Notes under the pieces: generated by a model | Told to the model about the DNA's origin: nothing | The model's database searches: none | Seen by the model: the letters and a program-made list of their open reading frames with translations, nothing else | Assembly (NCBI GenBank): GCA_012840075.1 | Contig: DUMC01000032.1 | Span: 62,001 to 126,000, forward strand | Reading direction: 5' to 3' | Origin: Clostridiaceae bacterium | GTDB lineage: Bacteria; Bacillota; Clostridia; Acetivibrionales; DUMC01 | DNA: 64,000 bases | In this document: piece after piece, positions 1-64,000 of the stretch | Layout: the number at the start of each line of letters is the position of its first letter | How positions within the stretch are numbered: the first letter of the stretch is position 1 | Program-made: the position numbers and the translations under genes

Positions 1-2
1 GC

Positions 3-146
3 AGAGGTGCTTATTTTTGCAATAACATCAATTGTTTGGAAAACGCAATTAAATCAAAAAGGTTAGAAAAAGCTTTTGGAGCTGTTGTCAACCCTGAAAT
101 ATATGATTTATTAAGAAAACAAATGGAGGAGAATAATGAACTCTAG
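3..146 (+). CDS. ylxR: YlxR family RNA-binding protein (3' end only)
   Basis: The window opens inside this gene; the last 47 codons are read from base 3 to a TAG at 144-146. The peptide begins RGAYFCNNINCLENAIKSKR and matches the conserved C-terminal half of the YlxR (DUF448) family, small basic RNA-binding proteins encoded between nusA and infB. The GRGAY-type motif followed by a Cys-x5-Cys spacing is typical. Its stop lies 11 bases inside the next gene, so the two are translationally coupled. The start and N-terminal half are outside the window. Confidence 0.9.
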   Translation, partial: RGAYFCNNINCLENAIKSKRLEKAFGAVVNPEIYDLLRKQMEENNEL

Positions 147-462
147 AATATATGGTTTAATAGGATTGGCAACAAAAGCTGGTAAAACAGTGTCCGGAGA
201 GGAAAGCTGTGAAAAAGCTTTAAAAAGGGGTAATGTCAAACTGGTATTGGTAGCTCAGGATGCTTCTGATAATACAAAAAAACATTTTACAAACATGTGT
301 AAGTACAGGGGAGTTGATATAAGGATATTTGGGGAAAAGAATTTGTTAGGTAAGTATACCGGCAAAGTTATGAGAGCTGTTGTAGGAATTCTGGATGAGA
401 ATTTCTCTAAGCAACTCATAAAACTAATAGATAACCAAAATTCAGGAACTGGGGGTGTTTAA
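136..462 (+). CDS. ylxQ: YlxQ, L7Ae-family ribosome-associated protein
   Basis: A 108-residue member of the L7Ae/L30e/S12e/Gadd45 fold. The N-terminal MNSRIYGLIGLATKAGKTVSG and the following basic segment (KALKRGNVKLVLVAQDAS) are the family's RNA (kink-turn) binding face. In Firmicutes YlxQ lies between ylxR and infB, exactly as here. The ATG at 136 overlaps the end of ylxR and is preceded by GGAGGAG. infB follows after only three bases. The role is presumed RNA or ribosome association; it is not an enzyme. Confidence 0.93.
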   Translation: MNSRIYGLIGLATKAGKTVSGEESCEKALKRGNVKLVLVAQDASDNTKKHFTNMCKYRGVDIRIFGEKNLLGKYTGKVMRAVVGILDENFSKQLIKLIDNQNSGTGGV

Positions 463-465
463 ACT

Positions 466-3400
466 TTGGAAAAGGTTAGAATATATGAACTTGCTAAAGA
501 ATTGAATACTACAAGTAAAAGACTGATAGAAAAACTAGCAGAAATTGATATAAATGTTAAAAATCATATGAGTTATTTGGAAGGACATGAAATTGAAGCA
601 CTATATAAGCATATAGGTGTAATTTCCCATAGTGGAGAAAAGAAAGGTGACGAGCAAAAAAACGTCTCCTCCTTTACACCCCAAACTAGAACTGACCAAA
701 AACGAAATGAGAAAAAAGATGTACCAAGAATAATAAGGACAACTGAGATTAGCCATACATCATCGGGTGACGGGCAAAAAGATAATGTTGAAACATTAAA
801 AAGAAGCGATAATAAATATAAAGATACTGATAAAAAGAAAAATAGCGGTCATCAAGGTTCTAAAAGTAAAAATGATTATAAATCCGGCAAAAAATATGGC
901 GGAATTAAAGTGAATGTTGCTAGTTCCGGTTTACGGGCCGGTTTAGTTAGGGAAACTGATACAATGATACACCAACTTTTGACTAAAAAGTTAAATACTG
1001 ATAAGAAAGATAAAGATATAAAGCAAAGTCATGATAAAGATGGTAAGGATTTATCGGGCAGCAAAGAAGGTCAAGCTTCTACACAAACTACCACACAAAC
1101 GACTGCACAAGCTATCGGAGCAGAAGTAAAAACTGAAGCAAAAACAAATGTCCCATCCGTACAAAAACAAGACACTAAAGCTGAGGTTAAAAGCAAGGAA
1201 AAGCAAGATAAAATAGAGGTAAAAACTAAAAAAGAAACTCCGGTTAAAGAAGGCAAAACTGAAGCTAAAGCTGAAGTTAAGGCGGAAGTAAAAGCAGAAA
1301 TAAAAGCAAAAGAAGAAATGAAATCTGAAACCAAAACTGAAGTTAGAGACGAAATAAAAGGAGAAATAAAGAGTAAAGATGAAACAAGAGCTGAAAGCAA
1401 GCCTGCAGAAAAAACAAAACATGAAGTTGAAGTAAAAAGTATAAAGACAGATGAGTCTAAAGAAAGTAAAGTAAGTGGAGTAAAATCTGAAGAAAGCGTC
1501 AAAACACAGGAAACAGAAACTTTAGTTAAGCAGGATGATGCTAAATCCGTTACCGTCAGTGATGCTGAAAATGTGCCGAAGGTTGATAAGAGCAAAGCTA
1601 AACAAGATGATAAAAGTATTAGTTACCAAGATAACATTGTACAGACTTCAGGTTCTAAGAAAAGATCGGGATATAACAGAAATAAAAACTTCGTAAGCGA
1701 GAAAAAGAACGTAAAAACCATTTTGATGGCTGACATTGAAGAAGAAGAGCGTCTGGAAGGAAAACGCGATTATCAAAGCAAAGATTTTGATAAAAGCATT
1801 AAACGCGAGCAGAAGAGGGATGTATCAAAATCAAAGAGTTCTTCTATTAAAAGAAAGAAATTCAGACCTCATAATATAAATTTAGATTCAAGTATTGGTG
1901 TTTCTAAAATTCTGCAAGAAGATGAACTGTTTATTGATGATCTGTTGGAAAATACAAAAAATGTATCTAAGAAAGCGAAAAAATCATCAAAAACGAAAAA
2001 AGAAAAGAATGTTGAAAATAATAATCTTGAAGAAGCAAAAACAACAGTTGAAAATACAGCACCTGAAACTATAAAAATCGGCGACACCATTACTGTTAAA
2101 GATTTAGCGGAAAAGCTGAAGAAAACGGCAGCAGATGTTATTAAAAAATTAATGATGATGGGATTGATGGTTACAGTAAATCAAGAAATTGATTTTGATA
2201 CTGCTGCGATTGTTGCCGACGAATATGGAGTAAAAGTGGAAAAAGAAGAAGTAGTTACTGAAGAAGATTTGCTGTTTGATGAAGGAGAAGATGATGAAGC
2301 TAAATTAGTACCAAGACCGCCTGTGGTGGTGGTAATGGGCCATGTTGACCACGGTAAGACTTCGCTTCTTGATGCAATCAGAAAAACAAATGTTACAGAA
2401 AGCGAAGAAGGTGGAATTACTCAACATATAGGTGCTTATACTGTCAAGATTAATGATAGGAACATCACATTCCTTGATACACCGGGGCATGAGGCTTTTA
2501 CGGCTATGAGAGCAAGAGGAGCCCAGGTAACTGATATTGCAGTACTTGTTGTTGCAGCGGATGACGGAGTAATGCCGCAAACCGTTGAAGCGATAAATCA
2601 TGCTAAAGCAGCAGGAGTAACGATAATTGTAGCAATTAACAAGATAGATAAACCAACTGCTAATCCGGAAAGAGTTAAACAACAACTTTCCGAGTATGGG
2701 CTTATTCCCGAAGAGTGGGGCGGAAAAGTCACCATGGTACCAGTGTCTGCTAAAAGGCGGGAGAATATAGATTTGCTTCTTGAAATGATACTGCTTACTG
2801 CGGATATTATGGAACTTAAGGCAAATCCTGATAAACGGGCTAAAGGTACGGTTATTGAAGCGAAACTTGATAGAAATAAAGGACCTGTTGCAACACTCTT
2901 GGTACAAAACGGAACTTTGCATGTGGGTGATGCTATACTGACAGGAACTATTTTTGGAAGAATTAGGGCAATGTCGGATGATAAAGGACAGAATATTAAA
3001 TCCGCCGGACCGTCCACCCCTGTGGAAATCCTTGGATTGCCTGAAGTTCCTGAAAGCGGTGAAGCATTTTATGTGGTGAAAGATGAAAAACTTGCAAAAT
3101 CCTTTGCTGAAAAGAGAAAAGAGCAACAAAGAGAACAACATTTGAAAACAACTACAAGGGTTTCCCTTGAAGATTTGTTTAATCAAATTCAGGAAGGCAA
3201 TATAAAAGAACTGAATGTAATTGTTAAAGCTGATGTTCAAGGTTCGGTTGAAGCAATAAAGCAGTCTTTGGAGAAATTAAGTAATGATGAAGTAAAAATA
3301 AATATAATTCACGGAGGAGTAGGGGCAGTTACGGAAACTGACGTAAGACTTGCAGAGGTATCCAATGCAATAATTATAGGTTTCAATGTAAGACCGGCTC

Positions 3401-3807
3401 CTAATGTAAAAGAAGTTGCCGAAGAAGCAGGGGTAGAAATTAAACTCTATAGAGTGATTTATGATGCAATTAACGATATAGAAGCTGCTATAAAAGGTAT
3501 GCTGGAGCCTACATTAAAAGAAGTAATATTGGGACATGCTGAAATAAGGCAAATTTACAAAGCTTCAGGAGTAGGTACTATTGGCGGTGCTTATGTGCTG
3601 GATGGGAAAATCAGCAGAAATTCAAATGTAAGAGTACTAAGAGACAATATAGTTATTTATGAAGGTAAATTGGCATCGCTAAGAAGATTCAAGGACGATG
3701 TCAGGGAAGTTACACAAGGCTATGAATGTGGTCTTGTTGTTGAAAAGTTCAATGATATAAAAGAAGGAGATATCATTGAAGCTTATGGGATGGAAGAAGT
3801 AAACTAA
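466..3807 (+). CDS. infB: Translation initiation factor IF-2
   Basis: IF-2 is the GTPase that brings fMet-tRNA to the 30S subunit and promotes 50S joining. At 1113 residues it is long for the family. Domains in order: an IF2_N helical domain (about residues 3-52); a very Lys/Glu-rich disordered stretch (about 90-500) with many AEVK/EIK-type repeats near 255-320; a second IF2_N domain (about 535-590); the G domain with GHVDHGKT (625-632), DTPGHE (from 671) and NKID (from 725); then the beta-barrel, IF2-III and fMet-tRNA-binding C domains. Translation starts at TTG 466, three bases after ylxQ, with GGGGGTG upstream. Antisense open frames in this gene are composition shadows. Confidence 0.98.
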
Positions 3808-3819
3808 GGAGTGATATCA

Positions 3820-4200
3820 ATGGTTGACAGAATTGCACGGATTTCTGAGGAAATAAAGAGAGAGGTAGGAAATATAATCCAAAGTCAATTAAAAGACCCA
3901 CGCTTACCAGAATTTACTAGTGTAACAGAAGTTGAAGTATCACGAGATTTAAGGTATGCAAAGGTTTATATAAGCATTCTTGGCTCGGAAAAAGAAAAGA
4001 AACTTGCTTTACAGGGCTTGAAAAGCGCAGCTGGCTTTATAAGGCATGAAATAGGCAAAAGAATAAAATTAAGATATACACCTGAATTTCAATTTGAGCT
4101 TGACGATTCAATCGAGCGTGGTGTTTATCTCAATAAGTTAATTAGTGAAGTTGTAAAGGACGATAACAAGATAATTAATGATCATGCAAAGGAAGATTAA
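3820..4200 (+). CDS. rbfA: Ribosome-binding factor A
   Basis: RbfA (126 residues) is a KH-like 30S maturation and cold-adaptation factor. The sequence shows MVDRIARISEEIKREVG, the DPRL-x6-V-x2-VEVSRDLRYAKVYIS core and the HEIGKRIKLRYTPEF motif typical of the family. I chose ATG 3820 over the in-frame GTG at 3811. GGAG at 3808-3811 sits eight bases before the ATG, whereas the GTG is part of the ribosome binding site itself. It follows infB by 12 bases and belongs to the same operon. Confidence 0.96.
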   Translation: MVDRIARISEEIKREVGNIIQSQLKDPRLPEFTSVTEVEVSRDLRYAKVYISILGSEKEKKLALQGLKSAAGFIRHEIGKRIKLRYTPEFQFELDDSIERGVYLNKLISEVVKDDNKIINDHAKED

Positions 4201-4205
4201 CCATT

Positions 4206-4333
4206 GAGGGGGAATCCTTGAATCAAAAGAAGCCCCCCTTAATGCAAAATCAAAAGGGGACATTCCCCAACGTAAAAGGAATCCCTGTAACTCGGAGGGG
4301 TGTGTCCCCTAACCTTAAATTCAGGAGGTTACC
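4206..4333 (+). repeat. Composite GGGGAC/TGTCCCC palindromic repeat block
   Basis: The gap between rbfA and the DHH gene is made of G/C-rich self-complementary pieces unlike the AT-rich surroundings: AGGGGG...CCCCCT (4206-4240), GGGGACATTCCCC (4256-4268) and GGAGGGGTGTGTCCCC (4294-4309). The last piece continues through CTAACCTTAAATTCAGGAGG, which includes the ribosome binding site of the next gene. A very similar string lies at 31182-31223. Related pieces occur at 23650-23673 and 30185-30263. Confidence 0.75.
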
Positions 4334-5347
4334 GTGTTACCGAAAAATACTGCAAATAATATACCTCAAAACATTATAAACAAATTAAAAGAATCAAAAA
4401 ATATAATAATCCTCCCTCATGTCTCAGTTGACGGAGATGCCTTAGGATCAAGCCTTGCTTTGGCTCTTGCACTAAAAAAGGCAGGAAAAAATGTCAGAGT
4501 ATATTTTGAGGAAGAAATCCCTCAGGTTTTCACTTTTTTGCCCGGTAAGGAATTTATATTAAAATATTCAAATTTTAACGAAGATTCTTCAAAAATGTCT
4601 AAGGCGGAAACTGTTGTAGCTTTGGATACAGGAGATTTGGAAAGATTAGGCAATAGGGTTGAAATATTTAATAATTCAGAAAATAAAATTAATATAGATC
4701 ATCATCCTACAAATACCTATTTTGCCGAAATAAATTATGTTAATCCTAAAGCAGCGGCTACATGTGAAATAGTTTACGAGCTGATAAAAGCAATTGATAT
4801 AGAGCTGGATAATGATATTGCTTTATGCTTGTATACGGGGATTTTAACGGATACAGGCGGATTTAAGTTTGGCAATACAACATCCATAACACATTTAATT
4901 GTATCCGAGCTGCTAAATTACCAATTAGATATTCCTACTATTAGTTATAGGATTTTTGATGCCGTTTCTAAAGAAAAATTAAAATTAATAGGTAAAGCTA
5001 TAAATACAATTGAATTACATGAAGATGGCAAATTAGCGTTAGCAACAGTTACTAAAAAGATGCTTGAGGAAACCGGAGCTTTAGATGAAGATACTGAAGG
5101 AATAATAAATTATGTCCGTAATATAAACGGTGTAGAAATAGCGGCTCTTTTTAAAGAAAAAGAAGATCTGGAAATAAAAGTTAGTCTGCGGTCCAAATCC
5201 TATGCTGATGTAGCTGAAATTGCCTTAAAGCACAACGGCGGAGGACATAAAAATGCAGCAGGGTGTACTATTAATGCACCTTTGGGGGAAGCAAAAAAAA
5301 TAATTTTTGATGATTTGATAAAAGCTATAAACACTCACAAAAGCTAG
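4334..5347 (+). CDS. nrnA: DHH/DHHA1 phosphoesterase, NrnA-type nanoRNase/pAp phosphatase
   Basis: A 337-residue cytoplasmic phosphoesterase of the NrnA family, which degrades 2-5 nt RNAs and hydrolyses pAp. Visible motifs are the DGDALGS metal site (about residues 35-41), VALDTGD (about 95), the signature DHH at 122-124, and the DHHA1 substrate motif GGGHKNAAG (about 302-310). The GTG start at 4334 has AGGAGG five bases upstream. The position between rbfA and truB is standard for Firmicutes. Unusually, its ribosome binding site lies inside a repeat element. Confidence 0.93.
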   Translation: MLPKNTANNIPQNIINKLKESKNIIILPHVSVDGDALGSSLALALALKKAGKNVRVYFEEEIPQVFTFLPGKEFILKYSNFNEDSSKMSKAETVVALDTGDLERLGNRVEIFNNSENKINIDHHPTNTYFAEINYVNPKAAATCEIVYELIKAIDIELDNDIALCLYTGILTDTGGFKFGNTTSITHLIVSELLNYQLDIPTISYRIFDAVSKEKLKLIGKAINTIELHEDGKLALATVTKKMLEETGALDEDTEGIINYVRNINGVEIAALFKEKEDLEIKVSLRSKSYADVAEIALKHNGGGHKNAAGCTINAPLGEAKKIIFDDLIKAINTHKS

Positions 5348-5377
5348 GTCTTGGGAGGAGTGTATAATCGATACAAA

Positions 5378-6292
5378 ATGAATGGTTTTTTTAATGTTTT
5401 GAAACCTCCGGGCATGACATCCTTTGATGTGGTGGCATATTTAAAAAAGTTATTGAATACCGGGGAAAAAATAGGGCATGCCGGAACACTCGACCCTGGA
5501 GCAGCAGGAGTTTTGCCAATTTGTATAGGTAATGCCACTAAGGTTGTTAATTACATCATGGATATGAAAAAAATTTACAGGGCGGAATTAACGCTGGGGG
5601 TTTCTACGGATACCCAAGATTCTTTTGGTAACGTTGTAGAAAAACGGGATATAGATTATGACGATATTTCTATTGAAAATATACGCAAAGTTATGGATAA
5701 TTTCATAGGAGAAATAGAACAAATTCCTCCTATGTATTCTGCTATAAGAATTGATGGGAAGAGATTATACGAATTGGCAAGAGAAGGTAAGCTTATAGAA
5801 AGAAAACCTAGAAAAGTGTATATTTATTCAATTGATATTGTGTGTTTTAATAAAGATAAAATTTTATTTGATGTGGTCTGCTCCAAGGGTACATATGTAA
5901 GAACCCTGTGTTCGGATATAGGTGATGCCTTAGGATGTGGAGGCCACATGTCATTTCTTATTAGAAAAAAAACCGGTATTTTTGAATTAGATAACTCTTA
6001 TACTCTGGAACAGATTGCAGGAGCAGCCAAAAACGGTAAAATCAAAGAATTGATAATTCCTGTAGAGGAAGCACTCAAAGATTATGGTAGTTTTTATTTG
6101 AGCAATAAAAATGAAAGAAAATTCAAAAACGGAAATTACATAGAATATGAAATATCCGATAAAAGTAAGGAGCATAATGAAGAAGGAAAAATATTGAAAG
6201 TATTTGATAATAACAAACAGTTTATAGGACTAGGAGAGATTATACACAAAGGTGATAAATCTTTTATCAAACCAAAAAAATTGCTTAATTAG
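5378..6292 (+). CDS. truB: tRNA pseudouridine(55) synthase TruB
   Basis: TruB makes pseudouridine at position 55 in the T-loop of tRNAs. From ATG 5378 the protein is 304 residues and begins MNGFFNVLKPPGMTSFDVV, the normal family N-terminus. The catalytic Asp is D39 in GHAGTLDPGAAGVLP; the IPPMYSAIRIDGKRLYELAR and GTYVRTLCSDIG motifs follow. The C-terminal tail (about 245-304) is a PUA-like region. The only strong GGAGGAG lies 17 bases before this ATG, so a start at GTG 5360 or TTG 5351 cannot be excluded. Confidence 0.95.
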   Translation: MNGFFNVLKPPGMTSFDVVAYLKKLLNTGEKIGHAGTLDPGAAGVLPICIGNATKVVNYIMDMKKIYRAELTLGVSTDTQDSFGNVVEKRDIDYDDISIENIRKVMDNFIGEIEQIPPMYSAIRIDGKRLYELAREGKLIERKPRKVYIYSIDIVCFNKDKILFDVVCSKGTYVRTLCSDIGDALGCGGHMSFLIRKKTGIFELDNSYTLEQIAGAAKNGKIKELIIPVEEALKDYGSFYLSNKNERKFKNGNYIEYEISDKSKEHNEEGKILKVFDNNKQFIGLGEIIHKGDKSFIKPKKLLN

Positions 6293-6336
6293 AAATTGTT
6301 AATAATGTTTACTTAAGAAAACTGAGGAGATTTTAT

Positions 6337-7275
6337 ATGAGAACTATAAGAAGCAACAAGGATATACCATCATTTCATCTTACAGGGGTAGGACTTGGTA
6401 ATTTTGACGGACTTCACATTGGCCATATGGCGTTAATAAATATTTTAATCAGTGAAAGCAAGCTTAATGGTTTACAATCAATAGTATATACTTTTACGAG
6501 CCACCCGGATAATATCATAAATAAAAACAGATTTACTCCTTCATTAATGACCCTCGAAAAAAAAGAGCAAATTCTTGGACAACTTCCATTAGATTATTTA
6601 TATTTGGAAGAATTTGACGAGAACTTTGCCAAGATGAAACCTATTGATTTTGTCAAGAATATCTTGGTAGATAAACTTAAAATAAAACTTGCAGTAGCAG
6701 GTTTTGATTATACATTTGGGTATAAAGGCGAAGGAAATGTAAATTTGCTCAAAAAGCTGGGTGAACAATACGGTTTTAAAACCGTTATAATTCCTCCTGT
6801 TAAAATAAATAATGAGATAATAAGTAGCACCGGTATTAGGAAATATATTTCAAAAGGTATGATGGAAGAAGCATATTACATGCTAGGAAGACCTTATTCC
6901 ATAAACGGTGTGGTTGAGACCGGTTATAAACTGGGAAGCAAATTAGGTTTTCCGACAGCTAACATAACTCCGGATCCACAGCTTTTGCTTCCATCTTTTG
7001 GAGTTTATCTCACCAGGACACTTATAGACGGAAGATTATACAACAGTATAACAAACATAGGTATAAAACCTACATTTGAACTTTCAAATCCGAGAGTTTG
7101 TATAGAAACTCATATTTTGAATTTTAACGAGAATATTTACAACAAGAAGATCGAGGTATACTTCTTTGCCAAGTTAAGAGATGAAATCAAATTTAAAGAT
7201 AAAGATGAATTGGCAAGACAGGTGAAGTCAGATATAGCAAATGCAACTTTACTGTTTTCAAAATATATAGTGTAA
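6337..7275 (+). CDS. ribF: Bifunctional riboflavin kinase/FAD synthetase
   Basis: RibF converts riboflavin to FMN and then FAD. The 312-residue protein has an N-terminal FAD synthetase domain (nucleotidyltransferase motif LGNFDGLHIGH, about 21-31) and an FSSTxIR-type segment (SSTGIRKYI, about 166-174). The C-terminal riboflavin kinase domain carries GYKLGSKLGFPTANI (about 197-211) and TNIGIKPTF. The ATG at 6337 has GAGGAG upstream. It lies 44 bases after truB, the common Firmicute order, and probably ends this operon. Confidence 0.96.
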   Translation: MRTIRSNKDIPSFHLTGVGLGNFDGLHIGHMALINILISESKLNGLQSIVYTFTSHPDNIINKNRFTPSLMTLEKKEQILGQLPLDYLYLEEFDENFAKMKPIDFVKNILVDKLKIKLAVAGFDYTFGYKGEGNVNLLKKLGEQYGFKTVIIPPVKINNEIISSTGIRKYISKGMMEEAYYMLGRPYSINGVVETGYKLGSKLGFPTANITPDPQLLLPSFGVYLTRTLIDGRLYNSITNIGIKPTFELSNPRVCIETHILNFNENIYNKKIEVYFFAKLRDEIKFKDKDELARQVKSDIANATLLFSKYIV

Positions 7276-7399
7276 CAAACTTATTTGTGATAGAATATAT
7301 TTTGAGCATATTTGATAAAGGAATATTTAGAAAGGAATAAAATACCGTTTCAGTAATAATGCCTTCATGTTAAGTGTATAAGCAATAGGAGGTATAAAA

Positions 7400-8524
7400 A
7401 TGAATACAATAGAGTTTCCAAAATTAGGTATTAAATTTACAATAGATAACGTTGCTTTTAGGATTTTTGGAATTGAAATATTCTGGTATGGGATTATTAT
7501 TGCTTTTGCTTTTCTCTTAGCAGTTTTATTGGGCCTTAAAGACAGCAAAAAATATAATATCAACCAGGATAACCTTATTGATGTGATTCTATGGTTTACT
7601 CCTGCATCAATAATAGGTGCGAGACTTTATTATGTTATATTCAGCTGGGATGAGTTTAAAAATAACCCAATAGATATATTAAATACCAGAAAAGGCGGAC
7701 TGGCTATTTATGGGGGGGTAATTGCCGCTTTAATTACGGTATTCATTTTCGCAAAGGTTAAGAAAATTAACGCTTTGGAATATTTAGACTTTGGGATTGT
7801 GTACGTTCCTTTAGCTCAGGCAATAGGAAGATGGGGTAACTTTGTGAACCAAGAAGCATTCGGTAAGAATACGGATCTTCCTTGGGGAATGACAGGTAAT
7901 ATAATAAAAAATCAGCTACAAATCAATGCTGATAGGCTGTCAAAAATGGGTATAATAGTCGATCCTTCAAAACCTGTACATCCTACTTTTTTATATGAGT
8001 CATTATGGAATATTGGTGTTTTTATTCTGTTGTTTTTTTTCAGGAAGCGTAAGAAGGTTGACGGTGAAGTGCTTTTACTCTATGGTATCCTGTATGGCCT
8101 TGGAAGAGCATGGATAGAAGGACTTAGAACTGACAGCCTTATGGTTGGAAATTTAAGAGTATCTCAGTTTCTTTCGATTATTATTGTGATTGTTTTTTCA
8201 ATTATACTTTATGTGAGGCGCAAAAAATATATTTTGTTACTAGAAGAAACGCCGCAAATCGGGTTGAGCGAATACGGAAAATTATTAAAGATTATTAAAG
8301 AACAGGAATCCGCTTATTCAGAATCGTCTGAGGCTTCACAAGGCGAAAATGAAAATGAAAGTAGCACTGATAATGTAGGTGACAGCGGTAGCGTGGAGCA
8401 TATAGATCAAACAGATGAAATTAATGACAACGAAAGTAAAGAAAAAAATAAAAATGATAATATAACCAATAATGCAAATAATCATATAAACGATAGCATT
8501 AACGGTAACAAAAGTGATAATTGA
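7400..8524 (+). CDS. lgt: Prolipoprotein diacylglyceryl transferase
   Basis: Lgt moves diacylglycerol from phosphatidylglycerol to the lipobox Cys of prolipoproteins in the membrane. The first 290 or so residues hold about seven hydrophobic segments. They also carry the family motifs GGLAIYGG, GRWGNFVNQEAFG (about 143-155), HPTFLYES (about 194) and GLGRAWIEGLRTD (about 232-244). Residues about 300-374 are a hydrophilic Ser/Glu/Asn/Asp-rich tail not found in typical 260-300 residue Lgt proteins. AGGAGG precedes the ATG. Confidence 0.96.
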   Translation: MNTIEFPKLGIKFTIDNVAFRIFGIEIFWYGIIIAFAFLLAVLLGLKDSKKYNINQDNLIDVILWFTPASIIGARLYYVIFSWDEFKNNPIDILNTRKGGLAIYGGVIAALITVFIFAKVKKINALEYLDFGIVYVPLAQAIGRWGNFVNQEAFGKNTDLPWGMTGNIIKNQLQINADRLSKMGIIVDPSKPVHPTFLYESLWNIGVFILLFFFRKRKKVDGEVLLLYGILYGLGRAWIEGLRTDSLMVGNLRVSQFLSIIIVIVFSIILYVRRKKYILLLEETPQIGLSEYGKLLKIIKEQESAYSESSEASQGENENESSTDNVGDSGSVEHIDQTDEINDNESKEKNKNDNITNNANNHINDSINGNKSDN

Positions 8525-8567
8525 CATTAATTTGATACAGAAAGCGAAAAAGGACAGAAGGTGATTT

Positions 8568-9707
8568 ATGTATTTTGTTGAAGAAACAAAGGGGATCAAT
8601 TATTTAAAACAATTTGATTATATTCTGTTTTGCAGTGTCTTATTGCTTACAATAACAGGCTTGGTAGTTTTGAGTAGTGCCACCATGACCATGTCCGGCG
8701 GACCAAGCATAATGAGAACACAAATTGTCAGTATAGTATTGGGTTTAATAGCAGCGTTAGTAATGAGTAGTTTTGATTATAAAAATTTAAAATCGATAGG
8801 TTTTATATTCTATTTCGGCTGTATAGGAATGCTGGTATATGTGTTAAGATGGGGAGTGGGATATGAGACTTTCGGCAGTAGAAGCTGGATAAGTATACTC
8901 GGACTGTTAACTTTTCAACCTTCTGAATTGATGAAAATAGCATCTGTAATAGTATCAGCTACCTTACTTGAAAGGATGAAGGAAGGTAACGACGTAAGAA
9001 GAAATACAATAAAGTTTATATTTTATGCAATGCTGCCTATCGTGCTTATTTTATTACAACCGGATTATGGAATGGCAATGATATTTATCGTAGGATTTAT
9101 TATCCTTATATACATTTATGGAATTAAATATAAATATATCTTCATGTTTATGGGCTTATTAGTCGGAGCTTTTCCTTTTGTTTGGTTTTTTATGCTGAAT
9201 GATAGAAGAAAGCAGAGAATATTGGAGTTTTTTTTCCCCGGTTCGGAACCTACCGGTTCAAGCTGGCAATTAGACAGAGCTGAGTTAGCCATAGGTTCTG
9301 GAAGAATATTTGGAAGCGGCCTATACAAAGGAATTCAAACTCAAAACAATTTGGTACCGGTAAAAGAATCCGACATGATATTTAGTGTCATCGGTGAAGA
9401 ACTAGGATTTATAGGCTCTGTTTTTGTGCTAATATTAATACTAATTATAATTTACAGGTGCATTTATATTGCCAAAAATGCACAGGATGATTTTGGAGCT
9501 TTCCTCGTTATGGGCATAATAGGTATGATGGGGTTCCAATTTCTTCAAAATATTGGTATGTGTCTGAGACTTATGCCGTTAACAGGATTACCTCTTCCAT
9601 TTGTAAGTCAGGGCGGAAGTGCAATGGTTACTAACTATTTGTCTATAGGAATAATTTTAAGTGTATCCTTGAGACGAAAAAGAGCGATGTTTCAGAATAG
9701 TCAATAG
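8568..9707 (+). CDS. rodA: RodA/FtsW-family SEDS peptidoglycan glycosyltransferase
   Basis: A 379-residue polytopic membrane protein of the SEDS family, which polymerises lipid II into glycan strands. About ten hydrophobic segments are visible. Family motifs include SRSWISILGLLTFQPSELMK, LQPDYGMAM, the large loop ending KGIQTQNNLVPVKESDMIF, and FQNIGMCLRLMPLTGLPLPF followed by VSQGGSAM near the C-terminus. The loop and short N-terminus favour RodA over FtsW or SpoVE, but no adjacent mreBCD, mra or PBP gene settles the assignment. AGAAGGTG lies upstream of ATG 8568. Confidence 0.87.
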   Translation: MYFVEETKGINYLKQFDYILFCSVLLLTITGLVVLSSATMTMSGGPSIMRTQIVSIVLGLIAALVMSSFDYKNLKSIGFIFYFGCIGMLVYVLRWGVGYETFGSRSWISILGLLTFQPSELMKIASVIVSATLLERMKEGNDVRRNTIKFIFYAMLPIVLILLQPDYGMAMIFIVGFIILIYIYGIKYKYIFMFMGLLVGAFPFVWFFMLNDRRKQRILEFFFPGSEPTGSSWQLDRAELAIGSGRIFGSGLYKGIQTQNNLVPVKESDMIFSVIGEELGFIGSVFVLILILIIIYRCIYIAKNAQDDFGAFLVMGIIGMMGFQFLQNIGMCLRLMPLTGLPLPFVSQGGSAMVTNYLSIGIILSVSLRRKRAMFQNSQ

Positions 9708-9747
9708 TAATTGCTAAGTATAGCCAATAATCAGAATAGCCAATAAT
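9693..9747. repeat. Short direct repeat overlapping the 3' end of rodA
   Basis: CAGAATAGTCAATAGT (9693-9708), which contains the rodA stop codon, recurs as CAGAATAGCCAATAAT at 9732-9747. A third partial copy, ATAGCCAATAAT, starts near 9720. This looks like local tandem duplication of the gene end; no function can be inferred. Confidence 0.5.
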
Positions 9748-9807
9748 AGTTATTCATAATAGTTGTAAATATGCCTACCCAAAAACTAAGAAAACGGAGT
9801 GATACTT

Positions 9808-10770
9808 TTGAGTAAAAACATTTTAGTTCTTATCCCTGTTGATAAGAAGCATAAAAAACTGTTGGAAGAAAAAGCGCCATCTGCAAATTTCACATATGCA
9901 GACGGAAGGTCTGTAAGTTCCGCTCAAATTCAGGAAGCTCATATTATTATCGGCAATCCTCCGTTAAATATGCTAAAAGATAGTATTTCAAAAAGTTCCA
10001 TTAATCTGGAATGGCTTCAGTTACAGAGTGCCGGTGTAGATAAATATGCCCAGATACTTCCTGAAAACGTTATATTGACAAATGCATCCGGGGCTTACGG
10101 CCTTGCAATATCGGAATATATGCTTGGTGTTTTATTGATGCTTTTAAAAAAGTTGCATTTATATAGGGACAACCAATTAGGAGCAAAATGGGCATATGAA
10201 GGGCAGGTTAAATCAATCTATAATTCAACGGCACTTATTATAGGTGTAGGAGATATAGGGGGCGAATTTGCCAAAAAGCTAAAAGCCCTAGGAGCTTATA
10301 CAATAGGTATGAGACGTAAAAATTTGAATAAACCTGACTATCTGGATGAATTATATACTATGGAGCATTTAAGCGAGCTTTTGCCGCGGGCGGATATTGT
10401 TGCCATGAGCCTTCCTGAGACGGACCTTACGAAGAAAATTATAAATAGAGAATCCTTGAAACTTATGAAGAAAGATGCCGTGTTAATTAACGTAGGACGC
10501 GGTAGTGCCATCGATACGGATGCGTTGTGTGACGCCTTGGAAAACGGTCAGATTTTGGGTGCAGCTTTGGATGTTACTGATCCTGAGCCGTTACCAAAGG
10601 ACCACAGGTTATGGAAAATAAAAAACGCCGTCATTACACCTCATGTTTCCGGAGGATATAGCCTACAGGAAACTTATGAGCGAATAGTAAGAATATGTGC
10701 GAATAACCTGGAAGCTTACGTGAACGGAAACAAGCTTGTCAATGTTGTTAATAAGTCGGAAGGTTATTAA
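9808..10770 (+). CDS. D-isomer-specific 2-hydroxyacid dehydrogenase
   Basis: An NAD(P)-dependent dehydrogenase of the D-2-hydroxyacid family (320 residues). The nucleotide-binding fold carries GVGDIGGEFAKKL (about 144-156). The catalytic triad is visible as Arg in VGRGSAID (about 232), Glu in DPEPLPKDHRLW (about 260) and His in ITPHVSGG (about 277). I chose TTG 9808 because CGGAGTGAT ends at the proper distance; the in-frame GTG at 9799 is inside that site. Substrate is unknown: glyoxylate, hydroxypyruvate or a branched 2-keto acid are all possible. It stands alone between rodA and a DUF4177 gene. Confidence 0.88.
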   Translation: MSKNILVLIPVDKKHKKLLEEKAPSANFTYADGRSVSSAQIQEAHIIIGNPPLNMLKDSISKSSINLEWLQLQSAGVDKYAQILPENVILTNASGAYGLAISEYMLGVLLMLLKKLHLYRDNQLGAKWAYEGQVKSIYNSTALIIGVGDIGGEFAKKLKALGAYTIGMRRKNLNKPDYLDELYTMEHLSELLPRADIVAMSLPETDLTKKIINRESLKLMKKDAVLINVGRGSAIDTDALCDALENGQILGAALDVTDPEPLPKDHRLWKIKNAVITPHVSGGYSLQETYERIVRICANNLEAYVNGNKLVNVVNKSEGY

Positions 10771-10824
10771 CATACATAAAAAACAAAAAATAAAAATAAT
10801 AATTTTATGAAAGGAAATGATTGT

Positions 10825-11025
10825 ATGTTAACCTGGGAATATAAAACATTGGAATTCGATACAAAAGGTTTTACCGGCGGAATACTCGATATAAGTACTT
10901 TTAATGAGGCTCTTAACAGTTGTGGCAGAGACGGTTGGGAATTAGTCAGTTGTTTTGATACTAACCAATCTTATGGAGCAAGCAGAAAAGTAATAGCTGT
11001 TTTTAAGAGACCTAAACAGATGTAA
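10825..11025 (+). CDS. DUF4177 family small protein
   Basis: A 66-residue protein beginning MLTWEYKTLEFDTKGF and containing the family's NSCGRDGWELVSCF motif and a C-terminal VIAVFKRP strand. DUF4177 proteins are small, soluble and of unknown function. ATG 10825 is preferred to ATG 10807 because AAAGGA (10810-10815) lies between them at normal spacing. It is convergent with the following minus-strand gene. Confidence 0.8.
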   Translation: MLTWEYKTLEFDTKGFTGGILDISTFNEALNSCGRDGWELVSCFDTNQSYGASRKVIAVFKRPKQM

Positions 11026-11086
11026 TTATCAGAAAGAGTTTAAAGCAAAAGAGTACATAGTTATTAGAAAATTGTACGCAGTTATA

Positions 11087-11138
11087 ATACAAAATGTAGC
11101 TGCAAAATACGAATATATTTTGTAGCTACATCTTGTAT
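11087..11138. repeat. 23-bp inverted repeat, hairpin at the 3' end of the small minus-strand gene
   Basis: The arms at 11087-11109 and 11116-11138 (ATACAAAATGTAGCTGCAAAA and its near-complement) match at 21 of 23 positions around a 6-base loop. The right arm contains the stop codon of the leftward gene ending at 11126. It could act as a transcription end for convergent genes, but no T-run follows on either strand. Confidence 0.7.
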
Positions 11139-11389
11139 AAGTACCATTTACAGGTGGAAACCTCATATTTAAGCTCAAAAACCTTCAGTACACCGTTTAT
11201 CTGGCTTTGGCACCTGTAAACAAGCATTTTATTACCGGCCAATTTTTCTTCATTTCTAAAAATTACATTATCAACTTTTACGGTAATACGCCCACCGTCT
11301 TCATTTTTTAGTTGAAATTTTAAAGGAGTCTGCATGCCGTTTTCTTCTGTCACGGAAAGCATTTTTACTGTTTTCATGTATGTCTTCAC
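11126..11389 (-). CDS. Hypothetical protein, 87 residues
   Basis: I do not recognise this protein. It has no signal peptide or membrane segment. It is predicted beta-rich, with alternating strands such as GRITVKVDNVIF and NKMLVYRCQSQING, and a C-terminal VFELKYE...KWYLYKM. Lys and Glu are evenly spread, as in a real gene. AGGTGAAGACAT upstream of the ATG on the minus strand supports the start. It lies 75 bases downstream of the Y-family polymerase gene on the same strand and may be cotranscribed. Its last codons lie inside a 23-bp inverted repeat. Confidence 0.65.
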   Translation of the reverse strand: MKTYMKTVKMLSVTEENGMQTPLKFQLKNEDGGRITVKVDNVIFRNEEKLAGNKMLVYRCQSQINGVLKVFELKYEVSTCKWYLYKM

Positions 11390-11464
11390 CTGTTATACAC
11401 ACCTACCTTTTCCTATTTCCCATAATTTCTATAATGCAATTCTATAAATATCCATAATGTAATC

Positions 11465-12718
11465 CTATAATATGCTTGACATAACAGGGAAATCTTCTAC
11501 AATTCCTCCCTGGAGAGGAGCCAATCTGGAGTGCAGGAAACCTGCTCTGAATACACTATGGGATCCGTATTTCATTCTTATTTCGTCAACAGCTCTGTCA
11601 ATAAGCCGTTGTTTTTCCCAATTTTTATCAAATAACGATAACTGTATAAAGTCATTTCCACATAAATCCGATACTCTAACACCTAAATGCCTTATAGGTT
11701 CACCTTTCCATGAGCTGTCGAATAACCTGCAGGCTTCTTCATATATGGCATTTGTACAGTCTGTGGGAACTTCTAATTTTTTCTGATGGGAATAACTTAT
11801 TAGTTTGTTGGTTTTTATAGACACCTGTACCAACCTGCAGCAGAAATTTCCACGTCTTAGCCTCATACCTACTGTTTCTACCAGGGATAATAGGACTTTA
11901 TGTGCTGTTTCGTAATCTTCAACATCAAAGGAAATGGTACAGGAGTTCCCTATACCTTTAATGTAGGGAATGGAACCATTAGGGTTTACTTCGGAATTCT
12001 CAATTCCGTGTGCAAAGCTGTAAAGCATTTGCCCCCAGCTTTTCAGTTTGTATATTAGATATCTCGGTTCCGTTTGAGCTAAGTCTCCTATTGTATAAAT
12101 ACCCATACTGTTAAGTTTTTTTTCTGTGGCTTCGCCGCACATATACAAATCTCTCACGGGCAATGGCCACATTTTTTCTTTTATCTCTTCAGGGAAAAGG
12201 GTAACAACGGCATCAGGTTTCTTCAAGTCAGACGCCATTTTAGCCAGCAACTTGTTTGTGCTGATTCCGATGCTTACTGTAAAACCTAATTCATTTTTTA
12301 TCCTGTCCTTAATTTCCGTAGCAATTTTATAATAATCCCCGCCCAGCAGTCTGCGCATGCACGTCATATCCATGAAACATTCATCAATACTGAAAACTTG
12401 AACTTTATCACTATACTCCCTTAGAATCTCCAGCATGGCTTCCGAACATCTCATATACAGCAAGTAATCAGGAGGAGTTACAATAAGATTAGGACATTTT
12501 TTTTTAGCTGATACAACAGGTTCTCCCGTCTGTATGCCGTATTTTTTTGCGGGTATGCTTTTAGCAAGCACAATCCCATGTCTTGTTGCTTGATTGCCGC
12601 CTACTATGGAGGGCAATTCCCTCAAATCAACTTTAGCCCCATGTTGCAAAGCATAAACAGCATTCCAGCTTAAGAAAGCACTATTAACGTCAATATGAAA
12701 TATTATCCTGTGATTCAT
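11465..12718 (-). CDS. dinB: Y-family DNA polymerase (DNA polymerase IV type)
   Basis: A translesion polymerase of 417 residues. The active-site motifs are visible: HIDVNSAFLSW near the N-terminus (first metal-binding Asp) and FSIDECFMDMT, the SIDE box carrying the second Asp and Glu. The steric/finger region and GISTNKLLAKMASDLKKPD follow, then a tandem HhH segment (MWPLPVRDLYMCGEATEKKL, MGIYTIGDLAQ) and the little-finger domain. Start ATG 12718 has AGGTGG at good spacing; longer in-frame starts add 13 residues without support. Possible SOS or mutagenesis function; I saw no convincing LexA box. Confidence 0.92.
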   Translation of the reverse strand: MNHRIIFHIDVNSAFLSWNAVYALQHGAKVDLRELPSIVGGNQATRHGIVLAKSIPAKKYGIQTGEPVVSAKKKCPNLIVTPPDYLLYMRCSEAMLEILREYSDKVQVFSIDECFMDMTCMRRLLGGDYYKIATEIKDRIKNELGFTVSIGISTNKLLAKMASDLKKPDAVVTLFPEEIKEKMWPLPVRDLYMCGEATEKKLNSMGIYTIGDLAQTEPRYLIYKLKSWGQMLYSFAHGIENSEVNPNGSIPYIKGIGNSCTISFDVEDYETAHKVLLSLVETVGMRLRRGNFCCRLVQVSIKTNKLISYSHQKKLEVPTDCTNAIYEEACRLFDSSWKGEPIRHLGVRVSDLCGNDFIQLSLFDKNWEKQRLIDRAVDEIRMKYGSHSVFRAGFLHSRLAPLQGGIVEDFPVMSSIL

Positions 12719-12826
12719 CGACTTTCCACCTCGCATAAATATAATAACCCAAAACATATGTTCGTGTCAAGCCGCTAGGTTAAACTTTAAATAATTTTAC
12801 CTGTCTTCACTTATATTTCAATTTTT

Positions 12827-12843
12827 ACATATACTATATATGT
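12827..12843. promoter_or_regulatory. 17-bp palindrome in the dinB/P-loop gene intergenic region
   Basis: ACATATActaTATATGT is a perfect dyad with 7-bp arms, between the divergently read dinB and the P-loop gene. Its position makes it a plausible operator or promoter-associated site. It is AT-rich, so chance occurrence is possible. Confidence 0.35.
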
Positions 12844-12878
12844 TATATTGAGATAGAAATATTTTGGAGGAAAGTATT

Positions 12879-13976
12879 ATGGGTAAAAGTAAAATAAGAC
12901 GTATGTTTGCGGGTGGAAATACATCCGAAGGATTTGTCAGCTATTTTAATTATATATTGGATTTAAAGGAAGCTAAGCAATACTATATTTTAAAAGGCGG
13001 TCCCGGTACAGGCAAATCTACTTTTATGAATTACATCGGTTCCGAAGCTGCTAAAAGAGGTTATGATGTTGAGTATTTTCACTGTTCAAGTGACAGCGAC
13101 AGCCTGGATGGAGTTTCGATTCCCGGTTTAAAAGTTGCAATTGTGGATGGAACTGCTCCTCATGTAATTGATCCAGTATATCCGGGAGTTGTTGAAAAAA
13201 TAATAAATTTAGGAGAATTTTGGGATACCGGTGCTTTGGCCGAACATAAGGATAAATTTCTGCTGTGGAAAAAAGAAATAAAATTTAATTTTGCGAGAGC
13301 ATACAGATACCTAAAGGCAGCAGCTATCCTATACGAAGATATTAAAGAAATTAATATGAAATATATTGATAACATAAAAGTTAAAAAACTAACTTACGGT
13401 TTGATAAAAGAGCTCTTTTCCGACTCAGACGAAATAAGGAACACACAGGAAAAAGAGGGTTTGGAAAGAATGATGTTTGCCAGTGCAATAACACCGGAGG
13501 GTGCAGTACATCACTTGGATTCCGTACTAAACACAAAAAAGATTTATGGGCTAATAGGAGATAAGGGCATGGGAATAAATACTGTTCTTGAAAAAATAAA
13601 AGAGGAGGCAATTAATAGAGGCTACCGTGTTGAATGTTTTTATTGCGCACTATTACCCGATGAGCTTGAACATCTTATTATTCCGGGACTTGATATTTCA
13701 TTGACGACGATAAATAAATATCACAAAACAGAATTAAATGTTCAAAAACATTTCTATTTTGATGAGTTTGTCGATAAAACAGCAAGCAAAGCATATGCCG
13801 ATGTTTTAAACGAAAATAAAGAACAAATTGATAGGTTAATAAAACGAGCTGTTGACTCGATTGTTAACGCGAAAAAATTTCATTTTGAAATGGAAAAATA
13901 TTACGCTCCTGCCATGGATTTTGTTAGGTTAACGGCTGTGAAAGAGGAGGTGAAAAGTAGTATTTTTGCATTGTAA
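12879..13976 (+). CDS. Tandem P-loop ATPase-like protein (PRK06851-type, function unknown)
   Basis: A 365-residue cytoplasmic protein made of two related halves. The first has an intact Walker A, GGPGTGKST (40-48), then EYFHCSSDSDSLDGVSIPGL. The second repeats the layout with GDKGMGINT (227-235), then ECFYCALLPDELEHLIIPGL. In the second half the P-loop Lys is Ile and the following Ser/Thr is Asn, so that site should not bind nucleotide normally. This matches the uncharacterised PRK06851 family of Firmicute ATPases. Start ATG 12879 is supported by GGAGGAAAG. Function unknown. Confidence 0.75.
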   Translation: MGKSKIRRMFAGGNTSEGFVSYFNYILDLKEAKQYYILKGGPGTGKSTFMNYIGSEAAKRGYDVEYFHCSSDSDSLDGVSIPGLKVAIVDGTAPHVIDPVYPGVVEKIINLGEFWDTGALAEHKDKFLLWKKEIKFNFARAYRYLKAAAILYEDIKEINMKYIDNIKVKKLTYGLIKELFSDSDEIRNTQEKEGLERMMFASAITPEGAVHHLDSVLNTKKIYGLIGDKGMGINTVLEKIKEEAINRGYRVECFYCALLPDELEHLIIPGLDISLTTINKYHKTELNVQKHFYFDEFVDKTASKAYADVLNENKEQIDRLIKRAVDSIVNAKKFHFEMEKYYAPAMDFVRLTAVKEEVKSSIFAL

Positions 13977-13983
13977 AACGGTA

Positions 13984-13997
13984 AAATTGTACAATTT
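13984..13997. promoter_or_regulatory. 14-bp perfect palindrome upstream of promoter
   Basis: AAATTGTACAATTT is a perfect dyad that ends 17 bases before the -35 box at 14015. This is a normal place for an operator or activator site of the acyl-CoA synthetase fusion gene. No regulator gene sits next to it. Confidence 0.45.
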
Positions 13998-14014
13998 CAA
14001 TTCAAAAAAACTAA

Positions 14015-14043
14015 TTGACAAACTCGCCAAATTTTGATAACAT
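14015..14043 (+). promoter_or_regulatory. SigA-type promoter for the TIM-barrel/acyl-CoA synthetase gene
   Basis: A perfect -35 box TTGACA (14015-14020), a 17-base spacer and TAACAT (14038-14043) as -10. Transcription would begin near 14050, immediately before the hairpin region, leaving a leader of about 240 bases. Confidence 0.65.
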
Positions 14044-14049
14044 ATATGA

Positions 14050-14121
14050 AAAATCGTCGAAGAGTAGTACTACGGAAGTTTATAACTTTCGTCTCTAGAT
14101 GAAGGAGATGAAGGTTTTTTT
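14050..14121 (+). promoter_or_regulatory. Attenuator-like leader with mutually exclusive hairpins and terminator
   Basis: After the promoter, two stems share bases. A first hairpin pairs ACGGAAGTT (14072-14080) with AACTTTCGT (14084-14092). A second pairs CTTTCGTCTC (14086-14095) with GAGATGAAGG (14105-14114) and is followed by seven T (14115-14121), an intrinsic terminator. Because 14086-14092 belongs to both, forming the first would prevent the terminator. This is the usual antiterminator/terminator layout of a riboswitch or attenuator. I could not match it to a known class; T-box, lysine, SAM and TPP hallmarks are absent. A plain terminator of an unregulated short RNA is the alternative. 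Confidence 0.55.
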
Positions 14122-14291
14122 GTGTTTGGATTTAATTTGATTAAATATCTCGTGTATTAAAGTTTTAGTATAAAAGCTAAAAGCTATTAGTTATTCGGTA
14201 GTGAGTGGTTAATTATAAAGAATATATGAAAAAAAACATGAAGAAAAATATATGAAAGTTTAAAATTTTGTAATATTAGGAGGAATTGACA

Positions 14292-16823
14292 ATGAAGCTT
14301 GCTTTTTCTACCCTTGGTTGTCCGGATTTTAGCTGGCCTGATATTTATTCTATGGCGAAGGATCTTGGCTTTGACGGTATTGAGATTCGCGGACTTGGTG
14401 ACGAAATCTTTGCAGTACGAGCACAACCTTTTACGGAATCGGAGCTTCCTAATACTATTAAAAAGCTCTCTGAACTGAGACTGGAAATTCCATGCCTTTC
14501 TTCAGGTTGCTGTCTTAAATTTGCTGATAAGGAAAAGGAAAACTGCCAGGAGATTAACCAATATATTATGCTAGCTTCAAAACTAGGTACACCTTATATC
14601 CGAATATTGGCTGATTCTGAGCCACAACCTTCGGGAGAGGTGGATGACGGGGTTATTCTTGCAGCTTTACAGAAGTTGATTCCTTTAGCTGAGGAAAAAG
14701 GTGTAACTTTACTTATAGAAACAAATGGTGTGTATACAGATACCGCTCGTCTGTGTAATTTACTTAACCAGGTAGCAAGCGATGCAGTAGCTGCTTTATG
14801 GGATATGCATCATACTTATCGTTTTGGAGGGGAGAAACCTTCAAAGACTGTAGAAAATCTCGGAGCTTACATAAAATATGTCCACATAAAGGATTCTGTA
14901 ATGGAAAACGGCATGGTACGGTATCGTATGATGGGCGAAGGAGATTTGCCTATTGATGATATGATTAAGGCATTAGATTCAATCAATTATGATGGATATA
15001 TATCATTGGAATGGGTTAAACGTTGGGCAACTGATCTTGATGATGCTGGTGTCGTATTTCCCAACTTTGCAAATTATATGCGTCGTTATATTAAAAAGGG
15101 TCCAATCAGAGGCCGCCTTTTTGAAAACAAAACAAAGACCGGGAAATATATATGGGAAAAGGATATTCTAATTGATCTTACTTTTCCGCAAGTGTTGGAT
15201 CGTGTAGTTGAAGAGTTTCCTGATCAATACGCATTCAGATATATTACAACTGATTATACAAGAACTTATTCTGAATTCCGGGACGATGTGGATACATTTG
15301 CACGTGCATTGATAGCCCTTGGTGTTAAACCCGGTGATCACGTAGCAATCTGGGCAACTAATGTTCCACAATGGTTCATTACCTTTTGGGCAACCGTAAA
15401 GATCGGGGCCGTACTTGTTACAGTGAATACCGCATATAAGATTTATGAAGTTGAATACTTGCTTCGTCAATCAGACACGCATACTCTTGTAATGATAGAC
15501 GGTTACAAGGATTCAGATTATATCGGCATAATCAAAGAACTTTGTCCTGAACTGGAAACTGCTGAAGAGGGAAAACCGTTGCATATTAAAAGATTACCTT
15601 TTTTGCGTAACATAATTACTATAGAGTCAAAACTAGAAGGTTGTCTGACCTGGAGCGAGGCTTTGGCGTTGGCAGAGAAGATTCCTCTTGAGGAAGTATA
15701 CAGACGGGCAAGTTCTATAAATAAACACGATGTTTGCAATATACAATATACCTCAGGAACTACAGGTTTTCCAAAAGGTGTAATGCTAACTCATTATAAC
15801 ATAATAAATAACGGAAAATGCATTGGAGATTGTATGGATCTTTCTACAGCAGACAGAATGCTGATACAAGTCCCAATGTTCCATTGCTTTGGCATGGTAC
15901 TGTCTATGACCGCTTGCATGACTCACGGTGCTACAATGTGTCCAATACCGTATTTTTCTCCGAAAGTGGCTCTTGAATGCATTGATCGGGAGAAGATAAC
16001 TGCTTGTAACGGAGTACCCACTATGTTTATTGCAATGCTTGGGCATGAAGATTTTGCAAAGACTGATTTCTCGCACATGAGAACAGGTATTATGGCCGGA
16101 AGTCCATGTCCCGTAAAAGTGATGCAGGATGTAGTAGAAAAAATGAACATGAAGGAAATTACTATAGTATATGGTCAAACCGAAGCTTCACCCGGTTGTA
16201 CGCAGAGCCGTGTTGATGACCCCCTTGAAGTACGTGTCAATACGGTAGGCCGTCCTTTACCAGGAATAGAATGCAAGATTGTTAATCCTAAAACCGGTGA
16301 AGATCTTCCGGATAATGTGGATGGAGAATTTGTGGTTCGCGGCTATAACGTAATGAAAGGTTATTACAAAATGCCTGAAGCAACCGCAGCAGTTATAGAT
16401 AAAGACGGATGGCTTCACACCGGAGACCTGGCAAGACGTGATGAAAACGGAAACTATAAAATTACCGGACGTATAAAGGATATGATAATTCGTGGCGGAG
16501 AAAACATATATCCAAAGGAAATTGAAGACTTTATCTATACCCATCCGAAAGTCAAGGATGTCCAAGTAATCGGTGTACCTGACAAGCATTACGGAGAGGA
16601 AATTATGGCATGCGTTATTCTCAAAGAGGGTGAAAGCATGACTGCCGATGAGCTAAAGGATTATGTTCGCACACATATGGCAAAGCATAAGACACCTAAA
16701 TATGTGGAGTTTTTAACTGAATTTCCGATGAATGCTGCGGGTAAGGTATTGAAATATAAACTGCGGGAGTATGCTATTGATAAGTTGAATTTGCATGAAG
16801 AAAGCCGCATAGTTACAGCTTGA
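14292..16823 (+). CDS. Fusion of xylose-isomerase-like TIM barrel and AMP-dependent acyl-CoA synthetase
   Basis: An 843-residue two-domain protein. Residues about 1-270 are an AP-endonuclease-2/xylose-isomerase-like TIM barrel (MKLAFSTLGCPDFSWPDIY, GFDGIEIRG, LIETNG, WDMHHTYRFGG, YVHIKDS, GYISLEW), as in sugar epimerases and isomerases. Residues about 295-835 are an acyl-adenylate synthetase with YTSGTTGFPKGVM (486-498), YGQTEASP, GWLHTGDLAR, GRIKDMIIRGGENIYP and catalytic K818 in NAAGKVLKYKLRE. The synthetase part resembles medium/long-chain fatty acyl-CoA ligases. AGGAGG precedes ATG 14292. The whole forms one uninterrupted frame, so this is a true fusion. Confidence 0.9.
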   Translation: MKLAFSTLGCPDFSWPDIYSMAKDLGFDGIEIRGLGDEIFAVRAQPFTESELPNTIKKLSELRLEIPCLSSGCCLKFADKEKENCQEINQYIMLASKLGTPYIRILADSEPQPSGEVDDGVILAALQKLIPLAEEKGVTLLIETNGVYTDTARLCNLLNQVASDAVAALWDMHHTYRFGGEKPSKTVENLGAYIKYVHIKDSVMENGMVRYRMMGEGDLPIDDMIKALDSINYDGYISLEWVKRWATDLDDAGVVFPNFANYMRRYIKKGPIRGRLFENKTKTGKYIWEKDILIDLTFPQVLDRVVEEFPDQYAFRYITTDYTRTYSEFRDDVDTFARALIALGVKPGDHVAIWATNVPQWFITFWATVKIGAVLVTVNTAYKIYEVEYLLRQSDTHTLVMIDGYKDSDYIGIIKELCPELETAEEGKPLHIKRLPFLRNIITIESKLEGCLTWSEALALAEKIPLEEVYRRASSINKHDVCNIQYTSGTTGFPKGVMLTHYNIINNGKCIGDCMDLSTADRMLIQVPMFHCFGMVLSMTACMTHGATMCPIPYFSPKVALECIDREKITACNGVPTMFIAMLGHEDFAKTDFSHMRTGIMAGSPCPVKVMQDVVEKMNMKEITIVYGQTEASPGCTQSRVDDPLEVRVNTVGRPLPGIECKIVNPKTGEDLPDNVDGEFVVRGYNVMKGYYKMPEATAAVIDKDGWLHTGDLARRDENGNYKITGRIKDMIIRGGENIYPKEIEDFIYTHPKVKDVQVIGVPDKHYGEEIMACVILKEGESMTADELKDYVRTHMAKHKTPKYVEFLTEFPMNAAGKVLKYKLREYAIDKLNLHEESRIVTA

Positions 16824-16961
16824 AACGTGCATTTTTCTATGATATTATTTTGTTCTATAAAAGATTATATAATGCAAAATTCCCGAATATATTATATATT
16901 ATTATGTATATTATTTTGCAATGAAATTTCTTCTTAAGGTTGTAAGTGTAAAGGGGTTAGA

Positions 16962-18332
16962 ATGAAAAATAATTTTAAAGCGTTATTAAATGTAATATTT
17001 AATAGGACAAAATTTAAAATATATTCATTAATTAGATATGACCCTGAAGATGAGAGAGCTGTTAGCAGAAAGTACATAGCTTTATCATCTTATGCAGCGG
17101 AAACTACAAATAATCTCATTGGAGGAACTTTTTTAACCGGTTTTTTGCTGTTGATGAATGCAGATGATGCATTCATGGGATGGGTAACGATGGCCGGCTT
17201 TTTTGGAAATCTTCTTCAATTACTGTCTCCCCTTTTGCTTGAAAGGTATGAACGCCGGAAAAAATTGCTCCTCATCAGCAGGGCCACAATTTACTTTTTT
17301 AATATAATTATAATAGGTTCTATACCTTTTTTTGTTTTTTCTAACAATGTAAAGCTTACAATTGTAATATCGATTATACTTCTTTTGAATATTATCAATG
17401 CTTTATTTGCACCTGGTTTTAGTGTATGGCACATAAAAAGTATTCCACAAAGGATACGTGCTCAATATTTCTCTTTTTACAGAATTACCAGCGGTATAAT
17501 TATATATACCGTAATATTAATATCCAGTGCAATTGTGGATAGTTACAAGGTAAGAGGCAATGAATTAAAAGGATTAATAATTCTTAGAATAATTGCTATT
17601 ATTACAGCTTCATTGGATATATATCTTCAGACTAAAATAAAGGAGTATCCTAACGAAAAAAATACGTTAAAAGTAAATTTGCTTAATGTCTTTGTTGCAC
17701 CATTTAAAGAAAAGAAATACCTAATTACCGTTATAATAGCATGTTTATGGAGTTTTTCAGCAAATATTCCCGGTCCCTATTATACTATTTACTTACTTAA
17801 GGATTTGAACGTTAAGTATTCTTTTCTTAATTTTGTTAATATGTTAAACATTCCGGTACTAATATTTTTTACACCCATATGGTCAAGAATCATTCAGAAA
17901 ACATCCTGGTTCAAAGCTTTATATATATCCATGGGGTTATACACCGTTTATTACATTTCATTGTGTTTTGTCACCGGCAGAACCCTCATGCTGTACCCTT
18001 TTGCCGTTGTTTACGCATTTATAATTGCAGCAGGCATAAACCTTACATTTTCAAATATCCCATACATAAATATACCTTCAGGCAATCAGACCAATTATAT
18101 CGGGTTTTATTCAACAATGAACAACCTGGCAGCCCTTCTTGGTGTTACACTGGGAAAAGAATTTATAAAAATTACGGAGAATAAATTTATTAAAATCTTT
18201 AATATTGAAATGCAAAATAAACAATACATCCTCATTTTAACCGCATTGGTAATGCTGTTCTGTACCAGTATAATATACGTATTACAAAAAAAGGTTAACA
18301 GTTCATGCGAGTGTTCCGATGAATCTGATTGA
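16962..18332 (+). CDS. MFS-like multi-pass membrane transporter
   Basis: A 456-residue integral membrane protein with about 10-12 hydrophobic segments and an MFS-like loop after the second one (LLERYERRKKLLLISRA). A soluble N-terminus of about 45 residues precedes the first segment; a Cys/Asp-rich tail ends the protein. The distribution is that of a major facilitator, but no substrate motif is visible. AAGGGGTT precedes ATG 16962. It follows the acyl-CoA synthetase fusion by 138 bases on the same strand, so cotranscription is possible but unproven. Confidence 0.7.
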   Translation: MKNNFKALLNVIFNRTKFKIYSLIRYDPEDERAVSRKYIALSSYAAETTNNLIGGTFLTGFLLLMNADDAFMGWVTMAGFFGNLLQLLSPLLLERYERRKKLLLISRATIYFFNIIIIGSIPFFVFSNNVKLTIVISIILLLNIINALFAPGFSVWHIKSIPQRIRAQYFSFYRITSGIIIYTVILISSAIVDSYKVRGNELKGLIILRIIAIITASLDIYLQTKIKEYPNEKNTLKVNLLNVFVAPFKEKKYLITVIIACLWSFSANIPGPYYTIYLLKDLNVKYSFLNFVNMLNIPVLIFFTPIWSRIIQKTSWFKALYISMGLYTVYYISLCFVTGRTLMLYPFAVVYAFIIAAGINLTFSNIPYINIPSGNQTNYIGFYSTMNNLAALLGVTLGKEFIKITENKFIKIFNIEMQNKQYILILTALVMLFCTSIIYVLQKKVNSSCECSDESD

Positions 18333-18469
18333 ATGCATCCATAATAATTATTTATTTGATTAATTTGAAACTTTAGTATATAATTATATATGACCAGATA
18401 ATAAAACTAACTATTATTAACAAAATACAAAAAGGTAATTGCTTTCTATTGATAGCTTCTAGCTAAATA

Positions 18470-18500
18470 AATTATCATTAGTGTTAGTATTTTGATAATT
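18470..18500. promoter_or_regulatory. Inverted repeat upstream of fabI
   Basis: AATTATCA (18470-18477) and TGATAATT (18493-18500) are perfect 8-bp arms separated by 15 bases, about 30 bases before the fabI start. They could be an operator or an mRNA hairpin. It does not look like the FapR consensus. Confidence 0.35.
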
Positions 18501-18531
18501 ACACAAAGAAAGGAAGAAGGGATAAGTGTAT

Positions 18532-19302
18532 ATGAAGGAGCTTTTAAAAGGTAAGAATATACTAATTATGGGCGTGAGAAATAAGTGGAGTATTGCATGG
18601 GGTATTGCAAAGTCATCTGCTGCAAACGGAGCAAATTTAATTTTCACATATCAAAGCGATAGAGAGGAAAAGGATGTTGCTGATTTAGCAGCAAGCCTGG
18701 GAAGTTCATCAATATATAAATGCGATATTTCTTCAGATGAAGAAATTGATACTTTATTTGATAACCTGAAAAAGAATCACGGAATAGTTCATGGGCTTGT
18801 TCATTCAATTGCCCATGCAAACACGGAAGATATTCGAAATAACTTTATCAACACATCAAGGGAAGGTTTTTTGCATGCCTTGGATGTAAGTGCTTATTCG
18901 CTGGTTGCTGTGAGCAGACGGGCTGCCGAGGTAATGACGGAAGGAGGAAGCATTCTTACGCTAACCTATATGGGTTCGGAGAAGGTCTTCCCCGGGTACA
19001 ATGTAATGGGAGTTGCGAAAGCCGCTCTTGAAGCATGTGTTAGATATCTTGCATATGATCTTGGTCCTGCGAATATAAGAGTTAACGCAATTTCAGCAGG
19101 TGCTATTAAAACGCTCTCTTCAAAAGCTATAAAGGGATTCGGAAATATATTGGAAATTTCGCAAGAAAGATCACCTCTTAGAAGAACAGTAGAACAAGAT
19201 GAACTGGGAGATGCGGCAATTTTCCTGTTAAGCGATTTATCCAGGGCAATTACGGGAGAAATTATGTTTGTTGATTGTGGTTATAATATAATGGGAATTT
19301 AA
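18532..19302 (+). CDS. fabI: Enoyl-[acyl-carrier-protein] reductase FabI
   Basis: FabI reduces enoyl-ACP in the last step of each fatty acid elongation cycle. From ATG 18532 the protein is 256 residues, and the catalytic residues fall at the E. coli positions: Y146 (LTYMGSEK), Y156 and K163 (YNVMGVAK). The FabI-specific cofactor segment GVRNKWSIAWGIA and the HSIAHA motif are present. The start is chosen by AGAAGGG about ten bases upstream; GTG 18526 is too close. No other fab gene is adjacent. A strong terminator follows. Confidence 0.95.
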   Translation: MKELLKGKNILIMGVRNKWSIAWGIAKSSAANGANLIFTYQSDREEKDVADLAASLGSSSIYKCDISSDEEIDTLFDNLKKNHGIVHGLVHSIAHANTEDIRNNFINTSREGFLHALDVSAYSLVAVSRRAAEVMTEGGSILTLTYMGSEKVFPGYNVMGVAKAALEACVRYLAYDLGPANIRVNAISAGAIKTLSSKAIKGFGNILEISQERSPLRRTVEQDELGDAAIFLLSDLSRAITGEIMFVDCGYNIMGI

Positions 19303-19351
19303 AATATTTTCTTAATGTATAAAGACCTTTTCCTTAATTGTATAAAAAATA

Positions 19352-19393
19352 AAAACACGGCAGCATAATTTTTGTATTATGCTGCCGTGTTTT
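19352..19393 (+). terminator. Rho-independent terminator after fabI
   Basis: A perfect 18-bp stem (AAAACACGGCAGCATAAT, 19352-19369, and its complement 19376-19393) with loop TTTTGT. The stem ends in TTTT on the plus strand and, read leftward, also in a T-run, so it could serve both directions. Confidence 0.88.
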
Positions 19394-19400
19394 GAATGCT

Positions 19401-19448
19401 GATGTTTAATTTTGTTATCAGATTGATGTTTAACTTTGGTATCAGATT
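19401..19448. repeat. 24-bp tandem direct repeat, two copies
   Basis: GATGTTTAATTTTGTTATCA plus GATT (19401-19424) is repeated at 19425-19448 with two differences. More loosely repetitive TATCATG/TTATGTTG sequence follows to about 19505. It lies between the fabI terminator and the end of the leftward PLP-enzyme gene. Confidence 0.7.
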
Positions 19449-19536
19449 TTTATGTATGCTTATGTTTTTTTGCTATCATGTTGTTATGTTGTCATGTTAT
19501 CATGCGTTTATATTTTTCTATTTGAAATTATTACTA

Positions 19537-20709
19537 CTAAATCTTACTAAAAACCTTTCTAAATGCTTCAAGTGCATAATCAAGCTGCTCTTTTGTGTGG
19601 GTTGCAGTATAGCTTGTTCTCAACAAACAATTACCTGGTTTTACGGCAGGTGAGACAACAGGATTTACATAAACACCTTCATCAAGCAACATTTTTGTAA
19701 TCACAAATGTTCTTTCGTTTTCATAAGTCATTACCGGGATAATAGGTGTTTTTGATTCGCCAATTGGGATGTTAAGTTTTTTAAATCCTTCCCTCATATA
19801 ATCTGCGTTTTCTGCTAGCCTTTTGATTCTTTCGGGTTCTTTCTCAATAATGTTTATTGCTTCTAAAGCTGCCGCTGCATTTGCAGGTGGAATTGATGCG
19901 CTGAATATAAAAGGTCTTGAAACATGTTTAACATAATGTATAACTTCCTCCCTGGCTGCAATAAAACCTCCCAGGCTTGCTAATGATTTGCTGAAAGTAC
20001 TCATAACAATATCTACTTCGTCTTCAAGTCCGAAATATTCTCCTGTACCTCTCCCATGTTCACCAAGGACACCAAGTCCGTGAGCATCATCCACCATGAT
20101 ACGTGCACCATATGATCTTGCCAACCTGACTATTTCAGGAAGATTGCATATATCTCCGCTCATACTGAACACACCGTCTGTTACTATTAACTTACCACAG
20201 TTATCAGGTATTTTTTTCAGAATTCTTTCGAGATCTTCCATGTCATTATGTTCGTATTTTATAACTTTAGCAAAACTTAATCTGCATCCGTCGATTATAC
20301 TGGCATGATTTTCACTGTCACAGATAATATAATCGTTTCTCCCCGCTATGGCAGAAATAATTCCCAAATTAGTTTGAAAACCTGTACTAAAAGTAAGAAC
20401 AGCTTCTTTTTTCATAAACTGTGCAAGACGCTTTTCAAGTTCAATATGTATACTCAGCGTACCGTTTAAAAACCTGGATCCCGAGCATCCGGAGCCGTAC
20501 TTAGCCAATGCTTCTTGTGCAGCACGTATAACTCTTTCATCCGCTGTCAGCCCCAGATAATTATTAGAACCGATCATTATCGTCCTTTTACCGTTAATTA
20601 TAACTTCTGTATCCTGCTTTGTTTCCAGCACATGAAAGTATGGATAAATACCTGCCTCCATAACTTTTTTTGCGTCTGTGTAATTAAAGCACTTTTCAAA
20701 AATATCCAT
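19537..20709 (-). CDS. PLP-dependent alpha-oxoamine synthase (Kbl/BioF/serine palmitoyltransferase-like)
   Basis: A fold-type I PLP enzyme of 390 residues that condenses an amino acid with an acyl thioester, releasing CO2. Visible are YGSGCSGSRFLNGT (71-84), cofactor-stacking H135 in NHASIIDG, D207 and H210 in VDDAH, and Schiff-base lysine K241 in STFSKSLASLGGF. The motifs GSRFLNGT and HNDMEDL resemble, from memory, bacterial serine palmitoyltransferases and the Firmicute gly_Cac_T_rel subgroup more than classical Kbl or BioF. No tdh gene (threonine route) or bio gene is adjacent. AAAGGAG precedes ATG 20709. Exact substrates cannot be fixed here. Confidence 0.8.
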   Translation of the reverse strand: MDIFEKCFNYTDAKKVMEAGIYPYFHVLETKQDTEVIINGKRTIMIGSNNYLGLTADERVIRAAQEALAKYGSGCSGSRFLNGTLSIHIELEKRLAQFMKKEAVLTFSTGFQTNLGIISAIAGRNDYIICDSENHASIIDGCRLSFAKVIKYEHNDMEDLERILKKIPDNCGKLIVTDGVFSMSGDICNLPEIVRLARSYGARIMVDDAHGLGVLGEHGRGTGEYFGLEDEVDIVMSTFSKSLASLGGFIAAREEVIHYVKHVSRPFIFSASIPPANAAAALEAINIIEKEPERIKRLAENADYMREGFKKLNIPIGESKTPIIPVMTYENERTFVITKMLLDEGVYVNPVVSPAVKPGNCLLRTSYTATHTKEQLDYALEAFRKVFSKI

Positions 20710-20802
20710 CTGGTTCTCTCCTTTTAGATATTGTAAAATACTATGATGTTTGCTCAAAACAAAGGGGCAATAAAACTCCAAAGATTATGGGATTACATAA
20801 AT

Positions 20803-20831
20803 ATTATAGCTTGTTTACTATAAAATAGCAA
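20803..20831 (-). promoter_or_regulatory. Promoter of the alpha-oxoamine synthase gene
   Basis: On the minus strand, TTGCTA (complement of 20826-20831), a 17-base spacer and a perfect TATAAT (complement of 20803-20808). It lies about 95 bases upstream of the start. The rest of the 330-base divergent gap holds AT-rich sequence; I saw no clear promoter for the rightward SDR gene. Confidence 0.55.
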
Positions 20832-21039
20832 TTCTTACTGTAATTAAAAAATTGAAAGCTAAAAGATTTAGAACCCCTAGGTGACGTAAAAAGCTTTCTG
20901 AAGCATTTTTTATTTCTTTTTAAGAAATAAATTTAATAATACTATTTATATTTCCCCGGTAATCATATATACTGTTTTATATATACCAATTATACATGCT
21001 GTCAATGCTTAAATATTAATAAAAAAAGGTGTGGGGTAA

Positions 21040-21957
21040 GTGAGAGGAGATATAAAAGAAAAAGTAGTGCTAATAACAGGTGCGTCTTCAGGCATAGGAA
21101 AAGCAATAGCACATGAATTTATGGTAAGAGGCAACAGGGTATATGGTACTTCACGAAAGGCTGTGACAGGGAGCAGAATATATCCGGATTCAGTTTCTAC
21201 GGAGCCGGAATTTAATAAAAAATCTACTTTAACCGGGAGTATGGGAGATAAAGGCATAGTTAATAACACCCCAGGTGCTACCGGTTTTATTGAAATGATA
21301 CAGATGGATGTCAGATCAGAAGATTCTGTTAAAAATGCTATAGATTATGTTTCAAAAAAAGAAGGACGCATTGATATATTAATTAATAATGCAGGATTTG
21401 GCATTGCAGGAGCCATTGAAGATACTACATTTGATGAAGCTTTTAGCCAGTTTGATACAAACTTTTTCGGTGTGCTAAGGGTCTTAAGAAATGTTGTTCC
21501 CGTGATGAGGAGAAGGGGAGAAGGTTTAATAATCAACATTAGTTCAGTTGCAGGTTTAATCTCCATCCCATTCCAATCTATGTACAGTGCAAGTAAGTTT
21601 GCTTTAGAAGCCATGTCAGAAGCCCTTCGAATTGAGTTGAAGCCATTTGGAATAAAAGTGGTTATTATTGAACCAGGTGATACAAACACTGGTTTCACGG
21701 ACAATAGAGTAATAGTAAAAGGAGCGAGAAAAGGTTCAGTTTATTATGAAAAATTTAAAAAGTCGATCAATACGATGATTAAAGATGAGAAAAACGGCCC
21801 CGGACCTGAAACAGTGGCGAAAGCCGTTATTAGAACCGCCAAGAAAAAAAATCCGCCGGTTAGAGTTGCTGTTGGGATGTCTTATAAGCTTATAGTCATA
21901 TTAAAAAGAATTTTACCTGATAAATTTGTTCATTTTATTCTGGAAAAGATTTATTAG
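21040..21957 (+). CDS. Short-chain dehydrogenase/reductase (SDR)
   Basis: A classical SDR of 305 residues: TGASSGIG (13-20) for NAD(P), INNAGFG in the middle, the SS motif (INISSVAG) and catalytic Y182/K186 (YSASK). It is longer than the usual 250 because about 40 residues (about 44-82) are inserted between the second strand (VYGTSR) and the DV motif (QMDVRSED). A C-terminal hydrophobic helix may touch the membrane. The GTG start at 21040 is needed to keep the first strand; the upstream GGTGTGGGG is a weak site. It is divergent from the oxoamine synthase and overlaps the next convergent gene by four bases. Confidence 0.88.
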   Translation: MRGDIKEKVVLITGASSGIGKAIAHEFMVRGNRVYGTSRKAVTGSRIYPDSVSTEPEFNKKSTLTGSMGDKGIVNNTPGATGFIEMIQMDVRSEDSVKNAIDYVSKKEGRIDILINNAGFGIAGAIEDTTFDEAFSQFDTNFFGVLRVLRNVVPVMRRRGEGLIINISSVAGLISIPFQSMYSASKFALEAMSEALRIELKPFGIKVVIIEPGDTNTGFTDNRVIVKGARKGSVYYEKFKKSINTMIKDEKNGPGPETVAKAVIRTAKKKNPPVRVAVGMSYKLIVILKRILPDKFVHFILEKIY

Positions 21958-22874
21958 TTGATAGTTTGTGTTATTTGTGCTTCTATTTTATCTGAAGAAT
22001 TTTTAGAAGAATCTTTAATTGAAGAAATTACGCAATTAACGGTTACAGAAACAAGGACAATTAAGCCTCCAATAAGAGCCCATTTACCAGGAGCTTCTCC
22101 TGTAAAAAGGAATACCCATAAAGGATTCAACAATGGCTCAAGTACGGGAATTAAAGTAGCTTCTAAGGCAGTAACCCCTTTTATTGCGATAGCATACAAA
22201 ACATAAGAAAGGCCCAGTTGAAATATTCCTAATATTAAAAGAAGCATCCATCCTTTAACTCCGGGACCGGATTTAAACATAAACGGCAAACACAAAATAA
22301 AAGTAGCAATATTTCCCAAAAGTACGGATTCTATCGATGAATCTGACTTTTGTTTACGCATAAATACCGCAGTAGCCGCAAAAGTGACTCCGCTGAATAT
22401 GGCAAGTGCATTACCAAGTATATTGTCCATGTTTATATCATCTATAAAAAATAAAACCATACCTGCTATAACAAAAAATATAGTAATCCAGTCCGATAAT
22501 TTAACTTTTTCATTTAGAAACCATGAGCCGAAGATTGCAACATATATCGGAGCCGAATATTGAAGTAAGATAGCATTTGCAGCAGTAGTCATTCTAGTGG
22601 CGGCAACAAAAGAAATAACAGTTAAAGAATAAGCCAGGGCGCCTGCAATCTGGGGAAAAGACCAGGTTATTTTAGGTTTTCCTCCAAGTAATGCAAGTAT
22701 AAAAAGTGAAGCAATTATGCTTCTGGAACCTGCTATTGCAAAAGAATTCCATTCAACAGATTTAATTAACAGTCCACCGAAACTCCATAAAATAGCAGTT
22801 AAAATTAAAAAAATAATAGCTACGGGACGGCTTGTTTTATAACTATTTTGCAGCATATTTCTAATAGAACCCAT
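21954..22874 (-). CDS. EamA/DMT family transporter
   Basis: A 306-residue drug/metabolite-type transporter with about ten transmembrane segments and two EamA repeats. The first repeat runs from AIIFLILTAILWSFGG to about residue 150; the second begins near NALAIFSGVTFAATAVFMRK. The family landmark near the end of repeat 1 (ATRMTTAANAILLQYSAPIY) and its repeat 2 counterpart (GVTALEATLIPVLEPLLNP) are clear. Substrate unknown. AAGGAG lies upstream on the minus strand. Its stop overlaps that of the convergent SDR gene. Confidence 0.9.
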   Translation of the reverse strand: MGSIRNMLQNSYKTSRPVAIIFLILTAILWSFGGLLIKSVEWNSFAIAGSRSIIASLFILALLGGKPKITWSFPQIAGALAYSLTVISFVAATRMTTAANAILLQYSAPIYVAIFGSWFLNEKVKLSDWITIFFVIAGMVLFFIDDINMDNILGNALAIFSGVTFAATAVFMRKQKSDSSIESVLLGNIATFILCLPFMFKSGPGVKGWMLLLILGIFQLGLSYVLYAIAIKGVTALEATLIPVLEPLLNPLWVFLFTGEAPGKWALIGGLIVLVSVTVNCVISSIKDSSKNSSDKIEAQITQTIN

Positions 22875-23108
22875 ACATCAATGAACTCCTTTTGCTAAAT
22901 TAATTATAAACCAATGCATATTATACCAGTATATTATACAAAATGGCAACAAGATTTCGTTAGCATGGGTGCATATAAATTAATAGGGTGAAGATTTTGC
23001 ATACAGTGGTAAAATAAAGAAAATTCATATAAAATAATAATGGATTTTAACTTTATATAACTTGCCGTCAAGGATAAAAAATTGCAAAAAAACAGAGGAG
23101 GTTTTCTT

Positions 23109-23624
23109 ATGAGTGAGGTTTTTAAAGAGATTAAACCAACAGACATATCTGATAATGTTTTTAAACTGATAGGCGATGATTGGATGCTTATTACAGCAGG
23201 AACCCCGGAAAGTTACAATACTATGACCGCTAGTTGGGGAGGGCTTGGAATCCTTTGGGGAGAACCGGTTTCCTACATTTTTATAAGACCTCACAGATAT
23301 ACTTATAATTTTGTAGAGAAAAATGAAACTTACAGTCTTTCTTTTTTTGATGAAAAATATAGAAAAGCTCTTCAATACTGCGGTACCCATTCGGGAAGGG
23401 ATGTTGATAAAGCAGCGGCTACGGGGCTTACAGTTGTAGGTGGAGACTGCAACACGGTGTATTTTAATGAAGCAAGGCTTGTGCTCCTGTGCAAAAAAAT
23501 ATATTTCCAGGATATAAATCCTGAAAACTTCCTTGATCCGGTTATTGGCAAGAATTATCCGAAGAAAGATTATCATAGGATGTATATTGGTAAAGTTATA
23601 AAGTGTTTGATAAAACAAGCATAA
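23109..23624 (+). CDS. Flavin reductase-like domain protein
   Basis: A 171-residue protein of the FMN-binding split-barrel, flavin reductase-like type. The segment MLITAGTPESYNTMTASWGG and the following GEPVSYIFIRPHRYTYNFV is the characteristic FMN-binding region; YSLSFFDEKYRKALQYCG follows. Such proteins often supply reduced FMN or act as small flavoproteins, but no partner oxygenase or rubredoxin is adjacent. GAGGAGG sits seven bases before ATG 23109. A G/C-rich repeat of the TGTCCCC family follows the gene. Confidence 0.83.
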   Translation: MSEVFKEIKPTDISDNVFKLIGDDWMLITAGTPESYNTMTASWGGLGILWGEPVSYIFIRPHRYTYNFVEKNETYSLSFFDEKYRKALQYCGTHSGRDVDKAAATGLTVVGGDCNTVYFNEARLVLLCKKIYFQDINPENFLDPVIGKNYPKKDYHRMYIGKVIKCLIKQA

Positions 23625-23649
23625 TTCACGGAGACATACTTCAATTAAA

Positions 23650-23673
23650 GGGGGGCATTAGTGTGTCCCCCTA
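23650..23673. repeat. GGGGGGCA...TGTCCCCC repeat, related to other window copies
   Basis: AGGGGGGCATTAGTGTGTCCCCCT forms a short hairpin (7 of 8 pairs, then an outer A-T). It shares the TGTGTCCCC core with the copies at 4294 and 31182. It lies in the gap between two convergent genes and could help end transcription. Confidence 0.6.
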
Positions 23674-23720
23674 AATTTACATATTTTAGCTTGGTGCAAA
23701 TAACCGGTAATTTTTAAACT

Positions 23721-24536
23721 TTATTGTAATAAGCTTATACTCTGATCCTTATAAAACATTAAGTAAAATACCATCATTAAGAAAGTGGAAATAGTTGGAA
23801 TTATGCTCAATATAATTGATCCGAACAAAGGTATAATTCCGAAAATACTTAATATTAAATTTGCTAACGAAGCAACCAATGAAACCAGCAAACTTATACC
23901 GAGAATCATCCAGAAATTCTTTTTGACAATTGAAAAAGATCTCTTAAGTGCCGATATAACATCAAGATGGTCAACCAGCATGGCAGGAAACCACAATGTC
24001 ATATTAATTTCAATAAAAACAAATGCAATAATAAACAATGCAAATATGAAAACTATAAAGAGAATGCGCATAACAGTCCATTTTGCTAAAGCAATAATCA
24101 AAGCGCCTAATAAAGTGACAATACCAATACATAGAACTGTAATAATCCATACGACGATATTGCCAAGCCAATAAACCAAATACTTTGCAAAATTATTTTT
24201 TAATTGAGGCATAAAATCATAGATTGATGCATACCCGTCATCCAGAGCCTTGTTTATCATGCCATAAGTCGCAGGATTAACGACAAGCCTCAATATTAAG
24301 TTTATAAGCCCTAAGCCTGAAGAAATTATTGAAGCTGCGATGAGCTTGACAAAACTAAAAGGTTCTGTAAAATAATAATTTTCAAATCTCATTTCATTGA
24401 TAAAACTTCGTATAATCCCCAACAGTCCGGATGTAGAACTACCTAATAAAGCTGCAAAAACTGTTGAAATGAACAATGGAATTGCAAGAATATAATACCT
24501 GGTAATAAAATTAATGGCTCTTTCTAAATACCTCAT
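23721..24536 (-). CDS. Multi-pass membrane protein, function unknown
   Basis: A 271-residue integral membrane protein with about six long hydrophobic segments. The N-terminal MRYLERAINFITRYYILAIPLFI and the segment MLVDHLDVISALKRSFSIVKKNFW suggest a DUF975- or YciC-like membrane protein. In those families a short cytoplasmic helix (AL-x-x-S-x-x-x-x-K-x-N-F-W) precedes a membrane segment. I do not recognise a precise family. CCGGAGGAATATT precedes the ATG on the minus strand. Upstream lies a 23-base-period direct repeat. Confidence 0.7.
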   Translation of the reverse strand: MRYLERAINFITRYYILAIPLFISTVFAALLGSSTSGLLGIIRSFINEMRFENYYFTEPFSFVKLIAASIISSGLGLINLILRLVVNPATYGMINKALDDGYASIYDFMPQLKNNFAKYLVYWLGNIVVWIITVLCIGIVTLLGALIIALAKWTVMRILFIVFIFALFIIAFVFIEINMTLWFPAMLVDHLDVISALKRSFSIVKKNFWMILGISLLVSLVASLANLILSIFGIIPLFGSIILSIIPTISTFLMMVFYLMFYKDQSISLLQ

Positions 24537-24576
24537 AATATTCCTCCGGAGAAATTAATATTAACATATTAATTTT

Positions 24577-24620
24577 GATTATACTATACTAGTAAATCTG
24601 ATTATACTATATTAGTAAAT
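24577..24620. repeat. Two tandem copies of a 21-bp TATAAT-containing sequence
   Basis: GATTATACTATACTAGTAAAT (24577-24597) recurs at 24600-24620 with one change. Each copy, read on the minus strand, contains TATAAT, so the pair may be duplicated promoter elements or operators for the leftward membrane protein gene. The remaining 375 bases up to the PP2C-like gene are AT-rich and show no convincing gene. Confidence 0.6.
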
Positions 24621-24995
24621 TATATTCTACAACCTCTCAAAAATTTCCTTTATTTATAAAAACAAAAATATTAATTTTTTTCCTGATTTTTCATTAAAGT
24701 TCTGCAAGCACATGTTTTGAAAAGTTATACAAATGTAATTGAATAAAGTAGAATTATGTGATATTATGGAAATACAAAGCAAATCGTGCAAGGGGTGCGG
24801 ATAAACTAACCATTTATTCACGCTTTTTTTACATTTTACTTGACAACACGCTTTTGATTAGCAACTTGATATTTATAAAAAATACCTGCAAGAAATTGTT
24901 TTCCAGTAAAAAGCTTCTTGGAACAACTGTATTTCAAGAACACTTAATCTTATTAATATAAATATTTTGGAAATGGTATGAAGGGGAGTTATAGC

Positions 24996-26354
24996 ATGGG
25001 ATATGTGAGTAATGTAATAGCTTCTGTAACATCTCGTAAAGGTATAGTAAAACAGAAAAATGAAGATAATTTCTATATAAACGGCAAATTCATGGATGAT
25101 TACGAAACTGACAGTGTTCTGGCTTCAATAGAAAACAAATCTGATAGTTTTATTTTTTCAGTGAGTAATTCTATAGATATTGCAGATAAGGAAAAAGGAG
25201 TTTTTATTTCTGTCACAAAAGATATAAAGAAATATCATGAAAAGCCTGAATACAAAGAAAGTGATTTAAGTACAAGGACAGAGCAAATAGCCGGTATTAT
25301 ATCTGAAACAGGTAAACTGATAAACAGCATTTACTCAGATAGTGAGGGCTTTAGTTTCCCCTCAATCGCATGTCTTTTGATTAAAGACAATAAAGCTTCT
25401 GTTATAAGCCTCGGAAATTGCAAAGCATTTATAATACGAGGTGGGCATATAAAACAGCTTTCTTCCGAATGGGAAAAAACACAGAGATTGCTTAAGCTAG
25501 GTATTATAACCAACGAACAAGTGCTTGATTTGGCTACAAGGTACGGAATTCCAACAGAAAACAGCATAAATGAGATTCAAAAAAGCGAAGAAATTCTTTT
25601 GGAAGAGAGGGATTTATTTGTCTTATCAACCAGCGGACTAATGAATCAAATTGAAATTGAAGATATTAATGAGGCTTTTAAGAAACATAATGATATTGAA
25701 ACAGCAGTTAATTCTCTTGTTAAAATAGCAGTAAAAAGCGGTGCAGAAGATAATATAACAGTAATGGCCATAAGAATTGAAAAAATAACCAATACATATG
25801 TAAGAGAACCTGTTCAGTCCCGAAAAACTCCCCGCAAAACTACACCAAAAAGTATTATGACATTACTGTTAATTAGATTTATAAGGAAAATAAGGAAATT
25901 TGATATTAGAAAAAGCTATCCGTCAGTAATTGCTTTTATCCTAGTAATAGCTGTAATTATCGGCGGTGTCAGCCTTATAAAAAGCCTTTCCGGCAAAGTA
26001 GCATCAAATAAAGACTCAATTGAAAATACAATACAAGATGATGAACATTTATCTGATTCAACTACAGATGATAACACGAATAACACGGAAACTAACGGAA
26101 ACAATATAAGTGAAGGTACTACGGGCGGTACGTTACAAAATACAGCAGAAAATGGGGAAAATGGAAAAACATTGCCTACTAAATATACAGTTAAGAAAGG
26201 TGATACACTTTACAATATTAGCAAGTACTTTTATGGTGATCCAACTAAATATAGGATTATTATGGAATATAACAATATAACGGATCCTTCCAAAATTCAG
26301 ATAGGGCAAGTTTTGGAAATACCTGATATATATGGAGACAGTTCGGATGATTGA
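24996..26354 (+). CDS. Degenerate PP2C-like domain, transmembrane segment and LysM domain
   Basis: A 452-residue single-pass membrane protein. Residues about 5-262 look like a PP2C phosphatase: RKGIVKQKNEDNF (14-26) matches the N-terminal RxGxVRxxNED motif, and GAEDNITVM (about 249-257) the C-terminal GxxDNITV motif. The metal-binding DGMGG motif is missing; the aligned stretch reads FSVSNSIDIAD. The later SDGL is TSGL with Ser at 213. A membrane helix (about 310-330), an Asn/Thr/Ser/Gly-rich linker and a C-terminal LysM (396-444) put the cell-wall-binding end outside. Probably catalytically dead. AAGGGGAG supports ATG 24996. Confidence 0.85.
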   Translation: MGYVSNVIASVTSRKGIVKQKNEDNFYINGKFMDDYETDSVLASIENKSDSFIFSVSNSIDIADKEKGVFISVTKDIKKYHEKPEYKESDLSTRTEQIAGIISETGKLINSIYSDSEGFSFPSIACLLIKDNKASVISLGNCKAFIIRGGHIKQLSSEWEKTQRLLKLGIITNEQVLDLATRYGIPTENSINEIQKSEEILLEERDLFVLSTSGLMNQIEIEDINEAFKKHNDIETAVNSLVKIAVKSGAEDNITVMAIRIEKITNTYVREPVQSRKTPRKTTPKSIMTLLLIRFIRKIRKFDIRKSYPSVIAFILVIAVIIGGVSLIKSLSGKVASNKDSIENTIQDDEHLSDSTTDDNTNNTETNGNNISEGTTGGTLQNTAENGENGKTLPTKYTVKKGDTLYNISKYFYGDPTKYRIIMEYNNITDPSKIQIGQVLEIPDIYGDSSDD

Positions 26355-26389
26355 TTGAAATTCAGTTGTTAGAATTCTAAAAAATGGTA

Positions 26390-26418
26390 TTGATTTTTTA
26401 TTTGGATTATAATATTAT
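26390..26418 (+). promoter_or_regulatory. Promoter of the dnaJ-like/clpB operon
   Basis: TTGATT (26390-26395), a 17-base spacer and TATTAT (26413-26418). The start point would fall near 26425, directly before the CtsR operator, as expected for repression. Confidence 0.5.
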
Positions 26419-26427
26419 TATAGTGAA

Positions 26428-26450
26428 AGTCAAAGATGGTCAAAGTCAAG
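26428..26450 (+). promoter_or_regulatory. CtsR heat-shock repressor operator
   Basis: AGTCAAA-GAT-GGTCAAA (26428-26444) matches the CtsR box, a tandem heptamer (A/G)GTCAAA separated by three bases. A third imperfect heptamer, AGTCAAG (26444-26450), overlaps the second by one base. The position just after the -10 region and before the dnaJ-like gene implies heat-shock derepression of the chaperone genes. CtsR itself is not encoded in the window. Confidence 0.85.
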
Positions 26451-26489
26451 TGGATATACTACGAGGCTCAGGGGTGAGAGGTGTTAGAA

Positions 26490-27455
26490 ATGGAATACAA
26501 AGATTATTACAAAATACTCGGAGTAGATAGGAATGCAAGCCAGGAGGAAATAAAAAAAGCTTACAGAAAATTGGCTAAAAAGTATCATCCGGATTCAAAT
26601 CCGGGTGATAAAAACGCTGAAGAAAAGTTTAAAGAAATAAATGAAGCTTATGAAGTCCTGGGAGATGAAGAAAAAAGGAAAAAATATGATGCTTTAGGTA
26701 GCAATTTTAGTAATTTCGGCAATTTTGACTTTGATCCTTTTAAATACGAGTTCGGAAAAAATACAAAATATACTTATAGGACAACTACAGGTAACGGTTT
26801 CAGCGATTTCTTTAATTTTTTCTTTGGAGAAAATGGATTTGATTTAAATGACATACTAAATGATTTAGGTAAAAATATAGGATTTTCAAAAACAGGATTT
26901 TCTTCAAATATCCATTATCCTATAAAAGGGGATGATGTGGAAACTGAAATAGAGATAACTCCTGAAGAAGGTTACAGGGGGGTAGAGAAACGTATAAAAA
27001 TCAATATTGGAGGACAGGAAAGAAAAATATCATTTAAAATACCTGCGGGTATAAAAGAGAATGAAAAAATTAAAATAGCGGGTCAGGGAAAACCCGGAAG
27101 TAACGGTGGAAATAACGGAGACTTGTACCTTAAGGTTAAATTTTCCGAAAAGTCACGTTTTAAAGTAGATGGTATGGATTTGATTTCCACCGTAGACATA
27201 TATCCCTGGGATGCAGCATTGGGAACAGAAATTTCCTTTGAAACAATAGACAAAAAAATAATGGTAAAAATACCAGCGGGCATCAGAAGCGACAGCAAAA
27301 TACGAATACCGGGTTGTGGCTATCGCAGCAGTAGCGGAACCAAGGGAGATTTATACCTCAAAATAAGGATAAACAATCCTCCGTATATAACAGAACAACA
27401 GAGGGAATTATTTAGAAGGCTAAAAGAGACATGGGAAACGTGGGGTCATGCTTAA
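26490..27455 (+). CDS. DnaJ-like co-chaperone without zinc finger (CbpA type)
   Basis: A 321-residue J-domain protein. The J domain (1-70) has the HPD motif at 33-35 and [18 protein letters not shown] Gly/Phe/Asn-rich linker follows ([13 protein letters not shown]), then two C-terminal beta-sandwich domains with [20 protein letters not shown] and [17 protein letters not shown]. The four CxxCxGxG zinc repeats of full DnaJ are missing, so it is CbpA-like and presumably stimulates DnaK. ATG 26490 follows AGAGGTG. It lies behind a CtsR operator and ahead of clpB, suggesting a joint disaggregation role. Confidence 0.93.
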
Positions 27456-27588
27456 ATTGTTTACTTTATAAGCCTTGCGAGTAGCGTGAGAAGCGTGAAT
27501 TAAGGCAAGTGAATAATTCAAGTCTACTCTAGGTACCGTAAGCCTGACTTCAAATACCGAGTGTTCTGGGAAAGCGAGGTTTTACTTG

Positions 27589-30219
27589 ATGAATATAGAT
27601 AGATTTACTGAAAAAGCGCAGCAGGCTATTATAGCAACTCAAGATATTGCTTTGAGGATGGGACATTCTCAAGTTGACGGAGAACATTTACATTATGCCT
27701 TGTTAAAGCAGGAAGACGGTCTCATTCCAAAGCTTATTGAAATGATGGGCATTAACATAGATTTGATTGTAAGAGATGTAGAAAAAGAGCTTGAAAAAAT
27801 GCCAAGAATATACGGCAGTTCGGCTTCAATTCCTTATGCAACCAGGAGATTCAATGAGATTTTAATCAACGCAGAAGATGAATCAAAGAGATTCAAGGAT
27901 GAGTTTACCGGAGTTGAGCATATTTACCTTGCTCTTTTAAATGAAAGAAACACACCGTCTCAAAATATATTTAAACGATACAATATTAACAGGGAAAAGT
28001 TTCTTTCAGCGTTAACTAAAGTGAGAAGCAACCAGAGGATAACTTCCAAAAATCCTGAAGAAACATATGAAGCTTTAAAAAAATACGGAAGAGATTTAAT
28101 AGAACTTGCCAGAGAAGGCAGACTGGATCCTGTAATTGGCAGAGATGCTGAGATAAGGAGAATAATACGCATTCTTTCCAGAAGAACTAAAAACAATCCT
28201 GTGTTGATAGGTGAACCTGGAGTTGGTAAAACAGCAGTTGTAGAGGGTTTGGCACAAAGAATATTAAGAGGAGACGTACCGGATGGACTCAAAAACAAAA
28301 AAATTTTTGCACTGGATTTAGGTTCGTTAATTGCCGGAGCAAAATATCGTGGTGAATTTGAGGAACGACTTAAAGCTGTATTGAATGAAATTCAAAATTC
28401 TCATGGTCAGATTATTATGTTTATAGACGAAATACACAATATCGTAGGAGCAGGTAAAGCAGAAGGAGCTATGGATGCGGGCAATATTTTGAAACCGATG
28501 CTGGCAAGAGGTGAACTTCGCTGCATAGGAGCAACTACTTTAGACGAATATCGTAAATATATAGAAAAGGATGCTGCACTTGAAAGAAGGTTCCAGCCGG
28601 TTATGATAGAGCAACCTACAGTTGAAGATACAATTTCTATTTTAAGAGGTTTAAAGGAACGGTTTGAAATTCATCACGGAGTACGGATTACCGACAATGC
28701 AATAATTGCAGCTGCTGTTTTGTCAAACAGGTATATTAGTGATAGGTTTTTGCCGGATAAAGCTATTGATTTAATGGATGAAGCCGCTGCAATGATAAGA
28801 ACTGAAATCGACAGCATGCCTGCAGAACTTGATGAAATAAGCAGGAAAATCATGCAGTTAGAAATCGAAGAACAAGCTTTAAAAAAGGAGAACGACAGAC
28901 ATTCATTGGAAAGACTTAGCAATATTCAAAAAGAACTGGTAGAGCTAAAGAATAAAGCAGATATTTTAAAAGCGCAATTGCAGATTGAGAAGGAAAGTAT
29001 TGAGAAGTCAAAAGCACTAAAGAAGGAGATTGAAGAAGTAAAACGGAAAATCGAGGAAGCGGAAAGACGTTACGACTTGAATGAACTAGCCATTCTCAAA
29101 CACGGGAAATTACCGGAGCTGTACAGAAAGCTTGAGGAAGAACAGCAAAAACAACAGGCAAAGAGGGAAAGAATGCTTTTAAAAGAGGAAGTAACTGAAG
29201 AAGAAATTGCAGAGATTGTTTCAAAGTGGACCGGTATTCCTGTTACAAAGCTTATTGAAAGCGAGAAGAAAAAACTTATAAATTTGGAAAGTGTCCTTCA
29301 CAAAAGAGTAATAGGCCAGGATGAAGCCGTAAAAGCCGTAGCGGATGCTGTGCTTAGAGCACGGGCCGGCCTTAAAGACAGTAAAAAACCTATAGGTTCT
29401 TTTATATTTTTGGGACCTACAGGCGTTGGTAAGACAGAGCTTGCTAAAGCTTTATCGGAAGCATTATTTGATAGTGAAGAAAGCATGGTCAGAATAGATA
29501 TGAGCGAATATATGGAAAAGCACTCTGTAGCAAAGCTCATTGGAGCTCCTCCGGGATATGTAGGTTATGAAGAAGGAGGGCAACTGACTGAAGCTGTAAG
29601 GAGAAGACCATACTGTGTTATCTTATTTGATGAAATAGAAAAGGCGCATCCTGAGGTTTTTAACATCTTATTACAATTGCTTGATGACGGAAGACTTACT
29701 GACAGCCAGGGAAGAACCGTTGATTTTAAAAATACGGTAGTAATTATGACATCAAATATAGGCAGTGAATATTTACTTGAAGGCATAAGCAGCGATGGAA
29801 AAATAAAGGAAGAAACCCGCAATTTTGTAATGTTTGAGCTTAAAAGATGTTTTAGACCCGAGTTTCTTAATCGTATAGATGAAATCGTTATGTTCAAACC
29901 ACTTTCTAAAGAAGAAATAATAAAAATCATTGATTTATCATTAGGAGATATTCAAAGAAGGCTTGAAGACAGAAACATTAGGCTGGAAGCTACTGAAAAA
30001 GCAAAGCTTTCTATTGCAAAAGAAGCTTATTCTCCGGTTTACGGCGCAAGGCCTGTTAAAAGATATCTTCAAAAACACATTGAAACACCAATTGCAAAAC
30101 TGATAATCAACGGCGAACTGGACGAAAACTCAACAGCTATTATAGATGTCGACGACACTTTAAATGAAATTGTAATACAACCAATGAGACAAGGGGACGG
30201 TTCTTCTGTCTCAAACTAG
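27589..30219 (+). CDS. clpB: Chaperone ClpB (Hsp100 disaggregase)
   Basis: ClpB solubilises aggregates together with DnaK. The 876-residue protein has the Clp N domain (1-145), AAA-1 with Walker A GEPGVGKT (208-215), the coiled-coil middle domain (about 395-525) that separates ClpB from ClpA/C, and AAA-2 with GPTGVGKT (609-616). There is no ClpP-docking loop. ATG 27589 follows a GAGG site. Oddly, the last codons, [11 protein letters not shown], are encoded by a palindromic repeat and the stop codon lies at its loop. The family normally ends soon after the [11 protein letters not shown]...ID region, so the tail is acquired. Confidence 0.97.
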
Positions 30220-30263
30220 ACAGGAGAACCGTCCCCTTGTCTCATTGTCTCAGTCCCCTTGCC
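30185..30263. repeat. GGGGACGG palindromic repeat spanning both convergent gene ends
   Basis: The arms 30185-30211 and 30218-30244 pair over 27 bases with one mismatch around a 6-base loop; the left arm starts TGAGACAAGGGGACGGTTCT. A further partial copy (TGTCTCAGTCCCCTTGCCT) follows to 30263. The left arm encodes the ClpB C-terminus and the trailing part encodes the last residues of the AraC protein. As RNA it is a very stable hairpin. This type of repeat resembles, from memory, dispersed GGGGACGGTTCT-type repeats of Firmicute genomes. Confidence 0.9.
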
Positions 30264-31068
30264 TAAGCATGACTTTCCTGTATTCAGTAGGTGAAAATCC
30301 TGTGTAGTTTTTGAAAGTTCGGGAAAAATGATATATATCCTTAAAGCCTAAAGTTTCACTTATTCGAGTTATATTCATATCGTCAAGGATTAATAGGCTT
30401 TTTGCTTTTTCCATTTTTAACCTATTTATGTAATGAGCAGGTGAGAAACCTGTATTTTTTTTAAAAAAACGTATAAAGTAATTTGGATGAAAATTGGTCA
30501 TTTCGGCAAGTTGTTTAATATTAATATCTTCGCATATGTTATTTTCAATATAAGAAAGAATTTTTTCAAGCTTATTAATTGTTGATGATGAATTAATAAT
30601 AATTTTTTCTTTTGGTATGCTGTCCAGGAAAAAAGCAATGATTTCTGTTAGCGTCGATTGTGAATAAAGCGATGAAGTCAATTCCGAACTGTTGTAATAA
30701 TAAATAAGCTTTCGAAATAAGGATTCAATTGTGGATTTATTCTTTACATCAATTAACAGTGGTGTCTTTATTATGTCGAAAATATTCACTTCACCAATTT
30801 TTGCCGTAAAATGGCACCAATACTTTAAAAAGGTGTTTGAACTTATGCAAGAATATGACTGTTTTATACCTGCAGGCATTAAGCAAAACTGTCCGGGTTT
30901 TGGGTAAAACTCCTGATCACCTATTTTCAGCATTCCTTCACCATCACATATAAAATAAAATTTATTATAATCAGGTATATAATCAATATCTCTCCAAGTC
31001 AAAGGACACTTTGTAAATGCTGCTACTATTAGATTAACATGCAGATTTGAAAAGTAATTTTTTAGCAT
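30250..31068 (-). CDS. AraC-family transcriptional regulator
   Basis: A 272-residue regulator. The N-terminal half is a cupin-like sensor (YFICDGEGMLKIGDQEFYPKPGQFCLMPAGIKQSY). The C-terminal 100 residues are the AraC double helix-turn-helix (NICEDINIKQLAEMTNFHPNYFIRFFKKNTGFSPAHYINRLKM and MNITRISETLGFKDIYHFSRTFKNYTGFSPTEYRKV motifs, read as separate helices). The gene is divergent from the alpha-L-fucosidase gene, a usual arrangement for a sugar-responsive activator, so control of that gene is likely. Its last residues (LRQGD) come from the palindromic repeat shared with clpB. Confidence 0.92.
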   Translation of the reverse strand: MLKNYFSNLHVNLIVAAFTKCPLTWRDIDYIPDYNKFYFICDGEGMLKIGDQEFYPKPGQFCLMPAGIKQSYSCISSNTFLKYWCHFTAKIGEVNIFDIIKTPLLIDVKNKSTIESLFRKLIYYYNSSELTSSLYSQSTLTEIIAFFLDSIPKEKIIINSSSTINKLEKILSYIENNICEDINIKQLAEMTNFHPNYFIRFFKKNTGFSPAHYINRLKMEKAKSLLILDDMNITRISETLGFKDIYHFSRTFKNYTGFSPTEYRKVMLRQGD

Positions 31069-31181
31069 ATTATTATTTTACCTCTCCTATTGGTTAGTTT
31101 TTTACAAAAGCAAGTTAATTAGTGCTATTTATATTTTACTATAATGCAGATAAAATACAATTGTGAACATTGGATAGGGTT

Positions 31182-31223
31182 GGAGGTGTGTCCCCTTACC
31201 TAAAAATCTAGGAGGTGTTAACC
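31182..31223. repeat. TGTGTCCCC repeat carrying the ribosome binding site of the fucosidase gene
   Basis: GGAGGTGTGTCCCCTTACCT (31182-31201) continues through AAAAATCTAGGAGGTGTTAACC up to the ATG at 31226. It aligns almost without gaps to 4294-4333, which likewise ends in AGGAGG just before a start codon. So this repeat has delivered a ribosome binding site to two unrelated genes. Confidence 0.75.
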
Positions 31224-31225
31224 AT

Positions 31226-32524
31226 ATGAACATACCAAAACCGGATCCTACACCCGGCAATACAGAATGGTTCGTACATGATCGTTTTGGGCTTTTTATC
31301 CATTGGGGGTTATACTCTTTAGCTGCACGACATGAATGGGTTAAAAAATATGAGAAAATGGACAATGAGACTTATGAAAAATATTTCAAGCATTTTGACC
31401 CTGATTTATATGACCCCGAAATGTGGGCAAGAGTTGCCAGCGATGCCGGAATGAAATATTTTGTTGTAACTACGAAACATCATGAGGGCTTTTGCCTTTG
31501 GGATTCCAAATTAACTGATTATAAAGCTACAAATACTCCGGCAGGCAGGGATCTGCTAAGACCAATGGTAGAAGCTTTTAGAAAGCAGAATATGAAAGTC
31601 GGATTTTATTATTCATTGCTAGATTGGCACCATCCTCATTATACAGTTGACAGATGCCATCCTATGTCTGAAAACGAAGAATACATTAAAGCTGACAAAG
31701 ACAGAGACATAGAAAAATACATAGAATATATGTATGGCCAGGTGAGAGAGCTGCTTACCGAGTATGGCAAGATCGACATCATGTGGTTTGACTTTTCGGT
31801 ACCTCCCAGCGATAGATTTCCTGGTAAAGGTAAGGAAGTCTGGCAAAGTGAAAAGCTTATCAAGATGGTAAGAGAACTTCAGCCAGGCATTCTTATAAAC
31901 GACAGGCTTCAGATTGACCAAGACATAAAAACTCCAGAACAATTTGTACCAAGAGGATGGGTAAAAGTTAACGGAAAACCTGTAATTTGGGAAGCGTGCC
32001 ATACATTCAGCGGTTCCTGGGGATACCACAGGGATGAGGAGAGCTGGAAAAGTGTCGAAACGCTCGTAAAGATGTTAATTGATACAGTTAGCAAGGGTGG
32101 AAACTTGCTTCTTAATGTAGGTCCTACTGCTCGTGGTGAATTTGATGAAAGGGCTTTGGATCGACTTAAAGGTATAGGAGAATGGATGAAACGCCATAGT
32201 CGTTCTATTTACGGTTGTACTCGAGCACCTGAGGAATTTAAATGCCCGAATGATTGCAGGTATACTTACAATCCAAAGACAAACAGGCTTTATCTGCATA
32301 TCTTCAGTTGGCCTTTTAAACACATTTACCTAGACGGTATGGCAGACAAAGTTGAATATGCTCAACTGCTTAACGATGCTTCCGAGATAAAAATGCTATA
32401 TAAGGATTCATTTTCAATGCATGGTGGAGACTCTTTAATAGATGATTCTACATTGATATTGCAATTACCCGTCAAAAAACCAAATGTTACTGTACCTGTT
32501 ATCGAATTGTTCTTAAAAAGCTAG
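31226..32524 (+). CDS. Alpha-L-fucosidase, glycoside hydrolase family 29
   Basis: A 432-residue GH29 enzyme, which removes terminal alpha-L-fucose with retention. Family motifs are WFVHDRFGLFIHWGLYS near the N-terminus, KHHEGFCLWDSKLTDY, GFYYSLLDWHHP, and the nucleophile D189 in IDIMWFDFSVPPSD. GNLLLNVGPTARGEFDERA precedes the C-terminal beta domain. There is no signal peptide, so it is probably cytoplasmic and acts on imported oligosaccharides. AGGAGG lies upstream of ATG 31226 within a repeat. It is divergent from an AraC regulator. No fucose transporter or fuc genes are in the window. Confidence 0.93.
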   Translation: MNIPKPDPTPGNTEWFVHDRFGLFIHWGLYSLAARHEWVKKYEKMDNETYEKYFKHFDPDLYDPEMWARVASDAGMKYFVVTTKHHEGFCLWDSKLTDYKATNTPAGRDLLRPMVEAFRKQNMKVGFYYSLLDWHHPHYTVDRCHPMSENEEYIKADKDRDIEKYIEYMYGQVRELLTEYGKIDIMWFDFSVPPSDRFPGKGKEVWQSEKLIKMVRELQPGILINDRLQIDQDIKTPEQFVPRGWVKVNGKPVIWEACHTFSGSWGYHRDEESWKSVETLVKMLIDTVSKGGNLLLNVGPTARGEFDERALDRLKGIGEWMKRHSRSIYGCTRAPEEFKCPNDCRYTYNPKTNRLYLHIFSWPFKHIYLDGMADKVEYAQLLNDASEIKMLYKDSFSMHGGDSLIDDSTLILQLPVKKPNVTVPVIELFLKS

Positions 32525-32552
32525 AAAATTATGAGCAAATATATGTATAATC

Positions 32553-32593
32553 AAACAGTGAACAGATGCTTACTTATTTGTTCACTGTTTTTT
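32553..32593 (+). terminator. Rho-independent terminator after the fucosidase gene
   Basis: AAACAGTGAACA (32553-32564) pairs fully with TGTTCACTGTTT (32579-32590), and the T-run continues to 32593. It lies 29 bases after the fucosidase stop. The next 320 bases to the TauE-like gene are very AT-rich, with no gene I can support. Confidence 0.85.
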
Positions 32594-32914
32594 ACATTCC
32601 ACTGCTTATTTTCTCATCATTTTAATACCTATCTTATTTATTTACCCGTCTTATTTAATTAAATTTAACTAATATCCAGTAATTTCCGTATTAAATCCGA
32701 TAATCTACATAATTTGTGATAACTATGATGGTATTATTATTTATTTTATGTCAAGACTAAATGTTAAGTATATAATTTTTATGCTTAATAAAATGTTTTA
32801 TACTATTCAAAATTGTATCTATGTTGATTAAAATTTTATACTTTGTTAAAAATTAAAATATAACAACTAAAAGTGTATGAGAGATAAGAAAAAGTATAAA
32901 TTAAATAAAGGTGT

Positions 32915-33316
32915 ATGAAAAATAAAAATAATCATAAAAACTCGAATACGAATAAAAAAAGCGGTTGTGATTTAATAAAAAAAATTGCAATAGGCATTAT
33001 TACAGGTATTGTAAACGGCCTCTTCGGTTCCGGCGGAGGTACAATAGTAGTACCTGCTATGGTTCTTTTACTGGATGTAGAAGAACATAAAGCTCATGCT
33101 ACGGCAATTTTAATTATTTTGCCCCTAACAATAATAAGTGCCTTTTTTTATTTTAAGAATAATTATGTAGATTGGGATATAACCTGGAAAGTCGTCATAG
33201 GCGGGATAGCAGGAGGATACGTTGGAGCAAAACTTTTAAACATATGCCCTGAAAATATTTTAAGAAAAATTTTTGCAGGGTTCATGATTTTCGCAGCTAT
33301 TAGGATGTTGTGGTGA
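32915..33316 (+). CDS. TauE/SafE-family half-size membrane protein, first of a pair
   Basis: A 133-residue protein with about four membrane helices after a basic, Asn-rich N-terminus. It corresponds to one half of the TauE/SafE (sulfite/organosulfur exporter) fold: GIVNGLFGSGGGTIVVPAMVLLL is the first repeat motif and GGIAGGYVGAKLL the second. The full family has about 250 residues with two such halves. The second half is encoded as a separate gene eight bases downstream. Together they would make one heteromeric transporter. AAAGGTG precedes the ATG. Substrate unknown. Confidence 0.85.
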   Translation: MKNKNNHKNSNTNKKSGCDLIKKIAIGIITGIVNGLFGSGGGTIVVPAMVLLLDVEEHKAHATAILIILPLTIISAFFYFKNNYVDWDITWKVVIGGIAGGYVGAKLLNICPENILRKIFAGFMIFAAIRMLW

Positions 33317-33323
33317 TAAAGAT

Positions 33324-33698
33324 ATGTGGAAATGGTTGGTACTCATTTTAATAGGTCTTGTTTCGGGTACAATCGGTGGGATGGGAATAGGAGGAGGAAC
33401 GGTTTTAATACCTGCCCTTACATTGTTTGTTAATACTGAACAGCATATTTCTCAAAGTATTAATCTTATTTATTTTATTCCAACTGCTATAATTGCACTT
33501 ATAATACACATAAAAAATAAAAGGATTGATTTTAAAATTGTTTTACCTATAATAATACCAGGAATAATAGGTGCAATAATAGGTTCCTGCATTGCCATAA
33601 AATTTTCCAGTAATGTTTTAAAAAAAATATTTGCTGTGTTCTTACTAATAATGGGAATATATGAAATGTTTAGAAAATCTAAATTGGCAAAAAATTGA
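33324..33698 (+). CDS. TauE/SafE-family half-size membrane protein, second of a pair
   Basis: A 124-residue protein with about four membrane helices, carrying the same half-repeat as its upstream neighbour: GLVSGTIGGMGIGGGTVLIPAL at the N-terminus and IPGIIGAIIGSCIAIKF in the middle. It starts eight bases after the first half, on ATG 33324, with GTGGTGATAAAG as a weak ribosome site; translational coupling is likely. The two are in different frames (0 and +2) and each has its own start and stop, so this is a split pair, not one gene with a simple frameshift. Confidence 0.85.
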   Translation: MWKWLVLILIGLVSGTIGGMGIGGGTVLIPALTLFVNTEQHISQSINLIYFIPTAIIALIIHIKNKRIDFKIVLPIIIPGIIGAIIGSCIAIKFSSNVLKKIFAVFLLIMGIYEMFRKSKLAKN

Positions 33699-33766
33699 CG
33701 AAATCTAAGAAATAAAATGCTGTATATATTTGAAAAAAGGTAATGTCGGTCAAAAAATTTAATGTA

Positions 33767-33795
33767 TTGACAAATTATGCATGTTACTATATAAA
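33767..33795 (+). promoter_or_regulatory. SigA-type promoter of lysA
   Basis: TTGACA (33767-33772), 17-base spacer, TATAAA (33790-33795). The mRNA leader would be about 180 bases. It holds short direct duplications (AAGTGTGAAT twice; ACTAGGATGA twice; TGAAATTGTA twice; 33919-33972) just before the ribosome binding site. I found no lysine-riboswitch core in it. Confidence 0.7.
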
Positions 33796-33983
33796 ATAAA
33801 AATAAGTATATAAAAGATAAATAGAAACTCATAGCACTTAAGCTCTTGTTTTTTATAATTCCAGGTTTATTTATATTACAGTTAATATGCCGAAACAGGA
33901 AGAAAAAGTCTACAGGTTTAAGTGTGAATAAGTGTGAAATTGTACTAGGATGAACTAGGATGAAATTGTATAGGAGGATATTT

Positions 33984-35234
33984 ATGCATAAATACTTTAC
34001 AGTAAATACAAATTTTTATGGGAAAACATCACCGGATAAGTTAATTAAAGAATTCGGAAGCCCTCTTTATGTATATAATGAAGCTATTTTTAGAGAAAGA
34101 TGTAGGGAAATGGCAAATCTAATACCGATTGAGAATTTTAAGTCAAATTTTTCGATTAAGGCAAATTCCAATATTGAGCTTTTAAAAATCGCCCGGGAAG
34201 AAGGACTTCATGCAGATGCAATGTCACCGGGAGAGATATTTGTTTTGCTAAAGGCAGGATTTCAACCTGAGGAGATATTTTATATATCTAACAATGTATC
34301 CGAAGAAGAAATGAAATATGCCATAGATAGAGGAATCTTGGTAAGCGTGGATTCGTTATCCCAGTTAGAAATGTTAGGAAGGATAAATAGGGGTGGCGAT
34401 GTGGCCGTAAGGTTTAATCCGGGTGTTGGGGCAGGACATCACGAGAAGGTCGTTACAGCCGGCAAAAAGACAAAGTTCGGAGTTAACCTTGATCTTATAG
34501 ATGATGTGAAGAGAATAATTAAGAAATATGATCTGAAGCTGGTTGGGATTAATCAACACATTGGTTCTTTATTTATGGATGCCTCTGCATTCGTAGAATC
34601 AGTTAAATATATCCTTGAAGTTGCAAAACAATTCGAAAATCTTGAATTTGTTGATTTCGGCGGTGGCTTCGGAATACCATACCGTAAGCAAGAAGGACAA
34701 CCCAGGCTTGATTTGAAGGAACTCGGAAATAAATTGGCTGAAATAATTACGGCCTGGAGAAAGGAATATGGCAAAAATGTAAGGATTAAAATTGAACCCG
34801 GACGTTATATTGTTGCTGAATGCGGAGTTCTTTTAGGTACTGTATATGCTAAAAAGAAAAATTACGGGCATACCTACATCGGTACTGATTTGGGATTTAA
34901 TGTTCTTATGAGACCGGTTATGTATGATTCGCATCATGATATTGAAGTATACAAGAACGGCAAACCTTCAGAAGGGACAGAAACTGAAGTGGTTGATATT
35001 GTAGGCAACATATGCGAATCAGGAGATATTATGGCTAAAGAAAGAGAATTACCGGTTATTGATGAAGGAGATATCATAGGAGTAATGGATGCCGGTGCTT
35101 ACGGTTATTCAATGGCATCTAATTATAATAACAGATTGAGACCTGCTGAAGTGTTAATACAATTGGACGGAACACCAAGAATAATCAGGAGAAGAGATAC
35201 CTTGGAGGATTTGATCAGAAATTTTGAAATATAA
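33984..35234 (+). CDS. lysA: Diaminopimelate decarboxylase
   Basis: LysA makes L-lysine from meso-diaminopimelate with PLP. The 416-residue protein has the Schiff-base lysine K59 (FSIKANSN). It also shows HADAMSPGEI, the GINQHIGS and DFGGGFGIPY phosphate-binding motifs, EPGRYIVAECG, the ICESGDIMA Cys/Glu site and DAGAYGYSMASNYN from the partner subunit's active site. These are features of the DAP enzyme rather than Orn/Arg decarboxylases of the same fold. ATG 33984 is preceded by AGGAGG; an upstream in-frame ATG at 33960 lacks a site. ligA follows by 70 bases. Confidence 0.95.
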   Translation: MHKYFTVNTNFYGKTSPDKLIKEFGSPLYVYNEAIFRERCREMANLIPIENFKSNFSIKANSNIELLKIAREEGLHADAMSPGEIFVLLKAGFQPEEIFYISNNVSEEEMKYAIDRGILVSVDSLSQLEMLGRINRGGDVAVRFNPGVGAGHHEKVVTAGKKTKFGVNLDLIDDVKRIIKKYDLKLVGINQHIGSLFMDASAFVESVKYILEVAKQFENLEFVDFGGGFGIPYRKQEGQPRLDLKELGNKLAEIITAWRKEYGKNVRIKIEPGRYIVAECGVLLGTVYAKKKNYGHTYIGTDLGFNVLMRPVMYDSHHDIEVYKNGKPSEGTETEVVDIVGNICESGDIMAKERELPVIDEGDIIGVMDAGAYGYSMASNYNNRLRPAEVLIQLDGTPRIIRRRDTLEDLIRNFEI

Positions 35235-35247
35235 TCATTATTTATAA

Positions 35248-37356
<2,109 letters not shown>

Positions 37357-37369
37357 TGGAACAGGAGGA

Positions 37370-37417
37370 CAGGTTTAGTGTCCATGATGAAAGATATAAC
37401 CGAAGACATTAAACCTG
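37370..37417. repeat. Hairpin after ligA
   Basis: CAGGTTTAGTGTC (37370-37382) pairs with GACATTAAACCTG (37405-37417) with one G-T pair; flanking GGAGGA/GCTCCC extend it loosely. It may end ligA transcripts, although no T-run follows. It may also be a decayed member of the palindromic repeats seen elsewhere in the window. Confidence 0.5.
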
Positions 37418-37527
37418 CTCCCTCAATCACTTTATGGAGATGATTTGATAGTGCTGATAAATTTCAAAAGTCTTAGATAATGCTTGTTATGCTTGTTATG
37501 TAGGATAAAATTTGTTATTTGGGATAA

Positions 37528-37671
37528 TATTTAAGTTTTAGCTTTAGATCCGGAATCGTTATAACAGGTGTTACTTTGCTGGTAGGATTTTTAATTTCGG
37601 TATACCTTTCGGTAACCGGAAATAGCGAAAAGATATCGGATCAGAATAGAAGGGAGAGATTGTCTGGTTGA
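37528..37671 (+). pseudogene. Possible gene remnant with a membrane helix, ahead of the VanW gene
   Basis: The frame from 37528 (just after a TAA) to the TGA at 37669-37671 encodes a coherent peptide: SGIVITGVTLLVGFLISVYL followed by SVTGNSEKISDQNRRERLSG. This is one hydrophobic helix and a charged tail, much like a real N-terminus of a membrane-anchored protein. There is no ATG or ribosome binding site. A TTG at about 37576 could start a 31-residue version. The stop overlaps the next start (TTGA). It may be the leftover of a deleted gene or a small coupled peptide. The other 150 bases after ligA hold only a hairpin. Confidence 0.35.
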
Positions 37672-38507
37672 AAAATCATAAGAAGTATTTTAATAAACCT
37701 TTTCATCGTTCAAAAGTCAGAATGGTTCTCGGAAAATCATACTTTACTTTTAGGCGTTACTTGGTATGGATATTTAATAAATCAATAGAATATGCTTCTT
37801 ATTTTGGAGAAGTTGACCTTACTTACACAATAGCATCTCATAAAACACCATTGTACAGACAGCTCCGAAATGTTGATATGTGGTTGCAGGAAAACAAGGT
37901 AACAAATTTAAAACTGGCATGTAAAAAGCTTAACGATATTATATTAAAACCCGGAGAGACTTTTTCCTTCTGGCGACTGGTCGGAAAACCAACAAAAGCA
38001 AAAGGCTTTTTGGAAGGTATGGTTTTGGTAAATGGTTCAATTACTACAGGTGTGGGTGGTGGGCTTTGCCAGTTATCGAATCTTATTTATTGGATGACAC
38101 TTCATACACCTTTAACAGTAACGGAGCGCTGGAGGCATACTCATGATGTATTTCCGGATGTAAACCGAACTCAACCGTTTGGTAGCGGTGCAACTGTAGT
38201 TTATAATTATGTGGACTTGCAAATTAAAAATAACACTCCATATGAATATCAATTAAAAGTATGGGTAAGCGATAACCACCTGGAAGGTGAATGGAGAAGT
38301 GAACAACCCTGTCCTTTTAAATATAAAGTTTATGAAAGCAATCATTACATAAGCCATGAATGGTGGGGCGGTTACATGCGACATAACATCATAAGACGAA
38401 AGACATTTGATAATAGTAATAATGAGATCTCAGATGAGCTTGTTACAGAAAATCATGCCATCATGATGTATGAGCCTATGCTTTCGGAAGGAATGAAAGT
38501 GATGTAA
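37668..38507 (+). CDS. VanW family protein
   Basis: A 279-residue protein of the VanW family, found in vancomycin-resistance clusters and widely in Clostridia, without known enzymatic function. The domain core is visible: LKPGETFSFWRLVGKPTKAKG, GGLCQLSNLIYW, and ERWRHTHDVFPDVNRTQPFGSGATVVYNY. There is no clear signal peptide. The TTG start at 37668 overlaps the preceding stop, with AAGGGAGAG about nine bases before. No other van genes are present, so this is not evidence of glycopeptide resistance. A GNAT gene follows by 35 bases. Confidence 0.9.
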   Translation: MKNHKKYFNKPFHRSKVRMVLGKSYFTFRRYLVWIFNKSIEYASYFGEVDLTYTIASHKTPLYRQLRNVDMWLQENKVTNLKLACKKLNDIILKPGETFSFWRLVGKPTKAKGFLEGMVLVNGSITTGVGGGLCQLSNLIYWMTLHTPLTVTERWRHTHDVFPDVNRTQPFGSGATVVYNYVDLQIKNNTPYEYQLKVWVSDNHLEGEWRSEQPCPFKYKVYESNHYISHEWWGGYMRHNIIRRKTFDNSNNEISDELVTENHAIMMYEPMLSEGMKVM

Positions 38508-38542
38508 CCATGTAAGTTTGAAAAATTTAGGGAGGTAATATA

Positions 38543-39058
38543 ATGGAATTTTCAATAAGACCTGTGGAAATAGGCGATGCTAAAGGTATAAATGCACTTA
38601 GACGTATGCCAGGAGTGTTTGAAAATATACTTGGAATTCCATCTGAAAGAGTAAAGCGTAGCGAAAATTTTATTGCGAATCTAGACAGCAATCATCACCA
38701 ACTTGTTGCTGTAACTAAACTTGAGAATGGCGAAGAACTCATTATTGGTACAGCAGTATTAACTGTTAATGCAAGCCCCCGTACACGCCATAGTGGAAGT
38801 ATCGGAATTATGGTTCATAAGGATTATCAGAATATGGGTGTTGGTACCGCTTTGATGAAAGCTCTGCTTGACATTGCTGATAATTGGCTTATGCTTGTTC
38901 GTGTTGAGTTAACAGTCTTTGAAGATAATGAGAGAGCTATTCATCTTTATGAAAAGCTAGGTTTTGAAAAGGAAGGACTTATGCGCCTTGCAGCTATTAG
39001 AAATGGCAAATACGAGAATCAATACATTATGGCAAGGATTAACCCGTTATATAAATAG
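38543..39058 (+). CDS. GNAT family N-acetyltransferase
   Basis: A 171-residue acetyltransferase. Motif A, the acetyl-CoA pyrophosphate loop, is KDYQNMGVGTALMKALLD (consensus Q/RxxGxG/A), preceded by the beta-strand GSIGIMVH and followed by VRVELTVFEDNERAIHLYEKLGFEKEG. This layout resembles RimI/PhnO-like and spermidine or amino-acid acetyltransferase groups. The substrate is unknown. AGGGAGGT lies well placed before ATG 38543. The gene may share an operon with the VanW gene. Confidence 0.9.
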   Translation: MEFSIRPVEIGDAKGINALRRMPGVFENILGIPSERVKRSENFIANLDSNHHQLVAVTKLENGEELIIGTAVLTVNASPRTRHSGSIGIMVHKDYQNMGVGTALMKALLDIADNWLMLVRVELTVFEDNERAIHLYEKLGFEKEGLMRLAAIRNGKYENQYIMARINPLYK

Positions 39059-39219
39059 CAGCACCAACATTTTTGAAACCTATGCAGGAAATAAAACATG
39101 TAATTTATAATAACAATGATCGTTAACTAGAGCAATACTTTATATATAATAGCACATTTAGTACAGGTATTTCTTAATAGTGATATAATGTGAAATTGAT
39201 TATTAATCAGGTGGAAAAG

Positions 39220-39254
39220 AGTACCAGCCTTTTTCATGAAACTGGTACTTTTTT
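39220..39254 (+). terminator. Rho-independent terminator in the gap before the sigma factor
   Basis: AGTACCAG (39220-39227) pairs with CTGGTACT (39242-39249), followed by six T in total. A TATAAT at 39184-39189 upstream suggests a possible short RNA between the two, but no matching -35 box is seen. Otherwise it would end the GNAT transcript. Nothing else is seen in the 310-base gap. Confidence 0.7.
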
Positions 39255-39367
39255 GTATATAATATTTTTACTTATCTATGATATAATCTTTCAATTCACT
39301 CCAACAAAAACGATTTCTATGCTACTTATATTAATGAAGGGCTAACCTAAGGAGGAGTTAGGATAAA

Positions 39368-40426
39368 GTGGAATTAACTCAATCTCTTATAAAAGAATAT
39401 GCTAAAAAAATATATTGTTTTGCTTATTCAAAAACAAGAGATACATATAATGCAGAGGATTTATCTCAGGAAATTATTGTTCAGCTTTGTGACGGGAAAA
39501 TTGCAGAGAAAGATATTGAAAACATGGATGCTTATATTTACAGAATTTGCTTTTATACCTGGTCAAATTATCTAAGAAAAAATAAACATGAGTGGGAAGC
39601 AAGCAATAATGCACTAGAAATTGATTGGCTCGAGAGCAATGAAAATATTGAAGAAAGTTATATAACAAAAGAATTTAAGGATAAATTAAGGCAGGAAATA
39701 ATGTATCTCAGTAAAATGAGGCGTGAGATAACAATAATGTTTTATTATGAAAATAAAAGTAGTGATGAAATATCCCAAATTCTCGGAATACCTTCTTCTA
39801 CTGTTAGATGGCATTTAAGGCAAATGAAAACTGATTTAAAGGAGAGATTAGAAATGGATGAATATAATGCACCTTATGTACCTGTTAAGTTGGAAATAGG
39901 TCATAGCGGATGGGTAAAAAGCAATGATATGAACGGACTGTGTTCTGATTTGCTAATGCAAAATATTTGCTGGATTTGCGGGAAGAAAGCATTAACAATA
40001 GAAGATATTGCTCGAACTCTCGGTGTTGCTGCAGTTTATCTGGAAGATAAAATAGAAAAATTATTGTATATGGATTATTTGAAGAAGGTAGGAATGAATA
40101 GATATCAAACTAATTTTTACATTCTTGATAGACAATTCATTTTGGCACAATATAAATTTTTATTTGAAAATACATTGCCCATTGCACTACAATTTTATAA
40201 TGCTTTAAAATCTTGCCTTTATGAAATAAAAAGTACAGGTTTTATTGGGTGTAATACTAATGATAATTTCTTATTGTATACATTTCTTCCATTATTAGTC
40301 TTTAGAGTCATTATAAACGCATATAAAAAAGTAATAAATGAAAAAGGATTACAACATATCTGTCCTAAGCGTAAAGATGGGAGTGAGCACTGGGTTTTAG
40401 CAAGGCTTCGTGATGCCAATGGATAG
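39368..40426 (+). CDS. ECF-like sigma-70 factor with long C-terminal extension
   Basis: A 352-residue protein. Region 2 lies in about residues 5-75 (FAYSKTRDTYNAEDLSQEII; NYLRKNKHEW). Region 4 with its helix-turn-helix lies at about 105-160 (MRREITIMFYYENKSSDEIS, ILGIPSSTVRWHLRQMKTDL). About 190 extra residues follow, including a Cys pair (NICWICGKK), a winged-helix-like stretch (TIEDIARTLGVAAVYLEDKIEKLL) and a hydrophobic segment (LLYTFLPLLVFRVII). Typical ECF factors stop at about 190 residues, so the tail may be a sensory domain. GTG 39368 follows AAGGAGGAG. The 3' end overlaps the ABC transporter gene. Confidence 0.85.
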   Translation: MELTQSLIKEYAKKIYCFAYSKTRDTYNAEDLSQEIIVQLCDGKIAEKDIENMDAYIYRICFYTWSNYLRKNKHEWEASNNALEIDWLESNENIEESYITKEFKDKLRQEIMYLSKMRREITIMFYYENKSSDEISQILGIPSSTVRWHLRQMKTDLKERLEMDEYNAPYVPVKLEIGHSGWVKSNDMNGLCSDLLMQNICWICGKKALTIEDIARTLGVAAVYLEDKIEKLLYMDYLKKVGMNRYQTNFYILDRQFILAQYKFLFENTLPIALQFYNALKSCLYEIKSTGFIGCNTNDNFLLYTFLPLLVFRVIINAYKKVINEKGLQHICPKRKDGSEHWVLARLRDANG

Positions 40427-42199
40427 AAAAAAAGAACGTACATACATATTTAAAGCATTAAAATACTCCAACATAATAGCATTAAAAGCGAACAAAAAAT
40501 CCTTCATAACACTAATAATTATTTCACTTATCATGTGCATAAACACATTTATAGATCTGGCTTTTACGGAATATATAATTAATTCTGCATACAATCTGTT
40601 TACTGGAAAAACCAGTTTAAAATCTGTAACTTTTGGTATTTTAGGTTTTATGTTAATTACGTTAGCTTTTATCGCTTTGGGAATAACCAGAGAATTGCTA
40701 AACAACAAGCTTATGCTTGACATAACATATTATTTTGAAAAGGCTTTAAATGATAAACTTGGGAACATAGAATGGGAATATTACGAGAACAGTAGAACCT
40801 TTGAAAAAATTCATGAAGTTAAAAATCACTCACTGAAAGGCATAAAAAACATGATTAGCTCAACAATTTATTATATAACCGTTGTTCCAATGGTAATCAT
40901 ATATAGCTATTATTTATCACAAATAAATATATTTGCAGTCATAATTTATTTTATTTCGGTTATTGTTTTTAACCTATTGATTTCTGGGAAAATGTTCAGT
41001 CAGTTAGGTCAATTATGGGAAGGAATACAAAGTTACAGCCTGAGGCAAAAATATTTTTTTAATTTTTCAGGTGATAAAACAACTCATCAGGAATATAAAT
41101 TCAACCGGCTTTTTAACTATGCCAGCAGTTTATGGGAAAAATATTATGACAGTGAATATCGTATTAAGCTTAGAATATTTAAGAAGCATGAAATAACACT
41201 TCAGACAGCAAGGATTATCTTCAATATACCATATATCGATGATGATATTTATAGCTTTAGAAATCGCTGCCGGCCTCCACAACATAGGGTTTTTAATAAT
41301 GGCAAACACCTTGTTCAACAATATTATAAACACATGTCTTGGCATACAGAAAAATTTAACGAATAATAAAATCGAAAGTGTATTCATTAAGGCATATGAG
41401 GAAGTTATGAATTACAAAGATGATATTATTATCTCAAATAAAATACCATACAAAGAAAAAATATACATGGGAGACATATATATGAAAGACATTACCTACA
41501 AGTATCCCCAATCTGAAGCTAAAGCACTGAATAAGCTGAATTTGTACATAAAAAAAGGTGAAAAAATAGCTATTGTAGGATATAACGGGAGTGGTAAAAC
41601 AACATGTACGAATATATTAATGGGGCTTACAAGCAAATATGAAGGTATTATAACAGATGGTCAGAACCTCATAAATTTGCGAAATTCAATATCCTGTATA
41701 TTACAAAACTTTGCTCAATATCAAATGACAATCAAAGAAAATATTGAAGCAGGCTTTGCAGAGCATAAGTTTACTGATGAGGAAATTATATCTTTACTTG
41801 ATAGAGTAGGACTAAAGGATATTGTGTTGAAATTGGAAAAAGGAATATACACTCAGCTTGGGCAGCTTGGCAAAGGAGTGGAATTGTCAAAAGGACAGTG
41901 GCAAAGACTTGCTATTGCAAGGCTTTTGGCTAATCCTAATGCAACAATATGGATACTGGATGAACCTACTGCATATCTTGACCCGATATCCGAAATTGAA
42001 ATATATGATATATGAGCTTTCAGGTGAAAAAACAGTATTATTTATATCACATCGTTTAGGTTTTGCAAAGCGTGCTGATAGAATTATAGTTTTCAATAAC
42101 GGCAAAGTTGAGGAGCAGGGGACACATGAAGAATTAATGCAAAATGATGGTATATATGCCAAAATGTATAAGGCACAAAAGAATTGGTATGCAGTTTGA
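40413..42199 (+). pseudogene. ABC exporter (permease-ATPase fusion) interrupted by two frameshifts
   Basis: Three frames together encode one half-transporter of about 590 residues. Bases 40413 to about 41238 give the membrane domain with about five helices. Bases 41239-42015, one base further in frame, give the last helix and the ATPase with Walker A GYNGSGKTT, signature LSKGQWQRLAIARLL and Walker B IWILDEPTAYLDP. Bases after about 42005, shifted again by one, give YELSGEKTVLFISHRLGFAK and the normal C-terminus. Each shift lies at an ATATAT run (41232-41237 and 42006-42013), consistent with 2-base slippage. Decay, phase variation or sequencing error are all possible. It overlaps the sigma factor gene. 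Confidence 0.8.
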
Positions 42200-42419
42200 A
42201 TTGAAAAATTTATTTTCGATAAACATTTAGATAAGAAAATAGGCTAAACAAAAAAGATTATATTATGAATTGTTAATCAAATGAAACATATAGTATAATG
42301 AGCGAGAAGAGAAAATACCTTATCCTACCAGTAATTTTTTAACTGTAAGGTAATATTGGAGTTTAACAATGATAATGTAAAGATAAACTAAATTATTGTG
42401 AAGAGTGAGGTATAATATT

Positions 42420-43055
42420 ATGAATTTTATTATTGGTAAAATCGGAGCAGTTGTAACAGGAATAGCGGTATTGGCATTTGCAATATCGATGATAATAGGA
42501 TTAGTAGCTGTAGATAGTTTATTTGCAAGTTGTCTTTCAAGCATTTTCATTGCTATAGGTTTTGTGCCGTTTATGTGTTCCCTGTTGACAATCAATAAAA
42601 ATGATGATATTAAAGCAGTAGGATATTCAGGAATTGCTTTTGCGGTAATTTATGCGGTTATTATATTTCTTGTATATTATGCAGAGTGCACTACTGTACG
42701 ACTGAATGCATCTTTAAGTGACGAGGCTTTATCAATAATCAGTTTTGGCTATACGGGAAGTTTGTTTTTTAATTATGATTTGCTCGGTTACGCTTTCATG
42801 TCTTTATCTACTTTTCTGATGGCTTTTGCTGTAGAACCTGAAACAAAATACGATAAAATATTCAAGTGGATGCTTTGGATACATGGCGCATTTTTCCTGC
42901 CATGTATATTAATTCCATTATTTCCTGTTTTCACAGAAAGTACAGACAGTATCATAGGAACTATCATTCTTGAATTTTGGTGTATATATTTTATACCAGT
43001 GTGCATTTTAGGTTTTGGTTATTTCAAAAGGAAGGAAAAACATATTAATCGTTGA
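42420..43055 (+). CDS. Hypothetical six-helix membrane protein
   Basis: A 211-residue integral membrane protein with about six hydrophobic segments, starting MNFIIGKIGAVVTGIAVLAF and ending in a basic tail FKRKEKHINR. I do not recognise the family; the layout is like small DUF998-type or similar multi-pass proteins. ATG 42420 has GTGAGG about ten bases before. It follows the broken exporter by 220 bases on the same strand and might be part of the same sigma-dependent group, but nothing proves it. Confidence 0.65.
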   Translation: MNFIIGKIGAVVTGIAVLAFAISMIIGLVAVDSLFASCLSSIFIAIGFVPFMCSLLTINKNDDIKAVGYSGIAFAVIYAVIIFLVYYAECTTVRLNASLSDEALSIISFGYTGSLFFNYDLLGYAFMSLSTFLMAFAVEPETKYDKIFKWMLWIHGAFFLPCILIPLFPVFTESTDSIIGTIILEFWCIYFIPVCILGFGYFKRKEKHINR

Positions 43056-43109
43056 TGAAATGTAGAAATAAATCAAGTTTGTAATGCTTAAATTTGAGCT
43101 CTTGCCATG

Positions 43110-43955
43110 TTATGCAAGAGCTCTCGGTTTCCATCCATTCTCATCAAGTACAAAAATTTCTTTATATCCAATACTGATTAAATCTTTTGCAACCTTTTCA
43201 AATCCGAATATGATGTTTTCAGGTGAGTGAGAGTCCGAATTTAAAGTAATCGGAATGCCTTTCTTAAAACATTCTTCCAGGATCCATAAGCTGGGATATG
43301 TGTCGTCAGTATACTTTCTTGCCATTCCACCGGTATTAACTTCAACAATGCATCCTGATCTTCTTATTGCACCAATTATTTTACTAATAATATCCCTGTA
43401 CCATTTTTCGTCTTCTGAAAAGTATTTATTGTTATTATTCCTTATCTTTATGAGGTCCAGATGCCCCAGGATATCAAATCCGCCAAGGTTGATCATATCT
43501 TCAATAAAATTGTAATATGTTTCTACAGCCCTTTTTATGTTGCCTTTGTAAACAGATTTGAGTCCGGCTACAAACATCTCTTCCGGCCCGTCGACCGGTA
43601 TATAAACACCTTTATCATCTTGCTCCAGGTGGTGAATTGAACCAATTGAGTAATCAAGATTCATTTGCTTATATTTTTCCATATTAGGAGAATTTATCCC
43701 GGGTATATAATCAATTTCCAAACCTAAAAATACTTTAATTTTATCTTTGAATTCATCTTTCAGCTTTTCAATATCCGCAAAGTATTGAATAAGTCCTTCA
43801 TTCGTCAATGTCCAAGATGCTTCAAAGGGAAGAGGAGCATGACAGGAAAACCCCAATACATCAACATTTTGCCTTATCGCTTGTTCTATGTGTTCTTTCG
43901 GTGAACATTTTCCATCATCATAATAACAGTGATTATGAAAGTTGGTCCAAGCCAT
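43110..43955 (-). CDS. hisK: PHP-domain histidinol-phosphatase
   Basis: A 281-residue PHP phosphoesterase of the HisK/HisJ group, which hydrolyses histidinol phosphate in histidine synthesis. Metal-binding motifs are FHNHCYYDDG at the N-terminus, SCHAPLPF, GLEIDYIPG, SIGSIHHLE, DILGHLDLIK and, near the C-terminus, LNSDSHSPENI. Some relatives act on other phosphate esters, so the specific role is inferred. No other his gene is nearby. It is downstream of gltX on the minus strand, separated by 95 bases. Confidence 0.85.
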   Translation of the reverse strand: MAWTNFHNHCYYDDGKCSPKEHIEQAIRQNVDVLGFSCHAPLPFEASWTLTNEGLIQYFADIEKLKDEFKDKIKVFLGLEIDYIPGINSPNMEKYKQMNLDYSIGSIHHLEQDDKGVYIPVDGPEEMFVAGLKSVYKGNIKRAVETYYNFIEDMINLGGFDILGHLDLIKIRNNNNKYFSEDEKWYRDIISKIIGAIRRSGCIVEVNTGGMARKYTDDTYPSLWILEECFKKGIPITLNSDSHSPENIIFGFEKVAKDLISIGYKEIFVLDENGWKPRALA

Positions 43956-44050
43956 TATTAAGTATTAAGCCTCTCTTTCTATAATGGTTAGATGAGGGTC
44001 AAGCATGACCCCGTTTATCTCCTGACCTTGTTTAACTTTCTATCCTAAAC

Positions 44051-45514
44051 CTAAACCTCTTTATTTAGCTTCTCGATACCTATGCGGATTCTTTTTAGTG
44101 TTTCATCCTTGCCCAATATCTCTGCTAATTCAGAAGCTCCGCCGGGTGTAGCTGCTTTTCCTGATAATGCGACACGAACAGGCCAGAGGATTTGGCCACT
44201 CTTTACACCCAATTGTTCAGCCAATTTTGTTAGCGTTCCGTAAATAGTATCATTATTCCAATCTTCCAGTTTTTCTAAAACAGGTAAAACAGCTTTAAGA
44301 TTTTCCAGTGAGTTAACCTCATTTGTTTTCATTTTTTTGTGAGTATACAAGGAAATATCATAATCCGGAAGTTTAACCAGAAAATCTATGATTTCAGGTA
44401 TAGCATTAAATACTTCCGTTCTAGGTTGTAACAATGAACTCACTTTAACTAGATCGATGTTTTCGCTTAAACCTGCATCCTTATAATATTTTAATGCAAA
44501 TTCATGGAATTTTTCAAGCGGGAGCTTTCTTACATATTCACCATTCATCCATGTTAGTTTAGCCATATCAAATACAGCAGGTGCTTTATTTATGCCTTCA
44601 ATACTAAAGGCTTCTATAAGCTCATCCATTGAGAAGATCTCTTGGTTCGTTCCGGGACTCCAGCCTAATAATGCTACATAATTAACAACGGCTTCCGGAA
44701 GGTAACCCATGGAAATAAGGTCTTCAAAAGAAGGATCTCCTGCTCTCTTGCTAAGCTTTTGCCCTGTTGGTCTTAATATAAGGGGCAAGTGGACGTAGGT
44801 GGGTATTTCCCAGCCGAAAGCTTCATAAAGTAGGTTGTATTTCGGAGTAGAAGAAAGGTACTCATTTCCTCTTACAACATGAGTAATCCCCATAAGATGG
44901 TCGTCTATTACGTTTGCAAAATTATAAGTAGGCATCCCGTCAGACTTGATCAAAATCTGATCATCCAGCTCGGAATTATTCACCGTTATTGTACCGTAAA
45001 CCGTATCAGTGAAACTGGTTGTACCTGTATCCGGCATTTTTTGCCTTATTACAAAAGGTTTTTTCTCGGCAAGATTTTTTTCTATTTCTTTCTTACTGAG
45101 ATTCAGGCAGTAGCGATCGTATTTAAGTACCGCTTCCGAGCCTTCATGGGATACTTTCAAAGATTCCAAGCGCTTTTTATCACAGAAGCAATAATAAGCC
45201 ACGCCTTTTTCAATGAGTTCCAAAGCATATTTCATATAAATTTCCTTACGCTCGCTCTGAACATAAGGACCGTAATCACCGCCGATATCCGGACCTTCAT
45301 CATACTTAATACCTGCCAAAGCAAGGGTTTTATATATTACATCAACAGCACCTTCTACATAGCGGTCCTGATCAGTGTCTTCAATTCTGAGAATGAACTT
45401 TCCGTTGTATTTCTTAGCTAACAAATACCCATAAAGTGCCGTCCTTAAATTACCTATATGCATATAGCCTGTTGGGCTTGGAGCAAACCTGGTTCTGACA
45501 ATAGTATCTGGCAT
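44051..45514 (-). CDS. gltX: Glutamate--tRNA ligase
   Basis: Class I aminoacyl-tRNA synthetase of 487 residues. The HIGH motif appears as [20 protein letters not shown] and the KMSKS motif as [24 protein letters not shown] and [15 protein letters not shown] are typical of GluRS. The C-terminal anticodon-binding domain is helical. In Clostridia the enzyme may also charge tRNA-Gln for transamidation. ATG 45514 follows AAAGGAG at the right distance; the slightly longer frame lacks its own site. Confidence 0.96.
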
Positions 45515-45785
45515 CTGGTATTCTCCTTTCATTTATTAAAAAATATAAAAATAAAACTACTGTTTCAACTCTTAATTCCAATTTGATAGTACAGTGAAAA
45601 TCCCAATAAATACAATCTTATATTATAATAATATCAGCTTAAAATTATCTAAAGTCTTTAAAGTTAAAATCTAATAAAACTAAAAACCAATAATGTTAAT
45701 CGCTACTTAACCCCTGAAAGTCCAAAATCAATTAAATTATATTCTTCAGTATTATATATGTCAAGGTTACCTACTTTTACCTTAG

Positions 45786-45815
45786 TTGACGTCATATATA
45801 TTTTTAGGTTAAAAT
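45786..45815 (+). promoter_or_regulatory. Candidate promoter upstream of the RACE-type gene
   Basis: TTGACG (45786-45791), 18-base spacer, TAAAAT (45810-45815), giving a leader of about 140 bases. The rest of the 440-base gap between divergent gltX and this gene is AT-rich with no gene or recognised riboswitch; no cobalamin-riboswitch core was seen. Confidence 0.5.
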
Positions 45816-45957
45816 CATTTCATTAGTACAATAAAATACAAAAGATAACAATTTTAAAATATAAAAGTTTCCCGTTAACAGATAGAATATTAGTTATAGG
45901 ATAAAAGTATACAGAAAAAAGAATTTTACAAAATATACACAAAAAGAGGTCGATTAT

Positions 45958-47817
45958 ATGGTTTATTCCGTGAAAGTTCATAACCAGGGTAAAGTATATA
46001 CCTATCAGGTTGAGAGGGGGAAAAATCTCTTAGAATTTCTAAGAGAAAATTTATATGATGTTTCAACACCGTGTGGTGGAAAAGGCACCTGCGGAAAGTG
46101 CAGAATTAAAGTTAAAGGATACTTAAAAGAGGCCTCAGAAAAGGAAAAAAAGCTTCTTAAAATAACCGATGAAACTAATGATTACAGGCTGGCTTGTTAT
46201 AATGTGGTTGAAGATAATATTGAAATCTTCCTTGAAGATTTTAACAGAGAAGCAAGCATTGTAACAGAAGGGGTTGGAAAGAAAACCGAATTATCGCCTT
46301 TGATTGTAAAAAAGAATATTAATGTAAAATCTCCTGATCTTACTTGTCAAAAAACTGATCAGGAAAGGATAATTGAAGCATATAGCTCTTCGACTGCAGT
46401 TGAATCATCTTCCTACCGATTGGATTCTCTTGAACTTCTAAGAGATATACCGGAAATTATAAGAGACGAAGAATCTGTTACGGTAATAGAGCATGAAGGT
46501 TTGATTACAGGTATTGAAAAAGGTAATACGGAAGATAGGATTTACGGGATTGCTGTAGATATAGGTACAACGACTATTGCCGCTTATCTTTATGACTTAA
46601 AAACCGGAAATAGGATTGCCGTTCAATCTACATTAAATCCGCAAAGGAAATACGGTGCGGATGTACTTTCAAGAATTGAATATACTAATAATTCAATAGA
46701 TAACCGTCTAGAAATGCATGGTTTAATTATAGATTGTATAAATAAAATCATCGATACTTTTGAAAAAAATAACGGAGTATCGCACGAGGATATATATTTA
46801 ATGGTCTTTGCAGGTAATACAACAATGATGCACTTTCTTTTGAACCTTCAAGCAAAATATATAGCAGTTTCTCCATTTATACCGGTTACGACAAAAATGC
46901 AAAAGGTAAAGCCCTCAGAATTGAATATAAATATCAACAATAGCGGCTTGGTAGTTGTTTTGCCCTGTGTTTCAGCATATATAGGGGCAGACACGGTTGC
47001 AGCAATCTTATCAAGTAATATGAATAATTCAGATGAAACATGCTTACTTATAGACATAGGAACAAACGGAGAAATTGTTTTGGGGAATAAAGACTGGATG
47101 TACTCCTGTTCAACAGCAGCAGGTCCTGCTTTTGAAGGAGCTAATATACAATATGGAGTCGGAGGCATTAAAGGTGCAATTGATAAAATAAGTTTTGGCG
47201 AGAAGCTTGAATTTCATACAATAGGTTCGGAAAAAGCCATTGGAATTTGCGGTTCAGGTATTGTTGATGCAATAGCAGGTATGCTGGATAAAGGTATAAT
47301 TGACGAAACGGGAAGAATTCTTGATAAATCAGAATATGAATCTGATAGCAATACCATGTCAAATGATTATTTGGACCGATTAGTCCAACTGGATGGAATG
47401 AATGCATTTATAATTGCAAGACAAGAAGAAACCGCTATTAATAGCGACATCGTGATCACCCAAAAGGATGTAAGAGAGCTTCAAAATGCCAAAGCGGCAA
47501 TTGCAGCAGGTATTAAAATACTAATTAAACAAGCAGGTATAAATCCTTCAGATATAAAAAAAGTATATTTGGCAGGAGGATTTGGTAATTACATTAACAT
47601 TAGCAGTGCGTTTAAAATTGGATTGCTTCCTTCCGAATTAGATTCCGAGAAAGTTGTTTCAATCGGAAATGCTGCAGGAGCGGGTGCTGTGTTGGGACTG
47701 TTATCAAAACATAACTTAAGTGAAACGGAAATGATAAAAAATAAAGTCAAATATATTGAATTATCCGCATTGGTTGATTTTGTAGATGAATATGTAAACT
47801 GTATGTTTTTTGAATAG
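45958..47817 (+). CDS. RACE-type ferredoxin/ASKHA protein (corrinoid protein reductive activator-like)
   Basis: A 619-residue protein. The N-terminus is a 2Fe-2S ferredoxin domain with C39, C45, C48 and C80. A linker follows (about 100-195), then the DUF4445/ASKHA ATPase core with DIGTTTIAAYLYD (from 201), FAGNTTMMHFLLN, LLIDIGTNGEIVLG, STAAGPAFEGANI and GICGSGIVDAIAGM. This is the architecture of RamA/RACo-type activators, which reduce inactive Co(II) corrinoid proteins with ATP. No methyltransferase or corrinoid protein gene is adjacent, so its partner is elsewhere. The ATG has AAAGAGGTCG upstream. A terminator follows. Confidence 0.88.
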   Translation: MVYSVKVHNQGKVYTYQVERGKNLLEFLRENLYDVSTPCGGKGTCGKCRIKVKGYLKEASEKEKKLLKITDETNDYRLACYNVVEDNIEIFLEDFNREASIVTEGVGKKTELSPLIVKKNINVKSPDLTCQKTDQERIIEAYSSSTAVESSSYRLDSLELLRDIPEIIRDEESVTVIEHEGLITGIEKGNTEDRIYGIAVDIGTTTIAAYLYDLKTGNRIAVQSTLNPQRKYGADVLSRIEYTNNSIDNRLEMHGLIIDCINKIIDTFEKNNGVSHEDIYLMVFAGNTTMMHFLLNLQAKYIAVSPFIPVTTKMQKVKPSELNININNSGLVVVLPCVSAYIGADTVAAILSSNMNNSDETCLLIDIGTNGEIVLGNKDWMYSCSTAAGPAFEGANIQYGVGGIKGAIDKISFGEKLEFHTIGSEKAIGICGSGIVDAIAGMLDKGIIDETGRILDKSEYESDSNTMSNDYLDRLVQLDGMNAFIIARQEETAINSDIVITQKDVRELQNAKAAIAAGIKILIKQAGINPSDIKKVYLAGGFGNYINISSAFKIGLLPSELDSEKVVSIGNAAGAGAVLGLLSKHNLSETEMIKNKVKYIELSALVDFVDEYVNCMFFE

Positions 47818-47888
47818 AATAAAGCATAACTAAAAAAGTATAACTAATTGAATAATGTAACAAAGGATTTTAGTTTTTATAGTAATTG

Positions 47889-47912
47889 AAGCCTGTTAAA
47901 CCAGGCTTTTTT
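47889..47912 (+). terminator. Rho-independent terminator after the RACE-type gene
   Basis: AAGCCTG (47889-47895), loop TTAAAC, CAGGCTT (47902-47908) and a T-run to 47912, followed by further T-rich sequence. Confidence 0.85.
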
Positions 47913-48070
47913 ATTTTATGGTAAATTTTATATTAAATAAATCGGATATATTCTTGTATATATTCCTTGTTATTTATATACTATTATTAATACAATTATT
48001 TAAATAATATTTTGTATTAAAATAAAAACAAAATAAAAGCTTATAAAAATAATTTATGGGAGGAATTAGC

Positions 48071-48748
48071 TTGGAAATTGGGAAGAAAGAATGTGAATAT
48101 TGTCATGAAAGCATTGATGAAAGAGCAAGAAGATGTCCTTTCTGCGGAAGCCTTTTGAATATACGCAAAAAACAAGAAATCCAACATTACTTAGAAGAGC
48201 AAGAACACCCGGAAAAGCAAGATAGTTTCGTTGGACAGCTTGATGATAAAAGCTTTTCTGATGAAGAAGATTATCTTGATACAGGAAATAATCAGTATAG
48301 CCAAGACTTATTACATAACTATGATGATACACCAACATCATATGAGGAAAGCATAGAGGAAGGTCCTGAAGGTGAAAAAATTTTTTATGGTGAAGATATT
48401 TATAAGACAAAAGAAAGGTTTAGCGATTATAACCTGAATAATAATTATGCAAAAAGCAAGGTTAATTATACGCAAAATAGGAATTATTTTGGAAGCATTG
48501 ACAATAAAAGCGTCCTTACCAATGGTATGAAAGTGTTTATCACCGTTATATCCTCCGTGGTTCCGGGACTTGGACAGATTGCGGGAATAATTCTGGCTAT
48601 TATTTTTATGAATTCCGAGGATGATGTTGACAAGCGCTCATTTGGTGTGGCACTTTTGGTAGCATCACTTATTTTATTTGTAATATCATGTTTTTCTTGC
48701 TTCTTGCTTATATTATTCTCAGGAGAATTTTTACAAAATATACAATGA
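48071..48748 (+). CDS. Zinc-ribbon membrane protein, function unknown
   Basis: A 225-residue protein. C8, C11, C22 and C25 (CEYC...CPFC) form a zinc ribbon at the N-terminus. An acidic, Asn/Tyr-rich disordered stretch follows (about 35-150), then two hydrophobic segments (VFITVISSVVPGLGQIAGII and a C-terminal VALLVASLILFVISCFSCFL). This is the common layout of Firmicute zinc-ribbon membrane proteins with a soluble middle. The start is TTG 48071: GGGAGGA (48058-48064) precedes it, whereas the in-frame ATG 48056 lies before that site. First gene of a five-gene run. Confidence 0.78.
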   Translation: MEIGKKECEYCHESIDERARRCPFCGSLLNIRKKQEIQHYLEEQEHPEKQDSFVGQLDDKSFSDEEDYLDTGNNQYSQDLLHNYDDTPTSYEESIEEGPEGEKIFYGEDIYKTKERFSDYNLNNNYAKSKVNYTQNRNYFGSIDNKSVLTNGMKVFITVISSVVPGLGQIAGIILAIIFMNSEDDVDKRSFGVALLVASLILFVISCFSCFLLILFSGEFLQNIQ

Positions 48749-48786
48749 AATTTTAATTATTGAAAGATATGGGGTAATTTGTATAA

Positions 48787-49482
48787 ATGCATGATATGAT
48801 GGACTTTTTAATAAAACTATACGGAGCAATAGGTTCTCTAATTTGCCACCAATTGCCTTCCAGGACAATACATATTAATAACATACCGCTTCCTCTTTGT
48901 GCAAGAGATACCGGAATATATGTTGGTTTTTTTATATCACTGATGTATATTTACATCAATAAAAGAAACAAAGCTGATTTGCCTCCTGACATTAAAAGCA
49001 CGCTGATTTTGTGTTTTTTAATGCTTTTTATGATCATAGACGGGGGAACATCTTACTTGAGAATAAGAGAAACAAATAATATGATCAGATATTTCAGCGG
49101 AGCTTTTTTCGGGTTGGCATTGCCGTTTTTTTTGATACCTACGGCTAATTATAACCCAATGATTGAAAACACTCAAAAATCTCTAAAAAGCACTAAAGAG
49201 ATTATTTTCTTAATTATTGCAAACCTGGTAATGGGTTTTTTAATATTGAAGACCGGAGTTTTTCCATGGGTACTTGTTTCCACCATAAGCATAGGTTCGT
49301 TGATTTATACTATCGGCAGAATTGTATTTACCGTAGTTAACCATACATCCGCATTAAAAAGAATTAACTCCGTTTTCTTAGTAGTAGGTGGTACCTTTGG
49401 AATACTATTAATATTGTTTTGTCTTTCAAGTTTTGTGTTGCAACCCTTAAAAGCTTTATTACTAAGCGATTTAAGGTGGTAA
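48787..49482 (+). CDS. DUF2085 family membrane protein
   Basis: A 231-residue protein with about six membrane segments. The family signature is present as ICHQLPSRTIHINNIPLPLC followed by ARDTGIYVGF. In most members, as I recall, this reads LCARCTG; here the second Cys is Asp. The motif may bind a ligand or cofactor; function is unknown. It starts 38 bases after the zinc-ribbon gene, with ATGGGGT as the likely weak ribosome site, and is probably cotranscribed. Confidence 0.85.
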   Translation: MHDMMDFLIKLYGAIGSLICHQLPSRTIHINNIPLPLCARDTGIYVGFFISLMYIYINKRNKADLPPDIKSTLILCFLMLFMIIDGGTSYLRIRETNNMIRYFSGAFFGLALPFFLIPTANYNPMIENTQKSLKSTKEIIFLIIANLVMGFLILKTGVFPWVLVSTISIGSLIYTIGRIVFTVVNHTSALKRINSVFLVVGGTFGILLILFCLSSFVLQPLKALLLSDLRW

Positions 49483-49506
49483 CTATATATTAAATTGGAG
49501 GTATTT

Positions 49507-50157
49507 ATGGAACAGGTAAAAAACATTAATGCTGAAGATGGCAGGAGCATTAAGGAAAGAAAAAGGGCCATTAGAAAAAGAATTCTTGAAAAAAGAAATG
49601 CTATGGCTAAAAGCGAAGTTGAAAGCAAAAGTAAAATTATTATAGAAAAACTAATGTCCATGGATGCCTGGATAAAAAGTAACCTTATAATGAGTTATGT
49701 AAATTTTGGAAATGAAGTAATAACTACTGATTTTATAAATAAAAGCCTTTCCGAAGGAAAAAGGATAGCTGTTCCATTCGTGGCAAAACTGCCGACAGGG
49801 AACAAAGCAATAATCCCATGCGAAATCAATAGTTTGGATAATGACTTGGAAAAAAGCAGTTTCGGAATTTTGGAACCAAAGCCAAATAACAGAAAGGAAG
49901 TTGATTGTGTAGATATTGATTTAATAATAGTACCGGGTATTGCATTTGATAATAATAAATACAGAATAGGTTTTGGTGCAGGATATTATGATAGATTTTT
50001 ACAAAGTGTAAAAGAAGAGCATTTAAAAAGAAAATCCAAGGTAGATTATGTAACAATAGGTATTGCTTTTGAAGAACAAATCGTCGAATTTTTACCCGTT
50101 GAATCCCATGACATACCTCTTGATATTATTATAACGGAAAAGAGGATGATCTTATGA
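49507..50157 (+). CDS. 5-formyltetrahydrofolate cyclo-ligase
   Basis: Converts 5-formyl-THF to 5,10-methenyl-THF with ATP, salvaging the stored folate form. The 216-residue protein begins with the basic helix IKERKRAIRKRILEKRNAM. It contains the fold's characteristic GFGAGYYDRFL motif with the upstream DLIIVPGIAFD, and ends ESHDIPLDIIITEKRMI. ATG 49507 follows GGAGG (49497-49501); a TTG at 49495 is upstream of that site. Its last four bases overlap the next start. Confidence 0.93.
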   Translation: MEQVKNINAEDGRSIKERKRAIRKRILEKRNAMAKSEVESKSKIIIEKLMSMDAWIKSNLIMSYVNFGNEVITTDFINKSLSEGKRIAVPFVAKLPTGNKAIIPCEINSLDNDLEKSSFGILEPKPNNRKEVDCVDIDLIIVPGIAFDNNKYRIGFGAGYYDRFLQSVKEEHLKRKSKVDYVTIGIAFEEQIVEFLPVESHDIPLDIIITEKRMIL

Positions 50158-51119
50158 AAAATAAAAAAGTTACGGTAACCGGAGCTAATATAGTGTTTTT
50201 AGCATTTGTGTTATCATATATGTTATCACAATTTATATTATCGGTTTTTATGAGTATATTGGTATTTACAGGCAGCATAGACAGCCCCGTTCAGTTTATA
50301 AAGAATAATATTTATATTTTAACCTTTGTAAATGAGTATTTTCTTATACTGGGACCGGTGCTTATTTATGCTTTTGCAAAAAACATTGATTTTAAATATG
50401 TTTTTAGATTCAAAAGCCCTGGCTTACTTCCTACCATTTTGATAATACTTATGGCTGTTCCTGCATATTTTGTAGCTTTGGCTTTAAATAGTACGGTTAT
50501 TTATTTCCTGCAATTCATAGGCAGGATTCCTACTCAACCTATTCCTGTACCTAGAAATATTCCTGAGTTATTGGCAGGACTATTTTTTATCGCCGCTACA
50601 CCCGGCATTTGTGAGGAAATGCTACATAGAGGCTTAATTTTAAGGGCATATGAAAGAAGAGGAACTATTAAAGCATTGGTTATTTCATCCATATTTTTCG
50701 GTATATTCCATTTTGATATAACCAATCTGCTGGGACCGATTTTTTTAGGTTTGTTAATCGGATATTATGTCATACGGACAGATTCAATATTTGCCGGTAT
50801 TATTGCTCATTTTTTGAATAATGCCTTTGCAGAATTGTTACAATTTTTTCTTGCGCAAGAAGTAGAAGCTGAATATTTGTCAATATCCGGCCGAGACTTA
50901 TTGGCAACTATTTTATATGGGATGGCTGGATTAATAGTTTTAAGTATACTAATTACCATTTTCAAGAAAGTAACCAATAAACGGAGTACTTATAAACCTC
51001 CTATAAGCAGTGTTAGAGATGATATTATTTCAGTTATCTCACACTGGCCTATAATAATAATAATTCTAGTCTATACTGTAACTGCAGCCTTCTATTTGTT
51101 AACATTGGCTTTAGTTTAA
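50154..51119 (+). CDS. CPBP family intramembrane glutamic endopeptidase
   Basis: A 321-residue membrane protein of the CPBP (Abi/CAAX protease) family with about eight helices. The catalytic motif is GICEEMLHRGLILRAYERRG, with E154/E155 and R159. The downstream motif FFGIFHFDITNLLGPIFLGLL carries the conserved His, and IIAHFLNNAFAEL the second His/Asn. Substrates are unknown; some members process peptides or signal receptors. It overlaps the folate gene by four bases (ATGA), so it is translationally coupled, and a lipid kinase gene follows. Confidence 0.9.
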   Translation: MKNKKVTVTGANIVFLAFVLSYMLSQFILSVFMSILVFTGSIDSPVQFIKNNIYILTFVNEYFLILGPVLIYAFAKNIDFKYVFRFKSPGLLPTILIILMAVPAYFVALALNSTVIYFLQFIGRIPTQPIPVPRNIPELLAGLFFIAATPGICEEMLHRGLILRAYERRGTIKALVISSIFFGIFHFDITNLLGPIFLGLLIGYYVIRTDSIFAGIIAHFLNNAFAELLQFFLAQEVEAEYLSISGRDLLATILYGMAGLIVLSILITIFKKVTNKRSTYKPPISSVRDDIISVISHWPIIIIILVYTVTAAFYLLTLALV

Positions 51120-51123
51120 TGTG

Positions 51124-51148
51124 CTATAATAGATTTATACTATTATAG
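51124..51148. promoter_or_regulatory. Palindrome over a TATAAT, upstream of the lipid kinase gene
   Basis: CTATAATAG (51124-51132) and CTATTATAG (51140-51148) are perfect 9-bp arms with a 7-base spacer. They lie between the CPBP and kinase genes, and the left arm contains TATAAT. No suitable -35 box is seen at the right distance, so operator or mRNA hairpin are equally possible. Confidence 0.4.
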
Positions 51149-51175
51149 TGAGACAATAGGATTGGAGGAATTTCC

Positions 51176-52060
51176 TTGAAAAAGGCGATTCTCGTATATA
51201 ATCCGTTTTCAGGGCAAAGAATATTATCAAGTAAACTTGATAATATTATTGCGCGGTTTATGTCGAGAGAAATTTTATTACAACCGTATAGGGCATACAA
51301 CGAAAAGCATTTTAGAATGCTTCCTCAAATATTGAGAAGCGAAAACTATTCAAGTGTTATTATTTCCGGTGGAGACGGTACTGTTAACGTGGTAGCAAAC
51401 ATAATGCTATCAAATGATATTAACGTGCCCATAGGAGTAATACCGTCAGGTACATGCAATGATTTTGCAAGAAGTATAGGGATGCCTTCAAAAATAGATA
51501 AATGTGTGGATATAATACTGGCTGAAAAAACATTGGACATAGACGTAGGTCTGGTAAATGGAAAAACATATTTCTTAAATACTTGTGCCGGTGGCATTTT
51601 TGTCAATGTATCATATAGTACTAGCGGTGAACTCAAGAAAAATATAGGCTCTCTTGCATATTATTTAAAAGCTCTTGGTGAAATTAGTAATACAAAGCCC
51701 TTCCACCTCAAGCTAGAAACTGAAAATGAATGCATTGAATTGGAAGCATTGATGTTTTTGATATTAAACGGAAGGCATGTAGGCGGTTTTAACAATATAG
51801 CATGGAAAGCCGACCTTACGGATGGGTTGATGGACATCATTATTATAAAAAACTGCTGGCATATCGACCTTGCGGGAATGCTTATTAAAGTTCTTGCAAA
51901 TGAATTGGAAAAAGACAAAAACATCATAAGCCTTAAAGCACAAAAATGTACAATTGAGGGGAACAGCGATGTAGCACTGTCTCTTGACGGTGAAAAAGGA
52001 CCTATTCTTCCGATTACAGTAGAATTTATTAATAAAAAATTGAGTGTTTTCGTACAATAA
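51176..52060 (+). CDS. Diacylglycerol/lipid kinase (YegS/DgkB family)
   Basis: A 294-residue soluble lipid kinase. The ATP-binding motif SGGDGTVN (GGDGT at 65-69) and IGVIPSGTCNDFARSIGMP are characteristic of the DAGK catalytic family. LNTCAGGIFVNVSY and the C-terminal LSLDGEKGP complete the fold. It probably phosphorylates diacylglycerol or a related lipid at the membrane; exact substrate unknown. The TTG start at 51176 has GGAGG upstream. Last gene of the run that ends at the shared terminator. Confidence 0.9.
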   Translation: MKKAILVYNPFSGQRILSSKLDNIIARFMSREILLQPYRAYNEKHFRMLPQILRSENYSSVIISGGDGTVNVVANIMLSNDINVPIGVIPSGTCNDFARSIGMPSKIDKCVDIILAEKTLDIDVGLVNGKTYFLNTCAGGIFVNVSYSTSGELKKNIGSLAYYLKALGEISNTKPFHLKLETENECIELEALMFLILNGRHVGGFNNIAWKADLTDGLMDIIIIKNCWHIDLAGMLIKVLANELEKDKNIISLKAQKCTIEGNSDVALSLDGEKGPILPITVEFINKKLSVFVQ

Positions 52061-52087
52061 GCAGGTATCTATGCTTAATGAATAATG

Positions 52088-52138
52088 AAAGGGTGTATTT
52101 ATTTATTTGATGAAAATGCATTAATAAATACACCCTTT
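52088..52138. terminator. Bidirectional terminator between the lipid kinase gene and speB
   Basis: AAAGGGTGTATTTATT (52088-52103) pairs perfectly with 52123-52138. The stem closes with A/T runs on both sides, so it can end both convergent transcripts; the speB stop codon touches its right arm. Confidence 0.8.
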
Positions 52139-53057
52139 ATTTCTTACATAAGACAGCCATTATTAATTCTCTTAAAACTTTGCACGCAACGGCTGTGGAT
52201 ACGCCGCTATGGTCATAATGCGGTGAGAGCTCTACAATATCTGCTCCGACAATATTCAATATGGAAACTGTTTTTAGTGCATCAATTAAATCATGAAAGG
52301 ATACTCCGCCAGCTTCGGGAGTTCCCGTTCCGGGAAAAACCGAAGGGTCGAGCACGTCAAGATCAATAGTAAGATATACAGGTTTGGAAGTCAAATTCAA
52401 GACAATATCTTTTAAACCGTCAAAATTATAGAGAGTCAAGTGTGTGTGGCCTTCCCGAGCCCAATAAAATTCTTCCCTTGTTCCGCTGCGAATTCCAAAC
52501 TGCCATATTCTGTTATCACCTATCAGCTCCCATACTCTTTTCATTACAGTAGAATGTGATAAAGGTTCTTCTAAATAGTCATCTCTTAAATCAGTATGAG
52601 CATCAATATGAATAACGACAAGGTCAGGATACTTTTTATAAACTTCTTTTATGGCAGGAAGGGAAACTAAATGTTCTCCTCCGATCATTAAAGGTTTCTT
52701 GTTCAGTCTGAGTATATTTTCAACTGTATATCCAATAATTTTTAAAGCCTTTTCTTTTTCGCCAAAAGGAAGTTCCAGATCACCAGCATCATGTATTCTA
52801 AGATCGGATAAATCCATATCAAAATACGGACTGTAAGTCTCAAGTCCAACTGATTCCAGTCTCATTTGAGAAGGGGCAAATCTCGCACCCGGACGGAACG
52901 TTACAGTCCCATCGAAGGGTGCGCCGAATATAACTAGTTCAGCGTCTGCCAGAGAGGACTCACAACCGAGAAAATTTTTATTCATAAAATTCATGAAAAT
53001 ATTAGTCTTTTTTCTTCCGTTTTCTAAAATATATTTTTTTAAATCATTATCATACAC
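52137..53057 (-). CDS. speB: Agmatinase
   Basis: SpeB hydrolyses agmatine to putrescine and urea. The 306-residue ureohydrolase has the two-manganese motifs: GGEHLVSLP, VIHIDAHTDLRDDY and YLTIDLDVLDPSVFPGTGTP, plus DIVELSPHYD at the C-terminus. The family is shared with arginase and formiminoglutamase, but the neighbours (decarboxylase, speE, speD) point to agmatine. It overlaps the end of speE by eight bases and is last in the operon. Confidence 0.94.
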   Translation of the reverse strand: MYDNDLKKYILENGRKKTNIFMNFMNKNFLGCESSLADAELVIFGAPFDGTVTFRPGARFAPSQMRLESVGLETYSPYFDMDLSDLRIHDAGDLELPFGEKEKALKIIGYTVENILRLNKKPLMIGGEHLVSLPAIKEVYKKYPDLVVIHIDAHTDLRDDYLEEPLSHSTVMKRVWELIGDNRIWQFGIRSGTREEFYWAREGHTHLTLYNFDGLKDIVLNLTSKPVYLTIDLDVLDPSVFPGTGTPEAGGVSFHDLIDALKTVSILNIVGADIVELSPHYDHSGVSTAVACKVLRELIMAVLCKK

Positions 53058-53904
53058 TTTCCAAAAGCTCCTTTACATAAGTAGGTAAAGCAAAAGAGGC
53101 TTTATGAAGTTCAAGATTATAGTACCTGGTTTTTAAATTAAATTTTTTCCACTCTTCAGGTTTGAAATCTTCAATTGGATCCAGTGACTTCGATGCAAAT
53201 CCAAAAAGCCAGTGCCCTGAAGGATAACTAGGCATATGAAAATCATAAACCTTAGCTATTGGAAAAATCCTTTTAATCTTTTGGTGAGCCCTTTTCATTT
53301 CTCTGGCGTCGCGTTCATAATAAGGGCTTTCATGTTGATTTATAAGTATACCGCAGTCAGTAAGTATCCTGTAACAATTGCTATAAAATTCAGTTGTAAA
53401 CAGTCCTTCACCGGGTCCTATAGGATCTGTTGAATCAACGAGTATAAGATCATAGGAGTTACCCGGAGCATTCTTCACAAATTCAACCCCATCCTCAAAA
53501 AATAGGTTAATACGTTCATCCTTATCTAGAATACTTGCAGTTTGAGGCAAGTACTGCTGGCATAATCTTACCACACGTTCATCAATTTCAACCATGTCGA
53601 TTTTTTGGACAGTGGGATACCTTGATACTTCCCGCGCCGTGCCTCCATCTCCGCCACCGATTATAAGGACATTCTTAATATATGGATTTGTAGCAAAAGC
53701 AGGATGGCATATCATTTCGTGATACGCAAACTCATCTTTTTCGGTAACCATTATTAAACCGTCAATAGTAAAGAAAGTACCAAAGGTATCACTTCTAAAG
53801 AAATCTATTCTTTGAAATTTTGTTTGTTCTGTAACCAAATGTTCTTTTACTTTTATTGAAAATTTTGCATCAGGTGTATGAAATTCGGAAAACCACAAAT
53901 CCAA
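53050..53904 (-). CDS. speE: Spermidine synthase (polyamine aminopropyltransferase)
   Basis: SpeE transfers the aminopropyl group of decarboxylated SAM to putrescine. The 284-residue protein contains LWFSEFHT, the substrate segment FGTFFTIDGLIMVTEKDEFAYHEM, the nucleotide-binding GGGDGGTAREVSRYP, VEIDERVV and the active-site LILVDSTDPIGPGEGLF. The order with speB and the Orn/Lys/Arg decarboxylase is like that of Bacillus speE-speB. It begins 24 bases after the decarboxylase gene; AGAGGTGAAG precedes the ATG on the minus strand. Confidence 0.96.
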   Translation of the reverse strand: MDLWFSEFHTPDAKFSIKVKEHLVTEQTKFQRIDFFRSDTFGTFFTIDGLIMVTEKDEFAYHEMICHPAFATNPYIKNVLIIGGGDGGTAREVSRYPTVQKIDMVEIDERVVRLCQQYLPQTASILDKDERINLFFEDGVEFVKNAPGNSYDLILVDSTDPIGPGEGLFTTEFYSNCYRILTDCGILINQHESPYYERDAREMKRAHQKIKRIFPIAKVYDFHMPSYPSGHWLFGFASKSLDPIEDFKPEEWKKFNLKTRYYNLELHKASFALPTYVKELLESV

Positions 53905-53928
53905 TATGCTTCACCTCTTTTTGCTTCT

Positions 53929-55416
53929 TTATTCTCCAAGTACTTTAATAAAATAAGGATTACCATCATCATTCATAATTACGCATCTATGTTTTATATA
54001 AAATTTATAGAGTTCTATTATCTTGTCAGTAATTCGTTCACCTGGTATTACGAGTGGGATTCCCGGTGGATATATCATGACTGATTCACCGCTGATTTCT
54101 CCGACAGCTTCGTCTATATAGACGGACCTTTTTTTACTGTAAAAAGCCTCTCTGGGTAAAATAACGGTTTTTGGTTTGATAAAATATTCCATAATCGGAA
54201 TTCTAAAGGGTTGTTTCTTTTTATAATATTTATTACTCAAATCCCTGAAAGCATTGACCAGGTTATTAATGCTTTCTTCATCATCGCCGGGACCGGTCAC
54301 AGCCAGTACTGAATATGTTTCGGCAAGCTCCAGTTGAATGTTGTATTCATCCTTAAATATGTCATATACTTCAAATCCGGTTAATCCAAGATTATTTACT
54401 TTTACAACTATTTTAGTTTCGTCATAATCATATATTTCTCTGCCATTTACATAATTATCTCTTGTTATTGCCCTTAATCCCGGCATTTTATTTATTTCTG
54501 CCTTAGCTTTTTCGCATAAAGTCAAAAGTTTATCAAAAATCTCCCGACCATTTAAAACAAGGTTTTTTCTGGCAATATCAAGACTTGCCAGCAATATATA
54601 TGAAGCACTTGTTGTCTGCATAAGATTAATAATTGTTCTAACTCTCTCATACTTTATTATATTTTCGTTCAAAAGCAAGACGGAAGATTGGGTTAAGGAT
54701 CCGCCTGTCTTATGAATACTTACGGTAGACATGTCCGCTCCCAAAGCCATAGCTCCGTCAGGAAAATCAGGATGAAAAGGGAAGTGGGAACCATGAGCTT
54801 CATCTACTAATACCGCAATACCATGTCTATGACAGAGTTTAATTATAGCCCTTAAATCTGACACCGTTCCAAAATAAGTAGGATTTATAATAAATATTGC
54901 TTTTGCATCCGGGTTCTTCCGAATAGTGTTCTTTACACTTTCGTATGTAATCCCGTTTGTTATTCCGTATTGTGTATCGATTTCCGGTTGTATGAAAACA
55001 GGCACTGCACCACTCAGTATTATACCGTTTATTGCAGACTTATGGACATTTCTTGGCATGATAATCTTGTCTTTTGGATCACAAGCGGCCATAATCATGG
55101 AAATTATACCAAAAGTAGAACCATTCACTAATAAAAACGCATAATCAGCACCGTACGCATCTGCCATCAATTCCTCGGCTTGCCGGATTATGCCGGAAGG
55201 ATTTGAAAGCATGTCCAAAGCTTTGGTAGAATTTGCATCCAATGAAACTATTCGTTCTCCAAAAGCAGATGCCAAAGGTGTATTTTTGTTTTTCTTGTGT
55301 CCCGGTACATCAAAATGTATTATATTTTCTTTCGAATAATTATCCAGCGCTGTATAAATGGGGGTTTTATTATGCAATTCAAATCTTGCCTCTGTTAGTT
55401 TTGCCATCTCTTTCAT
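53929..55416 (-). CDS. speA: Orn/Lys/Arg decarboxylase family enzyme, probably arginine decarboxylase
   Basis: A PLP-dependent fold-type I decarboxylase of 495 residues, the small form that lacks the N-terminal wing of E. coli inducible enzymes. Visible are HFDVPGHKKNKNTPL, GADYAFLLVNGSTFGI, VDEAHGSHFPFHPDFP, and the Schiff-base lysine in STVSIHKTGGSLTQSS. Substrate is inferred from the operon: agmatinase downstream means agmatine is made, so arginine is the likely substrate. ATG 55416 is chosen because AGAGGAG lies eight bases before it. The stretch to speD is 13 bases. Confidence 0.9.
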   Translation of the reverse strand: MKEMAKLTEARFELHNKTPIYTALDNYSKENIIHFDVPGHKKNKNTPLASAFGERIVSLDANSTKALDMLSNPSGIIRQAEELMADAYGADYAFLLVNGSTFGIISMIMAACDPKDKIIMPRNVHKSAINGIILSGAVPVFIQPEIDTQYGITNGITYESVKNTIRKNPDAKAIFIINPTYFGTVSDLRAIIKLCHRHGIAVLVDEAHGSHFPFHPDFPDGAMALGADMSTVSIHKTGGSLTQSSVLLLNENIIKYERVRTIINLMQTTSASYILLASLDIARKNLVLNGREIFDKLLTLCEKAKAEINKMPGLRAITRDNYVNGREIYDYDETKIVVKVNNLGLTGFEVYDIFKDEYNIQLELAETYSVLAVTGPGDDEESINNLVNAFRDLSNKYYKKKQPFRIPIMEYFIKPKTVILPREAFYSKKRSVYIDEAVGEISGESVMIYPPGIPLVIPGERITDKIIELYKFYIKHRCVIMNDDGNPYFIKVLGE

Positions 55417-55429
55417 TTCATTAGCTCCT

Positions 55430-56347
55430 CTAATAATCATCTGAAAAATTATGCCCGTAAAATATCTCATCCATTTCTTTACGCAAACGTCTGGCTATTT
55501 CCTTTGCTTCACCGGGATGTATATCTTTCTCTGAAAAACCAAAGAGATAATTATCAAGGTCAAACTCTCTGAGTTTGCATTTTGTGTGAAATATATTTTC
55601 TTGATAAATATTCACATCAATCATATGATAGCGGGCAATCACACTGCTTGAGATGTAATTTTGTATGGAGCTTAATTTATGGTCATTGAAAATTTTCCTA
55701 CCTGTTATATCACGAGTAAATCCTCTTACACGATAATCAATTGTCATAATATCCGGCTCAAAACAGTCTATCAAATAATTCAATGCGTTAAGAGGAGAAA
55801 TCTTACCACATGTAGATACATCAATATCTGCCCTAAAAGTACAAACGCCCCCATCAGGATGATACTCTGGATAGGTATGAACCGTTATATGACTTTTGTC
55901 AAGATGTGCTACTAAAGAGTTCTTACCGGTATTTTTAACGACATTAATATCTTTATCCTCATCATTATTTTCACTTATAATAGCGTTATTATTTATATCT
56001 TTATCATCAATATAATTTTTTGTCTTATGGGAATCTTTTTGTTCATTATTTACAGATTGATTAATTGGTTCTTCGCATATAAGCAAAGTTACACTTGCAC
56101 CTTGAGGGTCGTAATCCTGACTTGCTATATTAAGTATATTAGCACCTATAATTTCCGTAACACGGGTTAAAATTCTGGTTAACCTTTCGGCATTATAGCG
56201 TTCGTCAATGTATTCTATATATGCATTCCTGTCAAATACAGTTTTAGTATAACAAATATCATACATATTAAAAGATAAGGTCTTAGTTAAATTGTTGAAT
56301 CCATGAAGTTTTATTTTACCCATCTCGTTTCTTGCCATTTTTTTCAT
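55430..56347 (-). CDS. speD: S-adenosylmethionine decarboxylase proenzyme, E. coli type
   Basis: SpeD decarboxylates SAM to supply aminopropyl groups to SpeE. The 305-residue proenzyme matches the E. coli-type enzyme: [60 protein letters not shown] with processing serine S152 (E. coli S112), and [12 protein letters not shown]. About 30 extra Asn/Asp/Lys-rich residues (roughly 96-143) lie just before the processing site; the family normally has a short linker there. ATG 56347 has AAGGAGG upstream. First gene of the operon. Confidence 0.96.
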
Positions 56348-56379
56348 TATCAACCTCCTTGAACCTCGGTTTTAATAAT

Positions 56380-56411
56380 ATGTTAATATACATAAACATG
56401 TTAATATACAT
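56380..56411. promoter_or_regulatory. Direct repeat ATGTTAATATACAT, possible operator of the spe operon
   Basis: ATGTTAATATACAT occurs at 56380-56393 and 56398-56411, an 18-base period. Both copies lie between the promoter -10 region (56428-56433) and the speD start on the minus strand, a position suited to repressor binding. Regulator unknown. Confidence 0.45.
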
Positions 56412-56427
56412 GAAACACATGAGTTAA

Positions 56428-56455
56428 ATTATAGCATGTTTTTTGTAAAATACAA
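56428..56455 (-). promoter_or_regulatory. Promoter of the spe operon
   Basis: Read on the minus strand: TTGTAT (complement of 56450-56455), 16-base spacer, perfect TATAAT (complement of 56428-56433). Leader about 75 bases. The rest of the gap to spoIVA (56456-56731) is AT-rich and holds the spoIVA terminator. Confidence 0.5.
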
Positions 56456-56587
56456 TAGATTTTATCAATTTTGTTAAAAATCTTATTTAGCCTTTATTTT
56501 GAGAATATTATGTCTTTTATTTTTTAGTATGCCTAAATAAAATTTTTAGTATGTCTAAATATAATTACAACATTAAAAATAATAAAA

Positions 56588-56618
56588 AGCAAGCCTTAAT
56601 CACTTACCTTGGCTTGCT
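56588..56618 (-). terminator. Terminator of spoIVA
   Basis: Read on the minus strand, AGCAAGCC pairs with GGCTTGCT around a 15-base loop, then TTTTATTATTTTT follows. It lies about 115 bases after the spoIVA stop. Confidence 0.7.
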
Positions 56619-56731
56619 CTTGCCTTATTTTATTTCGTTTTTATGTTATATTTATTTTTATTATATTTGCTTTGTTTTATTCTGTTTATGTTTAAAATCT
56701 TGTTTTAAAATATAGTTATAATAAAATAAAA

Positions 56732-58210
56732 TTATAAAATGATGCAAATCAATCCGCTGCTGCCTTCATTGATAATTCTCTGGAGTGTTTCCTGAAGCTT
56801 TAACTGCGAATCTTCCGGCATTCTGCTGAGCTTATTGTATAGCCCTTCTGTTACAAGCTCGTGTAACGATTTGCCAAAAATATTTGAATCCCAGATCTTG
56901 CCAGGGTCGTTTTCAAATTCTTTTAACAGGTAGTCAACAAGCTCCTCAGATTGCTTTTCACTTCCAACCAAAGGTGCAATTTCAGTTTCAATGTCCGCTC
57001 TTATCATATGTACACTTGGAGCACTTGCACGCAATTTGACTCCAAAACGGTTACCCTGCCTTATGATTTCCGGCTCTTCAAGCGTAAGTTCTTCTACCTG
57101 CGGCATTACAATTCCATAACCTTTAACTTTAACTTCATGAAGTGCATATTCAATTCTTTCATATTCCTTCTTTATCCTTGCAAGATCTTTCATAAGACCT
57201 ATTAATTTGTGTTCTCCTTCAATCTCAAGCCCTGTCAATTCACTAAGTACGCGGTAAAAGAGGTTATCAAGAGGAGTAAGCTCTACTAATACATTACCGG
57301 TTCCCAGATTGATTTCTTCAATGGATGCTTTTTTAAGAAATTCTGCTTCGCTTAAATTTGAAATTGCTGTTTTTACTTCTCTGATCTTCTTTATTCCTTT
57401 GAATACTTCTTTTATTGTTTCAATTAGTTTTGCTCTTAGCCAATGTTCATCATCCAAAGCATCTATCCATTTCGGCGTATTTATTCCAACTTCTGAAATC
57501 GGAAATTCAAAAAGAACTCTTTCCATGATATTGTTTATATCTTCAATTCTCATTTGTGCTACATTTACATTAACTACTGGAACACCGTATTTCTCCTCGA
57601 GTTCTTCTTTCAATCTGATAGTTTCATTTGCATAAGGCTTTACTGAGTTAAGTATAATTATAAAAGGCTTGTTTATGGCTTTAAGTTCGCTTATAACCCT
57701 TTTTTCGGCCTCAAGATACTCTTCACGCTGAATTTCAGTGATGCTTCCGTCGGTGGTTACAACCAAACCGATAGTTGAATGGTCATTAATTACTTTTCTT
57801 GTACCTATTTCCGCTGCTTCTTCAAAAGGAATTTGGTGATCAAACCAGGGAGTTGAGACCATCCTGGGAGCTCCGTTTTCCAAGTATCCAACAGCACCTT
57901 TTACTAGATATCCAACGCAATCGACCAATCTAACTTTCAAGACTGCGTTTTCGTCCAAAACTATTTTTACAGCTTCATTAGGGACAAATTTTGGCTCAGT
58001 GGTCATTATAGTCCTACCTGTAGCACTTTGGGGAAGTTCATCTTTTGCTCGTTCTCTATCGTATTCATTTTCAATATTCGGTATAACCAGTAGATCCATA
58101 AAGCGCTTGATAAATGTAGACTTTCCGGTACGTACCGGACCGACAACACCGATGTAAATATCTCCCTGTGTACGTTCTGCTATTTGTTTATATATATTAT
58201 AATTATCCAC
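56732..58210 (-). CDS. spoIVA: Stage IV sporulation protein A
   Basis: SpoIVA is an ATPase that polymerises on the outer forespore membrane and forms the coat basement layer. The 492-residue protein, the family's normal size, starts MDNYNIYKQIAERTQGDIYI and has Walker A GPVRTGKSTFIKRF (about 24-37). A central region (RIEDINNIMERVLFEFPISE) precedes the conserved C-terminal segment ending ININEGSSGLI-type residues (RIINEGSSGLICIIL). The GTG start at 58210 has AAGGGGGG upstream. In relatives it is sigma-E controlled; I could not see a convincing sigma-E promoter. It shows the organism makes endospores. Confidence 0.97.
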   Translation of the reverse strand: MDNYNIYKQIAERTQGDIYIGVVGPVRTGKSTFIKRFMDLLVIPNIENEYDRERAKDELPQSATGRTIMTTEPKFVPNEAVKIVLDENAVLKVRLVDCVGYLVKGAVGYLENGAPRMVSTPWFDHQIPFEEAAEIGTRKVINDHSTIGLVVTTDGSITEIQREEYLEAEKRVISELKAINKPFIIILNSVKPYANETIRLKEELEEKYGVPVVNVNVAQMRIEDINNIMERVLFEFPISEVGINTPKWIDALDDEHWLRAKLIETIKEVFKGIKKIREVKTAISNLSEAEFLKKASIEEINLGTGNVLVELTPLDNLFYRVLSELTGLEIEGEHKLIGLMKDLARIKKEYERIEYALHEVKVKGYGIVMPQVEELTLEEPEIIRQGNRFGVKLRASAPSVHMIRADIETEIAPLVGSEKQSEELVDYLLKEFENDPGKIWDSNIFGKSLHELVTEGLYNKLSRMPEDSQLKLQETLQRIINEGSSGLICIIL

Positions 58211-58486
58211 TAAAGACCCCCCTTATTTAATTTGCCTATTTCCGTGCAGTGACATAAAAGTAGTACTTGCACTATTATCACTACTAATATATGTACATGT
58301 ATTAGAGCAATATTACTAAAAAGATTGTAAATATTTGTTTTTTTTCTTAAAATTTAAGGTAGAATATATTTTAGTGTATTTATTATATTTGACGGAAATG
58401 CTATAAAGAGCCGTTGTTTCGTTGATTAAAGCTTTGTAAGAAGTTAAAATTCATAGATTAAGTTTGATTGGAGGACGCATAAAGTT

Positions 58487-60220
58487 ATGGACTTTTATAG
58501 CAAGTATATGTATTGGCTGGAAAATGATTATTTTGATGAGGATACAAAAAAAGAATTATTATCCATTAAGGATGACAAAAAGGAAATTGAGGACAGGTTT
58601 TACAAGGACCTTGAATTTGGTACAGCCGGTCTTAGGGGTATAATAGGAGCAGGGACAAATAGAATGAATAAATATATAGTGAGAAAAGTTTCCCAGGGCC
58701 TTTCTGATTATATCAACAAAAAAGGAAAAATTTTTGCCAAAAGGGGAATTGTTATTGCTTACGATTCTCGTCGTAAGTCACAGGAATTTGCCCTTGAAGC
58801 TGCTCTTGTTTTTACTGCCAACGGCATTACCACCTGGTGTTTTGATGAAATAAAACCTGTATCTGTCCTGTCCTTTACCATAAGATACTTGGAAGCTATA
58901 GCAGGTGTTGCAATAACGGCAAGTCATAACCCCAAAGAATATAATGGTTATAAGGTTTATGGAGAAGACGGGGCTCAACTGCTACCGGATGAATCGGATA
59001 TTTTGTCAAGAGAAATAGAAAATGTGAAAGATTTTTCTCAGGTTAAAATCATCAGCAAGGAAGAAGCCGTAAAATCAGGATTACTAAAAATAATAGATAA
59101 AACCATTGATGACAGATTTATGGAAACAATAAAAAAATACAGTTTAAATACAGAAATAATAAAAAAGCAAAACAACAATTTCACTATTGTATATACTCCT
59201 CTTAACGGAGCCGGAAACAAACCTGTACGAAGAATTTTAAAAGAAATAGGTTTTAACAATGTTCATGTTGTAAAAGAACAAGAAAATCCTGATCCGGAGT
59301 TTTCAAATTTAAAGATGCCTAACCCTGAAGATATAAACGTATATACATTAGCCTTAGAATTGGCAAAAACAAAAGATGCGGATATTATAATAGGTACGGA
59401 TCCTGACAGCGACAGGATGGGTATTGTGGTAAAAGATAAAGAGGAAGGATATAAACCTCTTACAGGAAATCAGATTGGCTGCTTGATGTTGTATTATCTT
59501 TTATCTCAAAATAAGGAAAAAGGTATTTTACCCTCAAATGGCTTTGTTGTAAAGACCATTGTAACTACGGAACTGGCTAGAAAAATTTGTGAAAAATATG
59601 AAATAACCGTTATTGAAGTGCTTACAGGGTTTAAATATATAGCTGAAAAAATAAGGCTTCTTGACGACAGCGGAAAAATGAAATTTATCATGGGATTTGA
59701 AGAAAGCTATGGTTTTCTTATAGGAACTTTCGCAAGAGATAAAGATGCAGTGTCGGCATCAATGTTTATTTCTGAAATAGCAGCGTATTATAAATCAATG
59801 GGCAAAACATTAACTGATGTGTTAGACGAAATAAATGAAATTTACGGTTATAATGACGTTGATGTTATATCTTATACCTTGGAAGGCAAGGAAGGCCTGA
59901 AAAAAATGCTTGCTATTATGGACAAGTTAAGAGAAAATAAAGATATAAGAATAGATGGTTACAAAGTAAAAGCTATAAGGGACTATCTTTCCGGAGAACG
60001 ATATATCTTAGAAACCAAGGAAAAAGAAGTCCTCGAGTTGCCGAAATCCAATGTCTTATATTACGAACTGAATGATAATTCCTGGTTTTGCATAAGACCT
60101 TCAGGCACTGAACCGAAAATAAAGATATATATTGAAGTTTTTGGAGCTAATAAAAATGATGCATCCGAAAAGTTAAAAGATCTTAAAGCGAAAGTGCTGG
60201 GAATAATAAATTGCTGTTAG
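58487..60220 (+). CDS. Phosphoglucomutase/phosphomannomutase family protein
   Basis: A 577-residue alpha-D-phosphohexomutase like Bacillus PgcA, interconverting glucose-6- and glucose-1-phosphate (possibly also mannose phosphates). Motifs: FGTAGLRGIIGAGTNRMN at the N-terminus, catalytic serine S146 in TASHNPKEYNGYKVYG, metal loop GTDPDSDRMGI, sugar-binding GFEESYGFLIG and the phosphate-binding RPSGTEPKIKIY near the end. ATG 58487 follows GGAGG. It stands 276 bases from divergent spoIVA and 71 bases before dnaE, with a hairpin between. Confidence 0.93.
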   Translation: MDFYSKYMYWLENDYFDEDTKKELLSIKDDKKEIEDRFYKDLEFGTAGLRGIIGAGTNRMNKYIVRKVSQGLSDYINKKGKIFAKRGIVIAYDSRRKSQEFALEAALVFTANGITTWCFDEIKPVSVLSFTIRYLEAIAGVAITASHNPKEYNGYKVYGEDGAQLLPDESDILSREIENVKDFSQVKIISKEEAVKSGLLKIIDKTIDDRFMETIKKYSLNTEIIKKQNNNFTIVYTPLNGAGNKPVRRILKEIGFNNVHVVKEQENPDPEFSNLKMPNPEDINVYTLALELAKTKDADIIIGTDPDSDRMGIVVKDKEEGYKPLTGNQIGCLMLYYLLSQNKEKGILPSNGFVVKTIVTTELARKICEKYEITVIEVLTGFKYIAEKIRLLDDSGKMKFIMGFEESYGFLIGTFARDKDAVSASMFISEIAAYYKSMGKTLTDVLDEINEIYGYNDVDVISYTLEGKEGLKKMLAIMDKLRENKDIRIDGYKVKAIRDYLSGERYILETKEKEVLELPKSNVLYYELNDNSWFCIRPSGTEPKIKIYIEVFGANKNDASEKLKDLKAKVLGIINCC

Positions 60221-60227
60221 AATTGTT

Positions 60228-60259
60228 AGATTTGATAAAAATGTTTTTTCATCAAATCT
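60228..60259 (+). terminator. Hairpin between the hexomutase gene and dnaE
   Basis: AGATTTGAT (60228-60236) pairs with ATCAAATCT (60251-60259), and the inner AAAAA/TTTTT can extend the stem. No T-run follows, so termination is uncertain. Confidence 0.4.
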
Positions 60260-60291
60260 TAATCATAAATGGAGATGAGGGGGCTTAAGGC

Positions 60292-63200
60292 TTGAAGAAA
60301 TTCGTACATTTGCACGTCCATACGGAATACAGCCTTCTTGACGGTGCTGTGAGAATCAATGAATTAATGCCTAGGGTAAAAGAGTTGGGAATGGATGCCA
60401 TTGCAATAACTGACCATGGAGTAATGTACGGAGTAATTGATTTTTATAAGGAAGCATTAAAGAATAATGTTAAACCAATAATAGGATGTGAAGTTTACAC
60501 AGCACAAAGAAGCAGATTTGACAAAGATTCAAATATAGATTCCGATAGGGGACATCTTGTGCTTCTGGCGGAAAATAACATAGGTTATAAAAATCTCATG
60601 AAAATTGTATCCTGCGGATTCATCGAGGGATATTATTATAAACCAAGAATAGATATGGAAGTTCTTCGAAAATATAGCGAAGGGATTATTGCCTTAAGCG
60701 CTTGTTTATCAGGTGATATCTCTATTGCAATTTTGCAGGGAAATTATAAGAAAGCTAAATCCCTTGCCCTGGAATATAGGGATATTTTCGGAACGAATAA
60801 TTTTTATCTTGAACTGCAGAAAAATAACATAGAAGAACAGAACTTAGTAAATCAAAATTTAATCAAGTTAAGTAAAGAAACCGGAATTCCTTTGGTTGCT
60901 ACCAACGACGTGCATTACCTGCGAAAAGAAGATGCAAAGGCTCATGATATTTTATTGTGTATTCAAACAGGCAAAAGGATTTATGAAGAGGACAGGATGA
61001 AATTTAATACGGATGATGTTTATTTAAAAAGCCCTGAGGAAATGTATGAAGCATTTAAAAATATACCTGAAGCTTTGGAAAATACGGTAAAAATTGCAGA
61101 AAGGTGCAATGTTGAAATAGAGTTCAATAAGTTGCATTTACCGGAATACGATGTGCCGGATAATCAGGATCATTTTGAATATTTGAAAAAACTATGTATG
61201 GACGGCATGATAAAAAGATACGGCACAGATTATTCTCCTGAAGTGTTTAACCGTCTCAATTATGAATTATCAGTTATTAAGGAAATGGGCTATGTCGATT
61301 ATTTTTTGATAGTGTGGGATTTTATTAAATATGCAAAGGACAACGGTATAATGGTCGGTCCCGGGAGAGGTTCAGGTGCAGGAAGCATCGTTGCCTACTG
61401 CCTTGGTATCACCAATATAGATCCTTTAAGGTTTAACCTGCTGTTTGAAAGATTTTTAAATCCCGAACGAATTAGCATGCCTGACCTGGATATTGATTTT
61501 TGTTATGAAAGAAGGCAGGAAGTCATTGATTATGTCGTCAGGAAATATGGTAGTGACAGGGTTGCCCAGATAATTACCTTTGGAACAATGGCTGCACGTG
61601 CTGTTATAAGAGATGTAGGTAGAGCCATGGATATTCCTTACGCTCAGGTGGATGCTATTGCTAAAATGATACCTTTCAGAATAGGTATGACAATAGACAA
61701 AGCTCTTGAGATTAATCCTGAACTTCGTGATTTATATGAAAACGATGATGATGTAAAGGAACTGATAAATACTTCAAAAATTCTCGAAGGAATGCCGAGA
61801 CATTCATCTACTCATGCAGCAGGTGTTGTAATATCCAAGGAACCGCTGGTTGAATATGTACCTTTGCAAAAAAACGATGATGTCATAACTACTCAGTTCA
61901 CCATGGGAAACCTGGAAGAACTCGGACTTTTGAAAATGGATTTTTTAGGTTTGCGAACACTTACGGTACTAAGAGACGCAGCCGAACTTGTCAGGAAAAA
62001 CCATGGTGTAATTGTGGATTTTGACAAAATGAAATTAGATGTTCCTAATGTATATAAGATGATAAGCGAAGGCAAAACTGCAGGAATATTTCAATTAGAA
62101 AGCAACGGAATGACCCAGTTTATGAAAGAACTAAAACCATCCTGCATTGAAGATATCATAGCCGGTATATCCCTTTATAGGCCTGGTCCTATGGACCAGA
62201 TACCTAAATATATTACTTACAAAAATAATCCTGACATGGTAAAATATGATCATCCCCTTCTGGAAAATATTTTGAACGTAACATATGGTTGTATGGTTTA
62301 TCAAGAGCAAGTTATGCAAATAGTGAGAACTCTTGCCGGTTATTCAATGGGAAGAGCGGACCTTGTAAGAAGGGCAATGGCAAAGAAAAAAGCAGACATA
62401 ATGAAAGAAGAACGTCAAAACTTTATTTACGGCAAGACGGATGAAAATGGCAACATAGTGATAGAAGGTGCAATTAGAAGAGGCGTTGATGAGCAAACGG
62501 CAAATAAAATATTTGATGAAATGATGGACTTTGCAAGTTACGCTTTTAACAAATCACATGCTGCTGCATATGCTGTAATAGCATACCAGACAGCTTGGCT
62601 TAAATATTATTATCCTACGGAATTCATGGCAGCTTTGCTAAACAGTTTTTTAGGGAATACAGACAAAATATCAAGGTATATTGCTGAATGTAAGGCAATG
62701 GGTATTGAAATTCTTCCTCCTGATATAAATGAAAGCGACGTAAAATTCAGCGTAGTAAACGGTAAGATACGCTTTGGAATGGCTGCGGTAAAAAATGTAG
62801 GAGAACAAGCTGTTATCGAAATAATCAAAGAAAGAAATAAAAATAAGGAATTTAGTAGTTTTGCAAATTTTTGCGAAAGGATTAATTTGAGGAACGTAAA
62901 TAAAAAATGCATTGAAAGTCTTATTAAGTGCGGTGCTTTTGATTCATTAGGAATTTACAGGTCGAAACTTTTGGCAGTTTTTGAAAAGGTATTAGACAGA
63001 ATACATGAAAGCAAAAGGAAAAATATTGAAGGACAGCTATCCATATTTGATATCTCAATGAATGAACCGGGAACATCCGGCTACGAACCTGAAATCGTAT
63101 ATCCTGATATTGATGAATATCCTTCAAAAGTTCTTCTTGCGATGGAAAAAGAAACTCTTGGTTTGTATGTATCAGGACATCCTTTGGAAGAATATAAACC

Positions 63201-63888
63201 TATACTTGAACGATATTCCACAGTAAACAGCCTGGATTTTAAGACGGGAACAGATGAAAACACCGTAGAAATGGAAGTGGAGGCTTCTAATAACTTGCAT
63301 GACGGAAAACTTGTCACCATTGGAGGAATTATCGCTGACAAAAAAATCAAAGCTACAAAAAATGATAATTTAATGGCATTTCTAACTCTTGAAGATTTAT
63401 ACGGTCAAGTGGAAATAATTGTATTTCCTCAAACTCTTTCCAAATATCAGGATTTAATTACAGAAGAAAATATTGTACTGGTAAAGGGAAGGATCAGTGT
63501 AAAGGAAGAAGAAGAACCTAAAATTATCTGTGAAGAAATAAGGCCGATAACATCTTTTCTCAATTTACAAAAAGATGGGGAAAATAATACTGAAAACAAT
63601 ACGATAAAAAAAATTAATGATTATGTAGATAAAACAAAAACGGATAAAGTAACAAAAATACTTCTAAAACTCCCGTTTAAATTTGGTGGCAATATGGCTC
63701 AAAACTCCAAGTACTGTGCATTAATTGCGATGTTAAAATTTTTCAGGGGAAATACACCGGTTTACTTTTATTATGATGATGAAAAAAAAGCTAAACTTGC
63801 AGAAAGAGAACTCTGGGTAAATGTAAACCCAACTTTGCTATCCGAATTAGAAGAAAGACTGGGCAAAGAGAATGTGAAGGTAATGTGA
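60292..63888 (+). CDS. dnaE: DNA polymerase III subunit alpha (DnaE)
   Basis: A 1198-residue C-family replicative polymerase. The PHP domain (VHLHVHTEYSLLDGAVRI; AITDHGVMYG) comes first. The palm holds GPGRGSGAGSIVAYCLGIT and the catalytic PDLDIDFCYERR. The fingers carry the DFLGLRTL, GIFQLESNGM and SLYRPGPM segments and KSHAAAYAVIAYQTAWLKYY. C-terminal HhH and OB-fold domains follow (LVTIGGIIADKKIKATKND). It lacks the internal exonuclease of PolC, so it is the DnaE type; Clostridia normally carry both. The TTG start follows GAGGGGGC. Confidence 0.97.
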   Translation: MKKFVHLHVHTEYSLLDGAVRINELMPRVKELGMDAIAITDHGVMYGVIDFYKEALKNNVKPIIGCEVYTAQRSRFDKDSNIDSDRGHLVLLAENNIGYKNLMKIVSCGFIEGYYYKPRIDMEVLRKYSEGIIALSACLSGDISIAILQGNYKKAKSLALEYRDIFGTNNFYLELQKNNIEEQNLVNQNLIKLSKETGIPLVATNDVHYLRKEDAKAHDILLCIQTGKRIYEEDRMKFNTDDVYLKSPEEMYEAFKNIPEALENTVKIAERCNVEIEFNKLHLPEYDVPDNQDHFEYLKKLCMDGMIKRYGTDYSPEVFNRLNYELSVIKEMGYVDYFLIVWDFIKYAKDNGIMVGPGRGSGAGSIVAYCLGITNIDPLRFNLLFERFLNPERISMPDLDIDFCYERRQEVIDYVVRKYGSDRVAQIITFGTMAARAVIRDVGRAMDIPYAQVDAIAKMIPFRIGMTIDKALEINPELRDLYENDDDVKELINTSKILEGMPRHSSTHAAGVVISKEPLVEYVPLQKNDDVITTQFTMGNLEELGLLKMDFLGLRTLTVLRDAAELVRKNHGVIVDFDKMKLDVPNVYKMISEGKTAGIFQLESNGMTQFMKELKPSCIEDIIAGISLYRPGPMDQIPKYITYKNNPDMVKYDHPLLENILNVTYGCMVYQEQVMQIVRTLAGYSMGRADLVRRAMAKKKADIMKEERQNFIYGKTDENGNIVIEGAIRRGVDEQTANKIFDEMMDFASYAFNKSHAAAYAVIAYQTAWLKYYYPTEFMAALLNSFLGNTDKISRYIAECKAMGIEILPPDINESDVKFSVVNGKIRFGMAAVKNVGEQAVIEIIKERNKNKEFSSFANFCERINLRNVNKKCIESLIKCGAFDSLGIYRSKLLAVFEKVLDRIHESKRKNIEGQLSIFDISMNEPGTSGYEPEIVYPDIDEYPSKVLLAMEKETLGLYVSGHPLEEYKPILERYSTVNSLDFKTGTDENTVEMEVEASNNLHDGKLVTIGGIIADKKIKATKNDNLMAFLTLEDLYGQVEIIVFPQTLSKYQDLITEENIVLVKGRISVKEEEEPKIICEEIRPITSFLNLQKDGENNTENNTIKKINDYVDKTKTDKVTKILLKLPFKFGGNMAQNSKYCALIAMLKFFRGNTPVYFYYDDEKKAKLAERELWVNVNPTLLSELEERLGKENVKVM

Positions 63889-63959
63889 AAAGCATGTTAT
63901 TTAAATTAATTGTTGATTTTTATAATAAAATAATATATAGTTAATTCAGGGTGGTACTT

Positions 63960-64000
63960 ATGAGTAATGGAAATGAAGCTGTATTAGGGGATTATGTTGT
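63960..64000 (+). CDS. Start of an unidentified gene (cut by window end)
   Basis: ATG at 63960 with AGGGTGG nine bases upstream opens a frame reading MSNGNEAVLGDYVV to the window edge. Too short to identify. Confidence 0.55.
   Translation, partial: MSNGNEAVLGDYV

Follow-up and report, generated by a model that had tools for sequence, protein, structure and literature searches.

What an attenuator-like leader senses is difficult to judge when it belongs to no recognized RNA class. Such a case is raised by positions 14015-14121 of the window analysed here, a stretch of 64,000 nucleotides from a Clostridiaceae bacterium, in which a promoter is followed directly by two competing hairpins and then by a gene for a TIM-barrel/acyl-CoA ligase fusion protein. 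The preliminary description of this locus left the leader unassigned and suggested that its signal could be a metabolite of the pathway concerned. Comparison with orthologous loci points instead to the 3' (switch) half of a T-box riboswitch, and we put the probability that the leader is such a remnant at about 0.95. One candidate "orphan riboswitch" is thereby removed.

Organization of the leader and the downstream gene

The features of the locus are collected in Table 1. The -10 box of the promoter is preceded by TG and is thus of the extended -10 type. A same-strand gene (12864-13976) stops 38 nt ahead of the promoter, and the gap between them contains a perfect 14-bp palindrome, AAATTGTACAATTT, at 13984-13997, which could be an operator.

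Table 1. Coordinates of the leader and the downstream gene in the window.
Feature	Position	Strand	Details and basis
Promoter	14015..14043	+	TTGACA 14015-14020, 17-nt spacer, TAACAT 14038-14043; read directly and by promoter scan
Expected transcription start	14049..14052	+	Inferred from promoter geometry, ~7 nt past the -10 box
Deletion junction	14054..14060	+	Promoter-side homology (..GAAAAATCG) abuts T-box core (AAGAG..)
Antiterminator helix A1, 5' strand	14062..14064	+	GAG, pairs with CTC 14093-14095; alignment to orthologue cores
T-box bulge	14065..14071	+	7 nt, UAGUACU; sequence and alignment
Antiterminator helix A2	14072..14092	+	ACGGAAGTT 14072-14080 with AACTTTCGT 14084-14092, loop 14081-14083
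Intrinsic terminator stem	14084..14116	+	14084-14096 with 14104-14116, 13 pairs, loop 7
Terminator U-run	14115..14121	+	Seven T; sequence
Shine-Dalgarno of downstream gene	14278..14283	+	AGGAGG; sequence
Intact downstream gene	14292..16823	+	843 aa; xylose-isomerase-like TIM barrel PF01261, acyl-CoA ligase PF00501 and PF13193

The antiterminator has the geometry expected of a T-box, with helix A1, a 7-nt bulge and helix A2, and a terminator with a 13-pair stem and a U-run excludes it. The arm common to both structures is 14084-14092, which makes the two helices mutually exclusive; the overlap was thus recognized correctly in the preliminary description, which had placed it at 14086-14092, and is slightly longer than stated there. 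By folding, A2 has an energy of -7.6 kcal/mol in the partial transcript and of -8.0 kcal/mol once A1 is added.

Judged by folding and pattern statistics alone, the leader is unremarkable and no better than chance. The folding energy is unexceptional, with a minimum free energy of -18.6 kcal/mol (z -1.58) and 11 of 200 shuffles equally good. Pattern counts gave 15 promoter-like sites against 14.1 expected from shuffled sequence and 3 terminator-like sites against 2.5 expected. It is because of its homology to orthologue T-box cores that the leader stands above chance.

The downstream gene had been regarded as an unusual fusion. This view was not upheld, the TIM-barrel/acyl-CoA ligase fusion being widespread in Clostridia: about 80 orthologous loci with 69-85% identity to the gene were fetched, and many genomes within the same order carry full-length copies. 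In one genome from the same family (G002:C89:6928-9489; L023, L025), two separate adjacent genes, in reversed order, encode ligase and TIM barrel.

Homology to the T-box core

Twenty-seven orthologues, the window not among them, were used to build a covariance model, R1, for the T-box core (antiterminator/terminator). At 14060-14121 the model scores 58.6 bits (E=2.4e-12), while the next site in the window reaches 12.6 bits. Genome-wide, this is the top match of the model, above the real T-boxes of the genome. Compared without gaps, the segment at 14060 agrees with the orthologue consensus at 34/39 positions, and no other place in the window exceeds 21/39. The 27 sequences were chosen by a pattern fixing GAGUGGNACC, so that the invariance of those columns arises by construction; 13 other T-boxes of the same genome, located by Rfam rather than through this motif, provide the independent check. 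Rfam itself, RF00230 included, gives no meaningful match in the whole window at gathering score, nor in 13950-14310 even at E<=10, which is what a leader lacking stem I would lead one to expect. A mobile repeat was ruled out, as a DNA search of the genome returned no second copy of the leader.

Descent from a T-box is further indicated by the promoter and the gene, which are the same as those of intact T-boxes. Promoters of the TTGACA..TTTGATAACATAT type also front the intact T-boxes of L053, L132, L137, L138 and others, and the shared sequence can be illustrated by TTTGATAACATA in L053, L137, L138 and L132. The promoter of the leader is the ancestral T-box promoter. The attenuator layout noticed earlier, with promoter, antiterminator and competing terminator, is therefore real and inherited, since the same parts occur in orthologue T-boxes. 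Conservation of the stems upstream of homologues, on which the earlier proposal had been made to depend, was indeed found, and the class that could not be named is that of RF00230, present in the orthologue leaders.

Leucine T-boxes upstream of the orthologous genes

Orthologue leaders contain GAGTGGTACCACGGAAG...CTTTCGTCTC, the T-box signature. Of 20 orthologous loci, 13 have RF00230 above gathering score immediately before the gene, and 8 of 10 stand-alone ligases (~62% identical) also have it upstream; in 59 loci the T-box core motif occurs no more than 900 nt ahead of the gene. Most orthologues carry CUC as the specifier, its neighbours being variable; most of these triplets were located by a pattern containing CTC, and the sequences that it missed were read by eye, L140 and L146 having no clear specifier. 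In L081, L082, L085, L087, L091 and L097 the specifier is CUG, a change from CUC within the Leu T-box family. A serine specifier was rejected, as the Ser frame would read UCA, UCG, UCC and UGG, and so was a threonine specifier, since the Thr frame would vary as well; the Leu frame alone stays synonymous (CUC/CUG). Moreover, UGGU fits the ACCA end of tRNA-Leu(GAG) in the genome of the window, whereas the tRNA-Ser genes of the same genome end in GCCA.

The ancestral leader is identified as a class I (transcriptional) T-box specific for Leu, and the intact relatives are read as sensing tRNA-Leu by their specifier. No support was found for a pathway metabolite as the signal, and only ~20 nt separate the expected start from the antiterminator in the window. 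Leucine T-boxes as such seem to be still in use in this genome, where an intact T-box with an apparent CUC specifier precedes an acetolactate synthase gene (L164). In many Clostridia (L052-L148, L152-L160) a Leu T-box is the ancestral leader of this acyl-CoA ligase, T-boxes being found also before stand-alone relatives. Control by leucine tRNA, as it appears in the intact relatives, would offer a clue to the role of this ligase. As a guess, leucine control would suit activation of isovalerate for leucine synthesis.

Loss of the sensor domain

The distance from the -10 box to the core is 16 nt in the window, compared with a median of 252 in 28 close orthologues measured. In intact relatives this interval comprises 200-300 nt, and roughly 230-300 nt in most of the close ones; stem I, then stem II and stem III, fill it. 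Roughly 200-260 nt are thus absent from the window, including all three stems. Stem I with its specifier triplet, the "obligate 5' Stem I domain" of T-box riboswitches (PMC7583486), is absent from the window, as the 16-nt gap leaves no room for it. Stem III with its flanking purine string is absent as well, and the AA before the core is all that remains.

The bulge has also changed. It reads UAGUACU in place of UGGUACC, with G to A at 14066 and C to U at 14071. Pairing of UGGN with the NCCA end of tRNA is not available to UAGU (14065-14068), in which A14066 would stand opposite C75 of the tRNA, and the tRNA-acceptor contact of the window bulge is judged from its sequence to be broken. All 13 other T-boxes of the same genome retain UGG. 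Two of them, before ileS-like and valS-like genes (L166, L171), have the bulge UGGUAAC rather than UGGUACC. The genome has a tRNA-Leu(GAG) gene ending in ACCA, so the old ligand still exists.

The competing helices have fared differently. The terminator pair 14085-14115 is A-U in the window and G-C in 27/27 aligned intact orthologues, both sides having changed; both the antiterminator and the terminator helix survive, this one terminator pair through a compensatory change. The terminator of the window (-15.4 kcal/mol) is the weakest among the close orthologues measured (mean -23.6, sd 3.3), and its lead over the antiterminator (-7.8, orthologue mean -15.4) is likewise the weakest of the set. 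Terminator energy was nevertheless not accepted as proof of weakening, since both the energy and the lead fall inside the range of the other T-boxes of the same genome.

Timing and repeated loss

Among 46 orthologues placed on a protein tree, the window belongs to a set of six supported at 98%. The other five have intact T-boxes, which places the loss of the sensor on the window's own branch. Sensor-less remnants were also found before the same gene in an uncultured Desulfotomaculum MAG (L055:4899-4966) and in Anaerobacterium chartisolvens (L060:4651-4709). These two lie elsewhere on the tree; the best tree has three changes, of which at least two are forced by well-supported branches. Promoter and terminator are kept in all three decayed leaders, and what else persists differs among them: in L055, UGG persists without ACC (UGGCAGU) and the sequence in between is unrelated, while L060 keeps part of stem I and has lost the antiterminator arm. 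The L060 locus also carries a ZMP/ZTP riboswitch (RF01750) on the opposite strand (877-988).

In this one T-box family, then, the sensor half has been lost on no fewer than two or three occasions while promoter and terminator stayed in place. It is conceivable, at a rather low probability, that selection maintains the shortened leaders as minimal attenuators, with read-through fixed or differently triggered. If true, this would be a path by which a riboswitch evolves into a constitutive attenuator.

Alternative explanations

Several other readings of the leader were considered. The hairpin could be a plain terminator for read-through from the upstream gene, with the ligase gene driven by another promoter past 14121. 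The upstream gene is near enough for this, no other terminator was found between it and the promoter, and the upstream gene in L055 is likewise on the same strand and close. Nevertheless, the ancestral promoter is retained, and a promoter scan of 14122-14286 gave no site better than 8 of 12, so that this explanation is considered unlikely. A somewhat smaller chance is given to re-use of the shortened leader as a small attenuator for another signal, such as an elongation factor, temperature or a small RNA. In favour of re-use, neither of the exclusive helices has been lost, a compensatory change has occurred at one pair that does not vary among the aligned orthologues, and two other sensor-less lineages have also kept their terminators; against it, the three decayed leaders have only inherited T-box parts in common, with no conserved new element, and the space ahead of the antiterminator is just ~20 nt.

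That the missing 200-260 nt merely reflect an assembly error is very improbable. The genome is a draft of 193 contigs, but an assembly gap does not explain a bulge mutated at the tRNA contact, and separate losses occurred in two other lineages. Attenuation by a leader peptide has a slighter chance again. The ORF at 14046-14102 (MKNRRRVVLRKFITFVSR, then a stop) covers the antiterminator and the 5' terminator arm, its stop codon falling within the loop of the terminator, and leader peptides have replaced T-boxes elsewhere (PMC2965389). It contains five Arg codons of four kinds and a single Leu codon and has no Shine-Dalgarno sequence, and its ATG lies 3 nt past the -10 box, upstream of the expected transcription start. 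The leader-peptide reading was rejected on this promoter geometry, and the ORF is probably not translated because the expected transcript begins after its ATG. That the leader is an intact riboswitch for a metabolite, of a class not yet known, is scarcely credible and already at odds with the homology: alternative hairpins are present and the substrate of the enzyme is unknown, yet all matched sequence is T-box core, there is no room for an aptamer, and the orthologues sense tRNA-Leu by their specifier.

Proposed history and present behaviour

For the T-box remnant, the following history is proposed. A deletion of roughly 200-260 nt would have fused the promoter to the antiterminator/terminator domain, removing stem I, which carries the Leu specifier, along with stems II and III; the UGGN contact with the tRNA acceptor has decayed as well. 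Uncharged tRNA-Leu would then no longer be able to switch the leader, in keeping with the expectation that a leader without stem I and UGGN shows no tRNA response (PMC7583486). Transcripts starting near 14050 would meet the hairpin, where a fixed balance of antiterminator and terminator may pass a constant fraction, leaving the gene uncoupled from leucine starvation and expressed constitutively at a low level. The leader is thus probably tRNA-blind now, a fixed, leaky attenuator with constant read-through that has lost leucine control. Alternatively, the hairpins could still be doing something regulated, as the compensatory change at 14085-14115 and the integrity of the antiterminator might indicate.

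The locus represents a riboswitch caught in decay, which has lost its decoding domain and carries an altered tRNA contact but still has its promoter and terminator. The case calls for caution as well, as antiterminator/terminator layouts of no known class may be remnants invisible to Rfam.

Comparison with known systems

A search of the available literature found no described T-box on this gene and no naturally stem-I-less T-box. T-boxes have been replaced by other sensors, for instance by hisS leader peptides in Firmicutes (PMC2965389). There, too, an attenuated gene has changed its sensor, whereas the window has no recognisable new sensor. With the sensor-less leaders of L055 and L060 the window shares a retained promoter and terminator and a specifier domain that is lost or broken, the losses being separate. 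Leader and gene are orthologous to the Leu T-boxes of the orthologous gene (L052, L132-L139 and others) and their genes; those leaders are complete, whereas the copy in the window is without the sensor half. The window leader is not to be filed as a working T-box, as stem I and stem III are missing and UGGN is not preserved. Unlike a class I Leu T-box (RF00230), it lacks stem I with the specifier, stem II and stem III, has UAGU for UGGN and goes unseen by Rfam; it resembles one in its promoter, in the arrangement of A1, 7-nt bulge and A2, in the overlapping terminator and in its position before the same gene, and its whole core can be aligned.
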